Assembly (NCBI GenBank): GCA_021414085.1
Contig: JAIOPC010000010.1
Coordinates: 124,001 to 188,000, forward strand
From: Actinomycetes bacterium
GTDB taxonomy: Bacteria > Actinomycetota > Acidimicrobiia > Acidimicrobiales > Ilumatobacteraceae
Reading direction: 5' to 3'
DNA length: 64,000 nucleotides
Shown here: positions 1 to 64,000 of the stretch, one piece after another
Numbering within the stretch: position 1 is the first letter of the stretch
How the letters are laid out: each line of letters starts with the position of its first letter
Notes under the pieces: model-generated
The model's database searches: none
The model's input: the letters and a program-made list of their open reading frames with translations, nothing else
What the model was told of the DNA's origin: nothing
Made by a program: the position numbers and the translations under genes

Positions 1-363
1 GCTCGCCAGCTGGATCAGGTTGCGATAGCCCTCGTTGTTCTCCGCCAGCAGAGTGAGGTGGTAATAGAGCTTCTTGCCGCCCTCGGTGTCGCCACCCGAG
101 TCGTCGACTCGCCCACGGCGCGCTGGCCGCTCGTGACGACTGTCGTAGGCCATGTACGCCTCGGTGCCGATGATCGGCTTCACGCCCTGCTCGCGGCACT
201 CCTTGTAGAAGTCGAGGACGCCGTACATGTTGCCGTGATCGGTGATACCCAGACCCGGCTGGCCGTCCTGAACGGCCTTCGCGACGAGCTCGTCGAGTCG
301 GGCTGCACCATCGAGCATCGAGAACTCGGTGTGAACGTGCAGGTGGGTGAACGAGTCGCCCAC
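1..363 (-). CDS. dnaE: DNA polymerase III alpha subunit, N-terminal part (cut by window edge)
   Basis: This is the first 121 codons of the replicative DNA polymerase alpha subunit; the rest lies outside the window. The start is a GTG with AAGGAGG about 8 bases upstream. The visible part is the PHP domain: residues about 6-16 read FTHLHVHTEFS with the metal-binding HxH, followed by GITDHGNMYGVLDFY and PIIGTEAY, all typical of bacterial DnaE. In the family the PHP domain precedes the palm, thumb and fingers. It may act as a proofreading exonuclease in actinobacterial DnaE1, but too little is visible to judge DnaE1 versus DnaE2; the complete HxH favours DnaE1. Confidence 0.93.
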   Translation of the reverse strand, partial: MGDSFTHLHVHTEFSMLDGAARLDELVAKAVQDGQPGLGITDHGNMYGVLDFYKECREQGVKPIIGTEAYMAYDSRHERPARRGRVDDSGGDTEGGKKLYYHLTLLAENNEGYRNLIQLAS

Positions 364-499
364 GGGCGCGAACCTCCTTGACGGCAGAGCGTGGAACTAA
401 CCGACTTAAGTGACCAACTAACTAACTAACTACAGCAATGTGATTCGTGACCCTACCGCGAAAAGTACCCGCCCAGAAATGGGGTCTGGTGAGAGGCGA
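364..499. other. dnaE upstream region with AACT tandem repeat
   Basis: This 136-base gap between the dnaE start and the stop of the proteasome activator gene holds four tandem copies of AACT (416-431). It must contain the dnaE promoter, but I do not see a convincing -35/-10 pair. Confidence 0.4.
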
Positions 500-991
500 T
501 TAGAGGTAGGTACCGGGGCGTTCGGTCGCTTCCATCGGCTCGCGGCCCGATGGCATACCAGGAGGCAGCTGACGCATCTGCTCTAGCTGCTGGCGTGCGG
601 CTAGCTGTTGGGCGAACAGCGTGGCCTGAATGCCGTGGAAGAGACCCTCCAGCCAGCCGACCAGCTGGGCCTTGGCGACGCGCAGCTCGCCGTCGGATGG
701 CACGACGCCATCCTTAAACGGCAGCGCCAGCATGTGCAGTTCCTGAGCAAGATCAGGTGACAGCGCGTCGCTGACTTCAACGATCGAGCGCTCGTAGATC
801 TCCGCCAACCTTTCGCGGCTGGCCTCGTCGAGCGGGCTCTGCCGCACCTCTTCAAGCAGCTGCTTCACCATCGAACCGATGCGCATCACTTTGGCCGGCT
901 CGGTCACAGTCTCGTTTGCGGCGACCTCGGTCGGCTCGGCAGCAACCGACTGCGTCGGTTCCGCGTTAGGCATCTTGCTCTCGTCAGTCAT
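500..991 (-). CDS. bpa: Bacterial proteasome activator (Bpa/PafE-like)
   Basis: A 163-residue protein matching the Bpa (PafE) family, which forms a ring that opens the 20S proteasome gate without ATP and feeds it damaged or unfolded proteins. The N-terminal 30 residues are an acidic disordered tail. The conserved core begins RIGSMVKQLLEEVRQSPLDE and contains the long helices around VAKAQLVGWLEGLFHGIQ. The C-terminus ends in PGTYL; the mycobacterial family ends in GQYL, whose last residues dock into the proteasome alpha pockets, so the penultimate Tyr-Leu is kept. A longer frame extends upstream, but the Met at residue 1 here begins the conserved family sequence and lies 11 bases after the preceding gene's stop, consistent with an operon. 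It implies that the organism has a 20S proteasome. Confidence 0.85.
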   Translation of the reverse strand: MTDESKMPNAEPTQSVAAEPTEVAANETVTEPAKVMRIGSMVKQLLEEVRQSPLDEASRERLAEIYERSIVEVSDALSPDLAQELHMLALPFKDGVVPSDGELRVAKAQLVGWLEGLFHGIQATLFAQQLAARQQLEQMRQLPPGMPSGREPMEATERPGTYL

Positions 992-1002
992 GGCGCTCAG
1001 TC

Positions 1003-2124
1003 TTACTGCTCGTTTCCAAATGCCAACAGCGGCACCAGCATTTCTGCTGATGTCAGCGATCCGTGCCGGCATACGAGTGGATAGGGGCCGCTGTCGTCGG
1101 GGTCGTGGAAGCTGATCGGCTGATGTGGCACTAGCGCTACGTCGCCGAAGCGAGCGGCGACAGGTTGGCTGACGACTGGACCGAACCAGCCTGCCGCGAT
1201 CAGCTCCGCCCGACTGTGCACCCAAGCCGTATCGCTATGGTGCTCTTTCGCCGCCGCGAGCAGATCGTCGGCGGCGCCTGGCTTGGCGTGCAACCAACGG
1301 AACCGCCCCTCGCCGCTTTGATCGCGCGTCAGTTTCATCACGTCGGCGTGTGGCGAGATGATGCGATCGCTGACGTCGACCTGGCCGTGATCCGCGGTCA
1401 CGAGCAGCACGGCACCTGGCGGTAGCAGTTCGATCAGATCCGCCACCATCCGGTCGGCGGCGCGCAGCTCGGCGTCGTAGAACTCGCCGAAGCCGCGCTC
1501 GTGAGCGATCTTGTCGACGCCGTCGTAGTACGCGTACACCAGTCGATCGCCGCGGCGCAGGTGGTGACCGACGATCAGCGGCAGGCTCGATGCCGCTCGC
1601 CAACCGACCTGCTCGGACCCGCGCAGATGTGCTTCGGTGAACGCAGTCGCCTCGAGCTCGGCTTTGCTGACGACCGCGACGCGTTCTCCCATGAACGGCT
1701 CGAATGGTTGCGTCTCCGACGGCGCGAACTTTCGGCGCAGATCTCCACGATCGCCATGCCAACGCAAAACGTTCAGTACCTCGCCCGCAAGCTCCATCCG
1801 GTACCCCACCAACCCGTGCTCTCCCGGCGTGAGGCCCGTTGTGATGGAGGTCAGCGCCGTCGCGGTTGTCGATGGCGTCACCGTCGTGATCGGCCCGCCC
1901 TGCATCGCTGCCAGCGTCGGAGCTATCGCGGCTCGTTCGCGGAGTTGTTCCCAGCCGAGCCCGTCGAGCACGAGCAGCACGAACTGATTTGCTCCCGTGG
2001 CGACAGCGGGAAACCACGCGGGTAGCCGTGCACCAGAGCGCCCGCCTGGTGGAGCGAGCAGCGCCGGCACAATCCCACGCACGTTGGCGCCGTTGTATTG
2101 AGGAAGGGTCGGTTTCAGGCTCAC
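1003..2124 (-). CDS. Alkaline phosphatase-superfamily nucleotide pyrophosphatase/phosphodiesterase
   Basis: A 373-residue protein of the type I phosphodiesterase/nucleotide pyrophosphatase family. The two-metal site is recognisable: LLVLDGLG (first metal Asp), TTVTPSTTATALTSITTG with the catalytic Thr, DGVDKIAHERG, LLVTADHGQVDV and the late CRHGS histidine. Members hydrolyse phosphodiester or pyrophosphate bonds; the substrate cannot be read from sequence. No signal peptide or membrane segment is visible, so it is probably cytoplasmic. The start is GTG, and it lies just upstream of the proteasome activator gene on the same strand (11-base gap), so the two are probably co-transcribed. It is divergent from the Rrf2 regulator across 36 bases. 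Confidence 0.85.
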   Translation of the reverse strand: MSLKPTLPQYNGANVRGIVPALLAPPGGRSGARLPAWFPAVATGANQFVLLVLDGLGWEQLRERAAIAPTLAAMQGGPITTVTPSTTATALTSITTGLTPGEHGLVGYRMELAGEVLNVLRWHGDRGDLRRKFAPSETQPFEPFMGERVAVVSKAELEATAFTEAHLRGSEQVGWRAASSLPLIVGHHLRRGDRLVYAYYDGVDKIAHERGFGEFYDAELRAADRMVADLIELLPPGAVLLVTADHGQVDVSDRIISPHADVMKLTRDQSGEGRFRWLHAKPGAADDLLAAAKEHHSDTAWVHSRAELIAAGWFGPVVSQPVAARFGDVALVPHQPISFHDPDDSGPYPLVCRHGSLTSAEMLVPLLAFGNEQ

Positions 2125-2148
2125 AAGCTCACGGTCCCACTATGGCAC

Positions 2149-2154
2149 TACGCT
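2149..2154 (+). promoter_or_regulatory. -10 element of a leaderless promoter for the Rrf2 gene
   Basis: TACGCT lies 6 bases before the GTG start at 2161, a TANNNT-to-start spacing typical of leaderless actinobacterial mRNAs. No Shine-Dalgarno is present. Confidence 0.5.
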
Positions 2155-2160
2155 GGCCCT

Positions 2161-2634
2161 GTGCGTGTTTCCAGTAAGGGCGACTATGCGTGTCGGGCAC
2201 TGCTTTCGTTGGCGCTGCACGACGAGCAGACGGCGCCGACATCGGTGCGCGACATCGCCGAGCGCACCGCGCTTCCGCAGCCCTACCTGGAACAGATCTT
2301 GCTCGCGCTGAAGGGCGCGGGGCTGGTGCGATCCAAGCGTGGTGTTGGCGGCGGGTACGTGCTCGCCCGTCAGCCCGACCAGATTCGCATTAGCGAGATT
2401 CTCAGCGCGGTCGACGGGCCGATCACCTTGGGCGACTTTGGCGAGCCGCACCAAGACGGTGCGTGCGATCACGAGGGCCAGTGCGTGCTGCTGGCGATCT
2501 GGAAGGCATCCGGCGAACACATGCGCCAGATCCTCGACGGATTCACATTGCAAACGGTGGCCGATGCGGCACGTGGCGTCGCACCATGGCCCAACGCATT
2601 GGCCGAAGCCGGCCTCGCACCCCTCCGCTCGTAA
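2161..2634 (+). CDS. Rrf2-family transcriptional regulator
   Basis: A 157-residue Rrf2-family DNA-binding protein. The winged helix is clear: SSKGDYACRALLSLAL, then TSVRDIAERTALPQPYLEQIL and LVRSKRGVGGGYVLAR. Family members such as IscR, NsrR and RsrR sense Fe-S status, nitric oxide or redox state through a three-cysteine cluster site. Here a CDHEGQC pair is kept, but the third cysteine expected about 7 residues later is absent, so cluster ligation would be atypical. The GTG at 2161 is preferred over an upstream TTG because it begins the family sequence and follows a -10-like hexamer. The target genes are unknown; it is divergent from the phosphodiesterase/proteasome activator operon. Confidence 0.85.
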   Translation: MRVSSKGDYACRALLSLALHDEQTAPTSVRDIAERTALPQPYLEQILLALKGAGLVRSKRGVGGGYVLARQPDQIRISEILSAVDGPITLGDFGEPHQDGACDHEGQCVLLAIWKASGEHMRQILDGFTLQTVADAARGVAPWPNALAEAGLAPLRS

Positions 2635-2680
2635 CACCTTCTCGGCTGAGCGAGCAGAAGTGGAAATTCACGGCTTGAAG

Positions 2681-2711
2681 TTGCAATTGTCGCTGGTACG
2701 AACTAGAGTTC
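2681..2711 (+). promoter_or_regulatory. Promoter with LexA-type palindrome upstream of the DUF222/HNH gene
   Basis: TTGCAA (2681-2686) and TAGAGT (2704-2709) are separated by 17 bases. The palindrome CGAACtagaGTTCT (2699-2712) covers the -10, and its GAAC-N4-GTTC core is the actinobacterial SOS-box pattern. Binding would block the promoter. In mycobacteria several 13E12/DUF222-HNH genes are LexA targets, which supports the reading. The predicted 5' leader is about 85 bases. Confidence 0.5.
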
Positions 2712-2802
2712 TCATTCTCGCTTCCCCGAGAACCTAGCGTCGCTCTGCTTGTTAGGAGAGCGTCCTCAAATCGTGTGAGTTCCGTTCGGGAGGTGATGTC
2801 GC

Positions 2803-3981
2803 GTGCAACGTGCACAGTTCATGCAGCTCTACAACACTGCCGTCGCAGCCGACGCCACCACTACCGATCGTGGTGTGGTCGTCGAGGCGATCGGTGCGGT
2901 CACCCGCATGGTTGCCTGGTGTGAGGCCCAGCAGCTCGCTTACGCCCAAGCGTTGGCGAACATGGGGGCGATGCCCGAAGACGTGATGGCCACGGCATCA
3001 CGCAGCGACGCTCGCGATGTGGAACGCATCGTCAAACGCGCCAACACCGCTTCCAAGGCGCCAACGTTCGGTACCGCGCTCGCTGCCGGCGACGTTGCCG
3101 CTGGTCACCTCGATCAGCTTGGCCTCAGCCTGCGTCGGCTAGAACCCGACCAACAAGCATCGCTGCTCGCGGATGAGCCGCGACTGTTGGCGCTCGCCAC
3201 GAAGTCCACGCCTGACGAGTTCGCCCGCGCGCTGCGCGCCGAAGAACGACGGCTGGCAACCGACGACGGCATGGCCCGCCTCCAACAACAACAGCGCGCA
3301 GTGCGCCTACGCCGCCGTGTCGACATGCAAACAGGCATGAACATTTTCACGCTCGCCCTCGACCCAGTGGCCGGGTTGAAGTTGTACAACCAAATCAAAG
3401 CTGCCACCGAAGCTCTGTTCCACGACAAGACCCCCGACCTGTGCCCCAGCGACCCGATCGAGAAGCAAGCCTTCCTCGCCGCCCACGCACTACTGAACAT
3501 CATCGAGGGCAAAGGCATCAAACTGGGCACACCCGAGATCGTCGTCGTGGTCGACACCACCGCACCCGACGCCACCGGAGCCCCGACAGTGGATTGGGGA
3601 CTCCCTGTCGAGACCCCACACCGCGTACTCCTCGATTTCTTCGGTATCGCCGACGTACACACCGTCGTCGTCCGCAACGGCGTCGTGATCCACGCACCAG
3701 GCGAAATCAACCTCGGCCGCACCACCCGCCTCGCGAACCGTGCACAACGCCGTGCGCTACGCGCCACCTATGCGACATGTGCGATACCCGGCTGCGCCAC
3801 GCGCTTCGATCACTGCAAAATCCACCACATCAAATGGTGGCGCAACGGCGGGCTCACCGACCTCCACAACCTGCTCCCATCTGCATCCGCCACCACGCAC
3901 TCGTGCACACCGGAGGCTGGAACCTGCACCTCGCACCCGACCGCACACTCACCATCACCCTCCCCGACCAAACCACCATGA
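2803..3981 (+). CDS. DUF222/HNH endonuclease (13E12-repeat family), frameshifted at its 3' end
   Basis: A GTG-started frame of 392 codons encoding a DUF222 domain (about residues 1-300) followed by an HNH nuclease motif: CAIPGCATRFDHCKIHHIKWW, then GGLTDLHNLLP. The C-terminal 35 residues are Ser/Thr/Pro-rich nonsense. The +1 frame continues the true family end (ICIRHHALVHTGGWNLHLAP and onward) to a TGA at 4011-4013. One C missing from the CCC run at 3876-3878 would explain this, so the last conserved histidine of the HNH motif is out of frame. It is either a real inactivating mutation or an assembly error. Such genes are multicopy in actinobacteria and often look mobile or degenerate; the function is not established. 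GGGAGG sits 9 bases before the start. Confidence 0.75.
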   Translation: MQRAQFMQLYNTAVAADATTTDRGVVVEAIGAVTRMVAWCEAQQLAYAQALANMGAMPEDVMATASRSDARDVERIVKRANTASKAPTFGTALAAGDVAAGHLDQLGLSLRRLEPDQQASLLADEPRLLALATKSTPDEFARALRAEERRLATDDGMARLQQQQRAVRLRRRVDMQTGMNIFTLALDPVAGLKLYNQIKAATEALFHDKTPDLCPSDPIEKQAFLAAHALLNIIEGKGIKLGTPEIVVVVDTTAPDATGAPTVDWGLPVETPHRVLLDFFGIADVHTVVVRNGVVIHAPGEINLGRTTRLANRAQRRALRATYATCAIPGCATRFDHCKIHHIKWWRNGGLTDLHNLLPSASATTHSCTPEAGTCTSHPTAHSPSPSPTKPP

Positions 3982-4030
3982 CCACCGGCCCACCCAAACG
4001 GCGCGCGGCATGAGCGGCGGTACGGAGCAT

Positions 4031-4945
4031 TCAGGCCAGAGCAGCCTCAACTTCCGCGAGATCGGCGGGCAGTGGGGATTCGAACTTCAGGTGCTCGCCC
4101 GTGACCGGATGGGTGAGCTCGAGCGCTGCTGCATGCAGGAACGGGCGCGGTGGCGAAATGCCGGTGCGCACTCCCCCATACGACGCGTCGCCGACCACCG
4201 GGTGGCCGATAGCGGCGAGGTGGACACGAATCTGGTGCGTGCGCCCCGTCTCGAGCCGACACTCCAGCGCGGCGGCCGCGGTGGGCGTGACGTATTCCTT
4301 CAGCACCCGATAGCGCGTGCGCGCCGCCTTGCCAGCAACCACCACCGCCATCTTCATCGGGTCGCGAATGTCGCGACCGATCGGGGCGTCAATCACACCG
4401 TTCTGATTGTCGGGGTGACCCCACACCAACGCCCGATACACGCGGCCAACATCGTGCGCGGCCAGCGCTGCGACAAGTGCGTGATAGGCGCGCTCCGTCC
4501 GGGCAACGGCCAGCAAACCCGACGTGCCGACGTCGAGGCGGTGAACGATTCCGGGTCGGTGCGATTCGCCAACGTCGGCGATCTCGGGAAACTGAGCGAG
4601 CAACCCGTTCACCAGCGTTCCGTTCTGGTTTCCGGCACCGGGGTGCACAACCAACCCGGCAGGCTTATCGACCACGATCAGGTCGTCGTCGACGTACACA
4701 ACGGTGAACTGCACGGTGGCGTCCGCTTCCGGCGCAGGGATGCTGGGCACCAACGACTCATCGATGACGACGATTTGCCCCTCGCGTACGCGCCCTTTAC
4801 CGACGAGCAGCGGTTCGCCATCGAGATGTACTCCACCAGCGGCGATTACTGCCGCCGCGTCGCTTCGGCTGCAGTCAATGATCAACGCGACGATGCGATC
4901 CAGGCGTTCGCCCGCCAGTGCCGCAGGAATCTGTTCTGTGATCAC
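4031..4945 (-). CDS. rluD: RluA/RluD-family 23S rRNA pseudouridine synthase
   Basis: A 304-residue protein that isomerises uridines to pseudouridine in large-subunit rRNA. An N-terminal S4-like RNA-binding segment (ERLDRIVALII, then AGGVHLDGEPL) precedes the catalytic domain. That domain carries VVDKPAGLVVHPG, the signature HRLDVGTSGLL with the catalytic Asp, LETGRTHQIRVHL and HAAALELTHP. The start is the GTG overlapping the lspA stop (GTGA), which removes 31 junk codons from the longer frame. The lspA-rluD order is a common bacterial pair. The exact uridines modified cannot be read, so RluD rather than RluC is inferred from the S4 domain and neighbourhood. Confidence 0.88.
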   Translation of the reverse strand: MITEQIPAALAGERLDRIVALIIDCSRSDAAAVIAAGGVHLDGEPLLVGKGRVREGQIVVIDESLVPSIPAPEADATVQFTVVYVDDDLIVVDKPAGLVVHPGAGNQNGTLVNGLLAQFPEIADVGESHRPGIVHRLDVGTSGLLAVARTERAYHALVAALAAHDVGRVYRALVWGHPDNQNGVIDAPIGRDIRDPMKMAVVVAGKAARTRYRVLKEYVTPTAAAALECRLETGRTHQIRVHLAAIGHPVVGDASYGGVRTGISPPRPFLHAAALELTHPVTGEHLKFESPLPADLAEVEAALA

Positions 4946-5472
4946 GAGTCGGGCGCGTGCGCGAACAGTGACCACAGCACGAAGATCGCACCGCCGACAT
5001 TCACCGCGATGTCGGCGATGTTGAAGATCGGAAACCACTGGAAGTCGATGAAGTCAACAACCGATCCGCGCAACCACGCATCGCCGCGGAAGATCCGGTC
5101 GATCAGATTGCCGATCGCTCCCCCGAGCACGAAGCCTGCGGCCACCGCAACCACCTTCTGTGGCTGCTTGCGCACCGTTGCAACGACGAACCCTGCAACC
5201 GCCAACGCGAGCACGCCGATGATCGGCCCCATGTCGCGGCCCTTGGAAAACGCCATGCCGCTGTTGAAGGTGAGGTTCCACTGCAGCGTCCAGACGACGT
5301 GGTGCGGCGGCTCGCCGCTGAGCGCGTTGAGCGCCCAGTGCTTCGTCACCTGGTCGAGCACGACGATGACCGCCGCGAGCGTCAGGCACAGCCGCAATCG
5401 CTTGCTGGCAACAGTGCGTTGGGCTGTCGATGCCACCGCTTCGACGTCGGCAGCCTGCTCGCCCTCGGTCAC
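4942..5472 (-). CDS. lspA: Signal peptidase II (prolipoprotein signal peptidase)
   Basis: A 176-residue inner-membrane aspartyl protease that cleaves signal peptides from lipoproteins after lipid attachment. Four membrane segments are visible. The catalytic aspartates lie in GAIGNLIDRIFRG and FNIADIAVNVG, and the conserved NLTFNSGMAFS follows the first membrane helix. The GTG start overlaps the preceding gene's stop (GTGA), and its own stop overlaps the rluD start in the same way, so it is translationally coupled on both sides. The first 30 residues are a charged, probably cytoplasmic tail. Confidence 0.93.
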   Translation of the reverse strand: MTEGEQAADVEAVASTAQRTVASKRLRLCLTLAAVIVVLDQVTKHWALNALSGEPPHHVVWTLQWNLTFNSGMAFSKGRDMGPIIGVLALAVAGFVVATVRKQPQKVVAVAAGFVLGGAIGNLIDRIFRGDAWLRGSVVDFIDFQWFPIFNIADIAVNVGGAIFVLWSLFAHAPDS

Positions 5473-6278
5473 AGACGGCCGATCCCGCCGACCTTCTCTT
5501 CCACCAATACCGTCGCCCACGGAATCGCTTCCAGTCGGTCGCGAGGGATTGGACGAGCCGACTCGATTGAGTAACCGTACGCGCCGGTCTTCAAGCGCTC
5601 GAGCGCACCATCGATGTCGGCCACTGTCTGCCGCGCCTGGGCGCCAAGCGCAATGTCGCGCTCACGCTCGACGACCATGGTGTCGCCTTCGCCACCCTCA
5701 TCGTCGAACTGCACGTCGCCCATCTCTTGCTCTTCGATGATTTGCGTGGCTTCTGCCTCCAACCGCACTGCTTGGCCAAGCACCGAGGCGCGTTCGTCGA
5801 GCAACAAGGCGCGCTGCGACGTCAGCCACTTCGCGTCGAAGTCTTTGGTGTAGGCAATGCCGTCTTTTGTCACACCCTTGATCGGCGGACGCTGCGGCGG
5901 CGGCGGAGCAACCTTCTTCGGTGCTGCCTTGCGCTCCGGAGCACGAGGTGCTGGGGCCGCGGCCGCTACTCGTGGGGCTGGAACGAACTTGGCCGGAGCA
6001 GCCTTCTTCGGGGCGGCAGCCGGCTTCTTTGCGGCAGCCTTCTTGGCGGGCGACTTTTTTGCCGCCTTCTTCACGGCCGCCTTCTTCACGGCCGCTTTCT
6101 TGGCAGGAGCCTTCTTCGCTGGGCTTTTGGCCGGAGCCTTCTTCGCCGGAGCCTTCTTGGCGGGCTTTTTGGCCGCGGCCTTCTTCGGCGGCGCCTTCTT
6201 CGCAGGTGCCTTCTTCGCTGTTTTCTTGGCCGGAGCCTTTTTGGCCGGCTTCTTTGCTGGTTTCTTCGCCGTGGCCAT
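5469..6278 (-). CDS. DksA/TraR-like protein with Lys/Ala/Pro-rich tail and no zinc-finger cysteines
   Basis: A 269-residue protein in two parts. Residues about 1-125 are a histone H1-like tail of KKAPAKK-type repeats, likely to bind nucleic acid through charge. Residues about 145-269 match the TraR/DksA fold: a coiled-coil region (LLLDERASVLGQAVRLEAEA), then GAYGYSIES and IPRDRLEAIPWATVLVEEK. In canonical DksA the last segments carry four zinc-binding cysteines; here the first pair is Ser-Ser and the second pair is also gone. A zinc-independent fold is therefore expected. GGAGG lies upstream of the ATG. It heads the lspA-rluD operon. The target, RNA polymerase or DNA, is inference. Confidence 0.82.
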   Translation of the reverse strand: MATAKKPAKKPAKKAPAKKTAKKAPAKKAPPKKAAAKKPAKKAPAKKAPAKSPAKKAPAKKAAVKKAAVKKAAKKSPAKKAAAKKPAAAPKKAAPAKFVPAPRVAAAAPAPRAPERKAAPKKVAPPPPQRPPIKGVTKDGIAYTKDFDAKWLTSQRALLLDERASVLGQAVRLEAEATQIIEEQEMGDVQFDDEGGEGDTMVVERERDIALGAQARQTVADIDGALERLKTGAYGYSIESARPIPRDRLEAIPWATVLVEEKVGGIGRL

Positions 6279-6391
6279 GACAGCTGATCCTCCGTGTAGA
6301 GCGCCTAAAGCGGTGGGCGCTGGTTTCTCGTTCGCCGCAGGGCCGAGATGATACCGCTCGCTGGCAGGCAGCGTGCCGATCACTGGTCGAG

Positions 6392-6688
6392 CTAGCTCAG
6401 CAGGTCTTCGAGCCGGCGGCGAAGCTCGGCGGCCGGTAGCGCCACCAGGATCTGTTTCGACCGCCCCGAGTGGCCCGCAATCAACTCGACCTCGCGAATC
6501 TTCACCTGTAGCGCTCCTGCAACGACTCGCAGCACTTCCTCGTTCGCGCGGCCATCAACCGGCGGACTACACACCCGAACCTTCAGTGATTCCCCCTGCA
6601 ACCCGACCACCTTGGCCGCCGAGGCTCCGGGAATCACGCGCACGAGCAAGATTGCTCCGTCGGGGTGCTCGCGAACGCAGTCGATCAC
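6392..6688 (-). CDS. DUF167 (YggU-family) protein
   Basis: A 98-residue small basic protein of the DUF167/YggU family, with the characteristic [33 protein letters not shown] and [11 protein letters not shown] segments. Structures exist for the family but the biochemical role is unknown. Its GTG start overlaps the ileS stop (GTGA), so it is translated as the last gene of an ileS operon. A 113-base gap without features separates it from the DksA/TraR-like gene. Confidence 0.85.
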
Positions 6689-9600
6689 TTCACGAGTGTG
6701 ACGCCGATGTGAATCGGATCACCGTCGAGCTCTCCGTTCGTGTCGAAGTCCGACGCTCCGATCCCCCACGTCAGCGAGGTCGACAGCGTCGCGTCGGTGA
6801 GCAGGTGCTGGAAGACAACGACTTGGCGCCGAACGCTCTCGGGTACACCCAACGTCAGCGCAATGCGATCGCTGACCTGCAGCCCGGCGTCGCGCCGTGC
6901 CTGCTGCACCAAGCGCACAAGATCGCGGGTCACGCCCTCGGCGGTCAACTCCGCAGTCAAGGCGGTGTCGAGCACGACGACTCCCCCGTTCGTGGACATC
7001 GGAGTGCTAGCGCCTTCGCCCTGCACTACCAACTTCAGTGCGTACTCGCCATCGAGCAACTCGATACCGCCGGCGACAACGGCATCGCCCGTTCGCTGCC
7101 AATCGCCGGTCTTGACCGCCTTGATCACGTGCTGCGTCTTGTCGCCCAAGCGCGGACCAAGACCGGCCGGGATGACCTGCAGATCAAACGTCGCCACGGA
7201 AGCGACATCGTCGGTGAGATCGATTGCCTTCACGTTCACTTCATCGGCGATCAGATCGCGGAACGGCGCAAGCCGATCGGCGCCGGCGACTGCAACCTTC
7301 AGTGTCGCCAGAGGCTGACGCACACGTAGTTGATGCGACTTACGCAAACGAAGCGTGCTGCTGCACACATCGCGCGCAAGGTCCATTGCTTCGACGAGCG
7401 CGGCATCGGCCGGCAGCGAGTCGGCGGACGGCCAATCGGTGAGGTGAACACTGCGTTCACCGGTCAAGGGTTGATACACCGCCTCTGTCGTCAGCGGTAG
7501 CAATGGTGCCAGCGCCCGACACAACAACGCGAGCACGGTGTGGAGCGTGTCGATTGCATCCTGGTCGCCCGCCCAGAACCGATCGCGACTACGACGTACG
7601 TACCAGTTGGTCAGCGCATCCAGGAACGCTCGCACCGACGCACACGCCGCGAATAGGTCGTATTCGTCCATCGTCGCGGTCAGCGATACGAGCAGGTCGT
7701 GCATCTTCGCCAGGATGTACCGGTCGAGCACGTCGGTGCTGTATGTGCCCTCCGTACGGAACGTGCCCTGCGTATTCGCGGCATTGGCGTACAGGCTGAG
7801 GAAGTACCAGCTATTCCAGATCGGCAGCATCACTTGGCGAACCGCATCGCGGCTGCCCTCTTCGGAGACGATCATGTCGGTGCCACGCAGAATCGGCGAG
7901 CTGAGCAAGTACCACCGCATGGCGTCGCTGCCGTAGGTGTCGAACATCGCCATCGGATCGGCGTAGTTGTTGAGGCTCTTGGACATCTTCTGGCCATCGT
8001 CGCCCTGCACGATGCCGTGGCTGACACACGTGCGGAAACTTGGCCGATCGAACAGTGCCGTCGACAGCACGTGCAGTGTGTAGAACCAGCCGCGCGTCTG
8101 TCCGATGTACTCGACGATGAAGTCGCCTGGATTGTGCGTATCGAACCAATCGCGATTCTCGAACGGATAGTGCACCTGAGCGAACGGCATCGAGCCCGAC
8201 TCGAACCAGCAGTCGAGCACTTGCGGCACGCGCCGCATCATCGACTTGCCGGTTGGGTCGTCGGGGTTCGGACGCACGAGATCATCGACATGCGGACGAT
8301 GTAGATCGGTGACCGTTACCCCAAAGTCGCGCTCGAGGTCGGCGATGCTGCCGTAGACATCAACTCGCGGGTACTCGGGATTGTCGCTGCGCCACACCGG
8401 GATCGGTGAACCCCAGAATCGGTTGCGGCTGATGCTCCAGTCGCGCGCGTTGGCGATCCACTTGCCGAAGCTGCCTTCCTTCACGTGCTCGGGCACCCAG
8501 CGAATCTGCTGATTGAGCTCGACCATACGATCGCGGAACGCGGTCACCTGCACGAACCAGGAACTGATCGCGCGATACACCAACGGTTCGTTGCAGCGCC
8601 AGCAGTGCGGATAGCTGTGCTGATAGCTGTCGTGGCGCACGACCAGGCCACGCGCTTTCAGGTCTTTGATGACCTCCGCGTTGGCCTCGAATACGTGCAC
8701 CCCGGCGTACGTGGGTACATCGGCGGTAAAGCGACCGTGTTCGTCCATCGGGCAGATCGTCGGAATGCCGACCGCATTGCACACGATCTGGTCTTCCTCG
8801 CCGAAGCCGGGAGCCATGTGCACGACGCCGGTGCCGTCCTCAGTGCTGACGTAGTCGGCGGCCAGAACGTGAAACGCATTCTCAGTGTCGGCGAAGTAAG
8901 GAAACAGCGGTGTATAGCGACGGCCGACAAGCTCGGCTCCCGTGAGCGTGCCGACCTGGACGGCACCGGCAAGTTCCTTCTCGTAAGCACCAAGCCGCGA
9001 CTCAGCGAGGATGTAGCGCTGCTTCTTTCCGTCGTTGTCGGGCTGCTCCATCACCGCGTAGTCGATGGTCGGACCGACGGCGAGCGCAAGGTTGCTGGGC
9101 AAGGTCCACGGCGTGGTCGTCCATGCCAGGATGCGCTCGCCGGTGTCGAGCTGGAACTGCACGGTGAGTGCGGGGTCCTGGCGATCGCGATACACGTCGT
9201 CCATACGCGTCTCGGTGTTACTGAGCGGGGTCTCACACCGCCAGCAATACGCCAACACGCGGAAGCCTTCATAGACAAGACCCTTGTCCCACAGCGTCTT
9301 GAACGCCCACATCACGCTTTCCATGTACGGCGTGTCGAGCGTTTTGTAACCGTGCTCGAAATCGACCCAGCGCGCCTGGCGCGTGACGTAACGATGCCAA
9401 TCGTCGGTGAAGCGCAGCACGCTGGTGCGACACGCGTCGTTGAACTTGTCGATACCGAACTTCGTGATCGCGGGGTGACCGCTGATGCCGAGTTCCTTCT
9501 CGGCGACAACCTCTGCTGGCAATCCATGACAATCCCAGCCGAACCGACGATGAACCTGCTGCCCGCGCATCGTGCGGTAACGAGGGATCGCGTCCTTCAC

Positions 9601-9792
9601 GAAGCCGGTGAGCAAATGCCCGTAATGCGGCAGTCCGTTTGCGAACGGCGGACCGTCGTAGAACACGTACTCATCGGCGCCATCGCGACGATCGACCGAC
9701 GCCTCAAACGTCGCGTCGGCTTCCCAGAACGCGAGGACATCACGTTCGTTGGCGGGAAACGAAGGTTGTGAAGCAACAGTGGGGTAAGTCAC
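6685..9792 (-). CDS. ileS: Isoleucyl-tRNA synthetase, long (type 2) form
   Basis: A 1035-residue class I aminoacyl-tRNA synthetase that charges tRNA-Ile. The HIGH signature is PHYGHLL within [18 protein letters not shown], and the KMSKS loop is KMSKSLNNY. The editing domain lies between them. The [11 protein letters not shown] wording and the length are typical of the eukaryote-like type 2 IleS of actinobacteria; in the family this type is less sensitive to mupirocin. The GTG start has AAAGGG about 7 bases upstream. The 71-base gap to the preceding divIVA gene holds no T-box-like TGG bulge, so I see no tRNA-sensing leader. Confidence 0.96.
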
Positions 9793-9863
9793 AGGTATCC
9801 CTTTATCCGAGGGCGATCCGGGAGAAATCAGACAGGCTGAGTGGCGAGAACGACGAGCGCAGG

Positions 9864-11060
9864 TTATTGCAACTCGTCGCCGCCGACCCGGAAGGTATCG
9901 GCGACGCGAGGAATAATCGGCACTTCGGTTGTGATCTCATCGATGTGCAGCCCGGCCTCTGCTGCCTGGGTGCTGGCGACTTCCTCATCGAGCAAGCGCC
10001 ACACATTGTCCTGCTCGAGCGGATCGTTAAACGGCGGAGCCGACGCCCCGCCGCGGCGGGCGTTGGCTTGTGGACGCACTGAACCTGGTCGCGCCGGCGG
10101 GCCGCCGCTCGGTCGGAACGGCAGCTCCGTGGCGCGCTCGGCAGCAGCGATCGACGCGTCGTCCCACACCAGCTCCGACATCTCTTCGACGGGATTGCCG
10201 GCGCCGCCTGCTTCGTCGTCCTCCTGATCGAACACTTCGAACAAGTCGGTCTCGTCGTGGGCGCGATCGTGGGCGCCATGGTGAGCTGAATGGTGGACCA
10301 CTTCGTGGGCGACCTCGTCGAGAGCGGTTGCCGTCGGAGCCTCAGCGGCTTCATGACGCACGGGTGCGTGGCTCACGGTTGGCTCATAGTGCTGCTCGGC
10401 AACGACGTGATCGGCGGATGCTGACAGCAACGGCCGTCGAATATCGCCCAACCCGGCCGGAACGCGTTCGACCATTTCCTGCATCGCAATCGCGGTGTCG
10501 CGCAAACGCTCGCGCTGGGCCTGCAGGTACTGCTCGAGGTGATCGACATCCGACAGCAGGAAGTCGCGCCGGGCGAGGAGCGATTGGAGTTCGTTTTCGG
10601 CACGGACCCTGTCGCCTTCAACCGCGCGGCGCGCTTCAGCGCGCGAATCTTCGATCGTCTTAGCTGCCAACGAACGAGCATTGTCGAGTAGTCGTTCGGC
10701 CTCATCGCGCGACTTGGCGACAATCGCCTCGGACTCGGCGCGTGCTTCGGCAACCGCCGCATCCGCCGTACGTTGCGCAAGCGCCAAAGTACGGGTGACA
10801 CGATCGTTGTCGCTCGCCGAGAAGCCCTCGGGCTCGCGTTCGCGCTCAGGCGCTGGTGCCGGCGCCGGCGCGTTCTGCGAAACCTCATGAAGTTTCGCGA
10901 CCGCCGCGCGAGCGCGGGCTTCCATCGCAGTTGCTTGGCTGTGAGCATTCTCAACGACGGTGGCGACATCGTCTTTGAAGGCATCGACCTGATCGGGGTC
11001 GTAGCCCTTCTTCACCATCTTGAAATCGACGTTGCGAATCTGCTGCGGACTCAGTTCCAT
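9864..11060 (-). CDS. divIVA: DivIVA/Wag31-like polar growth and septum-site protein
   Basis: A 398-residue coiled-coil protein. The N-terminal membrane-curvature domain is clear in residues 1-38 ([20 protein letters not shown], then [13 protein letters not shown]). A long Ala/Arg/Glu-rich coiled coil spans about residues 85-240 and leads into an acidic, His-rich disordered C-terminus. In actinobacteria DivIVA marks the poles and recruits peptidoglycan synthesis. The ATG start overlaps the sepF stop (TGATG). The neighbourhood ftsZ-yggS-sepF-divIVA-ileS is the standard actinobacterial order, but the yggT/ylmG gene often found between sepF and divIVA is absent. Confidence 0.9.
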
Positions 11061-11653
11061 CAGGCGCCGTAGCCACCGTCGTCGTCGTAACCCGTGGGGT
11101 TGGCCAACGGCTTCAGCAAATACACGCCACTGGCGACCTTCTCCATGCTGCCGTTGAGCCCATAGCAAAGGCCACTTGCGAAATCGATCAAGCGACGCGA
11201 CACCTCGCGGTCGGCCGCCTCAAGGTTCATGATGACCGGCAGGCCCTCTTTGAACTTGTCGGCAAGCTCTTGCGCCGAGTCGAAGCGACGTGGCTTCACC
11301 GTGTGCGGATCGCCACCGCTGCCAGAACCCGCACCAGCCTTGGTGATCGGAATGATTCGGGGGTTCGAGGGCCGCGGCTTCACGCTGGATTGATCTCCAG
11401 CCGCCACCGGCCGACGCACGGCGACATCCGAGCTGGTGCTCGCATGGCTGGGGAACGTCGCGCGGCCAGAGCCAGAGCGCGGCGGCGGATCGTCGTAGTC
11501 GTTGGCGTAGCCACCCTGCTGGCGCATCGGCTCGTCGCGCGGCGCGCGGGCCTGGCGCGACGGTCGTTCCGGTTCGGGCGCGTCGTCGTAGTCGTCGTAG
11601 GCGTCGTCGGGGCCGAGGCCCAAATAGTCCATCGCCTTCTTCCACATGGGCAT
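11060..11653 (-). CDS. sepF: SepF cell-division protein
   Basis: A 197-residue FtsZ membrane anchor. The N-terminal amphipathic helix (MWKKAMDYLGLG) binds the membrane. An acidic, low-complexity linker follows, then the SepF core from about residue 115 (TVKPRRFDSAQELADKFKEG, then VIMNLEAADREVSRRLIDFASG, then VYLLKP). In actinobacteria, which lack FtsA, SepF is the main tether and binds the FtsZ C-terminal peptide that is present here. There are two possible ATG starts (residues 1 and 3), neither with a strong Shine-Dalgarno. The gap to yggS is 5 bases. Confidence 0.92.
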   Translation of the reverse strand: MPMWKKAMDYLGLGPDDAYDDYDDAPEPERPSRQARAPRDEPMRQQGGYANDYDDPPPRSGSGRATFPSHASTSSDVAVRRPVAAGDQSSVKPRPSNPRIIPITKAGAGSGSGGDPHTVKPRRFDSAQELADKFKEGLPVIMNLEAADREVSRRLIDFASGLCYGLNGSMEKVASGVYLLKPLANPTGYDDDGGYGA

Positions 11654-11658
11654 TAAGG

Positions 11659-12348
11659 CTATCGCACCAGCGTCTGGAGTTGAGGACGCTTGCCGAAGAG
11701 CGCCGTTCCGATGCGCACCTGCGTGCTGCCCTCCTGCACGGCGACTTCAAGGTCGTCGCTCATGCCCATCGAGCACGTCGCCAGTTCAAGCCGAGTCGCG
11801 AGAGCGCGCACGGAACGAAACAGCGGTCGTGCCGCTTCTGGACCGCCGACGGTGGGGCCGATCGCCATCAGACCTTCGACGTGCAAACCTGCCGCAGCGG
11901 CCAACTCGACCAGTGCTGGAACCTCCAAGATCGGGCAACCTGCCTTGCCGCCGTCGCCGGCGGCGGGCTCGGCGTTGACTTGCACCAGAATGCGAGCCCC
12001 CGGAACGCGCTTGGCAAGCTCGCGTACCTGCGAGGAACGGTCGATCGACCCAAAGAGCGCAACGATCGGTGCCAGCGCTCGCACCTTGTTCGTCTGCAAC
12101 TGGCCAATGAAGTGAACTGCGAAGGGCACGTCGCGACCACCCAACTTGGCGACCACCTCTTGGGCGTAGTTCTCGCCCACTGCCGGGCAGCCAGCGCGAT
12201 AGGCGGCCCAGCAGGCATCGATAGGGAACGATTTGGTGACGGGCAACACGGTGACTCCGGTGCCGCCGGCGCGCACTATGCGGGCGCGGACTTCAGCCAA
12301 CCGTTCGGCAACGAGAGCGTCATTGATTACAGCGTCGGACGCCGTCAC
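11659..12348 (-). CDS. yggS: YggS/PLPBP-family pyridoxal-phosphate homeostasis protein
   Basis: A 229-residue single-domain PLP-binding protein of the YggS/PROSC family, which buffers cellular pyridoxal phosphate. The PLP lysine is in LPVTKSFP. HFIGQLQTNKV, CSMGMSDDLEVAVQEGST and VRIGTALFG are all family hallmarks. It lies between ftsZ and sepF, a very common position in Gram-positive genomes, although a direct division role is unproven. The pgeF (YfiH) gene that often precedes it is missing. The start is GTG with a 7-base gap from ftsZ. Confidence 0.9.
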   Translation of the reverse strand: MTASDAVINDALVAERLAEVRARIVRAGGTGVTVLPVTKSFPIDACWAAYRAGCPAVGENYAQEVVAKLGGRDVPFAVHFIGQLQTNKVRALAPIVALFGSIDRSSQVRELAKRVPGARILVQVNAEPAAGDGGKAGCPILEVPALVELAAAAGLHVEGLMAIGPTVGGPEAARPLFRSVRALATRLELATCSMGMSDDLEVAVQEGSTQVRIGTALFGKRPQLQTLVR

Positions 12349-12355
12349 GCGCGGC

Positions 12356-13471
12356 TTACTTCAAGAAGGAGGGGACGTCGAAGTCGTCGTCGCCGTCGCC
12401 GTCGAGAGGATCGGCGTTGCTGTCGGCGAACAGATCCTTCAGCTGAGAGCCGGACTTCTGCGACGGCACCAGCTTCGGCGCTGGCCGACCCGAGCTGGAG
12501 CTGGAACTGCCACCACTGCTGTCCCATCGGTCGAATCCCGCCGCGATCACCGTGACCTTGACTTCGTCGCCCATTTCGTCGTCGATTACTGCGCCGAAAA
12601 TGATGTTCGCGTCGGGGTGCGCGACCGCGTGAATGATTTCCGCGGCGGCGTTCATCTCGAACAGTCCCAGACCGCTGCCACCTGTGATGTTCAGCAGAAT
12701 GCCGCGTGCGCCATCGATGGCAGCCTCGAGCATTGGGCTGCTGATCGCGTTCTTGGCGGCAGTAACGGCGCGGTTTTCGCCACTGGCTTGACCGATTCCC
12801 ATCAGCGCCGAGCCAGCGCCGGAGAGAATGATCTTCACGTCGGCGAAGTCGGTGTTGATCAGCCCTGGGGTTGTGATCAGAGTCGTGATACCGGCGACGC
12901 CCTGCATGAGTACTTCGTCAGCCATCTTGAACGCGTTGAGCACGCTGGTCTTCTCATTAGAAACCGTCAGCAGGCGATCGTTAGGGATGACGATCAGGGT
13001 GTCGACCTTTTCCTTCAGCTTCTGCACGCCGGCATCGGCCTGCACTGCGCGGCGACGACCCTCAAAGCTGAACGGCCGCGTCACGACGCCGATTGTCAGC
13101 GCCCCGAGGCTGCGCGCTACTTCTGCAATGACAGGAGCAGCACCGGTGCCTGTGCCACCGCCTTCGCCGGCGGTGATGAACACCATGTCGGCACCTTTGA
13201 TCATCTCTTCGATCTCGTCGCGGTGAGTCTCGGCGGCCGTGCGGCCAATCTCAGGGTCGCTGCCAGCGCCGAGCCCCCGTGTGAGGTCGCGCCCGATATC
13301 CAGCTTTACATCGGCGTCGCTCATCAGCAATGCCTGTGCATCGGTGTTGACAGCGACGAACTCGACCCCTTTGAGACCGGCGTCGATCATGCGGTTGATC
13401 GCGTTCACGCCACCGCCGCCGACACCAATCACCTTGATGACGGCGAGATAATTCTGTGGGGCGCCAGCCAT
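12356..13471 (-). CDS. ftsZ: Cell-division GTPase FtsZ
   Basis: A 371-residue tubulin homologue that forms the Z-ring. The GTP site is complete: [14 protein letters not shown], the tubulin signature [14 protein letters not shown], and the T7-loop region [11 protein letters not shown] with its catalytic Asp. After a Ser/Gly-rich linker the C-terminal peptide [11 protein letters not shown] is the conserved docking site for SepF. AGGAGG precedes the ATG by 9 bases. A 195-base gap from ftsQ suggests its own promoter in addition to read-through from the dcw cluster. Confidence 0.98.
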
Positions 13472-13666
13472 CAGAGATTCCTCCTAGAAGGGTGTGGGCA
13501 AGAGATCAACGGGGCGATGTGAGTGAGTTCGAGAGCAAGAAGGGACACGGAGAACACCTTTTGGGGATCAAGCGTAGCGAGCTGGCAGCTCAGCGAGGGT
13601 GATGCACCAGCTAGAGAGGGATAAAGGCGTCGTGGATCAGCCCAGATCAGCCAAGATCAGCCCAGA
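13472..13666 (-). promoter_or_regulatory. ftsQ-ftsZ intergenic region with 10-base tandem repeat
   Basis: This 195-base gap probably holds an ftsZ promoter. Next to the ftsQ stop, 13633-13672 carries four tandem copies of a 10-base unit (AGATCAGCCC on the plus strand, with small changes), so the same sequence faces the same side of the helix on each turn. I see no terminator, and the promoter hexamers are not clear enough to place. Confidence 0.4.
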
Positions 13667-14953
13667 TCAGCAGGGCACGATACCGACTTCCGATGTCGAA
13701 ACATCGACCTCGCAAACCCCGGCCACGCCTGCTCGAACATGGGTCAGCAAGCGAGCCAGCTTCCTGTCCAAATCGGATGCGTCACCGAGTTGGACTGTCG
13801 TGTTGCTTTCGAGCTGGAGCGACAGTGCGCCAGTGGCAGCATTCAGTCCCACCGAGTCCGTAATCGCGCGAATCTCCGACGGAAGACCGAGCACCAACTC
13901 CGCCGCCGCCGAGTACGGCGCCCCCGCGAATTGCCCGCGAGCCGTATCCGGATGGTCGCCCGTGATCAGCATGTAGTCGATGGGAATGCCATCGATCACA
14001 TCGAGCACTCGCCCCTCGTAATCGATGATGCGAAAGCGTCCGTCGCCGCCCTGAAATGCGGCAACCGGCCTTCTCTCGCGAACATCAATGTGCACCGCAT
14101 GGGGGAAGTCGGTCTCCACCTTCACGCTTTCGACCCAAGGGTCTGCACGCAACCGCTCCTCAATTGCCTTGGTATCGACCAACAGCACTGGATCGCCGGT
14201 GATGTCGGCGATCACTGCTGCGAGCAAGGTCGGGTCGGTGTAAGCGGCACCCTGCACAGTGACGTTGCTGACGTCAAAGAGCGGTGAAGCCAACGCCGCC
14301 AGCGTGCCCACCGGTAGCGCGATCGCAACCAGTCCGATCACGATCCAGCGCAGTCGGCGCCGACCCTCGGCTCGACGAACCGCGACTCGCCGAGCGCGGA
14401 TTCGCTGATCGGCGCTGCCAGCGCCACCACCCCCGCCGCCCATACTCGAACGCACGGCCGTCGCATCAAGCGGCGCGACTTCATCGAAGTCGGCAATGAC
14501 GATCGTCGATCGTTCCTTGTTCCCTTTCTCGACCCTGCGATCGAGAAACTTCTCCTCACGTTCAACGTCAAGCGCCACTGCATCGGGAAGCTCGTCGCCG
14601 CCAATGATGATCGTCGGCCGTTCCCCGTAGTCCTTGCGCGGCGGTTTCGGTTGCTCAGGCTTGGCCGCGTCGGGCTTCTCCTTCTTCGACCTGGACTTCT
14701 CGCGCTTAAACCTCGGTGTCTTGTTCGCCGCCTTCGGTTCGATCACCGATGCCGGTGCAGCTTTTACGACGGGTTGTTCGGCCGTGATGCCCAACAGCCG
14801 ATCGATCGACGGATCATCGAAGTCGAAGCCATCAGGTTCACCGGTTGCAGGGTCGATCGCCGCGCCGTCGGCCCTGGAGTCGACGGAGAATGCGCCGAGC
14901 AACTCCTCCAGCACGTCGTCGGATGGGTTGTCCTCGATCGGCGGCTCAGTCAT
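13667..14953 (-). CDS. ftsQ: FtsQ/DivIB-family division protein with long cytoplasmic tail
   Basis: A 428-residue bitopic membrane protein. About 200 N-terminal residues are charged, low-complexity cytoplasm, followed by a membrane segment (about 202-222), a POTRA domain (SPLFDVSNVTVQGAAYTDPT, then PWVESVKVETDFPHAVHIDV) and the FtsQ beta domain. It bridges FtsL and other divisome parts. The tail is longer than usual and contains two similar motifs, ERPTIIIGGDELPDA and ERSTIVIADFDEVAP, about 37 residues apart. The ATG overlaps the murB stop (ATGA). Confidence 0.9.
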   Translation of the reverse strand: MTEPPIEDNPSDDVLEELLGAFSVDSRADGAAIDPATGEPDGFDFDDPSIDRLLGITAEQPVVKAAPASVIEPKAANKTPRFKREKSRSKKEKPDAAKPEQPKPPRKDYGERPTIIIGGDELPDAVALDVEREEKFLDRRVEKGNKERSTIVIADFDEVAPLDATAVRSSMGGGGGGAGSADQRIRARRVAVRRAEGRRRLRWIVIGLVAIALPVGTLAALASPLFDVSNVTVQGAAYTDPTLLAAVIADITGDPVLLVDTKAIEERLRADPWVESVKVETDFPHAVHIDVRERRPVAAFQGGDGRFRIIDYEGRVLDVIDGIPIDYMLITGDHPDTARGQFAGAPYSAAAELVLGLPSEIRAITDSVGLNAATGALSLQLESNTTVQLGDASDLDRKLARLLTHVRAGVAGVCEVDVSTSEVGIVPC

Positions 14954-15909
14954 AGTGCGATCCCCGTGTGAAACAGCGACGCCGCCCTCTCCGACGCCAG
15001 ATCGTCGAACCCGACGAGGGTCACCTCGCTGCGCAGCTCGACGCCGGCAGTGCGCAGCACCTCAGCCCGCACGTGCTCGATCACCGCGCGCACGTCGGCG
15101 GCAGTGCAGTTCTCGCCAGCCTGAATGAAGTTCGCGTGCTTCTCGCTCACCGATGCACCACCGATGGAGAAGCCGCGCAACCCGATTCTGTCGATCAACT
15201 CGGCGGCAGCCAACTGGCCGGGGATCGGGTTCACGAATACAGAGCCAGCGTTCTGGCCACCCGGCTGATGCTCGCGTCGCCAGCGCACGATCTCGGCCAG
15301 GGTCGCCTCCGCCGCTTCGGTGTCGCCATGTTGCAACCGCAGCCTCGCGTCGAGCACGACCTGGTGATCAGCAATGTCGGAACCGCGAAACCGCAGGTGC
15401 AACTGATCCACCCCCACCCAGGCGTGGTTGGTTGTGTGCAGATCGAGCAAGTGCACCCCGACGAGCGACGCAGCCATGTCGCTGCCATGACCACCCGCAT
15501 TCATGCGCACCGCTCCCCCGACCGAGCCCGGCACGCCAACCGCCCACTCGAAGCCGACAAGACCAGCTGCAACGCAGCGCCGTGCGAGGACGGGCAACGC
15601 CATCGCTGCGCCAGCATGCACGACAACGTCGTCGAAGCGCACCCACTCGGACATCCTCGCCAACGAAATCGCGATGCCAGGAAAGCCGGCGTCGGCAACG
15701 AGCAGGTTCGAACCGCGTCCGACCACCAGCGTGGGCAGCCCGGTATCGCGCACGACCTCGGCCACGAGGTGCAGCTCCTCGTCGGTAGTCGGCGAAGCAA
15801 ACACCGCAGCGGCGCCGCCCACCCGGTAGGTGGTGTAGGCGGCCAACGACTCGTCGGCAGTCGCCATCGACCCAAGGCGCGCCAGTGCTTCCCGCTGTGC
15901 GGTCGTCAT
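14950..15909 (-). CDS. murB: UDP-N-acetylenolpyruvoylglucosamine reductase
   Basis: A 319-residue FAD enzyme that reduces UDP-GlcNAc-enolpyruvate to UDP-MurNAc. The FAD site shows TTYRVGGAAAVFA, VVGRGSNLLVADAGFPG and GVPGSVGGAVRMNAGGHG; the catalytic Ser is in GASVSEKHANFIQAG. The ATG chosen overlaps the murC stop (ATGA), discarding a 28-codon junk extension. The murC-murB-ftsQ order is common in actinobacteria and firmicutes. Confidence 0.95.
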   Translation of the reverse strand: MTTAQREALARLGSMATADESLAAYTTYRVGGAAAVFASPTTDEELHLVAEVVRDTGLPTLVVGRGSNLLVADAGFPGIAISLARMSEWVRFDDVVVHAGAAMALPVLARRCVAAGLVGFEWAVGVPGSVGGAVRMNAGGHGSDMAASLVGVHLLDLHTTNHAWVGVDQLHLRFRGSDIADHQVVLDARLRLQHGDTEAAEATLAEIVRWRREHQPGGQNAGSVFVNPIPGQLAAAELIDRIGLRGFSIGGASVSEKHANFIQAGENCTAADVRAVIEHVRAEVLRTAGVELRSEVTLVGFDDLASERAASLFHTGIAL

Positions 15910-17303
15910 GACGACTTCTGCCTCATCGTCGCGCGGTGTTGCTGCACTTCGTCGGGAAGTGTGCTGACGTCGCCGCAGCCCATTGAGATACACACGTCGC
16001 CAGCGCGCAGATTGCGGGCGAGATAGTCGACAAGATCGTCACGCCGCGGCATCCACACCATCGTGCTACGTGGATGAGCGTCGAGTACGGCATTCACCAC
16101 TAACTTGCCCGTCACACCCGGAATCGGTGCCGTGCCCGACGCAAATATCTCGGTCAGCACAGTGACGTCCGCATCATCGAACGCATCGCGATAGTCGGGC
16201 GACATTGTCGCCATGCGGTTGAAGCGATTCGGTTGGAAGACAGCGACAACTCGCCGCCAGCCGTCGCCGCCGTTGCGTGCGGCGGCCAATACCGCTGCGA
16301 TCTCGCCAGGCAAGTGCGCGTAGTCGTCAACAAAGGTGACTCCGTCGTCGACTCCACGGATTTCAAATCGGCGGGCGACGCCACCGAACTTGGCGAGCGC
16401 AGCGACTGCCACCGGGAAGGACACGCCAATCGTGACCGCCATCGCCAGCGCGGCAGTCGCGTTACGCACATTGTGTAAGCCACGCAGCGGCAGGGCCACC
16501 GTCCCAAGTGGTTGCCCGCTGTGTTCGACGTCGAAAGTCGCCGCGCCGCTACCTAACTCCACATTGCAGGCAACAAAGTCAGCGGTCGGCGACGTGCCAT
16601 ATGTGATCACGTCGTGGCGCGCCGCGAGGTCGGCGCAGATCGGGTCGTCGAGGCAGAGGACCTTGGGACCCGCGACTCGGTTGAGATAGCGATCGAAGCC
16701 ATCGATGAGCTCGGCAAGCGAACCGTAAAAGTCGAGGAAGTCTGCTTCGACGTTGGTGAGGATGGTCGCGTGCAACGGCAAGGCAAGGTGCGTGCCATCG
16801 CTCTCGTCGGCTTCGACTACGAACCACTCGCCACCGGTCCATTGCGCACCGGTACCCATGTCTGTGACGTCGCCGCCAATGACGAAGCTTGGTCGCCAAC
16901 CCGCTTCCGCGAGGATCAGCATCAGCATCGACGCGGTCGTCGTCTTGCCGTGGGCTCCTGCAACGCCAATCGACTTTGCTTCGGCGCACATCGCGGCCAG
17001 CATGCCCGAACGATGTAGCGCGGGTACACCGGTAGCAACGGCCTCGTCGCGTTCAATGTTGCGTTCCGGAATGGCAGTGCTATACGTGACCGCGTCGCAC
17101 CCGTGCACAAACTCACGGGAATGACCCACGTGAACCTGCACGCCAGCAGCGCGGACGCGCTCGAGCACGCTCTGCTCTCGGATGTCGCTGCCTGACACCT
17201 TGTGCCCCATCTCCGCCAAAGCAATCGCAATCGCGCTCATGCCCGGACCACCGACACCCACCACGTGGACTTTGCGTGGCCGCGATAGGTCGAAGGCGCT
17301 CAT
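15906..17303 (-). CDS. murC: UDP-N-acetylmuramate--L-alanine ligase
   Basis: A 465-residue Mur ligase that adds the first stem-peptide residue, L-alanine, to UDP-MurNAc using ATP. Its three domains are visible: N-terminal Rossmann (HVVGVGGPGMSAIA), central ATPase with the P-loop GVAGAHGKTTTASM, and the C-terminal domain with the linker TFVDDYAHLPGEI. The start ATG overlaps the murG stop by 4 bases, so translation is coupled. Confidence 0.95.
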   Translation of the reverse strand: MSAFDLSRPRKVHVVGVGGPGMSAIAIALAEMGHKVSGSDIREQSVLERVRAAGVQVHVGHSREFVHGCDAVTYSTAIPERNIERDEAVATGVPALHRSGMLAAMCAEAKSIGVAGAHGKTTTASMLMLILAEAGWRPSFVIGGDVTDMGTGAQWTGGEWFVVEADESDGTHLALPLHATILTNVEADFLDFYGSLAELIDGFDRYLNRVAGPKVLCLDDPICADLAARHDVITYGTSPTADFVACNVELGSGAATFDVEHSGQPLGTVALPLRGLHNVRNATAALAMAVTIGVSFPVAVAALAKFGGVARRFEIRGVDDGVTFVDDYAHLPGEIAAVLAAARNGGDGWRRVVAVFQPNRFNRMATMSPDYRDAFDDADVTVLTEIFASGTAPIPGVTGKLVVNAVLDAHPRSTMVWMPRRDDLVDYLARNLRAGDVCISMGCGDVSTLPDEVQQHRATMRQKSS

Positions 17304-18439
17304 CGACTTGCCCGATCTGGCCGCGCGACTTCTTCGATGAGGGCCACCAGCTTGCCGCTGCGATGGAGGGCACCTGCTGCGCGCGCCTTTGCGCCCAGTT
17401 CCGTCAGCGCCGCCGGTGTAGCGATGAAGCGCTCGATCTCGGTGATGAGCCGATCGGCAGTGAAGGCGTTCTGCTCGATCAGCACCGCTGCCCCCTGATC
17501 CGAGAGCAGCTTCGCGTTCGCAAGTTGATGATTCTCAGCAGCGTCGGGCCACGGAACAACAATCGCCGGCGCACCGACCGTCGCAACTTCTGCCAGCGTG
17601 CCGGCACCGGCGCGCGTGATCAGGAGGTCGGCGGCGGCGTAGAGCTGCGCCATTCGATTCTCATAGCCAATCACGCGGTACAGAATGCCCGACTTGCCGT
17701 CGCGGCCGGGCGCGGCCTGGCTCAGAAACCGTTCACCAACGACGTGGTAGACCGCCAGATCGCTGCGCGCCGCCAGACGCGCCGCCGCGTCACTGACCAC
17801 TGCGTTCACCGCGCCCGCACCAAGCGATCCGCAGACAACAGCGACCACAAAACGATCGTCCGCGAGGCCGAGCTGTTCGCGAGCACTAGCACGCGATGCA
17901 GCCCTGTCGAGGCCGATGATCTCGGCGCGCACTGGTGCACCGGTGACCTGCGCGTGTGCCAGCGTCGAACTGGCGTCGCTGACAGCGCACGCCGCCGCAT
18001 GGCGCGCCATGATCCGCGACACGAGTCCTGGGCGATGATCCCACGACACAACGACGTACGGAACCTTTGCTCGCCGGGCCGCGTAGGTCGCGGGAAAGCT
18101 GGCGTAGCCACCCACGTTGACGACCACGGCGGGTTGCAGTTCGCGCAGCAAACGCTTCGCTGCGCGCACCGAGCGCAGCAGTTTGGGCACGAAGGCCAGG
18201 TTGCGGCGCGACAGACTTCGTTGCAAACCGACAACATCGAGGAAGGTGCTCGGATACTCGGTGGATTCAAGCAGTGCGACTTCCGCGCCATGTTGCCCGC
18301 CGACGTAATAAATTGAGTCGCGAGTATGACCGGCAGCTACCAAAGCGTCGGCGATCGCCAACGCAGGAAGCACATGGCCCGAGGTACCGCCACCGGTAAC
18401 AACCGCAAACGTTCCGCCAGCCGCGACGCGCCCCGTCAT
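17300..18439 (-). CDS. murG: MurG-family UDP-GlcNAc transferase (lipid II synthesis), divergent motifs
   Basis: A 379-residue GT28 enzyme that adds GlcNAc to lipid I to make lipid II at the inner face of the membrane. The N-terminal loop GGGTSGHVLPALAIADAL and the donor-side segment RAGAGTLAEVATVGAPAIVVPW are typical. Two acceptor/donor motifs differ from the usual wording: the HEQN-type motif reads SWDHRPGLVSR, and GGSQGA reads CGSLGAGAVN. Its place between ftsW and murC makes MurG the only sensible assignment. The ATG overlaps the ftsW stop (ATGA). Confidence 0.9.
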   Translation of the reverse strand: MTGRVAAGGTFAVVTGGGTSGHVLPALAIADALVAAGHTRDSIYYVGGQHGAEVALLESTEYPSTFLDVVGLQRSLSRRNLAFVPKLLRSVRAAKRLLRELQPAVVVNVGGYASFPATYAARRAKVPYVVVSWDHRPGLVSRIMARHAAACAVSDASSTLAHAQVTGAPVRAEIIGLDRAASRASAREQLGLADDRFVVAVVCGSLGAGAVNAVVSDAAARLAARSDLAVYHVVGERFLSQAAPGRDGKSGILYRVIGYENRMAQLYAAADLLITRAGAGTLAEVATVGAPAIVVPWPDAAENHQLANAKLLSDQGAAVLIEQNAFTADRLITEIERFIATPAALTELGAKARAAGALHRSGKLVALIEEVARPDRASR

Positions 18440-19635
18440 CGGACGTTGCGGGCCACGTTGAGCAGCAAGCCCATCGCCACCATGGTGGCCAGCAGCGAAC
18501 TTCCCCCGGTAGAGAAGAATGGCAGTGTCAGTCCGGTCACCGGCAGCAAACCTGTGACACCGCCGACGTTGATGATGGTTTGCACCACCAGCCAACACAC
18601 GATTCCGCCAGCGAGCAACGCATGGAATCGGTCTTGCGTTGCCAGCGCAACCTGCACGCCGGCATAGGCGAGCACCATGAATCCACCAAGGACGGCGACG
18701 ACGCCGATCATGCCGAGTTCTTCGGCGACCACCGCGAAGATGAAGTCGCTCTGCGCGAGTGGCAAGAACTCACCAAGTTTGGTATCGCCGCGACCAACGC
18801 CCGAGCCGGTGATTCCGCCCTGCGCCATTGCGATCATCGCTTGATACGTCTGATAGCTGAGGTGATCCTTGTGCGCCGCAATATCCAAGAACGCGGTAAA
18901 CCGATCTTGGCGGCGCGGACTGGATGCCACAAACGACAAGGCGCCGACCACTCCCACGGAGCCAGCGGCCATCATCGGCAACAACGGGGCGCCGGCTATG
19001 AACGCCATCGCAAACACGATGCAGCCGAGAACGATCGCTGAACCAAGGTCGCCTTGGGCAAGCGACAACATCGCTCCGACCACCGCGACACCCAACACCG
19101 GCACCATCGTGCGCGCCGGATCGTGCATCTCGGTGTGGCGCGAAGCCAAGAGATCGGCACACGCAAGCAGCGCCGCCAGCTTTAAGAACTCGCTTGGTTG
19201 AAAGTTCAACGGGCCGATGACGACCCACGAACTGGCGTCGTTGACTCTGCTACCAATTCCACCGACAAACGGCAGCAACATCAGCCCGCACGCGACAAAG
19301 AGCGCCGGGAAGATGAGCCGACGCCACCGATGTGTAGGGACGCGCATCGCGAACCACAGCGCGAAACAACCAACAATGGCCCATAGCAATTGCTTGTTGA
19401 ACAGTCCCCAGGGTGAACGGCCATCGTGAAACTCTTTGATTGATGTTGCCGACATCACCATCACGAGACCCAGCATCGTCAGCACTGTCGTCACGACGGC
19501 GATGACATAGAACGCGATAGGCGGTGGCGCGAGCGGGCGAACAGGCGCTCGCCGCGTGGGATGGCGATGCATCGCCTCCGAGCGCGCCAGTGCCGCGCGA
19601 CGACGGTCGCCGATAAGGGCTGCCGAGCTACCCAC
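18436..19635 (-). CDS. ftsW: FtsW SEDS-family peptidoglycan polymerase
   Basis: A 399-residue polytopic membrane protein with about ten helices. SEDS proteins polymerise lipid II glycan strands with a partner class B penicillin-binding protein, here FtsI. Family segments include SSWVVIGPLNFQPSEFLKLA, AQGDLGSAIVL, GGITGSGVGRGDTKLGEFLP, QSDFIFAVVAEELGMIG and LTLPFFSTGGSSLLATM. The GTG at 19635 is chosen because GGAGGGG lies 6 bases upstream and it overlaps the murD stop by 8 bases. A Met at 19572 is the alternative. Confidence 0.93.
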   Translation of the reverse strand: MGSSAALIGDRRRAALARSEAMHRHPTRRAPVRPLAPPPIAFYVIAVVTTVLTMLGLVMVMSATSIKEFHDGRSPWGLFNKQLLWAIVGCFALWFAMRVPTHRWRRLIFPALFVACGLMLLPFVGGIGSRVNDASSWVVIGPLNFQPSEFLKLAALLACADLLASRHTEMHDPARTMVPVLGVAVVGAMLSLAQGDLGSAIVLGCIVFAMAFIAGAPLLPMMAAGSVGVVGALSFVASSPRRQDRFTAFLDIAAHKDHLSYQTYQAMIAMAQGGITGSGVGRGDTKLGEFLPLAQSDFIFAVVAEELGMIGVVAVLGGFMVLAYAGVQVALATQDRFHALLAGGIVCWLVVQTIINVGGVTGLLPVTGLTLPFFSTGGSSLLATMVAMGLLLNVARNVR

Positions 19636-21001
19636 GCGCGCCCCCTCCAGTCGCGGCGAGTTCGGCCACCAGTCGCCGAAAATCGTCACCGCGAGCGGGA
19701 TAGCCGCCGGTCGGGTACCAGTCGAAGCTGGCACACGCGGGCGACAGCAAGACCACGTCGCCAACGACCGCCAGTTCGTCAGCCATCGACACTGCCTCTT
19801 GCATTGAAGTGGCCACGCTCGTCGGACAGAGACCCTCGAAGGCGTGGGTGATGTCGTTGGCTGAACGACCCAAGCCGATGACGGCCTTGATTCGATCCTT
19901 CTCCGTCGCCAAGCTCGACAGATCGAGTCCCTTGTTCAGCCCACCTGCGAGCAAAACGACATGGTCGAACGAGCGAATCGCGGTGAGGGCCGCATGCGGC
20001 GACGTTGCCTTCGAGTCGTTGAACCAGCGGACACCGTCGATCACGCCAACCGGCTCAATTCGGTGGGGAGGATGACGGAAGGTGGCAAGCGCCGCGGCGA
20101 CCGCAGCCGAATCCGCCAGGCCGGACTCGAGCACCAACGCTGCCGCGGCCAATGCGTTGGTGAGATCGTGCGGCAGCGAGCGCGTCATCGAGTTGACGGC
20201 GGCGATGACACCGTGCGGGCCGACCAGTTGTCCGTCGGACACGTGATAATCGGCGTTGCGGCGAGCAAACGTACGCGTGATCCCACCGGCGGCACGCAGG
20301 TTGCGCATCACGATTGGATCGTCAGCGAATCCAACTGCGATGTCGGTGGCGCGACGGTGTTCCCAGATACGAGCCTTCGCCGACTCGTACGATTGCATCG
20401 ACGTGTGCCAGTTCTGATGATCCGGCGCAAGGTTCAACCATGCCGACGCCTCGGCGCGGAACGACTGCAACCAGTTCAGGCGAAAACTGCTGCACTCGAC
20501 AGCGAACACGTCGACGTCGTCGGCCAGCGCCGCAACAAATGGAACCTCGGTGTTTCCAACGGCGGCGGCGCGATGCCCCGCAGTGTTCAGCATGTGCGCA
20601 ACGAGCATCGTGGTCGTTGTCTTGCCGTCGGTGCCTGTGATCGCCAGAATCGGTCGTGGGCCCTGCACCCGATCTTGTTCCCATTCGTAGGCCAAGTCGA
20701 TCTCGGTACGAATCGGCACACCAGCGCGTTCGGCGGCCACGATCACCGCATGCGTCTCGGCGACACCCGGTGCCGGACACACCATCTGCACTTGTTCGAC
20801 GAGGTTCTCGATGTCGCTCGCGCCGGGCTTGCCGACAAGCGTTGCGCCGACTGCGGCCGCCATCGCTCGCTTGGCATCGGACGGGTCGTCGTCGGCGACA
20901 ACGACCAGCCAACCACGCTTGACCAGCTGCTGCGCGAGCGCATCGCCCGCCAGCGCGATCCCGTAGATCAGCGCTGTCGGCTGTGCAGTTGTGCGCGTCA
21001 T
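19628..21001 (-). CDS. murD: UDP-N-acetylmuramoylalanine--D-glutamate ligase
   Basis: A 457-residue Mur ligase that adds D-glutamate to UDP-MurNAc-L-Ala. The P-loop reads ITGTDGKTTTT, with Asp where many relatives have Asn. VECSSFRLNW, WFNDSKATSPHAALTAI and LLSPACASFDWYPTGG are MurD hallmarks. The start ATG overlaps the mraY stop (ATGA). It sits directly after mraY, as in other dcw clusters. Confidence 0.94.
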   Translation of the reverse strand: MTRTTAQPTALIYGIALAGDALAQQLVKRGWLVVVADDDPSDAKRAMAAAVGATLVGKPGASDIENLVEQVQMVCPAPGVAETHAVIVAAERAGVPIRTEIDLAYEWEQDRVQGPRPILAITGTDGKTTTTMLVAHMLNTAGHRAAAVGNTEVPFVAALADDVDVFAVECSSFRLNWLQSFRAEASAWLNLAPDHQNWHTSMQSYESAKARIWEHRRATDIAVGFADDPIVMRNLRAAGGITRTFARRNADYHVSDGQLVGPHGVIAAVNSMTRSLPHDLTNALAAAALVLESGLADSAAVAAALATFRHPPHRIEPVGVIDGVRWFNDSKATSPHAALTAIRSFDHVVLLAGGLNKGLDLSSLATEKDRIKAVIGLGRSANDITHAFEGLCPTSVATSMQEAVSMADELAVVGDVVLLSPACASFDWYPTGGYPARGDDFRRLVAELAATGGGARG

Positions 21002-22053
21002 CGCAGGTTCTCCGTGACGCGGGTGAAGTCGGCAATGAAGATTGCAAGCGCGCTCGCCACGCAGATACCGGAAACGATCCAGAAGCGAATGATCACCGTT
21101 GTCTCGGGCCAACCGATGAGCTCGAAGTGATGATGGATCGGCGACATGCGGAATAGCCGCTTCTTGCGACCCGATGCTTTGAAGACACCCATCTGAATCG
21201 CAACCGACCCGGCCTCAATCACGTTGATGCCACAGATCAGAATCAGCAACAGCTGGGTGTTAGTGGTGAGCGCCAGCAACGCGAGTGACGTTCCGAGTCC
21301 TAGGGCGCCAACGTCGCCCATGATGATGCGCGCCGGTGCCGCGTTGTACCAGAGGAAACCCGCACAGGCCCCGCCGAATGCGGCGGCGAACACGGCAAGG
21401 TCGAGTGGGTTGACGACCGCGCCATACACATCGGGGTTACGGAACGCCCAGTAGGCGATGATCGTGAACGCAAGGAAGCCCATCATCGCTGAACCCGCGG
21501 CAAGGCCATCGGCGCCATCGGTGACGTTGACAGCATTGCTGGTGCTCCACACGATGACGCCCGCAAAGACGACAAGTACCGGCCACGGCAAGTGCCACCC
21601 CGGCAGAGTCGAGCGCGTGAACGACAGCGTCTCACTGAGGCCTGTTGCCGCGACGAGCCACCAGGCGAGCAACGTCGACATCGCCAAGGTGATGTAGCTC
21701 TTCTTCTTCCAGAAGATGCCGCGGTTGTGGCTCTTGCGCACCTTGATGACATCGTCGAGTAAACCCATGCCACCCATCACGAGCACGCCAGCCCACATGA
21801 TCATCGTTTGATCCGACAGCGCTAGGCCCGGGCGCAGGTGTGCCACCAGCCAGCCGAACAAAGCGGCGCCGACGATGGCCAGGCCGCCCATTGTCGGCGT
21901 GCCCTGCTTGTGCATGTGATGCTCGGGACCGTGATCGTCCTTGCCGAGGATCGGTTGCCCTTTGCCACGGGTGCGGAAGAAGATGATCAAGAAGCGGGTG
22001 CCGAACAGGGCGGACAACATTGCGACCGACCCGGCGATCATGACGGCGATCAT
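20998..22053 (-). CDS. mraY: Phospho-N-acetylmuramoyl-pentapeptide-transferase
   Basis: A 351-residue membrane enzyme with about ten helices that moves phospho-MurNAc-pentapeptide to undecaprenyl phosphate, making lipid I. Family motifs seen: GKGQPILGKDDHGPEHHMHK, GTPTMGGLAIV, GLLDDVIKVRKSHNRG, NAVNVTDGADGLAAG and MSPIHHHFELIGWPE. Its ATG overlaps the murE stop (ATGA), so murF, which normally separates the two, is absent here. Confidence 0.96.
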   Translation of the reverse strand: MIAVMIAGSVAMLSALFGTRFLIIFFRTRGKGQPILGKDDHGPEHHMHKQGTPTMGGLAIVGAALFGWLVAHLRPGLALSDQTMIMWAGVLVMGGMGLLDDVIKVRKSHNRGIFWKKKSYITLAMSTLLAWWLVAATGLSETLSFTRSTLPGWHLPWPVLVVFAGVIVWSTSNAVNVTDGADGLAAGSAMMGFLAFTIIAYWAFRNPDVYGAVVNPLDLAVFAAAFGGACAGFLWYNAAPARIIMGDVGALGLGTSLALLALTTNTQLLLILICGINVIEAGSVAIQMGVFKASGRKKRLFRMSPIHHHFELIGWPETTVIIRFWIVSGICVASALAIFIADFTRVTENLR

Positions 22054-23519
22054 TCCTGGCCTCCCGCCTGAGTCGGCTTCCCCGAACTGGCTAGCTCGTT
22101 CAGCACGGCGATCGCGACGGCATGGTCGTCGAAAGAATTCACCGTGGTGCCAATGGTTTGGGTGGTTTCGTGACCCTTGCCCGCGATGACGACCACATCG
22201 CCCGGGCGTGCCATCTGGAACGCGTCGGCGAAGGCACGGCGACGGTCGGGCTCACTCACAACACGTTCACGGTAGTCGGCGGGCACCCCCGCTAACACGG
22301 CATCAATGATCGCCTGCGGATCCTCGGATCGCGGATTGTCCGAAGTGACGACGACGAAATCGGCCAATTCGGCGGCCACGGCACCCATCTCCGAGCGCTT
22401 TTCACGATCACGGTCACCACCGCACCCGAACACGGCGATGACTCGGTTGGCGCCCTGACCTTCGGCTTTGCGACCGGCCGCCGCCCGAGCTGCGGGCAAC
22501 ACCTCCCGCAAACCGTCGGGCGTGTGGGCAAAGTCAACGATGACCGCGAAGGGTTGGCCGGCGTGCACCGGTTCGAATCGGCCGCGCACCGCGGGCGCCC
22601 CCGCAAGACCGCGCGCAATGACATCGACGGGGATTCCCAACTCTGCCGCCGCAGTGGCAGCTGCGAGGCTGTTCATCGCGTTGAAGGCACCACCGATGCC
22701 AACTCGAATCTGTGTGCTGCGCCACTGGTATTGATGGCTGGTGGGCGTGACCTCAAGGTCAGTGAAATCGCGCCGCGAGAACTCCGTCATCGGAATCGAC
22801 GCATCGTCGACCAGCTGTCGGCCGCGAGGATCGTCGACATTCACCACCCCTCGCGCACTGAGGGTCGGTTGGAAGAGTGCAGCCTTAGCCGCGAAGTAAC
22901 TCTCGACGGTGCCGTGCAGGTCGAGGTGATCTCGCCCGAGGTTCGTGAAAACTGCGAGCGCGAACTGACAACCGACCACGCGATGCAAAGCGAGCGCGTG
23001 CGATGAGACCTCAATCACCACCGCTTTCATGCCCGCGGCGACAAAGTCGGCCAACTGCGCCTGCAGATCAGGCGCCTCCGGGGTCGTGTGCTTGCCGGTG
23101 AGGGTGCCAATCACACCTGTCGGCAGACCCGCCGCTGTCAGAACGCTCGCGAGCAGGCTGCAAGTAGTCGTCTTACCGTTGGTGCCAGTGATGCCGACCA
23201 ACAGCACGTGTCGGGATGGCTGTCCGTGGAACGCGGCGGCCAGCGAACCCATTACCGCGCGCGCATCGGGAACTATCACCTGCGGTACGTCAAGTGCCAG
23301 CTCACGTTCGCACAACAGGGCCGACGCACCGGCAGCGACTGCCTGAGCAGCGAAGTCGTGACCGTCGTGGCCATCGCCGCGCAGACAGCAAAACAGCGAA
23401 CCCTGTGTCACGCGACGCGAGTCGAACTCGACGCCGGTGATCGAGACGTTGCTCGACGCCGCGTCGGCCAAACCCGACTCGCGCAACAGATCGCCGAGCA
23501 GGCGCGGCATGGCGGTCAC
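22050..23519 (-). CDS. murE: UDP-MurNAc-tripeptide synthetase, meso-diaminopimelate type
   Basis: A 489-residue Mur ligase adding the third stem residue. The P-loop is GITGTNGKTTTCSLLA and the carbamylated-lysine region LDLHGTVESYFAAK. The substrate-selecting motif TSDNPRSEDP (DNPR) indicates meso-diaminopimelic acid rather than lysine, so the cell wall is predicted to be A1gamma-type. The GTG start overlaps the ftsI stop (GTGA), and its stop overlaps the mraY start. Confidence 0.95.
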   Translation of the reverse strand: MTAMPRLLGDLLRESGLADAASSNVSITGVEFDSRRVTQGSLFCCLRGDGHDGHDFAAQAVAAGASALLCERELALDVPQVIVPDARAVMGSLAAAFHGQPSRHVLLVGITGTNGKTTTCSLLASVLTAAGLPTGVIGTLTGKHTTPEAPDLQAQLADFVAAGMKAVVIEVSSHALALHRVVGCQFALAVFTNLGRDHLDLHGTVESYFAAKAALFQPTLSARGVVNVDDPRGRQLVDDASIPMTEFSRRDFTDLEVTPTSHQYQWRSTQIRVGIGGAFNAMNSLAAATAAAELGIPVDVIARGLAGAPAVRGRFEPVHAGQPFAVIVDFAHTPDGLREVLPAARAAAGRKAEGQGANRVIAVFGCGGDRDREKRSEMGAVAAELADFVVVTSDNPRSEDPQAIIDAVLAGVPADYRERVVSEPDRRRAFADAFQMARPGDVVVIAGKGHETTQTIGTTVNSFDDHAVAIAVLNELASSGKPTQAGGQE

Positions 23520-25690
23520 CCGGCGGGGCAGCCGGCGTCGTTCGCCGGCGGCGTGATCAGCAACTCGTGGATCGCGGCTGTCGCGACCGTGGTGAAAAGA
23601 GGTGCCGCAGCCGTGCCACCGAAACGGTCATGGGAAGTGGGGTCCGGCTCGTCGATCGTCACCAAGATGGTGACGCGGGGGGCTTGCGCGGGAAAGAACC
23701 CGACGAAGGTCGCTCGATACTTGCGGTTGCCATCCTCGCCGTACGAGCCGTCGTTCTCCTTGTAGGCAGTTCCGGTCTTACCCGCGACCGACATACCCGG
23801 CAGCTGGGCGAGCTTTCCGGTGCCGTAGCACACAACGTCGGTCATCAGGCCTGTCATCGTCGCAGCACTTGCCGGCGATATCACCTCATGCGTGGGCGAT
23901 GGGTCGGTTTCGTTGATCTCGCCGTTGGCACCGAGTGTCGCCTTCAGCAGCTTCGGCGCGACGTAGACCCCGCCATTGGCCACCGTGTTCACTGCGGCAA
24001 CTAATTGCAGCGAGGTCGCGCTATAGCCGTAGCCGTATGCGGGGTTCACCCGCTCGGTGCCTTGCCACTCGCTCGGCGGGTGCCAGATGCCAGCGCTTTC
24101 GTCGGGGAAGCCGAGCTCAGTTTTCTGTCCGAAGCCGAAGGCCTCCAGGTAGGCGCCATAGCGTTCGTAACCAAGCTGCTGAGTCAGCAGCACCGTGCCG
24201 ATGTTGGACGAGTTGACGATGATGTCGCGCAAGGTCATTGGCTGCAGGTCGTGCGGCGCCGCGTCGTTGATCCGTTCCTCCCACGCGGTGCCTTTGTCGT
24301 AGATGATGTAGCCCGGCACGTCGATGCTGGTGTCGGGATTGGCCACGCCAGCATCAACAACGCCGGCCAGGCTGAACACCTTGGCCACCGATCCGGGTTC
24401 GAACGGCTCGACCGCAGCCAGGTTGCCGCTGGTGACTTCGACATCCCCGCCGGTGCCGTCGGCCGCGACCGGCGTGCGTTGCACGTTCGCGATCGCATAG
24501 ATCTCGCCCGTCGCACTGTCCATCACGATGACGGTGCCGCCGAAAGCTGAAAGCTCCTCGACGCGTGCGAGCAGCGCTTGTTCCACCTGGAACTGCAGCG
24601 AACGCTCGAGTGTGAGCACCAGGTCGTCGCCCGGCACCGGCTCGATCGTGGTCGCGCCAGAACCAGGAATCGAGCGACCGTCCTTATCGTGCTCGCGCAC
24701 GCGCTCGCCGTTGCGGCCAGTGAGCAGTTCGTTGTATTGCAGCTCAATACCCGCAAGGCCGACGCCGTCGATGTCGGTGAGCCCGAGCACGCTGCGTCCC
24801 ACTTCACCGCTCGGCATGATGCGCCTGTTCTCGTGCAACAACGCCACTCCGGGTAGATCGAGTGCGAGCACCGTCGCGGCGAGGTCGTCATCGATCTGCC
24901 GCGCGATGTAGACGAAGCTCTTGTCCTTGGTTGTGAAGCTGTCCAGCAACGACTGCTGTTTCTCCGTGGACAGATGCAACATGGTGGCCAGCACAGACGA
25001 CGCTCCCGACGGATCGACGACCAGCTTCGGGTTTGCCCACAGGGTGCTGCTTGAGACGCTGAGCGCCAGCTCTCCCCCATCGCGGGCGAAGATTGTGCCG
25101 CGCTCCGCGACCAGCACGGATTCCGACACGCGCTGCGCTTTGCCAGCTGCCAGCAACGACTCGCTCCCCGCCGTCTGCAAGAACACAACGCGGCCGATCA
25201 CCGCAAGGAAGAGCAGGGTGCTGACGACGAAGACCACCTGCAGTCGACGCCGCGTATCACCAGATCGAAAGTGCATTGTGTACGACGACGAGCGCCTATC
25301 GCGCGGAACCCGCTTCTGCAGCGGTCGCGCAACCGTGTTGGTACGTGCGACTCTGCCGCGAGCACTCCGTCCCTTCGGCGCTGATCTCGTCGACCGGTGA
25401 GTCGGCCGTTGAGTCGGTCGTTGAGTCGAAGGATTGGTTGTCGGTTTGGTCGGCCGTCTGTTGGAGCTTGTTGACCGCGCCGCGGGACTATGACGCCGCC
25501 CGGGACTTGCGGGAGTTCGCGCCGGCGGCTTGGCCGTCGTTCTGGATGCCGTTCTTGCTGCCGGTCGCGATGCCTGCGTTCTTGCTGCGCCGGCGCGCGG
25601 AGCAGCTGGACCCGCGCGGCGCGTGCGATGCGCGACCGGTGGTGTGCGTCGCGAGGAACGCGCGCTCTTCGATCTGAAATCCTGGCTCAC
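23516..25690 (-). CDS. ftsI: Class B penicillin-binding protein FtsI with Arg/Pro/Thr-rich tail
   Basis: A 724-residue septal transpeptidase, longer than the usual 550-620. Residues 1-140 form a very basic, low-complexity cytoplasmic tail with TQRPTQRPTHRS repeats. A membrane segment follows (about 150-171), then the pedestal domain and the transpeptidase domain with SxxK (PGSVAK), SxN (SSN in IIVNSSNIG) and KTG (VAGKTGTAY). It crosslinks peptidoglycan with FtsW. The GTG start overlaps the stop of the upstream ftsL-like gene (GTGA); an internal Met near residue 139 would give a normal-length protein and cannot be excluded. Confidence 0.93.
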   Translation of the reverse strand: MSQDFRSKSARSSRRTPPVAHRTRRAGPAAPRAGAARTQASRPAARTASRTTAKPPARTPASPGRRHSPAARSTSSNRRPTKPTTNPSTQRPTQRPTHRSTRSAPKGRSARGRVARTNTVARPLQKRVPRDRRSSSYTMHFRSGDTRRRLQVVFVVSTLLFLAVIGRVVFLQTAGSESLLAAGKAQRVSESVLVAERGTIFARDGGELALSVSSSTLWANPKLVVDPSGASSVLATMLHLSTEKQQSLLDSFTTKDKSFVYIARQIDDDLAATVLALDLPGVALLHENRRIMPSGEVGRSVLGLTDIDGVGLAGIELQYNELLTGRNGERVREHDKDGRSIPGSGATTIEPVPGDDLVLTLERSLQFQVEQALLARVEELSAFGGTVIVMDSATGEIYAIANVQRTPVAADGTGGDVEVTSGNLAAVEPFEPGSVAKVFSLAGVVDAGVANPDTSIDVPGYIIYDKGTAWEERINDAAPHDLQPMTLRDIIVNSSNIGTVLLTQQLGYERYGAYLEAFGFGQKTELGFPDESAGIWHPPSEWQGTERVNPAYGYGYSATSLQLVAAVNTVANGGVYVAPKLLKATLGANGEINETDPSPTHEVISPASAATMTGLMTDVVCYGTGKLAQLPGMSVAGKTGTAYKENDGSYGEDGNRKYRATFVGFFPAQAPRVTILVTIDEPDPTSHDRFGGTAAAPLFTTVATAAIHELLITPPANDAGCPAG

Positions 25691-26271
25691 GGTGCGCTAC
25701 CCGACTGCGCCTTCACGTCCACGTACTGCTGGAACTCCTCGCCGATTGCCGACGAATCGCTGGCATCTGTCTCGACGCCCGCGCGCTGCACGGTTGCGAT
25801 GACATCCGGATCAAGTGCGACGAACTGTGTCTCTGTTGCCGGAACCATCCCAATGGCCGTGGCTTCAGCGATCAAGCGCCCCGGCGAACGCAGCTCAGCT
25901 CGCTCGCGGCGCATGATGTCGTATTGGTCGTACGCGGCCCGGATCTCCCGGTCGATTGCGTCCAGTCGCACCTGCCGGCTTGCCAGTTGCGTCTGAAATG
26001 CGGCTGCTCCAAGCATCAACGCGAACACCGGTGTGCAAACGGCGGCGATCATCCGAGCAGTACGACGCCGACGCGGCACCAACGCCAGCCGCGCGCGCGG
26101 CACGAGATGTGCAACCGGCGCGGTGCGCTTAACCATCACGCGGGCGCCGTTGCCAGCGTGCACTCGACTACGCACGGCCGTTGCACGTGCCGGCGTCGCG
26201 CGAGACGCCGTTGCGCGAGATGTGGTCGCCCGACCCGTGTGTGCCCGCAGAGTGCGGGCTGCCATTGCCAT
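25687..26271 (-). CDS. ftsL: FtsL-like bitopic division protein
   Basis: A 194-residue protein with a basic N-terminal tail of RAT-type repeats (residues 10-36), one membrane segment (about 74-94) and a short coiled coil (LDAIDREIRAAYDQYDIMRR) ending in LRSPGRLIAEATAIGMVP, which resembles the FtsL/DivIC pattern. FtsL sequences are poorly conserved, so the call rests on topology and position between rsmH and ftsI. It is coupled to ftsI by a 4-base overlap and lies 3 bases after rsmH. Confidence 0.78.
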   Translation of the reverse strand: MAMAARTLRAHTGRATTSRATASRATPARATAVRSRVHAGNGARVMVKRTAPVAHLVPRARLALVPRRRRTARMIAAVCTPVFALMLGAAAFQTQLASRQVRLDAIDREIRAAYDQYDIMRRERAELRSPGRLIAEATAIGMVPATETQFVALDPDVIATVQRAGVETDASDSSAIGEEFQQYVDVKAQSGSAP

Positions 26272-26274
26272 TGG

Positions 26275-27240
26275 TTAGCGCCGTCCGCGTGTGGCGACGT
26301 CGGGGATACGTTCCACCACACGCAGACGAGCGCTACCAGCCCGCCGATTGTTTGCTTGTTCTGCTTTCGAGGGTGTGCGCGGCACTCCGCGCACAATGCG
26401 CACCGTCTGCACCGCGTCGCACACGCAAGGAAGTTCCGGCGGGCACGCGCAGTCGCCGGTTGCGGCCGCGCGCATTCGGTCCTTGACGATGCGATCCTCG
26501 CCTGAGTGGTACGACAGCACAGCCACGCGCCCACCGGGAACGGTGCGCTCAATCGCGGTATCGATGGCTGGCGCCAGCGCATCAAGCTCGCCGTTTACTT
26601 CGATGCGAATCGCTTGGAACGTGCGCTTGGCAGGGTGCCCGCCGGTGCGTCGCGCAGCAGCAGGAATAGCCGCGACAACGATCTCGGCCAGCACAGCCGT
26701 GGATTCAATTGGACGGGCGGCCACGATTGCGGCGGCGATTCGGCGCGCGAAGCGCTCGTCGCCGTAACGCTGGATCACGTGGGCCAAGTCGGCGGCGGTG
26801 TAGCCGTTGACAACATCGGCCGCGGACCACGACTGCGTGCGGTCCATCCGCATGTCGAGGGCCGCATCGTTGCGGTAGCTGAAACCGCGCTCGGCGATGT
26901 CGAGTTGGGGCGAACTAACTCCGAGATCAAAGAGCGCACCGGACAACGTGTCGATAGAGAGTGCTGTCATGGCTTCGTCAAGGCGGTCGAACCGGCAGTG
27001 ATAGGTCCGCAACCGATCCCCGAAACGAGCGAGGCGAATCTGCGCTGCTGACAACGCATCTACGTCTCGATCGATGCCGAGTATCCCGATCTGCGGCCAC
27101 CGCTCGAGCAGTTGCTCGCTGTGACCGCCCCCGCCGAGGGTGGCGTCGAGCACAAAGCCCGGCGGAACATCCTCGAAGAGCGCAACGATCTCGTCCGCCA
27201 TAACAGGCTGGTGGTGAAAGCTTTCAGACGAAGCACTCAT
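26275..27240 (-). CDS. rsmH: 16S rRNA m4C1402 methyltransferase (RsmH/MraW)
   Basis: A 321-residue SAM-dependent enzyme that N4-methylates C1402 of 16S rRNA at the P site. Seen: HHQPVMADEIVALF, the SAM loop LDATLGGGGHSEQLL, GALFDLGVSSPQLDIAERGF, RTFQAIRIEVNGELDAL and VLSYHSGEDRIVK. The ATG at 27240 begins family sequence. An upstream in-frame extension runs through the leader hairpin and is rejected. There is no strong Shine-Dalgarno, which fits control by the structured leader. Confidence 0.95.
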   Translation of the reverse strand: MSASSESFHHQPVMADEIVALFEDVPPGFVLDATLGGGGHSEQLLERWPQIGILGIDRDVDALSAAQIRLARFGDRLRTYHCRFDRLDEAMTALSIDTLSGALFDLGVSSPQLDIAERGFSYRNDAALDMRMDRTQSWSAADVVNGYTAADLAHVIQRYGDERFARRIAAAIVAARPIESTAVLAEIVVAAIPAAARRTGGHPAKRTFQAIRIEVNGELDALAPAIDTAIERTVPGGRVAVLSYHSGEDRIVKDRMRAAATGDCACPPELPCVCDAVQTVRIVRGVPRTPSKAEQANNRRAGSARLRVVERIPDVATRGRR

Positions 27241-27273
27241 GGACGGGTCGTGTGGTTGGGGAATCTCGGCGTT

Positions 27274-27399
27274 CGATCGGCCATCTGCAGCCCTCCGGTA
27301 AGCGAGTGCTTCCGGGATGTCTCCCCGGTGGAGCGAGACCAAAGCGGGTGGAGGAGGGCTTTGCATCGTGCTCGCCGGAAGGCTGCAGATGGCCGGTCG
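27274..27399 (-). ncRNA. Structured leader of rsmH, candidate mraW RNA motif
   Basis: The transcript of this strand folds into a 25-base-pair outer stem (27375-27399 with 27274-27298; one C-A mismatch and one G-U pair), extended by CGAG/CTCG. It encloses two hairpins: CAAAGC/GCUUUG (27340-27363) with the 12-base loop CCUCCUCCACCC, and CCGGG/CCCGG (27312-27328). Weinberg and colleagues described the mraW motif as a conserved structured RNA upstream of mraW in actinobacteria, and position and strand match. No U-tract follows, so it is not a simple terminator. The CCUCC loop copies the anti-Shine-Dalgarno sequence. Confidence 0.65.
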
Positions 27400-27511
27400 G
27401 TTGTGGGACTGTTACTTGTTCTGCTGGTTCGAAGTTGGGCTGCCTCTTCCTCGCTTTCGTCTTGCTGGTGTGGTTGCCTTTGAATGAATCGTTGAAGGGA
27501 CTGGTCAGAAC

Positions 27512-27940
27512 TCACTCGAGCGCCGCGTCGTGGCCAGCGAGACCGCCGGTGCCAGCGCCGTCAACTCGCGCATGGCGTTCCGGTGCCCAGATCTCAAGAC
27601 GATCAACCCGGCCCGTCACCACGACTGGTGTGCCGACACTGATCTCGGCATAGCCGCGTAGCTCCTCTTCGACCGTCACGCGACCTTGTTTGTCGAGTTG
27701 CGCGTACTTCGCCGACGAGGCGATGGCGCGTAACTGGTTAAGAGGAACGTCGCCGGCACCCACCCGTGCACTCATCGCCGTCAGCTCGGCTTCGAAAACC
27801 GCAGCAGGAACGACGGTGACGCACTTGTCGCGTCCCTTGGCCAAGTAGCAGTTGTCGCCAAGGTGGTCGCGAAAGACAGCCGGCAAAGCCAGCCGACCCT
27901 TGTCGTCGAGTTGGCGTTCAAACGCCCCCACAAACAACAC
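27512..27940 (-). CDS. mraZ: MraZ transcriptional regulator
   Basis: A 142-residue protein with two AbrB-like SpoVT/MraZ repeats: FVGAFERQLDDKGRLALPAVFR near the N-terminus and QLDKQGRVTVEEELRGYAEI further on. MraZ rings bind tandem GGG-containing boxes upstream of their own gene and repress the dcw cluster. It is the first gene of the cluster, has a GTG start with AAAGGTGG upstream, and is preceded by a matching ladder of boxes. Confidence 0.93.
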   Translation of the reverse strand: MLFVGAFERQLDDKGRLALPAVFRDHLGDNCYLAKGRDKCVTVVPAAVFEAELTAMSARVGAGDVPLNQLRAIASSAKYAQLDKQGRVTVEEELRGYAEISVGTPVVVTGRVDRLEIWAPERHARVDGAGTGGLAGHDAALE

Positions 27941-28005
27941 GTCGCGTCACCACCTTTCCTTCTGCCGGCGCCTGCCTCAGGGTCAGCAAATGCGGACGGC
28001 GCAAG

Positions 28006-28069
28006 CCCGCAGATCCCCGCTCTTCCCCACTCTGCCCCCTAAATCCCCTATTGTCAACCCAATTGACCC
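28006..28069 (-). promoter_or_regulatory. MraZ-box ladder overlapping the mraZ promoter
   Basis: On the minus strand seven GGG-centred boxes (TAGGG, TTGGG, TAGGGG, AGGGGG, TGGGG, CGGGG, CGGG) occur at plus positions 28067, 28058, 28045, 28035, 28025, 28015 and 28006, mostly 10 bases apart. MraZ is known to bind direct GGG-type repeats with 10-base spacing. A perfect -35 TTGACA (28052-28057) lies inside the ladder; the best -10, CAGAGT (28029-28034), is weak. Autorepression of the dcw cluster is the expected result. Confidence 0.6.
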
Positions 28070-28075
28070 TATTTC

Positions 28076-28091
28076 GTGGTCCCGCGACCAC
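28076..28091. promoter_or_regulatory. 6-base inverted repeat in the mraZ/DUF1800 divergent region
   Basis: GTGGTC-CCGC-GACCAC is a perfect inverted repeat between the divergent mraZ and DUF1800 genes. It could be an operator or a small hairpin. The rest of the 307-base gap (27941-28247) holds the MraZ boxes and an ACGACAAC-rich low-complexity run (28171-28200) followed by a 12-base duplication (CCAACGAATCCG). Confidence 0.35.
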
Positions 28092-28247
28092 TTCTTGCTC
28101 GGAACGTGATGAAGTGACAGGCGCGAGCGGGCGATACCAGTGCACGGCCAGCAACGGTCGTCACAGCCAGAACAACAACGACCACGACAACGACAACGAC
28201 TGCCAATCCAACGAATCCGTCCAACGAATCCGCCAAGGAGCAACAGC

Positions 28248-29591
28248 GTGGCCATACCGCCCGATGACCTCGCACACCTACTGCGACGAACAGAATTCGT
28301 CGCCCGCCCGGACCGCGTCGCCGCGCTGGCGTCGTTAGATCTCGCGGCAGTAGTCGAAGACATCCTCGCCGTCGACATGGCGGCAACAACGCCGAGCAGC
28401 CTCACCACTTACAACCCTGATGGGTGGCAGCAGTACGTCGATGCCGGCGACTGGTGGATCAATCAGATGGTCACCAGACCAAAGGCACTGCTGGAGAAGA
28501 TGGTGCTGTTCTGGCACGGCCACTTCGTGAGTGCATGGTGGGACGTCGAACACGGCTCGCACCTGATGCGGCAGCTACAGACGTACCGCGCCAACGCGCT
28601 CGGCAACATGGTCACGCTGACGCAGGCGATGGCAATCGAGCCAGCAATGTTGGTGTACCTCTCCAATGCCGACAACGTCAAGGCGGCACCGAACGAGAAC
28701 TTCGCACGCGAGATGATGGAGTTGTTCCTGCTCGGCGCGAACAACGGCTACACGCAGACGGATGTTCAAGCGGTGGCCCGCGCGTGGACGGGTTACAACG
28801 CGCAGTGGAATGAAAACCCGTTCCTGAGTCGGGAGTACGCGTTCCGATCCAGCAAGCACGACTACAACGTTCAATCGGTGTTCGGTCTACCGAACCGGCC
28901 GCTCGGGTCAGGCTGGACTGGTCCGGAGGTGATCAACGAGATCCTCACCGGCTCGCTGAAACTTCTCTCGGCGAAGTACATCGCAGGAAAGCTGTGGTCA
29001 TTCTTCGCTCACCCCACGCCACCAGCGGGCGTGGTCGACGCCGTCGTCGCGTCGAGCGGATTCGCCGACAACCGCGACATCAAGAATCTGTTGCGTGCGA
29101 TCTTCAACCGCGCCGAGTTCTATCTGCCGGCCGCCAAGCAAGGGTTGGTTCGTACGCCGATCGAGTTCTTCGCCGCGCTGTGTTACTACTGCCAGCCGAT
29201 GACCGCCGACGACCTAGGGCTCGCATGGCAAGCAGAGTCCACCGGTCAGCAGATGTTCAATCCCCCGAACGTGTCGGGTTGGCGACCGAACTCCTATTGG
29301 CTGCACACCAGCGGCATGAGCGGCCGCGCCAACATCGCGCAATACGCCACATGGTGGCTGATGCAGGCTGGTCGGCCTTTCGACGACGAGACCGTCATCT
29401 CCGGCAGGTCGACCTCCGCCGCCGTTGATTTCGTCGCCAGCTTCTTTGGCCTCTCACTGTCGACCGTCACCCGCGACGCGATCATCGCCGTTCATCAGGC
29501 CGATCGCAATTCGCACAACTACTGGAGCTGGTACACGGTCGGCAACCTCTTGATGATGGTCATCATGTCCCCCGAAATGCACATGGCGTGA
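28248..29591 (+). CDS. DUF1800 family protein
   Basis: A 447-residue protein of the DUF1800 family. Family segments visible include LLRRTEFVARPDRVAAL, KMVLFWHGHFVSAW, NENFAREMMELFLLGA, YTQTDVQAVARAWTGY, HDYNVQSVFG and QQMFNPPNVSGWRPNSYWL. The biochemical role is unknown. These genes are nearly always followed by DUF1501, as here (overlapping operon, 11-base gap), suggesting a shared secreted or surface pathway. No signal peptide is visible. The GTG at 28248 is chosen because AAGGAG lies 7 bases upstream; 36 earlier in-frame codons are low-complexity. Confidence 0.88.
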   Translation: MAIPPDDLAHLLRRTEFVARPDRVAALASLDLAAVVEDILAVDMAATTPSSLTTYNPDGWQQYVDAGDWWINQMVTRPKALLEKMVLFWHGHFVSAWWDVEHGSHLMRQLQTYRANALGNMVTLTQAMAIEPAMLVYLSNADNVKAAPNENFAREMMELFLLGANNGYTQTDVQAVARAWTGYNAQWNENPFLSREYAFRSSKHDYNVQSVFGLPNRPLGSGWTGPEVINEILTGSLKLLSAKYIAGKLWSFFAHPTPPAGVVDAVVASSGFADNRDIKNLLRAIFNRAEFYLPAAKQGLVRTPIEFFAALCYYCQPMTADDLGLAWQAESTGQQMFNPPNVSGWRPNSYWLHTSGMSGRANIAQYATWWLMQAGRPFDDETVISGRSTSAAVDFVASFFGLSLSTVTRDAIIAVHQADRNSHNYWSWYTVGNLLMMVIMSPEMHMA

Positions 29592-29602
29592 GGAGCTACA
29601 AG

Positions 29603-32080
29603 ATGCCTGACCCGCACGAGCATGCCGCCGAAGCACGACGACTGCTGTCGAGCCCCGACATCGAGCGACCGAACGATCGCGGCCCCAACGGCTGGACCCG
29701 CCGCGGGTTTCTGCAAGCAGTCGGTATGGGTGCATTCAGCGGCGTCGCCCTCGGCGGTTTCGCCGACGTGCTCGGCTTCGAAGTTCCCGATGCCTGGGCC
29801 GCAACCCCGATCGGCCCTAGCGACGGAGTGTTGGTCAACATCGTGCTCTTTGGGGGCAACGACGGGCTGAACACCGTCGTGCCCTACACCAACGGTCTGT
29901 ACTACGACCACCGTGGATCGATTGCCATCCAACCCGGCGCAGTGCTTGCGCTCGACGGAACGTTCGGATTACACCCAAACCTTCCGTTCCTCAAGGCGTT
30001 GTGGGATATCGGTTGGGTCGGCATCGTCCACGGAGTCGGCTACCCAAACCCCGACCTCTCGCACTTCACGTCGATGGCCACCTGGATGAACGGTCGCTTC
30101 GGTGGCGGGGCACCAACTTCCGGCTGGGCGGGGCGCTGGCTTGATGGGCAATCCGCCCTGGCGGCCGAAATGGCGGTCGCCACGATTGGCTGGTCAGTGC
30201 CGCTTCACCTGCAGGGTGTCTCTCGCCGCGGTTTGGGAATACCGCCGAACGGCGACCTGTTCGGAGCGGGCACGGCGTCGTACGAGCAGCGCATGTACAA
30301 CGGCATGAAGAACTACTCGTCCGCCTCGGCGGGACGCGGCCAGTGGCACGACATGTACGCCACGGTCTTGAAGACACAGCTCAATGTCGCAAGTGAGGTG
30401 GCGCCGGTCTTCGCTCCCTCGCCCACCGGTGCCGAGTTCGTTCAGAAGATGACCGTGGCCGCGCGGTTGATCAACGCCAATCTCGGATTCCGCATCGTCG
30501 ACCTCGGTCTCGACAGCTTCGACACGCACGACGGACAACCGGGCGATCAAGCCGATCTACTCGCCGACCTCGACGCCGGCCTCGCGGCGTTCTACGGAAC
30601 ACTCGACCCGTATTGGCGCAATCGAGTCACGCTGCAAACGATGTCCGAGTTCGGGCGCACGGTGTACGGCAACGAGTCGCAAGGAACCGATCACGGCACG
30701 GCCAGCGTGCAGTTCGTCATCGGCCAATTGGTCAAGGGTGGGCACTACGGCTCGGCGCCGTCGCTAGCGCTTCCGAATCCCTGGGATCGCCTGCCGCACA
30801 CTGTCGACTTCCGCAGTGTGCTCGGCACCACACTCGACGGCTGGCTAGGCGGCGGCGCGTCGACCATCCTCAACGGTTCCTACGAAAACCTCGGCTTCTT
30901 TCATGGTGCCCCGGGATCGCCGGCGCCGAGCAACGCTCTACCACCAATGGTCGGAACACCGTCCACGCCGACCGAGTTCGTCTCCATGACCCCTGCGCGG
31001 TTGTTCGACACCCGCAACGGCGTCGGCGGCCGCATCGGCGCACTCGGTCAGGAAGAGACGTGGACCTTCACGATGGCGGGCAAGCTTGGGATACCCACCG
31101 ACGCTGTCGCAGTCGCGATCAACCTGACGGGTGTCGGAGCGACACAACCCACGTATGTGACCGCGTGGCCAGGTGGCCTGGCGCGACCAACGACATCCAA
31201 CTTGAACCTCGCGCCGGGAGTGGCGGCACCCAATCTCGCGATCGTTCGACTCGGTGCTGCCGGCGACGTGAGTTTCTTTAACTCCACGGGGACCGTCCAC
31301 TTGCTCGCCGATCTTGTCGGTTACTTCCGTGACGGCACCACCATGGGCTTCGAGTCATTGAACCCAGCGCGCATCCTCGATACGCGCAACGGCATCGGCG
31401 GCTTCAACGCAAAGATCGGGCCAGAACAAAGCATCGACCTTCAGGTCGCCGGACGCGGTGGCGTCTCAGCCGGCCCGCTAGCAGTCGCACTCAACGTCAC
31501 GGCCACGGGACCAACGGAGGCCAGCTTCCTGACCGTATGGCCAAGCGGTGAGGCACGTCCCAACGCCTCGAGCGTCAACATGGCCGCTGGCCAAACAGTG
31601 CCCAACATGGTGCTTGCGCGAGTCGGCGCAAATGGCCGGGTCAGCATCTTCAACGCAACCGGTGCCACCGATGTCATTGTCGACGTACTCGGCTACTTCA
31701 GCGGCGCCGGCTCGGGCAGGTACATCGCGCTTCCCCCCACTCGTGTGCTCGACACGCGTTCGGGCTTGGGTGCCCCACTTGCTCGGGTTGGCCAAGCACC
31801 CCTGGAAGTGACGTTGCTGAACAAGGCCGGAGTTCCCGGCGGTGGCGTGTCGGCCGTGATGCTGAACGTCACAGCCGTTGCGCCAACCGCAGACACATTC
31901 GTCACCATCTACCCCGGCGGCACCGAACGTCCTGACGCGTCGAACCTAAATGTTGCGGCAGGGGAAGCACTCCCGAACATGGTGCCCGCCCGCCTCGGAC
32001 CAGACGGAACCGTGCTGATGTTCAACAGCGCCGGCACCGTCGATCTCATTGCCGACGTCGTCGGCTACTTCAGCGACTAA
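29603..32080 (+). CDS. Tat-secreted DUF1501 protein with three C-terminal surface-type repeats
   Basis: An 825-residue protein. A twin-arginine signal (RRGFLQA at residues 33-39, followed by a hydrophobic stretch and AWA near residue 68) predicts export of a folded protein. The DUF1501 domain, a sulfatase-like fold, follows (NIVLFGGNDGLNTVVPY, then SMATWMNGRF, SFDTHDGQPGDQADLL and MSEFGRTVYGN). Residues about 459-577, 583-701 and 707-824 are three diverged copies of a unit that begins P-x-R-x-x-DTR-x-G and ends D-x-x-GYF. Such units occur at the ends of actinobacterial surface proteins. Function and ligand are unknown. GAGGAG lies upstream of the ATG. Confidence 0.88.
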   Translation: MPDPHEHAAEARRLLSSPDIERPNDRGPNGWTRRGFLQAVGMGAFSGVALGGFADVLGFEVPDAWAATPIGPSDGVLVNIVLFGGNDGLNTVVPYTNGLYYDHRGSIAIQPGAVLALDGTFGLHPNLPFLKALWDIGWVGIVHGVGYPNPDLSHFTSMATWMNGRFGGGAPTSGWAGRWLDGQSALAAEMAVATIGWSVPLHLQGVSRRGLGIPPNGDLFGAGTASYEQRMYNGMKNYSSASAGRGQWHDMYATVLKTQLNVASEVAPVFAPSPTGAEFVQKMTVAARLINANLGFRIVDLGLDSFDTHDGQPGDQADLLADLDAGLAAFYGTLDPYWRNRVTLQTMSEFGRTVYGNESQGTDHGTASVQFVIGQLVKGGHYGSAPSLALPNPWDRLPHTVDFRSVLGTTLDGWLGGGASTILNGSYENLGFFHGAPGSPAPSNALPPMVGTPSTPTEFVSMTPARLFDTRNGVGGRIGALGQEETWTFTMAGKLGIPTDAVAVAINLTGVGATQPTYVTAWPGGLARPTTSNLNLAPGVAAPNLAIVRLGAAGDVSFFNSTGTVHLLADLVGYFRDGTTMGFESLNPARILDTRNGIGGFNAKIGPEQSIDLQVAGRGGVSAGPLAVALNVTATGPTEASFLTVWPSGEARPNASSVNMAAGQTVPNMVLARVGANGRVSIFNATGATDVIVDVLGYFSGAGSGRYIALPPTRVLDTRSGLGAPLARVGQAPLEVTLLNKAGVPGGGVSAVMLNVTAVAPTADTFVTIYPGGTERPDASNLNVAAGEALPNMVPARLGPDGTVLMFNSAGTVDLIADVVGYFSD

Positions 32081-32765
32081 TCACGCCCCCAGCCGACGGC
32101 AGGTTTCGGACAAGCGCTTCTCGGATCGCGCTGGCCGGAGCCGCAACCGTCGCCACCCGTGCTGCCAACTCTGTGGCCGCGGGCCGCGGCGGCGCAACGA
32201 GCGCGGCCACGAACTCCGGTCGCCACCGCAGGTGACCTAGCGACTGAAATCGTGCGAAGGCACGAGTTCTCCGCTGCGACACACCAACGACCTTTCGATC
32301 GACGTGTCGATCAGCGTTTCGATCAACGGCTAGCACCTCTCCGCGGCCCACGCCACCGAAACAGACTTGTCGCGCCCATCGCGATTCGATCGTCGCCGCG
32401 ATGTGCACTTCGGTCGCGAGTCCCAAGTCGCCAAGCGCGCGCTGCCACAACTCGCCAACCCAGACCATCGCGCGCCCGACGTCGTCGTGCCACAGCGCGT
32501 CGCCAGCCGGGATCACCAAATCCAGCCATACGAACTCTTCGGGGATGAGCAGCACTGCTCCTCCGCCGCTACGTCGCTTGACGACTTCGATGGCGAGAGC
32601 ACGGGCAACGCGGGGCTCAACGTCGGTGTTGCGCTGCGCGGATCCAAGTACCAGGGTTGGCTTTGTCACCATGTGGAAAACGGCGGCACGAACTGGTGAT
32701 GGGTCCGTCGCGTGAAACTCTCCAGCATCACCCACGACGTCCTTCACTTGCCATCCGTCGCTCAT
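32070..32765 (-). CDS. Lipoate-protein ligase A-like protein
   Basis: A 231-residue protein of the biotin/lipoate ligase (BPL_LplA_LipB) fold. KRRSGGGAVLL matches the RRxSGGG nucleotide/lipoyl loop, and DRKVVGVSQRRTR carries the catalytic lysine pattern KxxGxxQRR. A true LplA would attach lipoate to dehydrogenase E2 or GcvH, but no lipoylated partner is nearby, and octanoyl transfer is possible. It starts at the ATG 22 bases after the HNH gene on the same strand. Its last 11 bases overlap the convergent DUF1501 gene. Confidence 0.78.
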   Translation of the reverse strand: MSDGWQVKDVVGDAGEFHATDPSPVRAAVFHMVTKPTLVLGSAQRNTDVEPRVARALAIEVVKRRSGGGAVLLIPEEFVWLDLVIPAGDALWHDDVGRAMVWVGELWQRALGDLGLATEVHIAATIESRWARQVCFGGVGRGEVLAVDRNADRHVDRKVVGVSQRRTRAFARFQSLGHLRWRPEFVAALVAPPRPAATELAARVATVAAPASAIREALVRNLPSAGGVISR

Positions 32766-32787
32766 CGCGGCACGACCTGGGGCGACT

Positions 32788-33285
32788 TCAGCTGGCGCGC
32801 GCGAGGAACGGCAGCCACGCGTCGGGAACACGCGCAACAGCCGCGCTGATCCAGGCGTGTTCACGCGGCGCGCACGGTGGCCGCGTCAGCTTCATCCCAG
32901 CCTCGGCCGGAGTTCGGTCGCGCTTGCGCAGATTGCAGGGCCGGCAGGCGGCAGCGACGTTTTCCCACGTGTGCTGCCCGCCGCGCGACCGAGGCACGAT
33001 GTGATCGAGCGAGTCGGCATGCCCACCGCAGTACTGACAACGCGCGTCGTCACGCGCGAACAGTGCGCGGCGCGACATCGCGGTGCGACGAGCGTAGGGA
33101 ACCTTTACCACGTAGCGCAGCCGTACGACCGACGGGCTCGCAACGACCATGTGCGCGGAATGAACCATATGGCCATCGCCGGCCACGAGGTCGGCTTTGT
33201 CGGCGAGTACTAAACAGACCGCCCGGAATACAGGCACCACTGAAAGCGGCTCGTATGTTGCGTTCAACACGAGTGCGCTTCTCAT
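32788..33285 (-). CDS. HNH endonuclease family protein
   Basis: A 165-residue protein. The N-terminal half (ALVLNATYEPLSVVPVFRAV) is the conserved leader of a widespread actinobacterial HNH family. The C-terminal half has the zinc-ribbon/HNH core CQYCGG, SLDHIVPRSRGGQHTWENV and ACRPCNLRKRDRTP. Its substrate in the cell is unknown. It heads a small operon with the lipoate-ligase-like gene. A TAGGTT hexamer 7 bases before the ATG (33293-33298) suggests a leaderless message. Confidence 0.85.
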   Translation of the reverse strand: MRSALVLNATYEPLSVVPVFRAVCLVLADKADLVAGDGHMVHSAHMVVASPSVVRLRYVVKVPYARRTAMSRRALFARDDARCQYCGGHADSLDHIVPRSRGGQHTWENVAAACRPCNLRKRDRTPAEAGMKLTRPPCAPREHAWISAAVARVPDAWLPFLARAS

Positions 33286-33292
33286 GGCTGAG

Positions 33293-33298
33293 AACCTA
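33293..33298 (-). promoter_or_regulatory. -10 element of a leaderless promoter for the HNH gene
   Basis: TAGGTT on the minus strand, 7 bases before the ATG at 33285; no ribosome-binding site intervenes. Confidence 0.45.
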
Positions 33299-33336
33299 GC
33301 GACCGCGCCGCGGACCGGTTGGCGGGTTTTCAGCCT

Positions 33337-33591
33337 TCATTTGAGGCGAGCCTGAACGCGGCACCATTCGAGGTAGTTCAGCACATCGTCGGGCACCAGC
33401 GCGTGATTGGCGTCGCCGTATTGGGTGACAGTTCTGAAGCGCATGTAGTCGCCGCTGGGCATCGGCAGGAACGGCCGTCGTCGCCACCATTGCCTCGGCG
33501 TCGTCCGCCGCCATTGTGCGAGCGCCGCTCGCCACAGGCGGGGCCGCCGCGCTACCGCGACACCCACTGCAATGTTGGCACGCAGGCTCAA
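33337..33591 (-). CDS. Conserved small actinobacterial protein of unknown function
   Basis: An 84-residue protein with the pattern ARRPRLWRAALAQWRR, WWRRRPFLPMPSGDYMRFR and VLNYLEWCRVQARL. I recall this pattern from unannotated actinobacterial small proteins but cannot name a function. It has no membrane segment; an amphipathic basic helix at the start and a C-terminal helix are likely. The TTG start overlaps the stop of the acyl-CoA dehydrogenase gene (TTGA), so it is translationally coupled to it. Confidence 0.65.
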   Translation of the reverse strand: MSLRANIAVGVAVARRPRLWRAALAQWRRTTPRQWWRRRPFLPMPSGDYMRFRTVTQYGDANHALVPDDVLNYLEWCRVQARLK

Positions 33592-34802
33592 CGCGGCTCT
33601 TTGGGAAGACCCAGCACCATTTCGCCAACGATGTTGCGCTGCACTTGCGACGAGCCGGCGTAGATGGTGCCTGCCCGCGCGTTCAAGAACGTGCCGACCC
33701 AGCTCGCCGTGCTGTTCGGTGCGCCGGCATCGTCGGTGCTGAACGCGCTGCTCGGGTGCCGACCAGATGGGGTCATTGCCTCGGCGCCGATGATGTCGAG
33801 CGACAACTCGGTGACCTGCTTGTGGTATTCGCTCCAGTAGAGCTTGGAGATCGCGGCATCGGGGCCGGGGTGATGCCCCCCGAGGAACTGCGTGAGCACG
33901 CGCATTCCGCTGTAGCGCATGATCTGTACTTTCGAGTAGCAGTCGGCCAAGCGCTGACGAATGCGCGGGTCGCTAGCGAGACCGCGTTCCTTGGCCAACA
34001 GAAACAGTCGATCGACCTCAGCCTGGAAGCGAATCGGATTGACGGCAGCCGCTTCGCCGCGCTCGAAACCGAGCAACGTCATCGCTACTGCCCAACCATT
34101 GTTGACGCCACCGATCACGTCGTCTTTGCGCGCAGTGGCGTCGGTGTAGAACACCTCGTTGAACTCGCTCTCACCGCTGATCATCTTGATCGGCCGCACT
34201 TCGACGCCGGGCTGACGCATGTCGACCAGCAAGAACGAGATGCCCTTGTGGCGCGGAGCATCGGGCTCGGTACGAGCGAGCGTGAAGATGTGATCGGCCA
34301 GGTGGCCAGCACTCGTCCAGATCTTCTGGCCGTTCAGAATCCACTGATCGCCATCGAGCTGCGCCTTCAGCGCCAGATTGGCGAGGTCGCTGCCTGCGTT
34401 GGGCTCGCTGTAACCCTGGCACCAGGTGTCGTCGCCGGAGAGGATGCGCGGCAGGTAATGACTCTTCTGTTCGTCGCTGCCCCAGCGCAGCAGCGTGTTG
34501 CCCAGCATCTGAATTCCGAAGACGTCGTTGGGACCACCGGTCGGCACACCTGCCTTCGCGAACTCTTCGGCGATGATCACCTGCTCGAGAGCCGACAAAC
34601 CGGCGCCGCCGTATTCCACCGGCCAACCGGGAGCGAGGTAACCCGCGCTGTAGAGCGTTTTGCGCCACTCGGTCACGAAATCGGTGAGTTCTTGTCCTTC
34701 GAGGCGACCAATGCCACCCCATTTGTTGGGCAGCTTCTCCGCGAGAAACGCTTGCACTTTCTCGCGATAGGCCTCTGCTTCAGCGGTGTAGGTCGGGCGC
34801 AT
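33588..34802 (-). CDS. Acyl-CoA dehydrogenase family protein
   Basis: A 404-residue flavoprotein of the acyl-CoA dehydrogenase family, which oxidises acyl-CoAs to enoyl-CoAs. Typical segments: GWPVEYGGAGLSALEQVII, WCQGYSEPNAGSDLANL, QWILNGQKIWTSAGHLADH and FERGEAAAV. The C-terminus GTIYAGSSQVQRNIVGEMVLGLP is that of long-chain or steroid-type members. The chain-length preference and catalytic glutamate cannot be fixed by eye. A TAACGT -10 hexamer lies 6 bases before the ATG, so it is probably the head of a leaderless two-gene operon. Confidence 0.9.
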   Translation of the reverse strand: MRPTYTAEAEAYREKVQAFLAEKLPNKWGGIGRLEGQELTDFVTEWRKTLYSAGYLAPGWPVEYGGAGLSALEQVIIAEEFAKAGVPTGGPNDVFGIQMLGNTLLRWGSDEQKSHYLPRILSGDDTWCQGYSEPNAGSDLANLALKAQLDGDQWILNGQKIWTSAGHLADHIFTLARTEPDAPRHKGISFLLVDMRQPGVEVRPIKMISGESEFNEVFYTDATARKDDVIGGVNNGWAVAMTLLGFERGEAAAVNPIRFQAEVDRLFLLAKERGLASDPRIRQRLADCYSKVQIMRYSGMRVLTQFLGGHHPGPDAAISKLYWSEYHKQVTELSLDIIGAEAMTPSGRHPSSAFSTDDAGAPNSTASWVGTFLNARAGTIYAGSSQVQRNIVGEMVLGLPKEPR

Positions 34803-34808
34803 ACGACG

Positions 34809-34814
34809 ACGTTA
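34809..34814 (-). promoter_or_regulatory. -10 element of a leaderless promoter for the acyl-CoA dehydrogenase gene
   Basis: TAACGT on the minus strand, 6 bases before the ATG at 34802. Confidence 0.45.
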
Positions 34815-35672
34815 CCGGCTGGTAGCAAGGCGGCGACGAACGAGCGCGGCCGCACCGACGAGCGGGGCCAGCTGACCGAGCCCGGCAGGCACCACCGTAA
34901 ACCCTTTGAGGAAACTGAGCTTGGCGCGGTGCTCGAGCTCGGTGCGCAGTGCCACAAAGAAAGGCTCTCCGAAACCCATCGCGACCGACCCCCCAATGAC
35001 CGCCATATTGAGGTCGCAGACCGCCCCCAGCGATGTGAGCGCTCGCCCGACCATTATCCCCGTGCGCTCAACGACGCCCTGCGGTGCTCGCTGCGGCGGA
35101 CGTCCGGTTTCCTCCTCGATTGCCCTCCCACTGCAGTACGCCTCGACGCACCCCTTGCCGCCGCACACACAAGGTCGGCCGTCGGGTTCGACGACGATGT
35201 GACCGAAGTGGCCGGCGTTGCCGTGATGACCGTCGAGTAGTCGCCCGCCGCTCACGATCCCACCACCAACGCCGGTACCAAGCGAAATGGCCGCAAAGTC
35301 CGATACCCCGACCGCCGCGCCGCACCACGCCTCCGCCAACGCAACTGCCTTCGCGTTGTTGTCAACCACCGTCGGCAGCTCGGTGAGCGCCTGTATCTCA
35401 GCAGCGAGCTCAAAACCTTCCAGGCTGGGAATGTGTAGCGGCGACACCGTGCCTTCCAGCGGATTTGCTGGTCCGCCACAACCGATGCCGCACCCAACAG
35501 GGGTACTCGGCGCCGAAACCTGCACGCGCTTGACGAGGCGGGCGAGGGCCGGCCAGACATCGCGAGCGGGTGTCGAGATGCGGTCGCGCACCAATACTTC
35601 GCCGTCTTCCGCGACGATGCCAGCCGCCAATTTTGCCGAGCCGACGTCGATCGCCAAGTAACACACGCTCAT
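34812..35672 (-). CDS. ROK-family sugar kinase (glucokinase-like)
   Basis: A 286-residue ROK kinase. Seen: the phosphate loop AIDVGSAKLAAGIV, the catalytic Asp in VVDNNAKAVALAEAWCG, SLGTGVGGGIV, the substrate and zinc signature GHIVVEPDGRPCVCGGKGCV with its C-x-C-G-x-x-G-C cysteines, and VIGGSVAMG. ROK kinases phosphorylate glucose, ManNAc or related sugars with ATP; the exact sugar is open. A second ROK gene lies at 50502-51434. The ATG has a TACGGT hexamer 7 bases upstream and no Shine-Dalgarno. Confidence 0.88.
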   Translation of the reverse strand: MSVCYLAIDVGSAKLAAGIVAEDGEVLVRDRISTPARDVWPALARLVKRVQVSAPSTPVGCGIGCGGPANPLEGTVSPLHIPSLEGFELAAEIQALTELPTVVDNNAKAVALAEAWCGAAVGVSDFAAISLGTGVGGGIVSGGRLLDGHHGNAGHFGHIVVEPDGRPCVCGGKGCVEAYCSGRAIEEETGRPPQRAPQGVVERTGIMVGRALTSLGAVCDLNMAVIGGSVAMGFGEPFFVALRTELEHRAKLSFLKGFTVVPAGLGQLAPLVGAAALVRRRLATSR

Positions 35673-35679
35673 GGCGATG

Positions 35680-35685
35680 ACCGTA
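35680..35685 (-). promoter_or_regulatory. -10 element of a leaderless promoter for the ROK kinase gene
   Basis: TACGGT on the minus strand, 7 bases before the ATG at 35672. It lies back to back with the moxR promoter. Confidence 0.45.
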
Positions 35686-35718
35686 GTGGCACGCCTGGCT
35701 ACCCAGGCGGCAACCGTC

Positions 35719-35724
35719 TACCCT
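35719..35724 (+). promoter_or_regulatory. -10 element of the moxR promoter
   Basis: TACCCT, 8 bases before the GTG at 35733; no ribosome-binding site is seen. Confidence 0.4.
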
Positions 35725-35732
35725 TCCAGCCT

Positions 35733-36743
35733 GTGACGGCCACCACTTCCAACTTTGCAGCGACATCCCCATCCGCACCGGCCGCCGCCGGCGATCATCC
35801 GTCGGCCACCTTCGGGCAGTTGTTTGATGCAATCACGGCCAACGTCGCGTCGGTGGTTCACGGCAACCGACAGGCAATCGATCTCGCGGTGATGTGCCTA
35901 CTCGCCGAGGGGCACCTCCTTATTGAAGACGTGCCCGGCGTCGGCAAGACCAGTCTTGCCAAGGCGCTGGCCGCGTCGATCGATTGCACCTGGAAGCGAG
36001 TGCAGTTCACCCCCGACCTGCTGCCGACCGACCTCGTCGGCGTCGGAATCTTTCAGCGGGCAACCGAGTCGTTCGTGTTTCAACCGGGTCCCCTGTTCGC
36101 CAACATCGTTCTCGCCGACGAGATCAACCGCGCGTCACCGAAAACGCAGTCGGCCCTACTCGAGGCAATGGAAGAACGGCAGGTAAGCGCCGACGGTGTC
36201 AGCCATCAGCTGCCCTCGCCGTTCATGGTGGCCGCTACTCAAAACCCAGTCGAACAAGAAGGCACATACCGTTTGCCCGAAAGTCAGCTCGACCGCTTCT
36301 TGATGCGTATCTCATTGGGATACCCGGGCCGTCAGGCCGAGCTCGCCATCCTCGACTCGAATGGCGCTGCCGACGCGCTGCTTGCGCTGCAGCACGTCGT
36401 TACCGCCGATGAGGTTTTGCGCATGTGCCAAGCCGTGCGCACCGTGCACGTGGCCCCCGTATTGAAGAGCTACATGATCGACCTGGCCGAGGCCAGCCGT
36501 TCGCACTCCGGACTGTTACTCGGCCTTTCGCCACGCGCGACGCTGCAGCTCGCCCGCGCAACTCGTGCGCATGCGGCCGCACACGGTCGTGACTACGCAA
36601 TCCCCGACGACGTGAAAGCGGTTGCCTCGCCAGTGCTGTCGCATCGCGTGATGTTGCGACCGGACTCGTCGTCGCGTGGGCTTGACGGCGTGATGGCAAT
36701 CGACGAGATCCTCGCGAGCGTGCCGGTGCCGGCGGGGCGCTGA
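35733..36743 (+). CDS. MoxR-family AAA+ ATPase
   Basis: A 336-residue AAA+ protein. Walker A is EDVPGVGKTSLAKALA, Walker B is LADEINRASPKTQSALLEAM, and sensor 1 lies in FMVAATQNPVEQEGTYRLPE. QLDRFLMRI and the C-terminal lid complete the MoxR/RavA pattern. MoxR ATPases act as chaperones that mature partner proteins, here most likely the DUF58 and transglutaminase products encoded immediately downstream. GTG start; the stop overlaps the DUF58 ATG (TGATG). Confidence 0.92.
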   Translation: MTATTSNFAATSPSAPAAAGDHPSATFGQLFDAITANVASVVHGNRQAIDLAVMCLLAEGHLLIEDVPGVGKTSLAKALAASIDCTWKRVQFTPDLLPTDLVGVGIFQRATESFVFQPGPLFANIVLADEINRASPKTQSALLEAMEERQVSADGVSHQLPSPFMVAATQNPVEQEGTYRLPESQLDRFLMRISLGYPGRQAELAILDSNGAADALLALQHVVTADEVLRMCQAVRTVHVAPVLKSYMIDLAEASRSHSGLLLGLSPRATLQLARATRAHAAAHGRDYAIPDDVKAVASPVLSHRVMLRPDSSSRGLDGVMAIDEILASVPVPAGR

Positions 36744-37885
36744 TGCCCACTCGCCAAGGTTGGTTGACGATGTTTGGAGGCATCGCCTCCATCGTTCTGG
36801 GGCGTCTGTTCGGGCTGATCGAGCTCTACATGGTCGGCTCGGCGTTAATCGCCGCGTTCGCTCTCGGCGTACTGATCGTGAATCGCCCGCTTCCCCGCTT
36901 GGCCGTTCGCCGGGTGGCGCGGCCCGCAACTGTTGGCGTGGGAGAACCGGCGCGAGTCGACATTCAGGTCGCCAACCACTCCAGCGTGCGCACGCCGAAG
37001 CTGACACTGTGGGAGCCAGTTGGCGAGAAGGGCGGCGCCCCGATGCAGCTCGCACCGCTCGGTGCAGGGGAATCGGTGAGCGCTGCGTATCGCGTGCCCA
37101 CCAACCGTCGCGGCGTTGTGCGCACCGGACCGCTGCGCGCCGAACGGTTCGATCCGTTAGGGCTCGCACGACGTTCAAGCTGGTTGGCCGGCGCCGGCGA
37201 AGTTCTGGTCGTGCCGCAACTACTGACCCTGGCATTTCCAACGGCAGGAGGTGCTGGCCGCCTTGGCGAGCACTTACGCATGAAGTCCTACGGTCAATCG
37301 GGCAGCGAATTCCACTCGCAGCGCGAGTACATCGCTGGCGACGACTTACGGCGCATCAACTGGAAGAGCTCGGCTCGGTCGACAACGCTGATCGTGCGCG
37401 AAACCGCGCTGGAAGGCATCCAGCACTGCACGGTCGTGCTCGACACGCTGGCCGAGGGCTACGACCACGAGGGCTTTGAGCGGGCTGTTGTTGCCGCCGC
37501 GAGCGTCGTCGCCGCGGCGTCAGCGGCTGGCATCGCGGGCCGGTTGGTCGCACCAGAACTTGATCTGCGTGGACCCGATGTCGCGGCGCTGTCGCTGCGT
37601 TGGCTGGCAACGGTGGAGATGGGCGAAGAGGTCGCCGACCACAGCGCGGGTGGTCGATCTGCCAATGACGGCCTGGGCGTTCTCGTCGTGGTCACTAGCC
37701 ACGCCACGTCGCGCGCCGCAGTTGCCGCGATTGCTGCCGCGGCACCCGAGGAAGTAGTGATCGTCATCTCCACGATGGTGTCCGATGGCGGCAGCCGCGG
37801 ATTCATGGTCGACGCGACCAGCCTGGCCGAGCTGCACAACAGCTGGAGCAGCCTCGTGATGGGCCGGGCAGGTGCACGAACGTGA
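36743..37885 (+). CDS. DUF58 domain protein
   Basis: A 380-residue protein with two N-terminal membrane segments (about residues 8-47), a beta-rich extracytoplasmic region (VPTNRRGVVRTGPLRAERFD) and the DUF58 core GSEFHSQREYIAGDDLRRIN followed by WKSSARS. The C-terminal part resembles a von Willebrand A-like fold. It is the usual partner of MoxR and a transglutaminase in a conserved actinobacterial operon of unresolved, probably cell-envelope, function. It overlaps both neighbours. Confidence 0.88.
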   Translation: MPTRQGWLTMFGGIASIVLGRLFGLIELYMVGSALIAAFALGVLIVNRPLPRLAVRRVARPATVGVGEPARVDIQVANHSSVRTPKLTLWEPVGEKGGAPMQLAPLGAGESVSAAYRVPTNRRGVVRTGPLRAERFDPLGLARRSSWLAGAGEVLVVPQLLTLAFPTAGGAGRLGEHLRMKSYGQSGSEFHSQREYIAGDDLRRINWKSSARSTTLIVRETALEGIQHCTVVLDTLAEGYDHEGFERAVVAAASVVAAASAAGIAGRLVAPELDLRGPDVAALSLRWLATVEMGEEVADHSAGGRSANDGLGVLVVVTSHATSRAAVAAIAAAAPEEVVIVISTMVSDGGSRGFMVDATSLAELHNSWSSLVMGRAGART

Positions 37886-40163
37886 CCAGCCACCCGATGA
37901 GGCGAAACCAGTGAACGGCAAGGACCGCGTTGAGAACGCACAACTCCCGGCCACCGTTTGCCTCGCGGCGCTGACGGCAGCAACGGCGATCTCGTTGTGT
38001 CGCATCTTCGCCGATTGGGAGTATTTGCGCCCGATGCTGGTGGTCGGCATTGGGATGCACATCGTGGCCGCCGCCCTTCGACTCTTGCGTGTGCCGCTGT
38101 GGGCTGCCGGTCCGGCGCTGGTACTGGCTGGTGTCGAGTTTCTCGGAATCGTCTTCTACCGCGACACACTCAATGGCCCGCTTCCCAGCTCGCGCACATT
38201 CGAGCTCTTACGTATAGATATCTCGTTGGTTCTCAATCAATTTCCCACCACGGTCGCCCCGGTACCGAGCGTGGGTAACTACGCGATAGCTGCAACAGCT
38301 GCAATCGCAGTGTGCGCGATCCTCTCCGACACATTCGCTTTCCGCGCCATGGGCCGATTGGAAGCCGTCGTCCCGACGGCCGTGCTCTTCGTATTCACTG
38401 CCGCATTGGGCACTGATCGTCATCGCGAGGCCGTCGCTGCGCTATGGATTGGAACGGCGCTCGTTCTGATCGCTGCGCTGCGTGTGCGTCACGTCGGCAG
38501 TGGAAGCAGCTGGATGGGATCGCGACGATGGGGCGTCATCGCCGCCATGCCTGCGATTCTCGTCACCGTCGGACTCACCACAGTGGCGGCAGCAGCGTTT
38601 GCCCCACGGCTGCCAGGCGCGGGCGAGAAAGCGCTGATCGATACGCGCAATCGTGGCGGCTCAGTCACCGAGGTACTCAGTCCGCTCGTCGACATTCGCG
38701 CTCAGCTCGTGAATCAAAGCGACCTCGAGTACTTCACCGTCGAATCCTCCGACGGAGGCCACTATTGGCGGCAAAGCGGTCTGCCGATCTTTGATGGCAC
38801 GCGCTGGGATCTACCGGAGGAGACGCTGGAGACGATGGGTAACCGCGCCAGCGAAGTGCCGCTGCCCGGCCCGGTCACGACACAGAACATCCGAATCTCC
38901 AGCCTCGGCGGTTCGCTGGTTCCTGCCGCGTATCTGCCAACTTCGGTATCTGAGGATGGCCTCTTCTGGGCCGGCGACTCGGGCAGCCTCGTCTTGGCAG
39001 AGACGACCTTGCAGCAGGGTGACCAGATTGAGATTCGCTCGATGGTGCCACGGCCATCGGCCGAGCTGCTGCGAGCGTCAGGCATTTCCAATCCGCCGAG
39101 CGACATCTATCTGGACCTGCCCAGCAGCTTCCCAGATGTCGCTCGCGATGCGGCAGCAACTGTCACACGCGACGCAACGACCGCGTTCGATCAGATGCTC
39201 GCGCTGCAAAACTGGTTCCGCACCGAGTTCCAATACAACATCGACGTGCAACTGGGTAACAGCAACGACGCGATCGAAGCCTTTCTTCGTACCAAGCAAG
39301 GTTTTTGCCAACAGTTCGCCGGCACCTTCGCTGCCATGGCCCGCGCACTCGGCGTTCCTGCGCGTGTAGCGGTTGGTTTCACTGACGGAACGCTCGCAGC
39401 CGACGGTCGCTACCACGTCTACGGGCGCAACGCCCACGCGTGGCCAGAGGTGTGGTTCGACGATGCCGGCTGGGTCGCGTTCGAGCCAACGCCGGGACGC
39501 GGAAGCGCCGACACCACTGCGTACACCGGAGTTGCATTCGCGCAGGACACAACGAGTGCTGGAGGCGGCGATGGCGACGGCCCGCCAGGCGACGGCGCCA
39601 CGGCAACGTCGACGCCGTTGGTGACCAACGGCATCGAAGATGGCACCGAGGACACTGGAACGGGCAACCCATCGGCGACGACTATCGCAGCAGGTGGATC
39701 CGCCACCCGTGGCGGATCCGACAACTCGACATCGGCAATTCCATTCGTCCTGCTCACCTTGATTGCGTTGGCAGGGGTATGGATGGCGTTTGCACCGCGC
39801 GTCGTCCGCGCCCGCGCCGCGCGCCACGCACACAGTCCGTCCGAGCGAGTGATCAGCGCATGGCACCGCAGTCTTGGCTCGCTGTCGCTTGCGGGCGCAC
39901 CACATCCAGCAGGGGCTACGCCGCTTGAATACGCGACAGTTGCCGAACGTTCCACCGGAATCGATCATCACGTATTGCGCGAGATGGCAACACACGTCAC
40001 GCGGGCCGTCTATTCGCGCGGCGCCATCACCGAACAAGCGGCGGTGCGCTGCGAAACGCTAAGTCGCGAGATCGCGAACATCTGCCGCGACCGCACGCCG
40101 GTATCGCTGCGACTCAAGGCGTTGTTTGATCCGCGGCTAATGCGCCTGCGGTACTCCGGCTAG
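37872..40163 (+). CDS. Transglutaminase-like membrane protein (TgpA/DUF3488 type)
   Basis: A 763-residue polytopic protein. About six membrane segments occupy residues 25-260. A large outer domain contains the transglutaminase core with the catalytic Cys in KQGFCQQFAGTFAAMARALG, His in GRNAHAWPEVWF and Asp in DDAGWVAFEPTPG. A Gly/Thr linker, a last membrane helix (about 620-640) and a cytoplasmic tail follow. It may act as a cysteine protease or crosslinker at the envelope. The GTG at 37872 overlaps DUF58 by 14 bases; the in-frame GTG at 37911 is an alternative. Confidence 0.88.
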   Translation: MHERDQPPDEAKPVNGKDRVENAQLPATVCLAALTAATAISLCRIFADWEYLRPMLVVGIGMHIVAAALRLLRVPLWAAGPALVLAGVEFLGIVFYRDTLNGPLPSSRTFELLRIDISLVLNQFPTTVAPVPSVGNYAIAATAAIAVCAILSDTFAFRAMGRLEAVVPTAVLFVFTAALGTDRHREAVAALWIGTALVLIAALRVRHVGSGSSWMGSRRWGVIAAMPAILVTVGLTTVAAAAFAPRLPGAGEKALIDTRNRGGSVTEVLSPLVDIRAQLVNQSDLEYFTVESSDGGHYWRQSGLPIFDGTRWDLPEETLETMGNRASEVPLPGPVTTQNIRISSLGGSLVPAAYLPTSVSEDGLFWAGDSGSLVLAETTLQQGDQIEIRSMVPRPSAELLRASGISNPPSDIYLDLPSSFPDVARDAAATVTRDATTAFDQMLALQNWFRTEFQYNIDVQLGNSNDAIEAFLRTKQGFCQQFAGTFAAMARALGVPARVAVGFTDGTLAADGRYHVYGRNAHAWPEVWFDDAGWVAFEPTPGRGSADTTAYTGVAFAQDTTSAGGGDGDGPPGDGATATSTPLVTNGIEDGTEDTGTGNPSATTIAAGGSATRGGSDNSTSAIPFVLLTLIALAGVWMAFAPRVVRARAARHAHSPSERVISAWHRSLGSLSLAGAPHPAGATPLEYATVAERSTGIDHHVLREMATHVTRAVYSRGAITEQAAVRCETLSREIANICRDRTPVSLRLKALFDPRLMRLRYSG

Positions 40164-40178
40164 AGCGTCTCGGCTTCG

Positions 40179-40514
40179 TCAGTCGTCGGCGCGGGTGCGC
40201 TGCTGTTGACCAAAGCGACCGCGCACAGATTCCGACAAGTGATTGAGACCTGCCTCGCCAAGGCGTCGGGCATGGTGCTCGGCAAACAACGAAGCCACGA
40301 GGGCACCGATGAAGGCAACAAACGACAGGTACGGGCTCACCGATAGCAGCGCGATGGTGAGCACCAGGCAAGCGATCGCCGCGGCGGCGGCAATGGCAAG
40401 CATGCGACGATTGCCGCCTGCGGCACTATGCAGGTTGCGACCAAAACCAGGGTCGCGCTGGAGCTGCTCTTCGATCTGATGCAAAATGCGTTGTTCGTCT
40501 TCGGAGAGCGGCAT
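40179..40514 (-). CDS. DUF3040 small membrane protein
   Basis: A 111-residue actinobacterial protein. The N-terminus PLSEDEQRILHQIEEQLQRDP is the DUF3040 signature. Two membrane helices follow (about 38-75) and a basic tail. In mycobacteria and streptomycetes this family sits near division or cell-wall genes; the role is unknown. AGGAG lies 6 bases before the ATG. It is convergent with the transglutaminase gene. Confidence 0.88.
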   Translation of the reverse strand: MPLSEDEQRILHQIEEQLQRDPGFGRNLHSAAGGNRRMLAIAAAAAIACLVLTIALLSVSPYLSFVAFIGALVASLFAEHHARRLGEAGLNHLSESVRGRFGQQQRTRADD

Positions 40515-40577
40515 TGCTGACTCCTGCGAGTAGGACTGCAGGCATCATCGCAGAAATTCGCTGTGAGGGCAACGCGG

Positions 40578-41858
40578 TTAGCTCGCTGGCCCCTGATCGG
40601 GCCCCCATTGCTGTGCACCGCGGCGCACGAGGCGCAAACCGGCGCCTTCGACGGCGCTCGCAGGCCCTATCGCGGCGCTGCCGAATCGTGATCGAATTGC
40701 GTCGATCGTCTGCTCGGCCACATCCCACTCCCGATCGCTAGCGAGCTCGTCGCTTGCTACCTCGTCAAAGGTCAGCTGTTCTTCCGGAGGGTCCACCAAC
40801 TGGCTAGCGCTGATTCCGAGCAGGCGCACTCCAGGCGTTGGGTCAATCGCCATCAGCAGCGGCGTTGCGGCGGCGACGATTCCGTGGGCAGTCGTCACAG
40901 CGTCGGGCAGGGTCGTCGAGCGGGTGATGGTCTCGAAACCTACGAAACGCACCTTCAGGGTCAGAGTGCGGGCACCCTTGCCCTGCGTGCGCAGACGCGT
41001 GGCGACGCCATCGGACAATCGCACCAACTCGCGCTTCAGCTCCTCGTGAGTGTGTCGATCCGTGGCGAACGTCTCTTCGTGCCCTATCGACTTGGCCACC
41101 CGCCCCACCTCGACTGGTCGATCATCGATACCCCACGCCAATTGATGCAAGTGCGCACCGTGACTCTTGCCGACCGCGGCAATCAACGATTCGCGATCCA
41201 GCGCAGCGAGATCGCGGACGGTATGCACACCGAGCCCGCTCAACCGCTTGAGAGTCGCCGGACCGACGCCCCAAATCGCCTGAACTGGCAATGGATGCAG
41301 GAACTCCAACTCTGCGCCATGCTTCACTTCGCACACCCCACTCCCCGCCTGCACACCCGCGGGCGTGGCCCTCGGCTTCGCGGCCACCGAAGCGAGCTTG
41401 GCGAGGAACTTGTTCGGTGCCACCCCGACAGAACACCGCAGATCGAGTTGTTCCCAGATGCGTTCGCGAATGCTGTGGGCAATTTGCGTCGCGGTGCCTA
41501 ACAAGCGCATTGCGCCGGTGACATCCAGGAACGCCTCGTCGAGCGAGAGCGGCTCGACAAAGGGAGTGAACGTCTCGAAGATCTCGTGCACGTCGGAGCT
41601 GACTTGCGCGTACAACTCATGATCGCCAGCGAGAAATACGACGTGCGGACAAAGTCGGCGCGCACGCGCAGATGGCATCGCCGAATGAATGCCGAACCTG
41701 CGAGCTTCGTATGAGGCCGCGGCTACGACACCGCGTGCGCCGGTGCCACCGACGACGACTGGTTGGCCGCGCAACTCTGGGCGCCGACGGAGCTCAACGC
41801 TGACGAAGAACGCGTCCATGTCGACGTGCAGAATCGAGCGGACAGTTTCGCTGCTCAC
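40578..41858 (-). CDS. dinB: DNA polymerase IV (Y family)
   Basis: A 426-residue translesion polymerase. Palm motifs ILHVDMDAFFVSVELRRRPE and the catalytic pair in PLSLDEAFLDVTGA are intact. The helix-hairpin-helix region (VQAIWGVGPATLKRLSGLGV) and the little-finger domain follow. The C-terminus has PPEEQLTFDEV, a likely beta-clamp-binding motif (QLTF). The GTG at 41858 is chosen; it lies 8 bases after the Nudix stop. I see no LexA box at this operon. The last 60 residues are low-complexity. Confidence 0.92.
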   Translation of the reverse strand: MSSETVRSILHVDMDAFFVSVELRRRPELRGQPVVVGGTGARGVVAAASYEARRFGIHSAMPSARARRLCPHVVFLAGDHELYAQVSSDVHEIFETFTPFVEPLSLDEAFLDVTGAMRLLGTATQIAHSIRERIWEQLDLRCSVGVAPNKFLAKLASVAAKPRATPAGVQAGSGVCEVKHGAELEFLHPLPVQAIWGVGPATLKRLSGLGVHTVRDLAALDRESLIAAVGKSHGAHLHQLAWGIDDRPVEVGRVAKSIGHEETFATDRHTHEELKRELVRLSDGVATRLRTQGKGARTLTLKVRFVGFETITRSTTLPDAVTTAHGIVAAATPLLMAIDPTPGVRLLGISASQLVDPPEEQLTFDEVASDELASDREWDVAEQTIDAIRSRFGSAAIGPASAVEGAGLRLVRRGAQQWGPDQGPAS

Positions 41859-41865
41859 ACGGCGC

Positions 41866-42345
41866 TCAAATGCGTTCGGCTCGGGCCGTGGCCCGATTCG
41901 TGCCGCGCAGCGCGAATCGATAGTGCGGCTCGACATCACCGCCGAGCCAGGCGCCAACGGGCAACTGCACCCACGGTGGGCTCGCGATCAGCAGCTCGTG
42001 TGCGTCGGCGGCGGTGCTGTGACGAACCTCCTCAACGATGCCATCTGGATCGGCGATGCGGATCTCACCGCTGACGGCCTCGGCCTCCCATGCCTCGACG
42101 GTCAACCGCCAACCCATATCTGGGGCGTCGACTGTGACGGTGTAGCAGCGACTCGACCACTTGCCGACAACCAACCCGGTTTCTTCCAACACTTCCCGCG
42201 TTAAACCCGCAAGCAAGGCTTCTCCGTGATCAATGACCCCACCGGGCGGCGTCCACTCCAACGAATTGTCGCGTCGGCGATTGCCAACGAGCACCAGGCC
42301 GTCACCGCGCCGGATCAGAGCTCCACCCACCAGCCAACGACGCAC
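41866..42345 (-). CDS. Nudix hydrolase
   Basis: A 159-residue hydrolase with a complete Nudix box: GGVIDHGEALLAGLTREVLE then ETG. The first Gly, REVLEE and G positions are conserved. Nudix enzymes split nucleoside diphosphates linked to another group; the substrate is unknown, but its place directly upstream of dinB (7-base gap) fits nucleotide-pool sanitation beside translesion synthesis. The start is GTG, 3 bases after the mannosyltransferase stop. Confidence 0.88.
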   Translation of the reverse strand: MRRWLVGGALIRRGDGLVLVGNRRRDNSLEWTPPGGVIDHGEALLAGLTREVLEETGLVVGKWSSRCYTVTVDAPDMGWRLTVEAWEAEAVSGEIRIADPDGIVEEVRHSTAADAHELLIASPPWVQLPVGAWLGGDVEPHYRFALRGTNRATARAERI

Positions 42346-42348
42346 TGT

Positions 42349-43086
42349 TCACCGACCTTCGCGGCGGCGTTTGCGGCGGCCCTTGAAGTCGCTGAGCCAC
42401 AAGCGGGCGACGAGCACACTTGCCTCGCGGACGATCCCACCCGACATCTTCGACGACCCTTCCACGCGGTCGCGGAACGTAATCGGGAACTCGACGATCT
42501 TGCCGCCGATGCGCACAAGCCGATAGGTCATCTCCACTTGAAAGCCGTAGCCCTCGGCGCGCACGGTCTCGAACTCCATTCGCTCGAGCGCAACCGAGTT
42601 GTAGGCGCGATAGCCGGCTGTCGCGTCGTTGACGGCCAAACCGAGTACACCAGCGGCGTAACGATTGCCCCACCGCGAAAGTCGACGTCGGCCCGCGGGC
42701 CAATCGACCGTGCGCCCACCGGGCACATAGCGGCTACCGATCGCCAGGTCCGCACCAAGCTCGACATTCGCGATCAGAGCCGGCAACAGCGCGGCATCGT
42801 GCGATAGATCGGCATCCATCTGCACGCAGATCTCGGCGCCGTCATTGATGGCTGCACGCAGCCCGGCGCGGTAGGCGGACCCGAGGCCCAGCTTGCTTTC
42901 TCGGCGCAGCACCGCAATCGACCCAAGTTCGGCACCAAGTCGCGCAACCGTGTCGGCTGTGCCGTCGGGGCTGCCATCGTCGACTACGAGAATGCTGGCG
43001 GCCGGAACCGCGCTACGAACGCTGCGACAGAAGGCTTCGATGTTGTCGTTCTCGTTGTACGTCGGAACGACCACCGTCACACGCAT
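42349..43086 (-). CDS. Polyprenol-phosphate mannosyltransferase (GT2, Ppm1/DPM-like)
   Basis: A 245-residue GT2 enzyme. VVVPTYNENDNIEAFC, VVDDGSPDGTAD, QMDADLSHDAALLPAL (the DxD site) and GSRYVPGG are typical of dolichol/polyprenol monophosphomannose synthases, which make lipid-linked mannose for lipoglycans and protein mannosylation. There is no membrane domain; the C-terminus is basic. In mycobacteria this activity feeds PIM/LAM synthesis, in line with the PimB'-like gene at 52406-53530. A TAGGCT hexamer lies 8 bases before the ATG. Confidence 0.88.
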   Translation of the reverse strand: MRVTVVVPTYNENDNIEAFCRSVRSAVPAASILVVDDGSPDGTADTVARLGAELGSIAVLRRESKLGLGSAYRAGLRAAINDGAEICVQMDADLSHDAALLPALIANVELGADLAIGSRYVPGGRTVDWPAGRRRLSRWGNRYAAGVLGLAVNDATAGYRAYNSVALERMEFETVRAEGYGFQVEMTYRLVRIGGKIVEFPITFRDRVEGSSKMSGGIVREASVLVARLWLSDFKGRRKRRREGR

Positions 43087-43094
43087 GACCGACG

Positions 43095-43119
43095 AGCCTA
43101 GATTGCCTGACCCTAGATT
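43095..43119. promoter_or_regulatory. Divergent -10 pair between the mannosyltransferase and membrane-protein genes
   Basis: TAGGCT on the minus strand (43095-43100) lies 8 bases before the ATG at 43086, and TAGATT on the plus strand (43114-43119) lies 6 bases before the GTG at 43126. Both are inside a 15-base-spaced direct repeat of CCTAGATTG. Two leaderless promoters back to back are predicted. Confidence 0.45.
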
Positions 43120-43125
43120 GGAGTC

Positions 43126-43404
43126 GTGAGCGACAACGAACGGCCCCTGTCTGCACTCCCCTCTCCGCGAGCACGCGCCGCCGCTTTTGTCGCGGTACTC
43201 GTCGCTGGCTTCGCGGGCGGGCTGATCGGCTTCACACTCGTGAAACTGCAGTGCGATGGTTCATGCGCGGCACCCCGCGGCATTGGCCTTTTGGTCGGCG
43301 CAGTGGTCGCGGCCGCTGGCATGAGCATCGTCGCTGTGCTGGTCCTGCGAGCTGTCGGCGAGTGGCGTCAGATCGAACAACGCGACCGAGCGCGACGGTC
43401 TTGA
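43126..43404 (+). CDS. Small two-helix membrane protein of unknown function
   Basis: A 92-residue protein with two membrane helices (about residues 18-38 and 51-74) joined by a short loop containing CDGSC, and a basic C-terminus. I do not recognise the family. The GTG start follows a -10 hexamer by 6 bases. Its stop overlaps the TTG start of the inositol monophosphatase-like gene, so it is coupled to that gene. Confidence 0.6.
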   Translation: MSDNERPLSALPSPRARAAAFVAVLVAGFAGGLIGFTLVKLQCDGSCAAPRGIGLLVGAVVAAAGMSIVAVLVLRAVGEWRQIEQRDRARRS

Positions 43405-44213
43405 CTTCGACTCATTCGGACAACATCGAACTGCTGGCACTGGCAACCAGGCTGGCAGTCGCCGCTGGCGACGGCGCCCGCGATGGCCGAGCCGAACGCG
43501 GCATCGCAGCAACGAGCACCAAGTCGTCGGCCACCGACATGGTCACCGAGTTCGACAAGGCAAGCGAAGCTCTGATCGTCGGCGGCATTCTGGAAGCACG
43601 GCCCGACGATGCGATCATCGGCGAGGAGGGCACCGATACAGCCGGTACCAGCGGTATTACGTGGCTGATCGACCCAATCGACGGCACCACCAACTTTCTC
43701 TACGGCCTGCCGGGATGGGCAGTGTCGATCGCCGCGTCCTCACCCGACGGCACACAGGTCGGCGTGGTCTATGTGCCAACCACCAACGAGCTGTACACCG
43801 CCGTCGCTGGCGAGGGGGCCTTCTTGAATGGTCGCCGTATTCACTGCAGCGAAACCGACCAGCTGGCGCTCGCACTCGTCGCTACAGGTTTCAGCTATCA
43901 AGTCGAGCGCCGTCAGTTGCACGCGCATCGAGTTGCCCACATGCTGCCCCGAGTACGCGATATCCGACGCTTCGGTGCCGCCGCACCGGACCTGTGCTAC
44001 GTCGCGGCTGGGCGCGTCGACGTCTACTTCGAGCAATGGCTCGGCGCATGGGATCTCGCCGCCGGTGAACTCATCGCCCGCGAAGCCGGTTGTCGAACCG
44101 GAAGCCTCGACGGTGGCCCGGTGCGACCCGACTCGGTGCTTGCGGCTAATCCGTCACTCTTCCCGCTGATGCACGCACTCATCGAAGAGATCGACGGCGA
44201 ACATCGCGACTGA
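43401..44213 (+). CDS. Inositol monophosphatase-family phosphatase
   Basis: A 270-residue Mg-dependent phosphatase. The metal site shows IIGEEGTD and the signature WLIDPIDGTTNFLYGLP, and the second motif is WLGAWDLAAGELIAREAGC. The family removes phosphate from inositol-1-phosphate, histidinol phosphate or bisphosphonucleotides. Inositol phosphate fits an actinobacterium making phosphatidylinositol lipids, but this is inference. The TTG start overlaps the preceding stop (TTGA). Confidence 0.87.
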   Translation: MTSTHSDNIELLALATRLAVAAGDGARDGRAERGIAATSTKSSATDMVTEFDKASEALIVGGILEARPDDAIIGEEGTDTAGTSGITWLIDPIDGTTNFLYGLPGWAVSIAASSPDGTQVGVVYVPTTNELYTAVAGEGAFLNGRRIHCSETDQLALALVATGFSYQVERRQLHAHRVAHMLPRVRDIRRFGAAAPDLCYVAAGRVDVYFEQWLGAWDLAAGELIAREAGCRTGSLDGGPVRPDSVLAANPSLFPLMHALIEEIDGEHRD

Positions 44214-44238
44214 CCACCAGCAATAGCCCGCGGCCTGG

Positions 44239-44244
44239 CATCAT
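44239..44244 (+). promoter_or_regulatory. Possible -10 element of the response-regulator operon
   Basis: CATCAT lies 6 bases before the GTG at 44251. The GGAGG in between is only 1 base from the start, too near to act as a normal Shine-Dalgarno, so a leaderless start is likely. Confidence 0.35.
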
Positions 44245-44250
44245 GGAGGC

Positions 44251-44931
44251 GTGGGAACACGCATCCTGTCCGTAGAAGACGACGAACGCATTCGCACCGC
44301 GGTCAAGCTCGCGCTTGAAGACGAAGGCTGGACGGTCGACGAAGCGGGCAGTGGCGAGGAAGCAATCGAGCTCTTCCATCGCGCTGCGCCAGATGTCGTG
44401 CTCATCGACATCATGCTGCCCGGCATCGATGGCTTCGAGCTGTGCCGCACGTTGCGCCGCCACAGCGACGTCCCGATCGTGATGGTCACTGCCCGTAACG
44501 ACACACACGATGTCGTCGCCGGGCTCGAAGCCGGTGCCGACGACTACCTCACCAAACCATTCGCGCCAAAGGAGCTGTCGGCGCGTATCCGCGCGTTGTT
44601 GCGCCGCATTCGCCCCACGGCGCCCGGCCACGCCAAGCTCACTTTCGGCGACCTGGAGATCATTCCTGAGGAAGGCAAGGTCGTCCGCGCGGGCACCGAA
44701 CTGCATCTCACCAAAACCGAGTTCCGTCTTCTGTGCGAATTGGCACAGAACCCGGGCAGCGTGTTCAGCCGCGAGAGCTTGCTCGACAAAGTCTGGGGCT
44801 ACGACTATTTCGGCGACGGTCGCCTGGTTGATGTGCACGTTCGTCGACTGCGCACCAAAGTGGAGGCCGACCCGGCTAACCCGCGCCACGTCGTCACCGT
44901 GCGGGGTCTCGGCTACCGACTGCAATCGTGA
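44251..44931 (+). CDS. OmpR-family response regulator (MtrA/MprA-like)
   Basis: A 226-residue regulator. The receiver domain has the acidic pair VEDDERIR, the phospho-acceptor Asp in VVLIDIMLPGIDGFEL, and ADDYLTKPFAPKELSARIRA. The winged-helix domain has LTKTEFRLLCELAQNPG and the recognition helix in VDVHVRRLRTKVEADP. It is the first gene of a regulator, kinase and GerMN lipoprotein operon like mtrA-mtrB-lpqB, which controls division and cell-wall genes in mycobacteria and streptomycetes. The start is GTG. Confidence 0.9.
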   Translation: MGTRILSVEDDERIRTAVKLALEDEGWTVDEAGSGEEAIELFHRAAPDVVLIDIMLPGIDGFELCRTLRRHSDVPIVMVTARNDTHDVVAGLEAGADDYLTKPFAPKELSARIRALLRRIRPTAPGHAKLTFGDLEIIPEEGKVVRAGTELHLTKTEFRLLCELAQNPGSVFSRESLLDKVWGYDYFGDGRLVDVHVRRLRTKVEADPANPRHVVTVRGLGYRLQS

Positions 44932-46397
44932 CCGAAGCGACGGGTCGGTTGCGAGCTCGCTGGCTGCGGCTCACCGAATGGTGGGACGGCGTCCAGCCGA
45001 GACGACTCAGTTTGCGAGTGCGCATCCTGCTGATGTTTGGGCTCGGCGCACTCCTCCTGTCCGGATTCCTCGCAGCCGCGGCGTACAGCTTCGCTCGCAG
45101 CAGTGTTGTCAACCAACGCGACAACGCCGGCATCGAGCAGGCATACCGGAATGCTCAGGCGGCGCAGAACGACTTGCGGCCGAACGACCCGTCGATGCAG
45201 GCGGCGATGGATCGCCTCCAATCGCTCGGCGTGGCAACGTTCGCCATCAACTATCGCGGCAGCTGGTCGGCGAGTTCCGCCAAGTACACGACGGATGCGA
45301 TCCCGCTGAGCTTGCAACAGCGCGTGATCACCGATTCGACGCCGGCGCGCATGATCACGCTGATCGATGGCCGGCCGGTGCTCGTCGTTGGAATTCCGCT
45401 GACGGTGGCCGAGGGTGGCTACTTCGAGTTCGTGCTGCTCGACGACGCCTCCAGCACGCTCAACAGCGTGCGGCTCAGTCTGCTCTTCGCCGGATTCATC
45501 ACCACCCTGGCGGGCGCATTGCTGGGTACTTTGGTCGCGAATCGCGCGGTCCGTCCGCTTGGCGACGCGGCGCAGGCCGCAAAGGCAATCGCTGGCGGAC
45601 GCCTAGACACCCGGTTGGAGCCATCGGAAGACCCCGACCTACGGGTACTGGCGCACGCATTCAACGACATGGTCGCCGCTCTTCAAGCGCGGGTCGAGCG
45701 CGACGCTCGCTTCGCCAGCGATGTGAGCCACGAGCTGCGTTCCCCACTCATGACCTTGGCCGCCAGTGTCGAAGTGATGCACTCGCGCCGTGAGGAAATG
45801 CCCGAACGTGCACAAGCGGCACTCGATCTACTCGTCGCCGACGTCGCGCGCTTCCAGGGTCTGGTGGAGGACTTGCTCGAAATCTCGCGCTTCGACGCTG
45901 GCGCGATTCGGTTGAATCTGGAAGAGCTTGGCGTTGCCGAGTTCGTCCGCCAAGCAGTCGCCGTCAGCAGCATGCCCAGCACACGCGTGGTAGTCAGCCC
46001 GCGCGCCGAGCGGGTCGTAATCCAGGCCGACCGCCGCCGACTCGCTCGCGTCGTGGCGAACCTGATCGACAACGCCCGACTCCACGGCGGCGGCGACGCA
46101 ACCGTGTCGGTCTGCGAACCCGATGGCGAAGGCGAACCCCTCGCTCACATCTGGATCACTGTCGAGGATCATGGTCCAGGTGTTCCGCTAGAGGAGCGTG
46201 CGCTCGTGTTCGAGCGCTTCGCTCGTGGTGCAGTCGCTGGTCGACGTAGCTCGAGCGATGGAGCCGGGCTCGGCCTCTCGTTGGTCGATGAACACGCGCG
46301 CATCCATGGCGGGCGAGTGTGGGTCGAGGATCGCCTGGACGCGCAACCTGGCGCCCGTTTCGTGCTTGAGTTAGCAGCCGATGAGGTGACCGAGTGA
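44928..46397 (+). CDS. Sensor histidine kinase (MtrB-like)
   Basis: A 489-residue membrane kinase. Two membrane segments (about 31-52 and 177-200) flank an extracytoplasmic sensor, followed by HAMP, the dimerisation domain with the phospho-His in FASDVSHELRSPLMTLAA, and the ATPase domain with N (VVANLIDNARLHGG), DHGPGV and GAGLGLSLV boxes. It should phosphorylate the adjacent regulator. The ATG/GTG overlaps on both sides (4 bases) indicate tight coupling with the regulator and lipoprotein genes. Confidence 0.9.
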   Translation: MTEATGRLRARWLRLTEWWDGVQPRRLSLRVRILLMFGLGALLLSGFLAAAAYSFARSSVVNQRDNAGIEQAYRNAQAAQNDLRPNDPSMQAAMDRLQSLGVATFAINYRGSWSASSAKYTTDAIPLSLQQRVITDSTPARMITLIDGRPVLVVGIPLTVAEGGYFEFVLLDDASSTLNSVRLSLLFAGFITTLAGALLGTLVANRAVRPLGDAAQAAKAIAGGRLDTRLEPSEDPDLRVLAHAFNDMVAALQARVERDARFASDVSHELRSPLMTLAASVEVMHSRREEMPERAQAALDLLVADVARFQGLVEDLLEISRFDAGAIRLNLEELGVAEFVRQAVAVSSMPSTRVVVSPRAERVVIQADRRRLARVVANLIDNARLHGGGDATVSVCEPDGEGEPLAHIWITVEDHGPGVPLEERALVFERFARGAVAGRRSSSDGAGLGLSLVDEHARIHGGRVWVEDRLDAQPGARFVLELAADEVTE

Positions 46398-47011
46398 AGC
46401 GCGCTCACGGGATGATGCTCGCCCTGCTGGTAACAGTCGGCACAGCAGGATGCGGCATCGCGTCCGACGACGGTCCTCGCGATATTGCTGCCGCCGACCA
46501 GGTCGAACTGGGTCTCGGTAGCGACAGCAACGCGGGCGCCGCCATCGGAACTGCTCGCGTGTACTTCCTGTCACCTGAAGTCGTGGGGCAAGCAGCGTTG
46601 TTGGAGTCCGTCGCGCGCGATGTCGCGGAAACCCCAACAGCGCTGCTGCAGGCATTGCTCGCCGGTCCGAACCAGACCGAGCAGGCGAATCAGTTCCGCA
46701 CGGCGCTGCCCGCCGGCACCGAATTGCTCGATGCCCGCCGGCAAGGCTTCGTGTTGCGCGTCGACCTCTCCGACGCCGTACTTGAGTTGTCCGGTCAGGT
46801 GCTGATCACCGCGATCGCGCAGATTGTGTTCACTGCTTCAGAGATCGATGGCGTGCGCGGCGTCACGATCTTGGTTGCGGGGGCCGATCAGCAATGGCCG
46901 GTCGGCAGCGGCGAGCTGTCCAGCACGCCGCTGACGGTTTACGACTACCCGGGGTTGGTGCCGTCGTCGCAACCGGATTACCCGCCGTTCCCCTCGCCCA
47001 CCACGGCGTAG
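46394..47011 (+). CDS. GerMN-domain lipoprotein (LpqB-like, short)
   Basis: A 205-residue exported lipoprotein. The signal peptide ends in GTAGCG, a lipobox with the lipidated Cys at residue 20. The single GerMN domain spans about 50-175 (ARVYFLSPE, LLQALLAGPNQTEQ, LDARRQGFVLRVDLSDAV). LpqB, the accessory lipoprotein of MtrB, also starts with this domain but has a beta-propeller after it, which is absent here. It may therefore modulate the adjacent kinase. The GTG overlaps the kinase stop. Confidence 0.83.
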   Translation: MKRAHGMMLALLVTVGTAGCGIASDDGPRDIAAADQVELGLGSDSNAGAAIGTARVYFLSPEVVGQAALLESVARDVAETPTALLQALLAGPNQTEQANQFRTALPAGTELLDARRQGFVLRVDLSDAVLELSGQVLITAIAQIVFTASEIDGVRGVTILVAGADQQWPVGSGELSSTPLTVYDYPGLVPSSQPDYPPFPSPTTA

Positions 47012-47030
47012 CTGCAATCCAGGCGCACAA

Positions 47031-48065
47031 TCAGCCGAAGAAGACGCCTGCGACTTCGTTGTAGAGGTGCATATCGACGGGGCGCGTGCGACCGACGGCT
47101 TCCGACAGCGGTGCGGTCATCACTTCCCCACCGCGCATGGCGACCATGTGTCCCCACGCGCCAGCGTGCACCGCGTCGATAGCCGCGACGCCGTATCGGG
47201 TACTCAACACGCGATCGAACGCTGTCGGCGTCCCGCCGCGTTGGATGTGTCCGAGCAGCACCATGCGGCTCTCGAAGCCGGTGCGCTCTTCGATTGCGTT
47301 GGCAATCGTTTGCGCGACGCCGCCTAAGCGCACGTGACCGAATTGGTCGAGGACCTTGTCGCGACTGTGCATCGAACCCTCGAGTGGCTCGGCGCCTTCG
47401 GCGACGACGACGATCGAGGCGTATCGTCCACGTTCGTGTCGGCTGCGCAGTTGCGCGCACACAGCGTCGATGTCGAATGGTTGCTCGGGAATCAGGATCG
47501 CGGTGGCACCGCCAGCGATGCCCGCGTAGGTGGCGATCCATCCGCTGTCGCGGCCCATCACCTCGACGACCATGACGCGATCGTGGCTCTCCGCAGTCGT
47601 GTGTAAACGATCGATCGCATCGGTCGCGATCTGCACTGCGGTGTTGAACCCGAACGTCACATCGGTACCGACAACGTCGTTGTCGATCGTCTTCGGGATA
47701 CCCACGATCGGCAGATTGCGATCGGCGTGCAACTTGCATGCGACCGACAGCGAGCCGTTGCCGCCGATCACGACGAGCGCATCCAGCTGCATCTCACGGA
47801 ACGTGTCGACAACTTCCTGCACGCCTGTGGCATGGTCGTACGGACTTCCTCGCCGCGTACCCAGCATGGTGCCGCCCTTGGGCAGCATGCCGCGTAACGT
47901 CGCCACATTGAGCTCGGTGAAGCGTCGCTCGCGCACACCGTCCCACGCATCGTAGAAACCAAACAATTCGTCGCCGTAGACCTGTTCGCCCTTGCGCACA
48001 ACCGCGCGAATCGCCGCGTTGAGTCCGGGACAATCGCCCCCACCTGTCAGAATGCCGACGCGCAT
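47031..48065 (-). CDS. pfkA: 6-phosphofructokinase (probably ATP-dependent)
   Basis: A 344-residue phosphofructokinase. VGILTGGGDCPGLNAAIRAV, the catalytic PKTIDNDVVGTD and VMVVEVMGRDSGWIA are clear. The donor-selecting positions read GGNGS (Gly at the position equivalent to E. coli 104) and PKTIDND (Lys at the equivalent of 124). Gly104 points to ATP, while Lys124 is shared with PPi enzymes; such mixed actinobacterial forms are usually ATP-dependent, though PPi use cannot be excluded. A TACCAT hexamer sits 6 bases before the ATG, predicting a leaderless message. Confidence 0.9.
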   Translation of the reverse strand: MRVGILTGGGDCPGLNAAIRAVVRKGEQVYGDELFGFYDAWDGVRERRFTELNVATLRGMLPKGGTMLGTRRGSPYDHATGVQEVVDTFREMQLDALVVIGGNGSLSVACKLHADRNLPIVGIPKTIDNDVVGTDVTFGFNTAVQIATDAIDRLHTTAESHDRVMVVEVMGRDSGWIATYAGIAGGATAILIPEQPFDIDAVCAQLRSRHERGRYASIVVVAEGAEPLEGSMHSRDKVLDQFGHVRLGGVAQTIANAIEERTGFESRMVLLGHIQRGGTPTAFDRVLSTRYGVAAIDAVHAGAWGHMVAMRGGEVMTAPLSEAVGRTRPVDMHLYNEVAGVFFG

Positions 48066-48071
48066 ATCAAA

Positions 48072-48077
48072 ATGGTA
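48072..48077 (-). promoter_or_regulatory. -10 element of a leaderless promoter for pfkA
   Basis: TACCAT on the minus strand, 6 bases before the ATG at 48065. Confidence 0.45.
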
Positions 48078-48112
48078 CGGCTGCTGGAGTGAGACGGAGG
48101 TGATGGCTGAGA

Positions 48113-48472
48113 ATGAAATGGGATTCCTCGCGGACGGTTCCGTGGAAACGACTGTGCATCGAGTGGGCCGTCGTCGCGGCGGTCGTCGCCGCCGTGTCGT
48201 TCTCGGCAACCGACAATCGCAGGCTCTCCAGCTACCTGGCCCTCCTGCTCGGTGGCGCCGTATACCTGGTGGTCGGCGCGACCATGGCCAAGCTCGGCTA
48301 CCAACGTAAGTCCCTGAAGCAAATGCGCGCCGAGGTGGCCGCCGCCCCACGGCGCACGGTCGGGTCGTCCTCCACGGCGGAAAGGTCGGCTACAACGGTG
48401 CGGCCAAAGCCCGCCCCCACAAAGCGAACCTCAGGGAGCGCCGGCCAGCGACCAGCGAAGCGGCGCCGGTGA
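48113..48472 (+). CDS. Small two-helix membrane protein upstream of glpK
   Basis: A 119-residue protein with two membrane helices (about residues 16-30 and 39-60) and a long basic Ala/Pro/Arg tail (residues 75-119). I do not recognise the family. The stop overlaps the glpK GTG (GTGA), so it is coupled to glycerol kinase. GGAGG is 12 bases before the ATG, a little far, so the start is uncertain. Confidence 0.6.
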   Translation: MKWDSSRTVPWKRLCIEWAVVAAVVAAVSFSATDNRRLSSYLALLLGGAVYLVVGATMAKLGYQRKSLKQMRAEVAAAPRRTVGSSSTAERSATTVRPKPAPTKRTSGSAGQRPAKRRR

Positions 48473-49980
48473 CTACTCATGCCGCAACCAGTCCCTCCTG
48501 CGTGATTGCAATCGACGCAGGGACTACCGGCGTGCGGAGTCGCGCCGTGTTCCCCAAGGTCGGCGCGGTCAGCGCAACGGCGGTCGCGTCGTATCGCGAG
48601 TTCACGCAGCACTTTCCAGAACCGGGGTGGGTCGAACACGACGCGGTCGAGATCTGGTCCGCGGTCAAGGCCACGCTCGCCGATGTCGTGCAGCAGGTGG
48701 GCTCTGCAAGTGTCGCCGCTATCGGCATCACCAACCAGCGCGAAACCGTGCTGGCATGGAACCGTCGCACCGGCGAACCGTACGGCACCGCGATCGTGTG
48801 GCAAGACCGGCGCACCGCTGCGCGCTGCGATCAACTGGCCGCCGAGGGCTGGTTGCCCGAAGTGCGCGCCACGACCGGGTTAGTGCTTGACCCCTACTTC
48901 TCCGGTTCCAAAATCGAATGGTTGCTCGCCAATCGCAGCATCCCCGTCGACGACGAGCTCGCGATTGGCACCATCGACAGCTGGCTGCTGTGGAACCTGA
49001 CTGGCGGCAAGGTGCATGCGACCGACGCGTCGAACGCCAGTCGCACGATGCTGTTCGATATTCGCACTTTGCAGTGGAGCGAGGCGATGTGCGGTCTATT
49101 CGGAGTTCCAATGTCGGCGCTTCCCACGGTGATGCCGTCCAGCGGCCGGTTCGGCGTCACCTCCGATGCGTGCGGCGCGCCATCGGGCATTCCGATCGCG
49201 GGCATCGCGGGCGATCAACAATCCGCGTTGTTCGGGCAGGCCTGTTTTTCGCCCGGCATGGCGAAGAACACGTACGGCACCGGCAGCTTCATTTTGCTCA
49301 ACGTCGGCGAGCAGTGCCCTCCGGTCGCCGAGGGAATGCTCACCACCGTTGGCTGGACCACTAGCGACTCGACGACATACGCGCTCGAGGGTGCCGTCTT
49401 TGTGACGGGAGCGGCTGTCCAGTGGCTGCGCGACGGAATCGAAGTGATTGCGAGCGCAGCCGAAGTCGGGCCGCTGGCCGCGTCGGTCCCCGACAACGGC
49501 GGCGTGTACCTCGTGCCCGCGTTCGCGGGACTCGGTAGCCCGTGGTGGGATCCATACGCCCGGGGCACCATCGTGGGTATCACTCGTGGCAGCACGAAGG
49601 CACACCTGGCACGGGCCGTAGTGGAAGCTATGGCCTACCAAACGCGCGACGCGGTCGACGCGATGTCGTTGGCGGCTGGCGTCGACATCAAGGATCTGCG
49701 CGTCGACGGCGGCGCGTCGGTGATGGACGACATGCTGCAGTTTCAGGCCGATCAGTTGGGCGTGACCGTACGCCGTCCGTCGGACCAAGAAACCACGGCA
49801 CTTGGGGCCGCCTACCTTGCCGGTCTCGCCGAAGGCGTGTGGCCATCGCTCGCCGCGATCACGGCCGAGTGGACAGTCGAGGCAGTCTTCGAACCCGCAA
49901 GCGACCGCACGATTGCCGATCTCGCGCACGCCGGGTGGCAACGCGCGGTCGAACGTTCACGCGACTGGGTACAACATTGA
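48469..49980 (+). CDS. glpK: Glycerol kinase
   Basis: A 503-residue FGGY kinase that phosphorylates glycerol to sn-glycerol-3-phosphate. IAIDAGTTGVRSRAV, ITNQRETVLAW, IVWQDRRTA, GIAGDQQSALFGQACF, KNTYGTGSF and VDGGASVMDDMLQFQADQLG are glycerol kinase hallmarks. The product is oxidised by GlpD, whose gene begins at 62894. No glycerol facilitator is present in the window. The GTG overlaps the stop of the preceding membrane-protein gene. Confidence 0.94.
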   Translation: MTTHAATSPSCVIAIDAGTTGVRSRAVFPKVGAVSATAVASYREFTQHFPEPGWVEHDAVEIWSAVKATLADVVQQVGSASVAAIGITNQRETVLAWNRRTGEPYGTAIVWQDRRTAARCDQLAAEGWLPEVRATTGLVLDPYFSGSKIEWLLANRSIPVDDELAIGTIDSWLLWNLTGGKVHATDASNASRTMLFDIRTLQWSEAMCGLFGVPMSALPTVMPSSGRFGVTSDACGAPSGIPIAGIAGDQQSALFGQACFSPGMAKNTYGTGSFILLNVGEQCPPVAEGMLTTVGWTTSDSTTYALEGAVFVTGAAVQWLRDGIEVIASAAEVGPLAASVPDNGGVYLVPAFAGLGSPWWDPYARGTIVGITRGSTKAHLARAVVEAMAYQTRDAVDAMSLAAGVDIKDLRVDGGASVMDDMLQFQADQLGVTVRRPSDQETTALGAAYLAGLAEGVWPSLAAITAEWTVEAVFEPASDRTIADLAHAGWQRAVERSRDWVQH

Positions 49981-50001
49981 GACCCGCGATCTAGGAGGAC
50001 C

Positions 50002-50505
50002 ATGTCGAACGCTTTAGAACCCGACTGCATTCATGTTGTCATCGAGATACCCCGCGGAAGTCGCAACAAGTACGAAATCGATCACGACACCGGGCGCGTG
50101 TTCCTTGATCGACGGCTGTTCACGGCGACCACCTATCCGGCTGACTACGGGTTCATTCCCGAAACGTTGGGAGGCGATGGCGACCCACTCGACGCGCTGG
50201 TGCTACTCGAAGACCCGGTGTATCCGGGCGTTTGGGTGCAGGCACGACCGGTCGGAGTGTTGTACATGCACGACGAGGCTGGCGAAGACGCCAAGATTCT
50301 GTGCGTTCCGCCCAACGAGCCACGCTGGCAGACGGTGCACGATCTCGGCGACCTGACGCCACAACTCGTGCAAGAGATCCAGCATTTCTTCGAGGTCTAC
50401 AAAGCGCTCGAGCCGGGCAAGTCTTCCTCTACCGCCGGACTGGCCGGGCGCGACGCCGCGTGGGAAGCAATCCGCACGGCCCGCGCCAACTTCCGCCCGC
50501 ACTAG
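50002..50505 (+). CDS. ppa: Inorganic pyrophosphatase (family I)
   Basis: A 167-residue soluble enzyme that splits pyrophosphate released by biosynthesis. VIEIPRGSRNKYEID, ADYGFIPETLGGDGDPLDAL (with the D-x-D-P-x-D signature) and DEAGEDAKILCVP contain the metal and substrate ligands. AGGAGG lies 6 bases before the ATG, 21 bases after glpK. The stop overlaps the convergent ROK kinase gene by 4 bases. Confidence 0.95.
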   Translation: MSNALEPDCIHVVIEIPRGSRNKYEIDHDTGRVFLDRRLFTATTYPADYGFIPETLGGDGDPLDALVLLEDPVYPGVWVQARPVGVLYMHDEAGEDAKILCVPPNEPRWQTVHDLGDLTPQLVQEIQHFFEVYKALEPGKSSSTAGLAGRDAAWEAIRTARANFRPH

Positions 50506-51434
50506 TGCAGGTCTGCGAGTAGCGCGGCGCCGATGGCGCCCGCCTGTTCTCCTAGTTGCGCGAACGCCAACGAGGGGTGTGGACGCAGATCGGGCGCGTA
50601 GAGCAATTCGCCGAACCAATGCTTGATCGGGGCGAGGAACACATCCGCACCTACCGCCAAGCCACCACCGAGCACGAACATCGCGGGGTCGAGAACGTTC
50701 GTCAGGTTGACCAGGCCAAGCGCGACCCAGCGGCTGTACTCGTCGACAACGGCAACTGCGTTCGCGTCTTGCTCGCGCGCCGCAGCAGCAACATGCTCGC
50801 CGCGCACCTGGCTCGGGTCGCCACCCGCCAGGTCGATCACGCGCATAATCCCCTTGCCATCGTGCACACGACGCGCCAGCCATGCCAGTCCAGAACCCGA
50901 CGCGTAGCGCTCCCAACAACCGCGCCGACCGCATGGGCAGGGCGGGCCATCCGGGTCCACCACCATGTGGCCGATTTCTCCGGCAAAGCCATTCGTGCCG
51001 CGCATCAAGGCCCCGTTAGCAACAACGCCGCCACCGACTCCTGTGCCGAGTGTGACCATCACGAAGTCATCGACGCCACGCCCGGCGCCGTGCTTCCATT
51101 CCGCCGCCGCCGCACACGTCGCGTCGCTATCGACCCGAACGAAACACCCGAGCCGCTTGCCAAGTAGCTCGCCCACCAGCAGGTCGTTAACACCAACGAG
51201 GTTTGGTGCTGCCCGCAGCGTCCCGTCGCGGGTAACAAGCCCAGGCATGCCGACACCGAGTGAGTCCCAGGGCAGCATCGCTTGCGCGAGCTCGGTGACA
51301 GTCTCGATCAGCAGGTCGGCAGTCTTCGGCGTCGGTCGCCTCTGTTCGTCAACAACCCCGCCATTCGCGTCGAGCGCCAGTGCCAGGCACTTAGTTCCGC
51401 CGACGTCGATACCAAGCCGACGTGACGAGCTCAT
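50502..51434 (-). CDS. ROK-family glucokinase
   Basis: A 310-residue ROK kinase. GIDVGGTKCLALALD, the catalytic Asp in RVDSDATCAAAAEW, TLGTGVGGGVVANG, GHMVVDPDGPPCPCGRRGCW (full C-x-C-G-x-x-G-C zinc site) and VLGGGLAVG are present. It is closer to the actinobacterial glucokinase pattern than the other ROK protein at 34812-35672. The ATG overlaps the stop of the SRPBCC gene (ATGA). Confidence 0.9.
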   Translation of the reverse strand: MSSSRRLGIDVGGTKCLALALDANGGVVDEQRRPTPKTADLLIETVTELAQAMLPWDSLGVGMPGLVTRDGTLRAAPNLVGVNDLLVGELLGKRLGCFVRVDSDATCAAAAEWKHGAGRGVDDFVMVTLGTGVGGGVVANGALMRGTNGFAGEIGHMVVDPDGPPCPCGRRGCWERYASGSGLAWLARRVHDGKGIMRVIDLAGGDPSQVRGEHVAAAAREQDANAVAVVDEYSRWVALGLVNLTNVLDPAMFVLGGGLAVGADVFLAPIKHWFGELLYAPDLRPHPSLAFAQLGEQAGAIGAALLADLH

Positions 51435-51865
51435 GCCTCCGCGCGGGCTTTGAGTTCGCGGACGGTATTCAGAATGCGCACCTCAGCGCGACGCTTCACG
51501 AACCCCGGCAGCGGCACAACCAACTCGATGGCCAGGTCGTAGCGCACCTCGGTGCCGCCGTTGGCCGCCGGCGAGAAGTGGTAAGCACCGTCGATCGTGC
51601 GCATGATGTCGCCGCGCACCATGTGCCATGCGAGAACGTTCGGCGCCTGCGAGTAGTCGTAGCTGAGCGTGTAGTGGGTGCTGCGCCCGAGCGCCGATGC
51701 CCGGTACTCGACCTGATCAGGGCGTCCGTCGCCGTCGCGGCTGCGCACAATGACGTCTTTCACGTCCTTGGCCCAGTCGGGGTAACTCTCGAACTCGCAC
51801 GCGATGGCCCACACGCGCTCAGGCGCCGCGGCGATGGTGATGGTCTGTGACGCCGTTTCTGCCAT
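51431..51865 (-). CDS. SRPBCC-family (START-like) protein
   Basis: A 144-residue protein of the polyketide cyclase/START-like helix-grip fold. ITIAAAPERVWAIACEFESY, PDWAKDVKDVIV and GGTEVRYDLAIELVVPLPGF are typical. Members bind hydrophobic ligands; the ligand is unknown. It is translationally coupled to the glucokinase gene downstream. A TAGAAC hexamer (51872-51877) 6 bases before the ATG could be a weak leaderless -10. Confidence 0.82.
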   Translation of the reverse strand: MAETASQTITIAAAPERVWAIACEFESYPDWAKDVKDVIVRSRDGDGRPDQVEYRASALGRSTHYTLSYDYSQAPNVLAWHMVRGDIMRTIDGAYHFSPAANGGTEVRYDLAIELVVPLPGFVKRRAEVRILNTVRELKARAEA

Positions 51866-51918
51866 GGAGATGTTCTACCTGATCCTTGTTGTTGAACGAC
51901 CGTTGCCCGTGGCCGACC

Positions 51919-52401
51919 TTACGGTTGGCCGATCTTGCGATTGGAGGGTTTCGCCGCCGGATTGACCCGCGGCCCGTAAGAACCGTACCTCGCCGCCCAT
52001 ACCCCGTTGCTGCCAATGCCGAACATGGGCACCAACACCGCGAACGCCAAGGCGTTCAACTGGCTGTCGTCGAGCCCGACCACGCCGATGCTGGCGGCAC
52101 TGAAGGACGCCACCACTTGAACGACCAATGCGGTGAGCAACGCGCGTTTGACCGGTGGTGGCGCGGTCGTCCCGGTGAGCAGGTAAAGGTTGGCAACTCC
52201 AACTTCCTGCACGCGCGAGCGCTCTAGCGCGGCGGCGTAGGCCCACAGCGACGAACCGACGCCGACCGCAAAGAGCGCGATTGAGACAACCGCGATCAAT
52301 ACCTGAGCCCAGCGCTCGGTGCGCAACGGCACGGCTATCGCCAGGGCCACAACGAAGACGCCCGTTCCAACTACGTCGACGCGCACCACTCGAGAGTTCA
52401 C
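51919..52401 (-). CDS. Four-helix membrane protein of unknown function
   Basis: A 160-residue protein with four membrane helices (about residues 7-24, 33-56, 78-99 and 105-122) and a basic C-terminus (GPRVNPAAKPSNRKIG). I do not recognise the family. The GTG start lies 4 bases after the PimB'-like stop, so it belongs to the same operon. A longer in-frame extension overlaps that gene and is rejected. Confidence 0.68.
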   Translation of the reverse strand: MNSRVVRVDVVGTGVFVVALAIAVPLRTERWAQVLIAVVSIALFAVGVGSSLWAYAAALERSRVQEVGVANLYLLTGTTAPPPVKRALLTALVVQVVASFSAASIGVVGLDDSQLNALAFAVLVPMFGIGSNGVWAARYGSYGPRVNPAAKPSNRKIGQP

Positions 52402-52405
52402 GGCA

Positions 52406-53530
52406 TCAGTCTGCCAGCGCACCGAGCGAGACACCGAGACGATGGGCAAGCACGTCGTAGGAGAACTCGCGCACTGCGCGTTCCCGCCCGGCGAGCCCCA
52501 TGGCGTGCGCACCGGCAGGATCGTTGAGTAGTTGCTCAAACGCGGCAGCGACCCGGCGCGGATCATCTGGTTCCCGCACCACGATTCCCGTTCGCCCGTC
52601 TTCGACTGCCTCTGCGGCACCGCCCGAATCGCCAGCGATCTGGGGCACTCCACACGCCGCCGCCTCCAGAAACACAATGCCGAAGCCTTCTTGTTCGAGG
52701 CCACCCCAACGATTGCGACACAGCATCGCGTAAACGTCGGCACAGCCGTACAGCCGCGGCAGGTCGTCGTTGCTGACCCGCCCGAGAAACACAACCGGCG
52801 CGTCGAGCGAGGCCGCCAAAGCGCGCAGTCGTTTCTCGTCGCGACCGCTGCCAGAGATCGCGAGCACGAACTTGGGGCGCGCGGCGCGCAACTGCGCCGC
52901 GGCCCGAATGGCGGTATCGAAGCCCTTTCGTGGCACCAGCCGGCTGACGCTCACCACCACCTCGGCATCATCGGCAAAACCGAATTGCGCGCGAGCAGCC
53001 GACCGTTCGGCTTGCGTGAGCGGTCGAAAACGATCGGTATCGACCCCAGGCGGTACGACGGTGATCGGCAACTCGCGTCCGGCGGCGTGCTCGGCTTCGC
53101 TCGCGGGGTAACCGCCGGCGGCGACGACATGGCGCGCGCGCCGCAACACATACGCGAGGGTTTGTTTGCTCAGCGGAAGGCGCCCTGGCACCGTCACCTC
53201 GGCACCGTGCAGCACGACGTCGTAAGGCAGTTGCAGCGATGGCCCGACCAGACCAAGCGGCAAGGCGGGATCCAACACAATCAGATCCGCGTTGACAGCC
53301 CGCGCCATCGCATCGATACGGCGCACCATCCACGGATGGGGCAGCAACACGGGCTCACGCGTGCGCTCGATGTGAAATGCCTGCGCGGCATCGAATGCAT
53401 CTGCGCCCTCATAGGGACTAGTGAGCACGGCGAACGAGTCGGGTGGAAGCCGCCGCCACCACTCCCACAGCAACGATTGAATGCCGCCAATCTTTGGAGG
53501 GAAGTCGTTGGTCACCAGCAGGTGTTTCAT
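52406..53530 (-). CDS. pimB: GT4 glycosyltransferase, PimB'-like mannosyltransferase
   Basis: A 374-residue GT-B enzyme. LLVTNDFPPKIGGIQSLLWE, VVLHGAEVTVPGRLP, VVPPGVDTDRFRP, VSVSRLVPRKGFDTAI and EQEGFGIVFLEAAACGVP (the EX7E motif) closely follow mycobacterial PimB', which adds the second mannose to phosphatidylinositol mannoside using GDP-mannose. This fits an actinobacterium with mannosylated lipids. The ATG overlaps the queG stop (ATGA). The exact acceptor is inference. Confidence 0.8.
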   Translation of the reverse strand: MKHLLVTNDFPPKIGGIQSLLWEWWRRLPPDSFAVLTSPYEGADAFDAAQAFHIERTREPVLLPHPWMVRRIDAMARAVNADLIVLDPALPLGLVGPSLQLPYDVVLHGAEVTVPGRLPLSKQTLAYVLRRARHVVAAGGYPASEAEHAAGRELPITVVPPGVDTDRFRPLTQAERSAARAQFGFADDAEVVVSVSRLVPRKGFDTAIRAAAQLRAARPKFVLAISGSGRDEKRLRALAASLDAPVVFLGRVSNDDLPRLYGCADVYAMLCRNRWGGLEQEGFGIVFLEAAACGVPQIAGDSGGAAEAVEDGRTGIVVREPDDPRRVAAAFEQLLNDPAGAHAMGLAGRERAVREFSYDVLAHRLGVSLGALAD

Positions 53531-54609
53531 CCCCCGCTCCTTTCCGGCATCGCGTGCAGTCCCAAACGATGCGCCGCCCACTCGGCATGTTCGCGCAGCA
53601 GTGGGTCGTCGTGCACCACGTACTGAGCCACGACATCTTGTACCTCACTGTCGGCCGCATCACCGATATTGCCGAGTACCACCAGTGCGTTACGTCGAAT
53701 CCAGCGCGGATCGCGGTCGGCGAGATACCACGGACTCCACTGTGCGAGCAGTTCTGCATCAGAGCTGCGCAACAAATCGAGTACCGCGATCCAGGCTTTC
53801 CCCGCCGCGGCCGCCGGGGCACGATTGGTCGGCCCGAAGCGAATAGTCGGCGGGCACACCTCCTGGCAGTCGTCGCACCCGTAGATGCGGTCGCCAACCA
53901 GTTCCCTCAGCTCGGGCGCGATCACGCCTGGCTTTTGCAAGACCCACGCCAAGCATCTCGCGGCGTCGACCACCCCGGGCTCGATGATCGCAGCAGTCGG
54001 GCAGACATCGAGGCAGCGGCGACACGCGCCGCAGCCGTCCGCAACGGGTTCTGGTTGCAACGGCAAAGCCGCCGTGGTCACCACGCTGCCGAGCACGAAC
54101 CAACTGCCAGCACCGGGCAGCAACAGGTTGGCGTTTTTGCCGAACCATCCAATTCCCGCGAGGTGTGCGACCTCACGATCGACGAGCGAGTTGTCGTCGA
54201 CGAAGGCCACTGCCCGGTAGCCATCGGCGCGCAATCGACGGGCAACGGTGCGTAACGCGCGGCGCAGCGGCGCGTAATGGTCGACCCATGCATAGCGCGC
54301 AACCCGCGCTTGCGGACCTTGCGGGCGCGGCACGTCGGCGAGCAGGTAAGGACTGGCCGCAACGAACACCGACTGCGCACCGGGGACAGCGCGTTGTGGG
54401 TCGGTGGACCGAGACGGATTCCGGAAGGTGAACTGCATTCCATCGGTGAGGCCGCGGCGCACCCGGTCGTCGATGGCGACCCGCGCCCGGGAGAGCACGG
54501 CGGCCGGGGCTACCCCGGTGTGAGTAACACCGAATGGCTCGGTGAGACGAGCGAGATCGGCCAGATATGCCGCATCGGCGCTGGGCGAAGGTGGATTAGC
54601 GGGCCTCAC
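53527..54609 (-). CDS. queG: Epoxyqueuosine reductase
   Basis: A 360-residue cobalamin- and Fe-S-dependent enzyme that completes queuosine in tRNA. Two 4Fe-4S motifs are clear: CGACRRCLDVCPTAAI and CDDCQEVCPPTI. VDDNSLVDREVAHLAGIGWF, GKNANLLLPGAGSWFVLG and the C-terminal HEAT-like stretch are QueG hallmarks. The GTG at 54609 overlaps the upstream small Cys-rich gene by 14 bases. No other queuosine gene is in the window. Confidence 0.9.
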   Translation of the reverse strand: MRPANPPSPSADAAYLADLARLTEPFGVTHTGVAPAAVLSRARVAIDDRVRRGLTDGMQFTFRNPSRSTDPQRAVPGAQSVFVAASPYLLADVPRPQGPQARVARYAWVDHYAPLRRALRTVARRLRADGYRAVAFVDDNSLVDREVAHLAGIGWFGKNANLLLPGAGSWFVLGSVVTTAALPLQPEPVADGCGACRRCLDVCPTAAIIEPGVVDAARCLAWVLQKPGVIAPELRELVGDRIYGCDDCQEVCPPTIRFGPTNRAPAAAAGKAWIAVLDLLRSSDAELLAQWSPWYLADRDPRWIRRNALVVLGNIGDAADSEVQDVVAQYVVHDDPLLREHAEWAAHRLGLHAMPERSGG

Positions 54610-54790
54610 GATGTCGCAGCGTAGGCACCAGCCCAGCCGCTGCAAGCAGTTCCACCGCACGAAGTTCGGCCGCATCGAAGCTCATCCGCTCGCGCAACGC
54701 CGGTGAAAGCAAGTGAGTAACGACGCAGTCGGCACACGTCGCGGTTCCGCACATCGCGCACGAGTCGCAGGAGATGACAATCGATGACAT
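54596..54790 (-). CDS. Small Cys-rich actinobacterial protein of unknown function
   Basis: A 64-residue protein. The N-terminus carries five cysteines in CDSCAMCGTATCADC (C-x2-C-x2-C-x4-C-x2-C), suitable for zinc or Fe-S, followed by VVTHLLSPAL and AELRAVELLAAAGLVPTLR. I recall this layout from short unannotated actinobacterial proteins but cannot name one. Its last 14 bases overlap queG, so it is coupled to it. An earlier GTG (54817) adds nine residues and is possible. Confidence 0.6.
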   Translation of the reverse strand: MSSIVISCDSCAMCGTATCADCVVTHLLSPALRERMSFDAAELRAVELLAAAGLVPTLRHREAR

Positions 54791-54847
54791 GCCGCCATCG
54801 TCGCACCGGGGTGTCACAGAGTTATCTAGCCACTAGCTATCTAGCCA

Positions 54848-55933
54848 TCAACGGCGGGCGAGGGCCAGGAACGTGTCGCTGGATACAACGTTGGCGCCGG
54901 CAGCGCGCACGTCTTTCACAACCGCTTGATCGTTGGTGACGACCACCACCGGACGAGCGAGGTCGATCGCCGCAACCTCGGCGCGTAACACATCGTCGGC
55001 GATCACGCCCTCGGGCGAGTACGACACGCGGATCAGGCGCCGCTTGGCGGAGACGGCACCGACAACCGATGTGCCGTCGAACACCACATGTATCGCAGTG
55101 CCCCATCGGCGGGCGATGTTCTCCGCCGCGTCGATGCACTTTGTGCGCTGCTGCTCCAGCGACAACGTCTTCCATCCCAGCTTGGCGACGTTGTAGCCAT
55201 CGACGAGCACTGTCACGCCTGGGAAGCGCAGCATGTGTTCGCCGACGGCCTCGCTGTTACCGGGTAATCCACCGGGAACCGCGATCGGCTTGCGATGGTG
55301 GCGCGTGCGCGCCGAAGGCGTCGGTTCCGCTGTTGCTGACTTGCGCGCCTTACTCGCCGGCTCGTGTGCGGCCATTGCTGCTGCGTTGAGCGCTTTCGTC
55401 AGCTTTTCGATCGAGCGTTCCAGCTGTCGGATGTGGGCACGTGCTGCCCCCAACTCAGATTTCAACTGGCGGGCATCGGCGACGACGGTTGCGCGTCCGG
55501 CTCGTTCCGCTTCGAGTTGGTCGGCGAGCGCAGCCGATTCAACTCGAGAGCGGGCGGCAACGGCTTCGGCGGCCTTCCGCCGCTTCTGTTCGCGGCGTAG
55601 TTCCCCGGCCTCATCAGCAGCGGCGACGCGGTTCTTCGCGGCCGCCACCGCCGCGGCGTGCCAACCGTCGGGGCGGGTGAGCCACAGCATCCCAACGTCG
55701 TCGACCAACTCCGGCGTGGCGACAACGCTCAACCGATGCAAGAACATCGCATCGCCTTCGACCGCCGCCCGCAAGGTCGTGAGGGCCGCCGACGGCAACT
55801 TCTGGAAGCGAAGGTACGGCTTGAAGCCAGACGGTACCGGCATTGGGGGACGCAACTTCACGCCGACCGCAGCAATCGCGACGGCGAATTCCAGCGCCGA
55901 ACGCAACGATTCGTCGGTGAGGTCGGCGGCCAT
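54848..55933 (-). CDS. NYN/PIN-like (YacP-type) RNA-binding protein with coiled coil
   Basis: A 361-residue protein. The first ~90 residues are an uncharacterised alpha-rich region, followed by a long coiled coil (about 105-190) and a basic linker. The C-terminal NYN domain (about 240-361) has the acidic site pattern VTVLVDGYNVAKLGWKTL, VVFDGTSVVGAV, ADDVLRAEVAAI and VVVTNDQAVVKDVRAAGANV. NYN/YacP domains are predicted ribonucleases. A TAGATT hexamer lies 6 bases before the ATG. It is divergent from the DEDDh-GIY-YIG nuclease across 88 bases containing a LexA-type box. Confidence 0.83.
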   Translation of the reverse strand: MAADLTDESLRSALEFAVAIAAVGVKLRPPMPVPSGFKPYLRFQKLPSAALTTLRAAVEGDAMFLHRLSVVATPELVDDVGMLWLTRPDGWHAAAVAAAKNRVAAADEAGELRREQKRRKAAEAVAARSRVESAALADQLEAERAGRATVVADARQLKSELGAARAHIRQLERSIEKLTKALNAAAMAAHEPASKARKSATAEPTPSARTRHHRKPIAVPGGLPGNSEAVGEHMLRFPGVTVLVDGYNVAKLGWKTLSLEQQRTKCIDAAENIARRWGTAIHVVFDGTSVVGAVSAKRRLIRVSYSPEGVIADDVLRAEVAAIDLARPVVVVTNDQAVVKDVRAAGANVVSSDTFLALARR

Positions 55934-55939
55934 CAGTCA

Positions 55940-55945
55940 AATCTA
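55940..55945 (-). promoter_or_regulatory. -10 element of a leaderless promoter for the NYN gene
   Basis: TAGATT on the minus strand, 6 bases before the ATG at 55933. Confidence 0.45.
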
Positions 55946-55984
55946 CCGAGCAAGCCCACGGGGACTCCGGTCGAACGCCTGTTC

Positions 55985-56013
55985 TTGACACGAACAACCG
56001 TTCGTGCTCAAAT
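55985..56013 (+). promoter_or_regulatory. Promoter with LexA-type SOS box in the spacer
   Basis: TTGACA (55985-55990) and TCAAAT (56008-56013) are 17 bases apart. The palindrome CGAACaaccGTTCG (55991-56004) fills most of the spacer and matches the actinobacterial LexA core. Predicted transcription starts about 56020, two bases before the GTG at 56022, so the message would be leaderless and DNA-damage inducible. Confidence 0.65.
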
Positions 56014-56021
56014 GGCGCGCT

Positions 56022-57668
56022 GTGCAGCGTTCCTTCGACGATCTGGGAACGCCACTTGCCGACGTCACGTTCTGCGTGCTCGACATCGAGACCACCGGAA
56101 CCGACCGCGGTGGCGACCTGATCACCGAGATCGGCGTCGTCAAAGTGCGCCGTGGCGAGTGCCTGGGCACCATGGCCACCCTGGTCAACCCGGGCAAAGC
56201 GATCGCTCCCAGCGTCGTGGTGATGACTGGCATCACCCAGTCGATGGTCGCCAGCGCGCCGCGCATCGAAAGCGTCCTCCCGGCGTTACAGGAATTCGTC
56301 GGCGACGCAGTCATCGTCGGCCACAACGTTGGCTTCGACATGGGCTTCATCAATGCCGCCCTCGTGCGCAGCGACCGGGCGTCCTTCCGCAACACCGTGA
56401 TCGACACGCTGCCCCTGGCGCGTCGGCTGGTCCGCGACGAAGTCCCCGACTGTCGCCTCGGCACACTCGCCAGTCGTTTTCGTCTCGACCACAAACCAAC
56501 ACACCGGGCGCTCGACGACGCGCTCGCCACCACCGATCTGCTGCACCTGTTACTCGAACGAGCGGCCGGGCTGGGAGTGCTGGGGCTCGACGACCTTGTG
56601 CTGTTGCCCAAGATGGGCGGCCATCCACAAGCGGGCAAGTTGAAGCTCACGCATCACCTGCCGCGGTCACCGGGTGTGTATCGCTTTCTCGGTGCCTACG
56701 ACGAGGTCTTGTACGTCGGCAAGGCCACCAACCTGCGCCAACGCGTGCGCAGCTACTTCAGCAGCGACGACCGGCGCAAGATCGGGCCGCTACTGCGTGA
56801 AACGCAACGACTCGCACACACCGCAACCAGTGATCCAATCAGCGCCGAGATCCTCGAACTGCGGTACCTGCACCGGCTGAACCCGCGTTACAACCGCGTT
56901 GGCACGACGTGGAACAAGTACTGCTACGTACGCATCACTACCGACGAGCCGTGGCCGCGGTTGGTGATCACCACCGAACCCGCATCGTCGGGGCTTCACA
57001 TCGGGCCGCTCTCTTCGCGCTCGATGGCCACTGCGGTGATCGAGGCCGTGCAGTCGGCGCTCCCAATTCGGCGCTGCGGCGCCAAGCTTGGCCGCAACTT
57101 CAAACCTGCGGCTGGCGCGGTGCCATGCACGGGTGCGCGACTCGGTGTCGCGCTGTGCCCGTGCAGCGGCACCGCCGACGAGGCAACCTATTGGCGCGTC
57201 GTCGCTCAGGTCATCGCCGCGTGCACAACCTCCCCGCAACTCGTGCTCGACCCGTTGTGGACCAAGGTCGCCGAACTAGCGGCCGCTCGCCGCTACGAAG
57301 AGGCGGCCTCTATGCGCGACCGCGCTACCGCGTTTGCGTCAGCGATCACACGCCAGCGGCTGTTCGACCAACTGCGTTCCGCGGGCGAGGTCGAGGTACT
57401 GATCCACGACACGGTGCTGCACATTCGCGACGGCGTACTGCTCACCGCGCAGCAACAGGGTCAATTGCCCACCGGACTCGAGCTCTCTCCGCCGCCCGTG
57501 CCAGCGTTCCCGACGACTCTTCCCCGACAGGCCGCCGACGAGGTGCTGTGCCTAGCGCGCGCGATCGAGCGCGCCAGCTTTCACGCGCGGCTACAGAGCT
57601 GCACCGGGGAGTGGACGTGGCCAACCACACCCGTGCGCGAGGTCAGTCGTCTCGACGTTGCAGCATGA
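56022..57668 (+). CDS. DEDDh exonuclease fused to GIY-YIG endonuclease (UvrC/Cho-like)
   Basis: A 548-residue two-domain nuclease. Residues about 10-180 are a DnaQ-type 3'-5' exonuclease with FCVLDIETTG (DxE), GHNVGFDMGF and HRALDDALATT (the late H and D). Residues about 210-290 are a GIY-YIG nuclease (PGVYRFLGAYDEVLYVGKA and LRQRVRSYF) with the catalytic Glu region AEILELRYLHRLNPRYN. The C-terminus resembles the Cys-rich UvrC-like part (PCTGARLGVALCPCSG). Similar fusions occur in actinobacteria (Rv2191 type). The LexA box suggests a role in repair. The GTG at 56022 is chosen over 56004, which lies inside the promoter. Confidence 0.88.
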   Translation: MQRSFDDLGTPLADVTFCVLDIETTGTDRGGDLITEIGVVKVRRGECLGTMATLVNPGKAIAPSVVVMTGITQSMVASAPRIESVLPALQEFVGDAVIVGHNVGFDMGFINAALVRSDRASFRNTVIDTLPLARRLVRDEVPDCRLGTLASRFRLDHKPTHRALDDALATTDLLHLLLERAAGLGVLGLDDLVLLPKMGGHPQAGKLKLTHHLPRSPGVYRFLGAYDEVLYVGKATNLRQRVRSYFSSDDRRKIGPLLRETQRLAHTATSDPISAEILELRYLHRLNPRYNRVGTTWNKYCYVRITTDEPWPRLVITTEPASSGLHIGPLSSRSMATAVIEAVQSALPIRRCGAKLGRNFKPAAGAVPCTGARLGVALCPCSGTADEATYWRVVAQVIAACTTSPQLVLDPLWTKVAELAAARRYEEAASMRDRATAFASAITRQRLFDQLRSAGEVEVLIHDTVLHIRDGVLLTAQQQGQLPTGLELSPPPVPAFPTTLPRQAADEVLCLARAIERASFHARLQSCTGEWTWPTTPVREVSRLDVAA

Positions 57669-58485
57669 GCGCACCCCTGCGATCGATGCGCAGCAGCTTG
57701 CTATGGCCCTCGCTGGGCAACGCGGCTGCGATCGCATCAGCCTCGTCGACCGCACACATCACAGCAACCGATGGCCCCGAGCCGCTCAACCAAGCCGCCC
57801 ACGCACCAGCATCCAGTGCGGCCAGCAACGCCGCTCGCGACGGCTCTGCATGCGCGAGACGCAAGTCTTGATGAATGCGATCTTCGGTCGCCGCTCGTAG
57901 CGCGCCGATGTCGCCCGCGGCAAGTGCCGCTACGAGCAGCGCCGTGCGACCGATGTTGTGCACCGCATCGGCGAACGGCACGGATGCTGGAAGCCCGCGA
58001 CGCGAGTCGTCGGTCGAGGTGGCAGATGATGGCACCCACAGCACCATCGCCGGCTCCAGCGCGAGAGGTACGCGTACGGCGTGCCCAGCCGCGGTGGCGA
58101 CGACGCCCCCGTACAGCGATGCGGCCACGTTGTCGGCGTGACCTTCCAACTCCGTTGCCAGGTGCAGCAGCTCCGGCAACGCCTGCTCGAGACGGTCGGG
58201 ATCAGTTCCGTAGCGTTGTGCGTGAGCGGCCACCACACCACCGACGCGAGCAGCACCACTGAAACCCATTCCGCGACCAATAGGGATCGACGACCGTAAC
58301 CACACTGGCCCTTCGCCGCCAGCGCGCCGAAATGCAACCGTTGCAGGATGGTGATCATCGAGGAGTTGGGCATCGACCTCTAGCAACGGCTCGAAGATGA
58401 CATCGGCGTAAACCGATAACGCCATGCCGAGCGCATCGAAGCCCGGTCCTAGATTCGCCGACGAAGCCGGAACGCGCACGATCAT
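57643..58485 (-). CDS. thrB: Homoserine kinase
   Basis: A 280-residue GHMP kinase. MIVRVPASSANLGPGFDALG is the first GHMP motif and homoserine kinase signature. The central phosphate loop reads PIGRGMGFSGAARVGG, where the family usually has GLGSSAAA, so the loop is divergent. AAWLSGSGPSVAVMC is the third motif. It makes O-phosphohomoserine for threonine. The ATG overlaps the trpD stop (TAATG). Its 3' end overlaps the convergent nuclease gene by 26 bases. Neither thrC nor hom is in the window. Confidence 0.87.
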   Translation of the reverse strand: MIVRVPASSANLGPGFDALGMALSVYADVIFEPLLEVDAQLLDDHHPATVAFRRAGGEGPVWLRSSIPIGRGMGFSGAARVGGVVAAHAQRYGTDPDRLEQALPELLHLATELEGHADNVAASLYGGVVATAAGHAVRVPLALEPAMVLWVPSSATSTDDSRRGLPASVPFADAVHNIGRTALLVAALAAGDIGALRAATEDRIHQDLRLAHAEPSRAALLAALDAGAWAAWLSGSGPSVAVMCAVDEADAIAAALPSEGHSKLLRIDRRGALMLQRRDD

Positions 58486-59546
58486 TAGTGGCCGAACTCC
58501 TCGACCGCTGATTGCGAGACCTCGACCATCTTGGCGAGCGTCGACTGTGCGCTTCCTGAGTCGATCGATTCCGTTGCCACGACCAGGCCAGCCTCCAGCG
58601 AGGGGACCGAGCCAGCCACCACCAAGGCCGCTGCCGCATTGAGCAACACAATGTTGCGGGGCGCACCGTGCTCGCCGGCCAGCACACGCCGCACGACGTC
58701 GGCATTGACATCGGGGGTACCGCCGACCAACTCATCAAGAATCGCGGGCGCCAAGCCGAGCGACACCGGGTCGACAGAGAAGCTGCGCACCGCGTCGCCG
58801 TCGAGCGCGAGCACGCTCGACGAGCCCGTAGTAGTGAGCTCGTCGAGACCATTGCCATGCACGACCCACGCACGCACCGAACCGTGCAGGCGCAACGAAG
58901 CGAGCATGCGTTCTGCAACAGCAGGATTGGCGACGCCGATGAGGTGCCGCTGCACACGGCCCGGGTTGGCCATCGGGCCGAGCAGGTTGAACACAGTCGG
59001 AATGCCGATCTCTCGCCGACTCGGCGCCGCGAACCTAAACGCTGGGTGATACCGCGGGGCGAGACAGAAACCGATGCCAGCTTGTTCGACGCAGCGTGCG
59101 ACACCTTCCGGCGCGAGTTCGACGGCAACGCCCAACGCCTCCAACACGTCGGCTGTGCCGCATTGCGAACTCGCCGCCCGCGCACCGTGTTTGCACACCG
59201 GAACGCCGGCACCGGCCGCGACGATCGCCGCCATCGTGCTGACATTGATGCTGTGGCTGCGGTCGCCGCCAGTCCCGACGACATCGATCGCTCTGGAGCG
59301 AACCTCGTCGGACAAGGGAACGATGGTCGCGGCCTCGAGCACAGCATCCAGCAGACCGGAAATCTCTTCCGGTGACTCGCCCTTGCAGCGCAGCGCAACC
59401 ACGAAGCCGATCAGTTGTGCCGCGGTTGCGTCACCACTCAGGATTGTCGCCATCGCCGCCCGCGCATGGGCCGCGGGCAGGTCGCGCTTTTCAACAAGCT
59501 CCGTTAACAGCGCGGGCCAACCGCCAAACTCGTCGATCCGACTCAT
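58485..59546 (-). CDS. trpD: Anthranilate phosphoribosyltransferase
   Basis: A 353-residue enzyme that joins anthranilate to PRPP in tryptophan synthesis. VVGTGGDRSHSINVSTMAA is the PRPP loop. VCKHGARAASSQCGTADVLE, FNLLGPMANPGRVQRHLIGV and the GLDELTTTG region are typical TrpD motifs. It is the first gene of a short trpD-thrB operon; other trp genes are not in the window. A TAGCCT hexamer lies 7 bases before the ATG, predicting a leaderless start. Confidence 0.95.
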   Translation of the reverse strand: MSRIDEFGGWPALLTELVEKRDLPAAHARAAMATILSGDATAAQLIGFVVALRCKGESPEEISGLLDAVLEAATIVPLSDEVRSRAIDVVGTGGDRSHSINVSTMAAIVAAGAGVPVCKHGARAASSQCGTADVLEALGVAVELAPEGVARCVEQAGIGFCLAPRYHPAFRFAAPSRREIGIPTVFNLLGPMANPGRVQRHLIGVANPAVAERMLASLRLHGSVRAWVVHGNGLDELTTTGSSSVLALDGDAVRSFSVDPVSLGLAPAILDELVGGTPDVNADVVRRVLAGEHGAPRNIVLLNAAAALVVAGSVPSLEAGLVVATESIDSGSAQSTLAKMVEVSQSAVEEFGH

Positions 59547-59553
59547 GCCGTGC

Positions 59554-59559
59554 AGGCTA
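59554..59559 (-). promoter_or_regulatory. -10 element of a leaderless promoter for trpD
   Basis: TAGCCT on the minus strand, 7 bases before the ATG at 59546. Confidence 0.45.
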
Positions 59560-59600
59560 GAAGGTCGTCCACCCCAGAGGTGAGGTGAGAGACCTATTGA

Positions 59601-59840
59601 CTAAGCGGTGCGACGTCGTTGGCGGATCAACCGCCGCCTCTCGCGCTCGGTAGCCCCACCCCAAACTCCTGCCTTTTCACGCACCTGCAGCGCATATTCC
59701 AGACACGCGACGCGTACTCCACAGTCGGCGCATACATGCTTTGCCTCTTGTGCTTCGTCGTCGTCGTCGGGATAAAACACGCTTGGGTCGAGCCCCCGGC
59801 ACGCCCCAAGCTGACGCCATACGATCTCTTTGACAGACAC
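59601..59840 (-). CDS. WhiB-family Fe-S transcription factor
   Basis: A 79-residue actinobacteria-specific protein. The four cluster cysteines are present (CRGLD, then CADCGVRVACLEYAL), the GVWGG turn is intact, and the C-terminal basic segment TERERRRLIRQRRR binds DNA. It has the short layout of the WhiB1/WhiB2 group, but subfamily is uncertain. GGGGGA lies about 8 bases before the GTG start. It belongs to no obvious operon. Confidence 0.92.
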   Translation of the reverse strand: MSVKEIVWRQLGACRGLDPSVFYPDDDDEAQEAKHVCADCGVRVACLEYALQVREKAGVWGGATERERRRLIRQRRRTA

Positions 59841-59953
59841 GAACCTGTCCCCCGTTGGTCAGTGGCCGCGGAACCCCCTCCCACAGCCGACCTGAATCTA
59901 GGTTCGCCCCCGTTGGCAATGCCAGCCCAGATTGTGCGATTTCTGCGCGCTTT

Positions 59954-60556
59954 TCAGGTATTCAGGTCGCGGAGCAGCTCAGCGACCGTCTCCGCGGACA
60001 GCAGCATTGACTCGCGGTACGCGGGGTGATCAATCTCCAGCTGCACCCCGTCGGCAAACGCGACGACTTGCGCAGGGGTGAATTGGAACGTCAGGTAGTG
60101 CACGGCGGCGGTGATGTGATCCCGGGTCAGCTGTTCGGCGTGTTCGGCACGAACAATCCCCCGTACCGTTTCACCGCCGGGTAGTCGGAACAGCACCGAG
60201 TTCTCGATGCCCACCAGCTTGGGCAACCACTCACGCAACTGCTCGTCGGAGGTGAGCTCGATGAACAAGGTTGCGCAGAGCTGACCCGCTTCAGGGATCA
60301 GTGGGTTGTACACATCAAGCTCTTGCTGGATTCCTTCGTCAGTGAAGATGCGCTCGACCCGCGCCATCTCCTGAATCTGATAGCGCATCGTCTCGCGACT
60401 CTCAAACATCACCGAGACGACGGTGCCAACGGCGACTCGTCGGACGCGTTTCAGCTCAATGACCTGTGCGCGCAGCGTTGCGCGCTCACGCTCGTAGGCC
60501 CGAGCATCGGCGATATCAGCGATCGTCAGCTTGCGTACCGAGTTGGTAGTCGTCAT
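59954..60556 (-). CDS. DUF3501 protein
   Basis: A 200-residue protein of the DUF3501 family (KLTIADIADARAYERERATL, then RYQIQEMARVERI and AEHAEQLTRDHITAAVHYLT). The role is unknown, but in many bacteria the gene follows rubrerythrin and a GlpC-like Fe-S protein, as here. The ATG overlaps the Fe-S gene's stop (ATGA). A partner role in peroxide or oxygen defence is inferred from context. Confidence 0.87.
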   Translation of the reverse strand: MTTTNSVRKLTIADIADARAYERERATLRAQVIELKRVRRVAVGTVVSVMFESRETMRYQIQEMARVERIFTDEGIQQELDVYNPLIPEAGQLCATLFIELTSDEQLREWLPKLVGIENSVLFRLPGGETVRGIVRAEHAEQLTRDHITAAVHYLTFQFTPAQVVAFADGVQLEIDHPAYRESMLLSAETVAELLRDLNT

Positions 60557-61869
60557 CGCGGCGCTTCTTCTTCGGGGATGCCGTAGGCCCGAGCGATCAG
60601 CTGCAGTGGGTGCAGCGGCTCTTCACCGGTCTGCTCGTTGATCGCGGTGTTGGCCAAGTGGCAGTCGCCCGCCACCACATCGCCGCCGGCCCTGTGGATC
60701 TCGTCGGCAAGCTTGCGCGCGATCGGGATGCTGATGTCGGCGTTTTCAGCGCGTAGGCCCCACATACCGTCGATGCCACTGCACTGCTGCACAAGCTTCA
60801 CCTTGGCGCCGGTCAGCTTCAACAGGTCGCGGCTCTTCAAGCCAATGTTCTGCGCCTTGAGGTGACATGGCGTGTGATACGTGATCGTGCCCGGCACAAA
60901 GCCATCGAACTCGAGATCAAGGGTCGTGCCTTCAGCCTTGTGGACATTCATCAAGTACTCAGACGCGTCGTAGGTATGCGATGCGACGAGTTCGGCATCG
61001 GGCCCGCCGACGTAGTCGATGTAGTCCTTCTTCAGGATGTAGCCGCAGGTTGGCTGCGGGACGACAACGTCGTTGCCCTTACGCACGGCATCGGCCAAGA
61101 CCTGCACATTCTTCGTTGCCACTTTCGTGAACTGCTCGACGTCGCCGCTATGCAGCCACGGCGCACCGCAACACGTGGCGCCGTCGACCAAGGAACATTC
61201 GATGCCATTGCGTTCGTAAACCTTCACCAGATCGTGACCAATCTGCGGCTGCTGGTACTCGACCAGGCAGGTCGGGAACACAGCGACGCGGCCTTGTCGC
61301 TTGGCGATGCGAACCTTTGGTCGCTTCTTGAACCAGGTCGTGAAGCGCTGCCGCGCGTAGGGCGGCAGCAGTCGCACGCTCGACACACCAGTGGTCTTTT
61401 CCATCACCTTGCGCACCGCCGAGCCACGCTTGGCGCCGAGCATCTTGTTGGCCAATGGCGCCGCCATCGTGGCGGCCTTGCCCATCAGGTCGGTGCGGCC
61501 CAACACTCCGTCGGTCACGCGGCTGCGCAACGAGACCTGTTTGGTGGCGTGGCGCATGCCGTCGGCGCGCAACATCAGCCGTGGGAAATCGAGGGCCCAC
61601 TCGTGCATTCCGGGCGTGTACGGGCAGTTGACGTAGCAGAGCTTGCACTGGAAGCACTCGCTGACGACTTGATCTTGCTGCGCCGGCGTGAGTCGCCCGG
61701 CATCTTGATCGTCGTGACGATCGATCATCTCGAACAATGTCGGGAACGAAGTGCAGAACTTGAAACACAACCGACAGCCATGGCACAGATCGAAAACGCG
61801 CGTCATTTCGCCGCGCAGATCTGCCTCGTCGAAGTACGCCGGGTGTTTCGGGTCGTAGGTGGTCGTCAT
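60553..61869 (-). CDS. GlpC/heterodisulfide-reductase-like Fe-S protein
   Basis: A 438-residue protein with two 4Fe-4S motifs, CHGCRLCFKFCTSFP and CFQCKLCYVNCPYTP, and two CCG domains (LVEYQQPQIGHDLVKVYERN then CCGAP; PCHLKAQNIGLKSRDLLKL then QQCSG). Such proteins pass electrons, for example GlpC or HdrD. The dehydrogenase partner is not encoded next door. Its neighbours, rubrerythrin and DUF3501, suggest it reduces an oxidative-stress enzyme. The ATG at 61869 follows a strong intergenic hairpin. Confidence 0.87.
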   Translation of the reverse strand: MTTTYDPKHPAYFDEADLRGEMTRVFDLCHGCRLCFKFCTSFPTLFEMIDRHDDQDAGRLTPAQQDQVVSECFQCKLCYVNCPYTPGMHEWALDFPRLMLRADGMRHATKQVSLRSRVTDGVLGRTDLMGKAATMAAPLANKMLGAKRGSAVRKVMEKTTGVSSVRLLPPYARQRFTTWFKKRPKVRIAKRQGRVAVFPTCLVEYQQPQIGHDLVKVYERNGIECSLVDGATCCGAPWLHSGDVEQFTKVATKNVQVLADAVRKGNDVVVPQPTCGYILKKDYIDYVGGPDAELVASHTYDASEYLMNVHKAEGTTLDLEFDGFVPGTITYHTPCHLKAQNIGLKSRDLLKLTGAKVKLVQQCSGIDGMWGLRAENADISIPIARKLADEIHRAGGDVVAGDCHLANTAINEQTGEEPLHPLQLIARAYGIPEEEAPR

Positions 61870-61894
61870 GTTGGATGCTCGGCTTGGCTCGCAG

Positions 61895-61931
61895 TGTGTA
61901 GGGGCTACCCAGTTCGGCTAGCCCCTACACA
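61895..61931. terminator. 13-base-pair hairpin between rubrerythrin and the Fe-S gene
   Basis: TGTGTAGGGGCTA and its exact complement (61919-61931) are separated by 11 bases. No U-tract follows on either strand, so it may be a weak terminator or a processing/stability element that lowers expression of the downstream genes relative to rubrerythrin. Confidence 0.5.
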
Positions 61932-61944
61932 TCGGCGATTCGGT

Positions 61945-62358
61945 CTACAGCGCTTCGAGTCCCTGGCCGAAACGGCCCGCGTGGCTCTTCTCGGCGCGCG
62001 CCAACGTTTCGAACCAATCGGCAATCTCGGACAGGCCTTCCTCGCGTGCCGTCTTCGCGAAACCTGGGTACATCTGCGTGTACTCGTAGGTCTCGCCAGC
62101 CACAGCCGATCGGAAGTTGTCGGCCGTGTCGCCGATGGGCTCGCCAGTGGCGGGATCGCCAACTTGGGCAAGGTACTCGAGGTGACCGTGCGCATGGCCG
62201 GTCTCGCCCTCAGCGACTGAACGGAACAGCGCTGCCGCATCGGGGTAACCCTCGACATCTGCCTTTTGTGCGAACCACATGTAGCGACGGTTCGCCTGGC
62301 TTTCGCCGGCAAACGCTTCCTTCAGGTTCTCGTGAGTTTTGGTGCCTTTGAGGCTCAT
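61945..62358 (-). CDS. Rubrerythrin without rubredoxin domain
   Basis: A 137-residue ferritin-like diiron protein. Metal ligands lie in [45 protein letters not shown] and [12 protein letters not shown]. Classic rubrerythrin has a C-terminal rubredoxin domain that is absent, so electrons must come from another protein, plausibly the Fe-S protein in the same operon. The family reduces hydrogen peroxide. AAGGAG lies 9 bases before the ATG, and the gene lies 4 bases after fur. Confidence 0.9.
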
Positions 62359-62362
62359 TGCA

Positions 62363-62836
62363 TTAGCTCCTTTGCTTGGTGGTTTTCTTCGTGGGTTTAG
62401 GTGATTGGCAGGCGGCACAAAGGCCGCCAAACACGATGCGCGCGCGGTCGGTTCGAAAACCGGCGAGGTTGCTGACCTCCAGGCGATCGAGGTCGTCGAC
62501 GTACACGTCGTGCAACTCGCCGCAGCGATCACACTGCGCATGATGGTGATCGGCGACATTGGGGTCGAAACGAGTTGAACCGCCAGCGGACTGCACGACC
62601 TGTAGTTCGCCCATCGCAGCCAAATCGTTGAGCGTTTGGTACACGGTGCGCAGCGAGATGCCGGGCATCAGCTTGCTAGCGACCGCGAACAGTGCCTCGG
62701 CAGTGGGATGGGTTTCGTTGCAGTGCAACAGCGAGAACAGCAGCTGCCGTTGCGGCGTGACCTTCAGCCCGCGAGCCCTGAATGCGCGGGTCAATTCGGC
62801 TGGAGCGAGCACGAGGATCACTGTACTCGCACTCAT
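62363..62836 (-). CDS. Fur-family regulator (PerR-like)
   Basis: A 157-residue metal-dependent repressor. The winged helix (LKVTPQRQLLFSLLHCNETH, then ISLRTVYQTLNDLAAMGELQ) and the sensor site DHHHAQCDRCGELHDVYVD with the late CAAC motif (two CxxC zinc pairs) are intact. Whether it senses iron or peroxide cannot be fixed, but the rubrerythrin downstream favours PerR. A perfect palindrome ends 3 bases upstream of the ATG. There is no Shine-Dalgarno. Confidence 0.88.
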   Translation of the reverse strand: MSASTVILVLAPAELTRAFRARGLKVTPQRQLLFSLLHCNETHPTAEALFAVASKLMPGISLRTVYQTLNDLAAMGELQVVQSAGGSTRFDPNVADHHHAQCDRCGELHDVYVDDLDRLEVSNLAGFRTDRARIVFGGLCAACQSPKPTKKTTKQRS

Positions 62837-62838
62837 GG

Positions 62839-62863
62839 CTAATCTGCAACCGCTGCAGATTAG
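62839..62863. promoter_or_regulatory. Perfect 10-base inverted repeat, candidate Fur/PerR operator
   Basis: CTAATCTGCA-accgc-TGCAGATTAG lies between the divergent fur-like and glpD genes. TAATCT in one arm (62858-62863) can act as the fur -10, and the other end lies where the glpD -35 is expected. Autoregulation is likely; control of glpD is possible. Confidence 0.65.
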
Positions 62864-62879
62864 GACCTATGCGGCGGAA

Positions 62880-62885
62880 TAGAAT
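62880..62885 (+). promoter_or_regulatory. -10 element of glpD
   Basis: TAGAAT, 8 bases before the ATG at 62894; no ribosome-binding site is seen. Confidence 0.45.
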
Positions 62886-62893
62886 GCGGTCCC

Positions 62894-64000
62894 ATGCCTG
62901 CGGCACAATCCCACACCGGTTTCGACCGCCGCGAAATGCTGCGCCGACTGGAGGACGAGACGTTCGACGTGCTGGTCATCGGTGGGGGTATCACCGGTGT
63001 CGGTGCCGCATTGGACGCTGCGAGTCGCGGACTGCGCACGGCGCTCGTCGAGCGCGACGATTTTGCTGCGGGCACGTCGTCGAAGAGTTCGAAGTTGGTA
63101 CACGGCGGCTTGCGCTACCTGCAGGACGATCCGCGTTTGGTCTATGAGGCACTGCGCGAGCGAAAGCGACTGCGCAGTAACGCACCGCATCTGGTCAAGG
63201 TGTTGCCGTTCATGCTGCCGGTGCTGACCAAGGACGGAGTGGTTTCGCGCAAGATCGCCCGCGCCTTGGGCTCAGCGCTGTGGATGTACGACCTCACCGG
63301 CGGGTGGCGCATCGGCAAGTTCCACAAGCGTTTGCGCAAGAACGCGGCGTTCAAGCACCTGCCGACGATGCCCAAGGACCGTCTCGCCTCCGCCTACCTG
63401 TACTACGACGCGACCGCGGACGACGCACGACTCGTTGTGACAGTTGCTCGCACCGCTGCTGCACACGGTGCAGCAATCGCAAACAGATGCTCGGTGGTCG
63501 AGCTCTCGAAGTCGTCGGCGGGCCATGCTGCTCAGGGTCAGGTCGACGGCGCGGTGGTCGAGGCCGACGGACGACGATTCACAATTCGCGCGTCGGTGGT
63601 GGTCAACGCCTGTGGCGTATGGTCCGACGACGTCCGAGCGCTCGACGAAGGCACGCACCCTGATTCGATTCGCCCAGCAAAGGGCGTGCACATCACCGTT
63701 CCGTGGGAGAAGGTGCGCAACGACGTCGCGGTTGTTATTCCCGTGCCGAAGGACAAACGCAGCCTGTTCGTCGTGCCCTGGGTCCCACTCGCCGACGGCA
63801 CGTTCCGACACACGTATGTCGGTACCACCGACACGGACTACGACGGACCGTTGATCGACCCGCAGTGCACCAAGGACGACATTGACTACGTGCTACGAGC
63901 ATTGAATGCGAGTGTCACCACCAATATCACCGAAGCCGACATCACCGGCGTATGGGCGGGGTTGCGACCGTTGGTGAAGGCAGCGACTTCGGGACGCACT
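62894..64000 (+). CDS. glpD: Aerobic glycerol-3-phosphate dehydrogenase, N-terminal part (cut by window edge)
   Basis: The first 369 codons of an FAD-dependent dehydrogenase that oxidises glycerol-3-phosphate to dihydroxyacetone phosphate at the membrane. FDVLVIGGGITGVGAALDAA is the FAD dinucleotide fold. SSKSSKLVHGGLRYLQ and ASAYLYYDATADDARLVV are GlpD signatures. The reading frame is open to the window end. It works with GlpK (48469-49980), but the two genes are not linked. It is divergent from the fur-like gene, with which it shares the palindrome. Confidence 0.93.
   Translation, partial: MPAAQSHTGFDRREMLRRLEDETFDVLVIGGGITGVGAALDAASRGLRTALVERDDFAAGTSSKSSKLVHGGLRYLQDDPRLVYEALRERKRLRSNAPHLVKVLPFMLPVLTKDGVVSRKIARALGSALWMYDLTGGWRIGKFHKRLRKNAAFKHLPTMPKDRLASAYLYYDATADDARLVVTVARTAAAHGAAIANRCSVVELSKSSAGHAAQGQVDGAVVEADGRRFTIRASVVVNACGVWSDDVRALDEGTHPDSIRPAKGVHITVPWEKVRNDVAVVIPVPKDKRSLFVVPWVPLADGTFRHTYVGTTDTDYDGPLIDPQCTKDDIDYVLRALNASVTTNITEADITGVWAGLRPLVKAATSGRT

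Follow-up and report, generated by a model that had tools for sequence, protein, structure and literature searches.

A Covarying Leader RNA at the rsmH Start in Acidimicrobiia Pairs Up the Ribosome-Binding Site and Bears a Loop Resembling the C1402 Region of 16S rRNA

Most sampled genomes of the Acidimicrobiia carry a structured leader RNA that, wherever checked, stands before rsmH. It pairs the start of this gene, and its standing as a class-wide RNA family is well supported. We describe it from a stretch of DNA of 64,000 nucleotides (nt) belonging to a member of the Ilumatobacteraceae (contig JAIOPC010000010.1 of assembly GCA_021414085.1, positions 124,001 to 188,000; here called the window, with positions counted from its first letter). 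That the structure is real and conserved is as good as certain. The leader probably serves as a translational clamp over the Shine-Dalgarno (SD) sequence and the start codon, and the best explanation suggested by the sequence comparisons is translational feedback at the rsmH leader in response to RsmH, which we put forward tentatively, with slightly less than even confidence.

A structured RNA between mraZ and rsmH

As the first-pass annotation of this DNA had stated, mraZ and rsmH are separated by 271 bases on the minus strand. The rsmH gene (27240..26275, minus strand) matched NCBIfam TIGR00006 with 305.5 bits, above the cut-off of 154.3, and encodes the 16S rRNA m4C1402 methyltransferase. 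The mraZ gene (27940..27512, minus strand), which precedes rsmH in the operon, matched TIGR00242 with 66.1 bits (E = 3e-18), below the cut-off of 98.35. The order on the minus strand around the leader RNA is mraZ, rsmH, a gene for an FtsL-like protein, and a gene for a transpeptidase of the FtsI/SpoVD kind; only rsmH passes its NCBIfam cut-off, and the other three match below theirs.

The structured leader RNA as a whole occupies 27274..27399 on the minus strand. Read as minus-strand RNA from 27399 to 27274, it has a predicted folding energy of −74.1 kcal/mol (z = −8.05 versus dinucleotide shuffles), and 0 of 200 shuffles folded as well. The plus strand of the leader also folds (−77.9 kcal/mol, z = −6.2), as any long inverted repeat does on both strands. 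A covariance model built for the leader RNA (model R1) matched 27393..27280 with 96 bits in the sense orientation versus 36 bits in the antisense orientation, which favors an RNA made from the sense strand, as does the fact that sense wobble pairs would be A-C mismatches in the antisense. The RNA is single copy in the 3.2-Mb genome; up to an E value of 10, the search otherwise picked up only the two arms of the RNA itself and seven short fragments with low scores.

The outermost element, P1, is a long stem whose 5′ strand (27375..27399, minus strand) is the partner of the SD-bearing 3′ strand (27274..27298, minus strand), the latter holding the ribosome-binding site. A stem of 25 base pairs had been annotated here; the long stem is present, at 24 pairs and one mismatch. 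It encloses hairpin 1 (27331..27373, minus strand), bearing the conserved 12-nt loop CCUCCUCCACCC (27346..27357, minus strand; family consensus CCCNNACUCCGCCC), and hairpin 2 (CCGGGGAGACAUCCCGG; 27312..27328, minus strand). Both hairpins of the three-way junction described earlier were recovered, and the window's own minimum-energy fold adds a small third one (27311..27300); the junction itself is the structure voted from 40 relatives.

A 92-codon open frame (27237..27515, minus strand) runs as far as the rsmH start from a GTG that overlaps the stop codon of mraZ, and at least one frame is open through the leader in 38 of 40 aligned members (the exceptions being L023 and L034). By inspection, the open frame differs among members and loop lengths vary by single bases, pointing to an effect of high G+C content, and a continuous leader gene was rejected on these grounds. 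A simple consensus scan of the minus (sense) strand across 27200..28200 found no terminator-like site (hairpin plus U run) and no promoter-like site; transcription attenuation by the leader was rejected, as this stretch has no terminator-like site. Upstream of mraZ, at about 28057..28015 on the minus strand, TTGACA is followed by the G-runs GGGGA, GGGGG, GGGGA, and GGGGA at spacings of 9 to 11 nt, an arrangement that we take to resemble the MraZ operator repeats at the operon promoter (the MraZ box pattern); the promoter scan found no promoter-like site in this stretch.

Covariation and distribution of the leader RNA

Of 61 related genomes, 55, among them that of the window, supplied an rsmH locus (56 of the 61 had a match, one of which, G040, lay at a contig end and was left out). 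The leader fold is shared by 40 of these 55 loci, which make up alignment A1; the 15 loci that were left out as having no RNA are L013, L014, L025 to L033, L035, L047, L057, and L063. In A1, 88.5% of the cells fall in standard pairs versus a shuffled mean of 77.9%, and 38 of the 46 pairs carry double changes (changes on both sides; 202 cells) versus 24.1 in the shuffles, and none of 500 shuffles reached the observed value of any of the five measures used. Pairing fell to 37 to 46% when the partner strand was shifted by 1 to 3 columns. Double changes occur in 20 of 22 pairs of P1 (92.4% of cells paired), 8 of 10 pairs of hairpin 1 (86.1%), and 7 of 11 pairs of hairpin 2 (83.3%). The consensus structure was voted from single-sequence folds of the same 40 sequences, a procedure that favors it on percentage paired, so that more weight belongs to the counts of double changes. 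The covariation in homologous leaders on which the first-pass annotation had made its case depend was thus found, and its description of a structured, covarying rsmH leader with a loop that matters holds good in view of the 40 relatives and the conserved loop.

An RNAalifold consensus computed on A1 (28 pairs, of which 23 are double-changed) recovered P1 and its inner extension and did not recover hairpins 1 and 2, which it replaced by a pairing of CUCC with GGGG; support for these two hairpins comes from their double-change counts given above. The corresponding pseudoknot or kissing interaction of loop 1 with hairpin 2 was considered and rejected because there is hardly any variation in the CUCC and GGGG columns and the RNA can do without hairpin 2.

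At the class search threshold of E ≤ 0.01, model R1 matched 236 of 296 sampled Acidimicrobiia genomes, the remaining 60 having no match, and in a draw from the phylum it matched 22 of 396 genomes, all labeled Acidimicrobiia. Among 79 loci that do not belong to the class (70 rsmH leaders and 9 loci with mraW RNA matches, with a few places duplicated), it matched none up to an E value of 10. Of 80 titled rsmH loci, 19 gave sense matches, and no locus with a match had Bacillota or Clostridia in its title. Two metagenome bins titled Bifidobacterium breve (L207) and Ferrithrix thermotolerans (L210) carry the RNA; these titles may be wrong, and the first is likely a mislabel.

We checked the gene neighborhood in 45 loci (L084 to L128), which are the best-scoring loci of the class and phylum model searches, and rsmH adjoins the RNA on the sense strand in all 45. 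After 10 loci already in A1 and a short locus (L106) were dropped, the 34 new loci and the 40 aligned ones gave 74 distinct members. Several distant members of the class (L119, L121, and L125 to L128) are only 87 to 91 nt long; hairpin 2 is missing from them and P1 and the C-rich loop are kept, which makes P1 and the loop of hairpin 1 the core of the family. The family has no match in Rfam 15, and no description in print was found in a limited literature search, which covered sources other than a 2017 study that reportedly listed 224 candidate RNAs.

Among the 15 related loci without the RNA, the gap measures −16 to 70 nt in 11, two from the same genus have leaders of 127 and 142 nt, and the remaining two lack a match to mraZ. 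In the same-family loci L025 to L033 and L035, the estimated rsmH start mostly overlaps or adjoins the mraZ stop, as if direct coupling of mraZ and rsmH stood in place of the clamp. In the same-genus loci L013 and L014, the rsmH start reads GGGCUGCGAUG and GGGAUGCAAUG, respectively, resembling the inner 3′ strand of P1; by this resemblance, these loci look as though they had lost the clamp and retained the start site.

The ribosome-binding site lies within the stem

The part of the RNA most informative for its mechanism is the ribosome-binding site in the stem, a feature absent from the first-pass annotation. In the window, the 3′ strand of P1 reads CCGGAGGGCUGCAGAUGG, that is, GGAGGG, six bases, and AUG, and the SD GGAGGG (27291..27296, minus strand) has a mean predicted unpaired probability of 0.001. 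Because this strand bears both the SD and the start codon, the stem hides the ribosome-binding site. The SD and start codon lie in or at the edge of P1 in 50 of the 74 distinct members, and the window and these members thus have what marks a leader that sequesters its ribosome-binding site, an SD and a start codon paired in a conserved helix. The P1 SD and start are in frame with rsmH in 27 of the 74, 20 of these lying no more than 30 nt from where rsmH is expected to begin, and in 23 others they open an out-of-frame upstream open reading frame (uORF); 24 have neither by the strict SD pattern used, negatives that include L023 (a uORF with an AUGA overlap) and L122 and L124 (in-frame starts).

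The window's own AUG inside P1 opens a uORF of 15 codons (MADRTPRFPNHTTRP, stop UGA; 27237..27284, minus strand) whose UGA overlaps the rsmH AUG in a 4-nt AUGA, and no purine-rich SD was seen by eye directly upstream of the rsmH AUG. Of the 40 aligned members, 7 have a uORF that begins in P1 and runs into the rsmH start; in 5 of these the overlap is exactly 4 nt (AUGA).

Among the 40 relatives, wobbles within the inner P1 stem are strongly one-sided, with 57 U(5′)-G(3′) versus 9 G-U, and no such bias is seen in hairpin 1 (23 versus 33). This is the pattern expected if some other function kept the G-rich SD strand unchanged and its partner drifted. Among the 17 of 40 members that were picked for a start codon in P1, the predicted unpaired probability ranges from 0 to 0.115 for the SD and from 0 to 0.66 for the start codon, the maximum of 0.66 being that of L048; for the SD of 12 relatives without the RNA, it ranges from 0.02 to 0.69.

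Relationship to the mraW RNA

The mraW RNA (Rfam RF01746) appears as a table row in the part of Weinberg 2010 (PMC2864571) drawn on here. Like the leader RNA, it is cis-regulatory and lies upstream of rsmH (mraW) in Actinomycetota, and both have an extended helix and a conserved C-rich loop that begins with ACU (ACUUCCCC in the mraW RNA versus ACUCCGCCC in the leader RNA). In contrast, the mraW RNA is a single unbranched hairpin with ACUUCCCC as its terminal loop, whereas the leader RNA is branched in the window and in the voted consensus. Some distant Acidimicrobiia leaders without hairpin 2 are unbranched, unlike that of the window, and these versions of 87 to 91 nt are closer in outline to the mraW hairpin.

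The first-pass annotation had fitted the leader to the actinobacterial mraW motif. The position and strand upstream of rsmH agree with that, and the family assignment fails: a search with the Rfam mraW model, whose gathering score is 50 bits, gave no match in the window and, even up to an E value of 10, none at 27150..27600. No match above the cut-off was found in 60 Acidimicrobiia genomes either, 15 of which had sub-threshold matches (at best 21.3 bits, E = 0.08), and in the loci of seven relatives there was no match to RF01746 up to an E value of 0.5, the only row being a sub-threshold HgcC match. Among 198 genomes of the phylum, RF01746 exceeded its cut-off in 8, none of them Acidimicrobiia, and the Corynebacterium glutamicum control was recovered. 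Neither of R1 and RF01746 detected the other's family at the thresholds used. As score, loop, and fold all differ, membership of the leader RNA in RF01746 was rejected. Two weak matches of the window to microRNA families (E = 0.8 and 1.4) were dismissed as chance matches to the long stem.

Of 70 leaders not belonging to the class, five have ACUUCCCC in the 300 nt upstream of the RsmH profile match, at distances of 95 to 237 nt from it, which places the rsmH start outside the mraW hairpin. The sole CUCCGCCC in this stretch of the 70 leaders lies 11 nt before the RsmH match, apparently behind the start codon (L175). When the mraW RNA loop was compared with 16S rRNA, its best match was not the C1402 site, and the comparison does not support the mraW loop as a mimic of C1402. 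Given the same place before rsmH and the shared ACU at the beginning of both loops, distant kinship or convergent function of the two RNAs is possible.

Likeness of the loop to the 16S rRNA target of RsmH

Six of the seven invariant columns of A1 fall in the loop block of hairpin 1, and the exact family loop ACUCCGCCC is present in 57 of the 74 distinct members, as tallied by the first regular-expression hit, which misassigns a few members. The loop that had been read as an anti-SD is present in the window as described (CCUCCUCC) but is a local variant, since the family reads ACUCCGCCC. A further proposal, that the loop mimics the 3′ end of 16S rRNA, held in part: a link to the rRNA substrate is possible, and the best match lies not at the 3′ end but elsewhere in the molecule. 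When ACUCCGCCCG was compared with the 16S rRNA of the same genome, it agreed best with ACACCGCCCG, with 9 of 10 positions identical versus 7 of 10 for the next best. This site is 1396-1405 in Escherichia coli numbering, with C1402, the base methylated by RsmH, inside it.

With a weight matrix made from the alignment, the 16S segment covering C1402 ranks 1 of about 1,510 for all five column sets tried, and the 10-column block ACUCCGCCC(G) scores 11.4 bits there versus −0.3 for the runner-up. With shuffle P values of 0.0055 to 0.104, the likeness of the conserved element to the protein's own rRNA site is of moderate strength. In the 23S rRNA gene, whose end is cut by the contig, nothing exceeded 2.6 bits, the sole 11.4-bit match on that contig piece falling by coordinate on the neighboring 16S site; on the two strands of the window, 6 of about 128,000 positions reach at least 11.4 bits. 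When letters or columns were permuted, P was 0.004 to 0.11 for the match over C1402, depending on the portion of the loop taken, and 0.025 to 0.36 for an equally good match anywhere in the 16S rRNA. These values are not small because the loop and the 16S site are both C rich, and the likeness alone is modest. The window's own loop agrees with the 16S site at 7 of 10 positions by eye, with A at the equivalent of G1401, a poorer match than in most relatives, and for a longer, 21-base stretch of the hairpin, other places in the 16S rRNA match better than C1402. In L127, a single case, CUACCGCCCG replaces ACUCCGCCCG; this breaks the family block and shares eight consecutive letters with the C1402 site of 16S rRNA. 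By these comparisons, target mimicry of C1402 by the loop is a good but unproven lead.

Proposed mechanism and alternatives

We read the leader as a class-wide element for translational control of rsmH. P1, a covarying stem of about 22 bp, pairs an SD and a start codon, which in many lineages is the expected start of rsmH itself; in the window, the 15-codon uORF could pass ribosomes to rsmH via the AUGA overlap. The hairpin within the stem presents the near-invariant loop ACUCCGCCC, usually kept even where hairpin 2 is not, and we infer that a protein reads this loop. In the proposed feedback, surplus RsmH, with no immature 30S subunits left to modify, would bind the leader and keep the clamp closed, so that less of the enzyme is made; once 30S subunits draw RsmH away, nascent RNA or incoming ribosomes could open the clamp. 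RsmH is the candidate reader because the loop imitates 16S positions 1396-1405 with C1402 and because the RNA precedes rsmH wherever checked, an assignment that we consider possible and somewhat doubtful. Given the stability of P1, a simple equilibrium between its open and closed states looks implausible, and the sequence does not explain the opening of the stem.

There are precedents for such control. In autogenous control, an rRNA-binding protein binds a look-alike of its rRNA site in its own mRNA and blocks initiation, as in leaders of the S15/rpsO type. ErmC, an rRNA methyltransferase, has been reported to repress its own mRNA via a target-like structure, and its leader is chiefly known for drug-induced attenuation. 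Unlike the ribosomal protein leaders, the rsmH leader has an rRNA methyltransferase as its product, with binding that is putative, and ErmC and RsmH are different enzymes with different targets (A2058 of 23S rRNA for ErmC). An example of autogenous control given in the portion of PMC8470358 used here is rpsO in mycobacteria. The published biochemistry speaks partly against RsmH as the ligand: according to the parts of these sources on which we draw, E. coli RsmH and RsmI act on the 30S subunit and not on protein-free 16S rRNA (PMC5053481), and METTL15, the human homologue, shows no sequence preference in its binding of RNA, although it does bind single and double strands derived from h44 at about 1 to 2 micromolar (PMC10828496).

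Something else might read the same clamp in place of RsmH, be it RsmI, an assembly factor, a ribosomal protein, or the 30S subunit itself, or ribosomes coming from mraZ might open it; the likeness to C1402 would then be accidental or the mark of another decoding-center binder. We judge this a serious contender, though improbable taken by itself. The anatomy of the clamp is independent of its ligand, and the little taste of RsmH and its human homologue for naked RNA, so far as the cited parts of PMC5053481 and PMC10828496 go, would fit such a reader. Measured to a P1 cut back to 22 pairs, the distance from the mraZ stop is at most 20 nt in 3 of 40 members (L046, L051, and L052, at 10 to 18 nt) and at most 33 nt in 6 of 40 (also L038, L045, and L053), where a terminating ribosome could disturb the stem; in the other 34 members, the window included (about 112 nt), the stop is farther upstream. 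Further, the occurrence of the RNA before rsmH in 45 of 45 loci points to the rsmH product. An element for RNase processing or stability, in which an RNase III-like enzyme would cut the 22-bp helix between mraZ and rsmH and leave pieces of differing stability, could account for a long, nearly perfect helix in the gap and for a sense strand with no terminator- or promoter-like site across 27200..28200. It leaves unexplained both the near-invariant loop, kept when hairpin 2 is lost, and the SD and start codon in the 3′ strand of P1, and we consider it unlikely.

The reading of the first-pass annotation, in which the loop is an anti-SD pairing with an SD in cis, is very improbable in our judgment. 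Read from the sequence, the loop region AGCCCUCC of the window is complementary to GGAGGGCU of P1, 6-nt loop pairings to the P1 3′ strand (GGAGGG) and to hairpin 2 (GGGGAG) can be drawn, and runs of at least seven pairs occur within 150 nt downstream in 9 of 40 members and within 150 nt upstream in 3 of 40, as raw counts with no shuffled control. However, the SD is already paired by P1, and contiguous pairs between the loop and the P1 3′ strand number only 4 or 5 in 32 of 40 members, 6 in six, 9 in one, and none in one. Across the 40 members, no convincing cis partner for the loop was found within 150 nt on either side, in the P1 3′ strand, or in hairpin 2, positions not being compared among members. 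The long inverted repeat might also suggest a repeat, a mobile element, or a DNA cruciform with no role as RNA, which the covariation refutes for practical purposes; the single genome copy, the class-wide place before rsmH, and the compensatory changes with sense-strand wobbles speak against it as well.

Implications for rsmH and the division operon

In many bacteria, mraZ and rsmH are the first genes of the dcw operon, and the place of an rRNA methyltransferase at the head of a division and cell wall operon is an old puzzle. In its most extended form, RsmH-responsive feedback would mean that RsmH regulates its own synthesis through a decoy of its 16S target set in the clamp, perhaps methylating the leader at the cytidine equivalent to C1402, and that the system is ancestral to the class and couples the operon to 30S assembly, the mraW RNA being a second solution, separately evolved or diverged. 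We consider this combination of claims rather unlikely to hold in full. A class-wide RNA at the rsmH start with a target-like loop would supply a concrete link from ribosome maturation to the expression of rsmH, which perhaps extends to the expression of the downstream ftsL and ftsI. As a covarying family without a counterpart in Rfam 15, the leader RNA also gives a clue to the signal to which the unexplained mraW RNA may respond.
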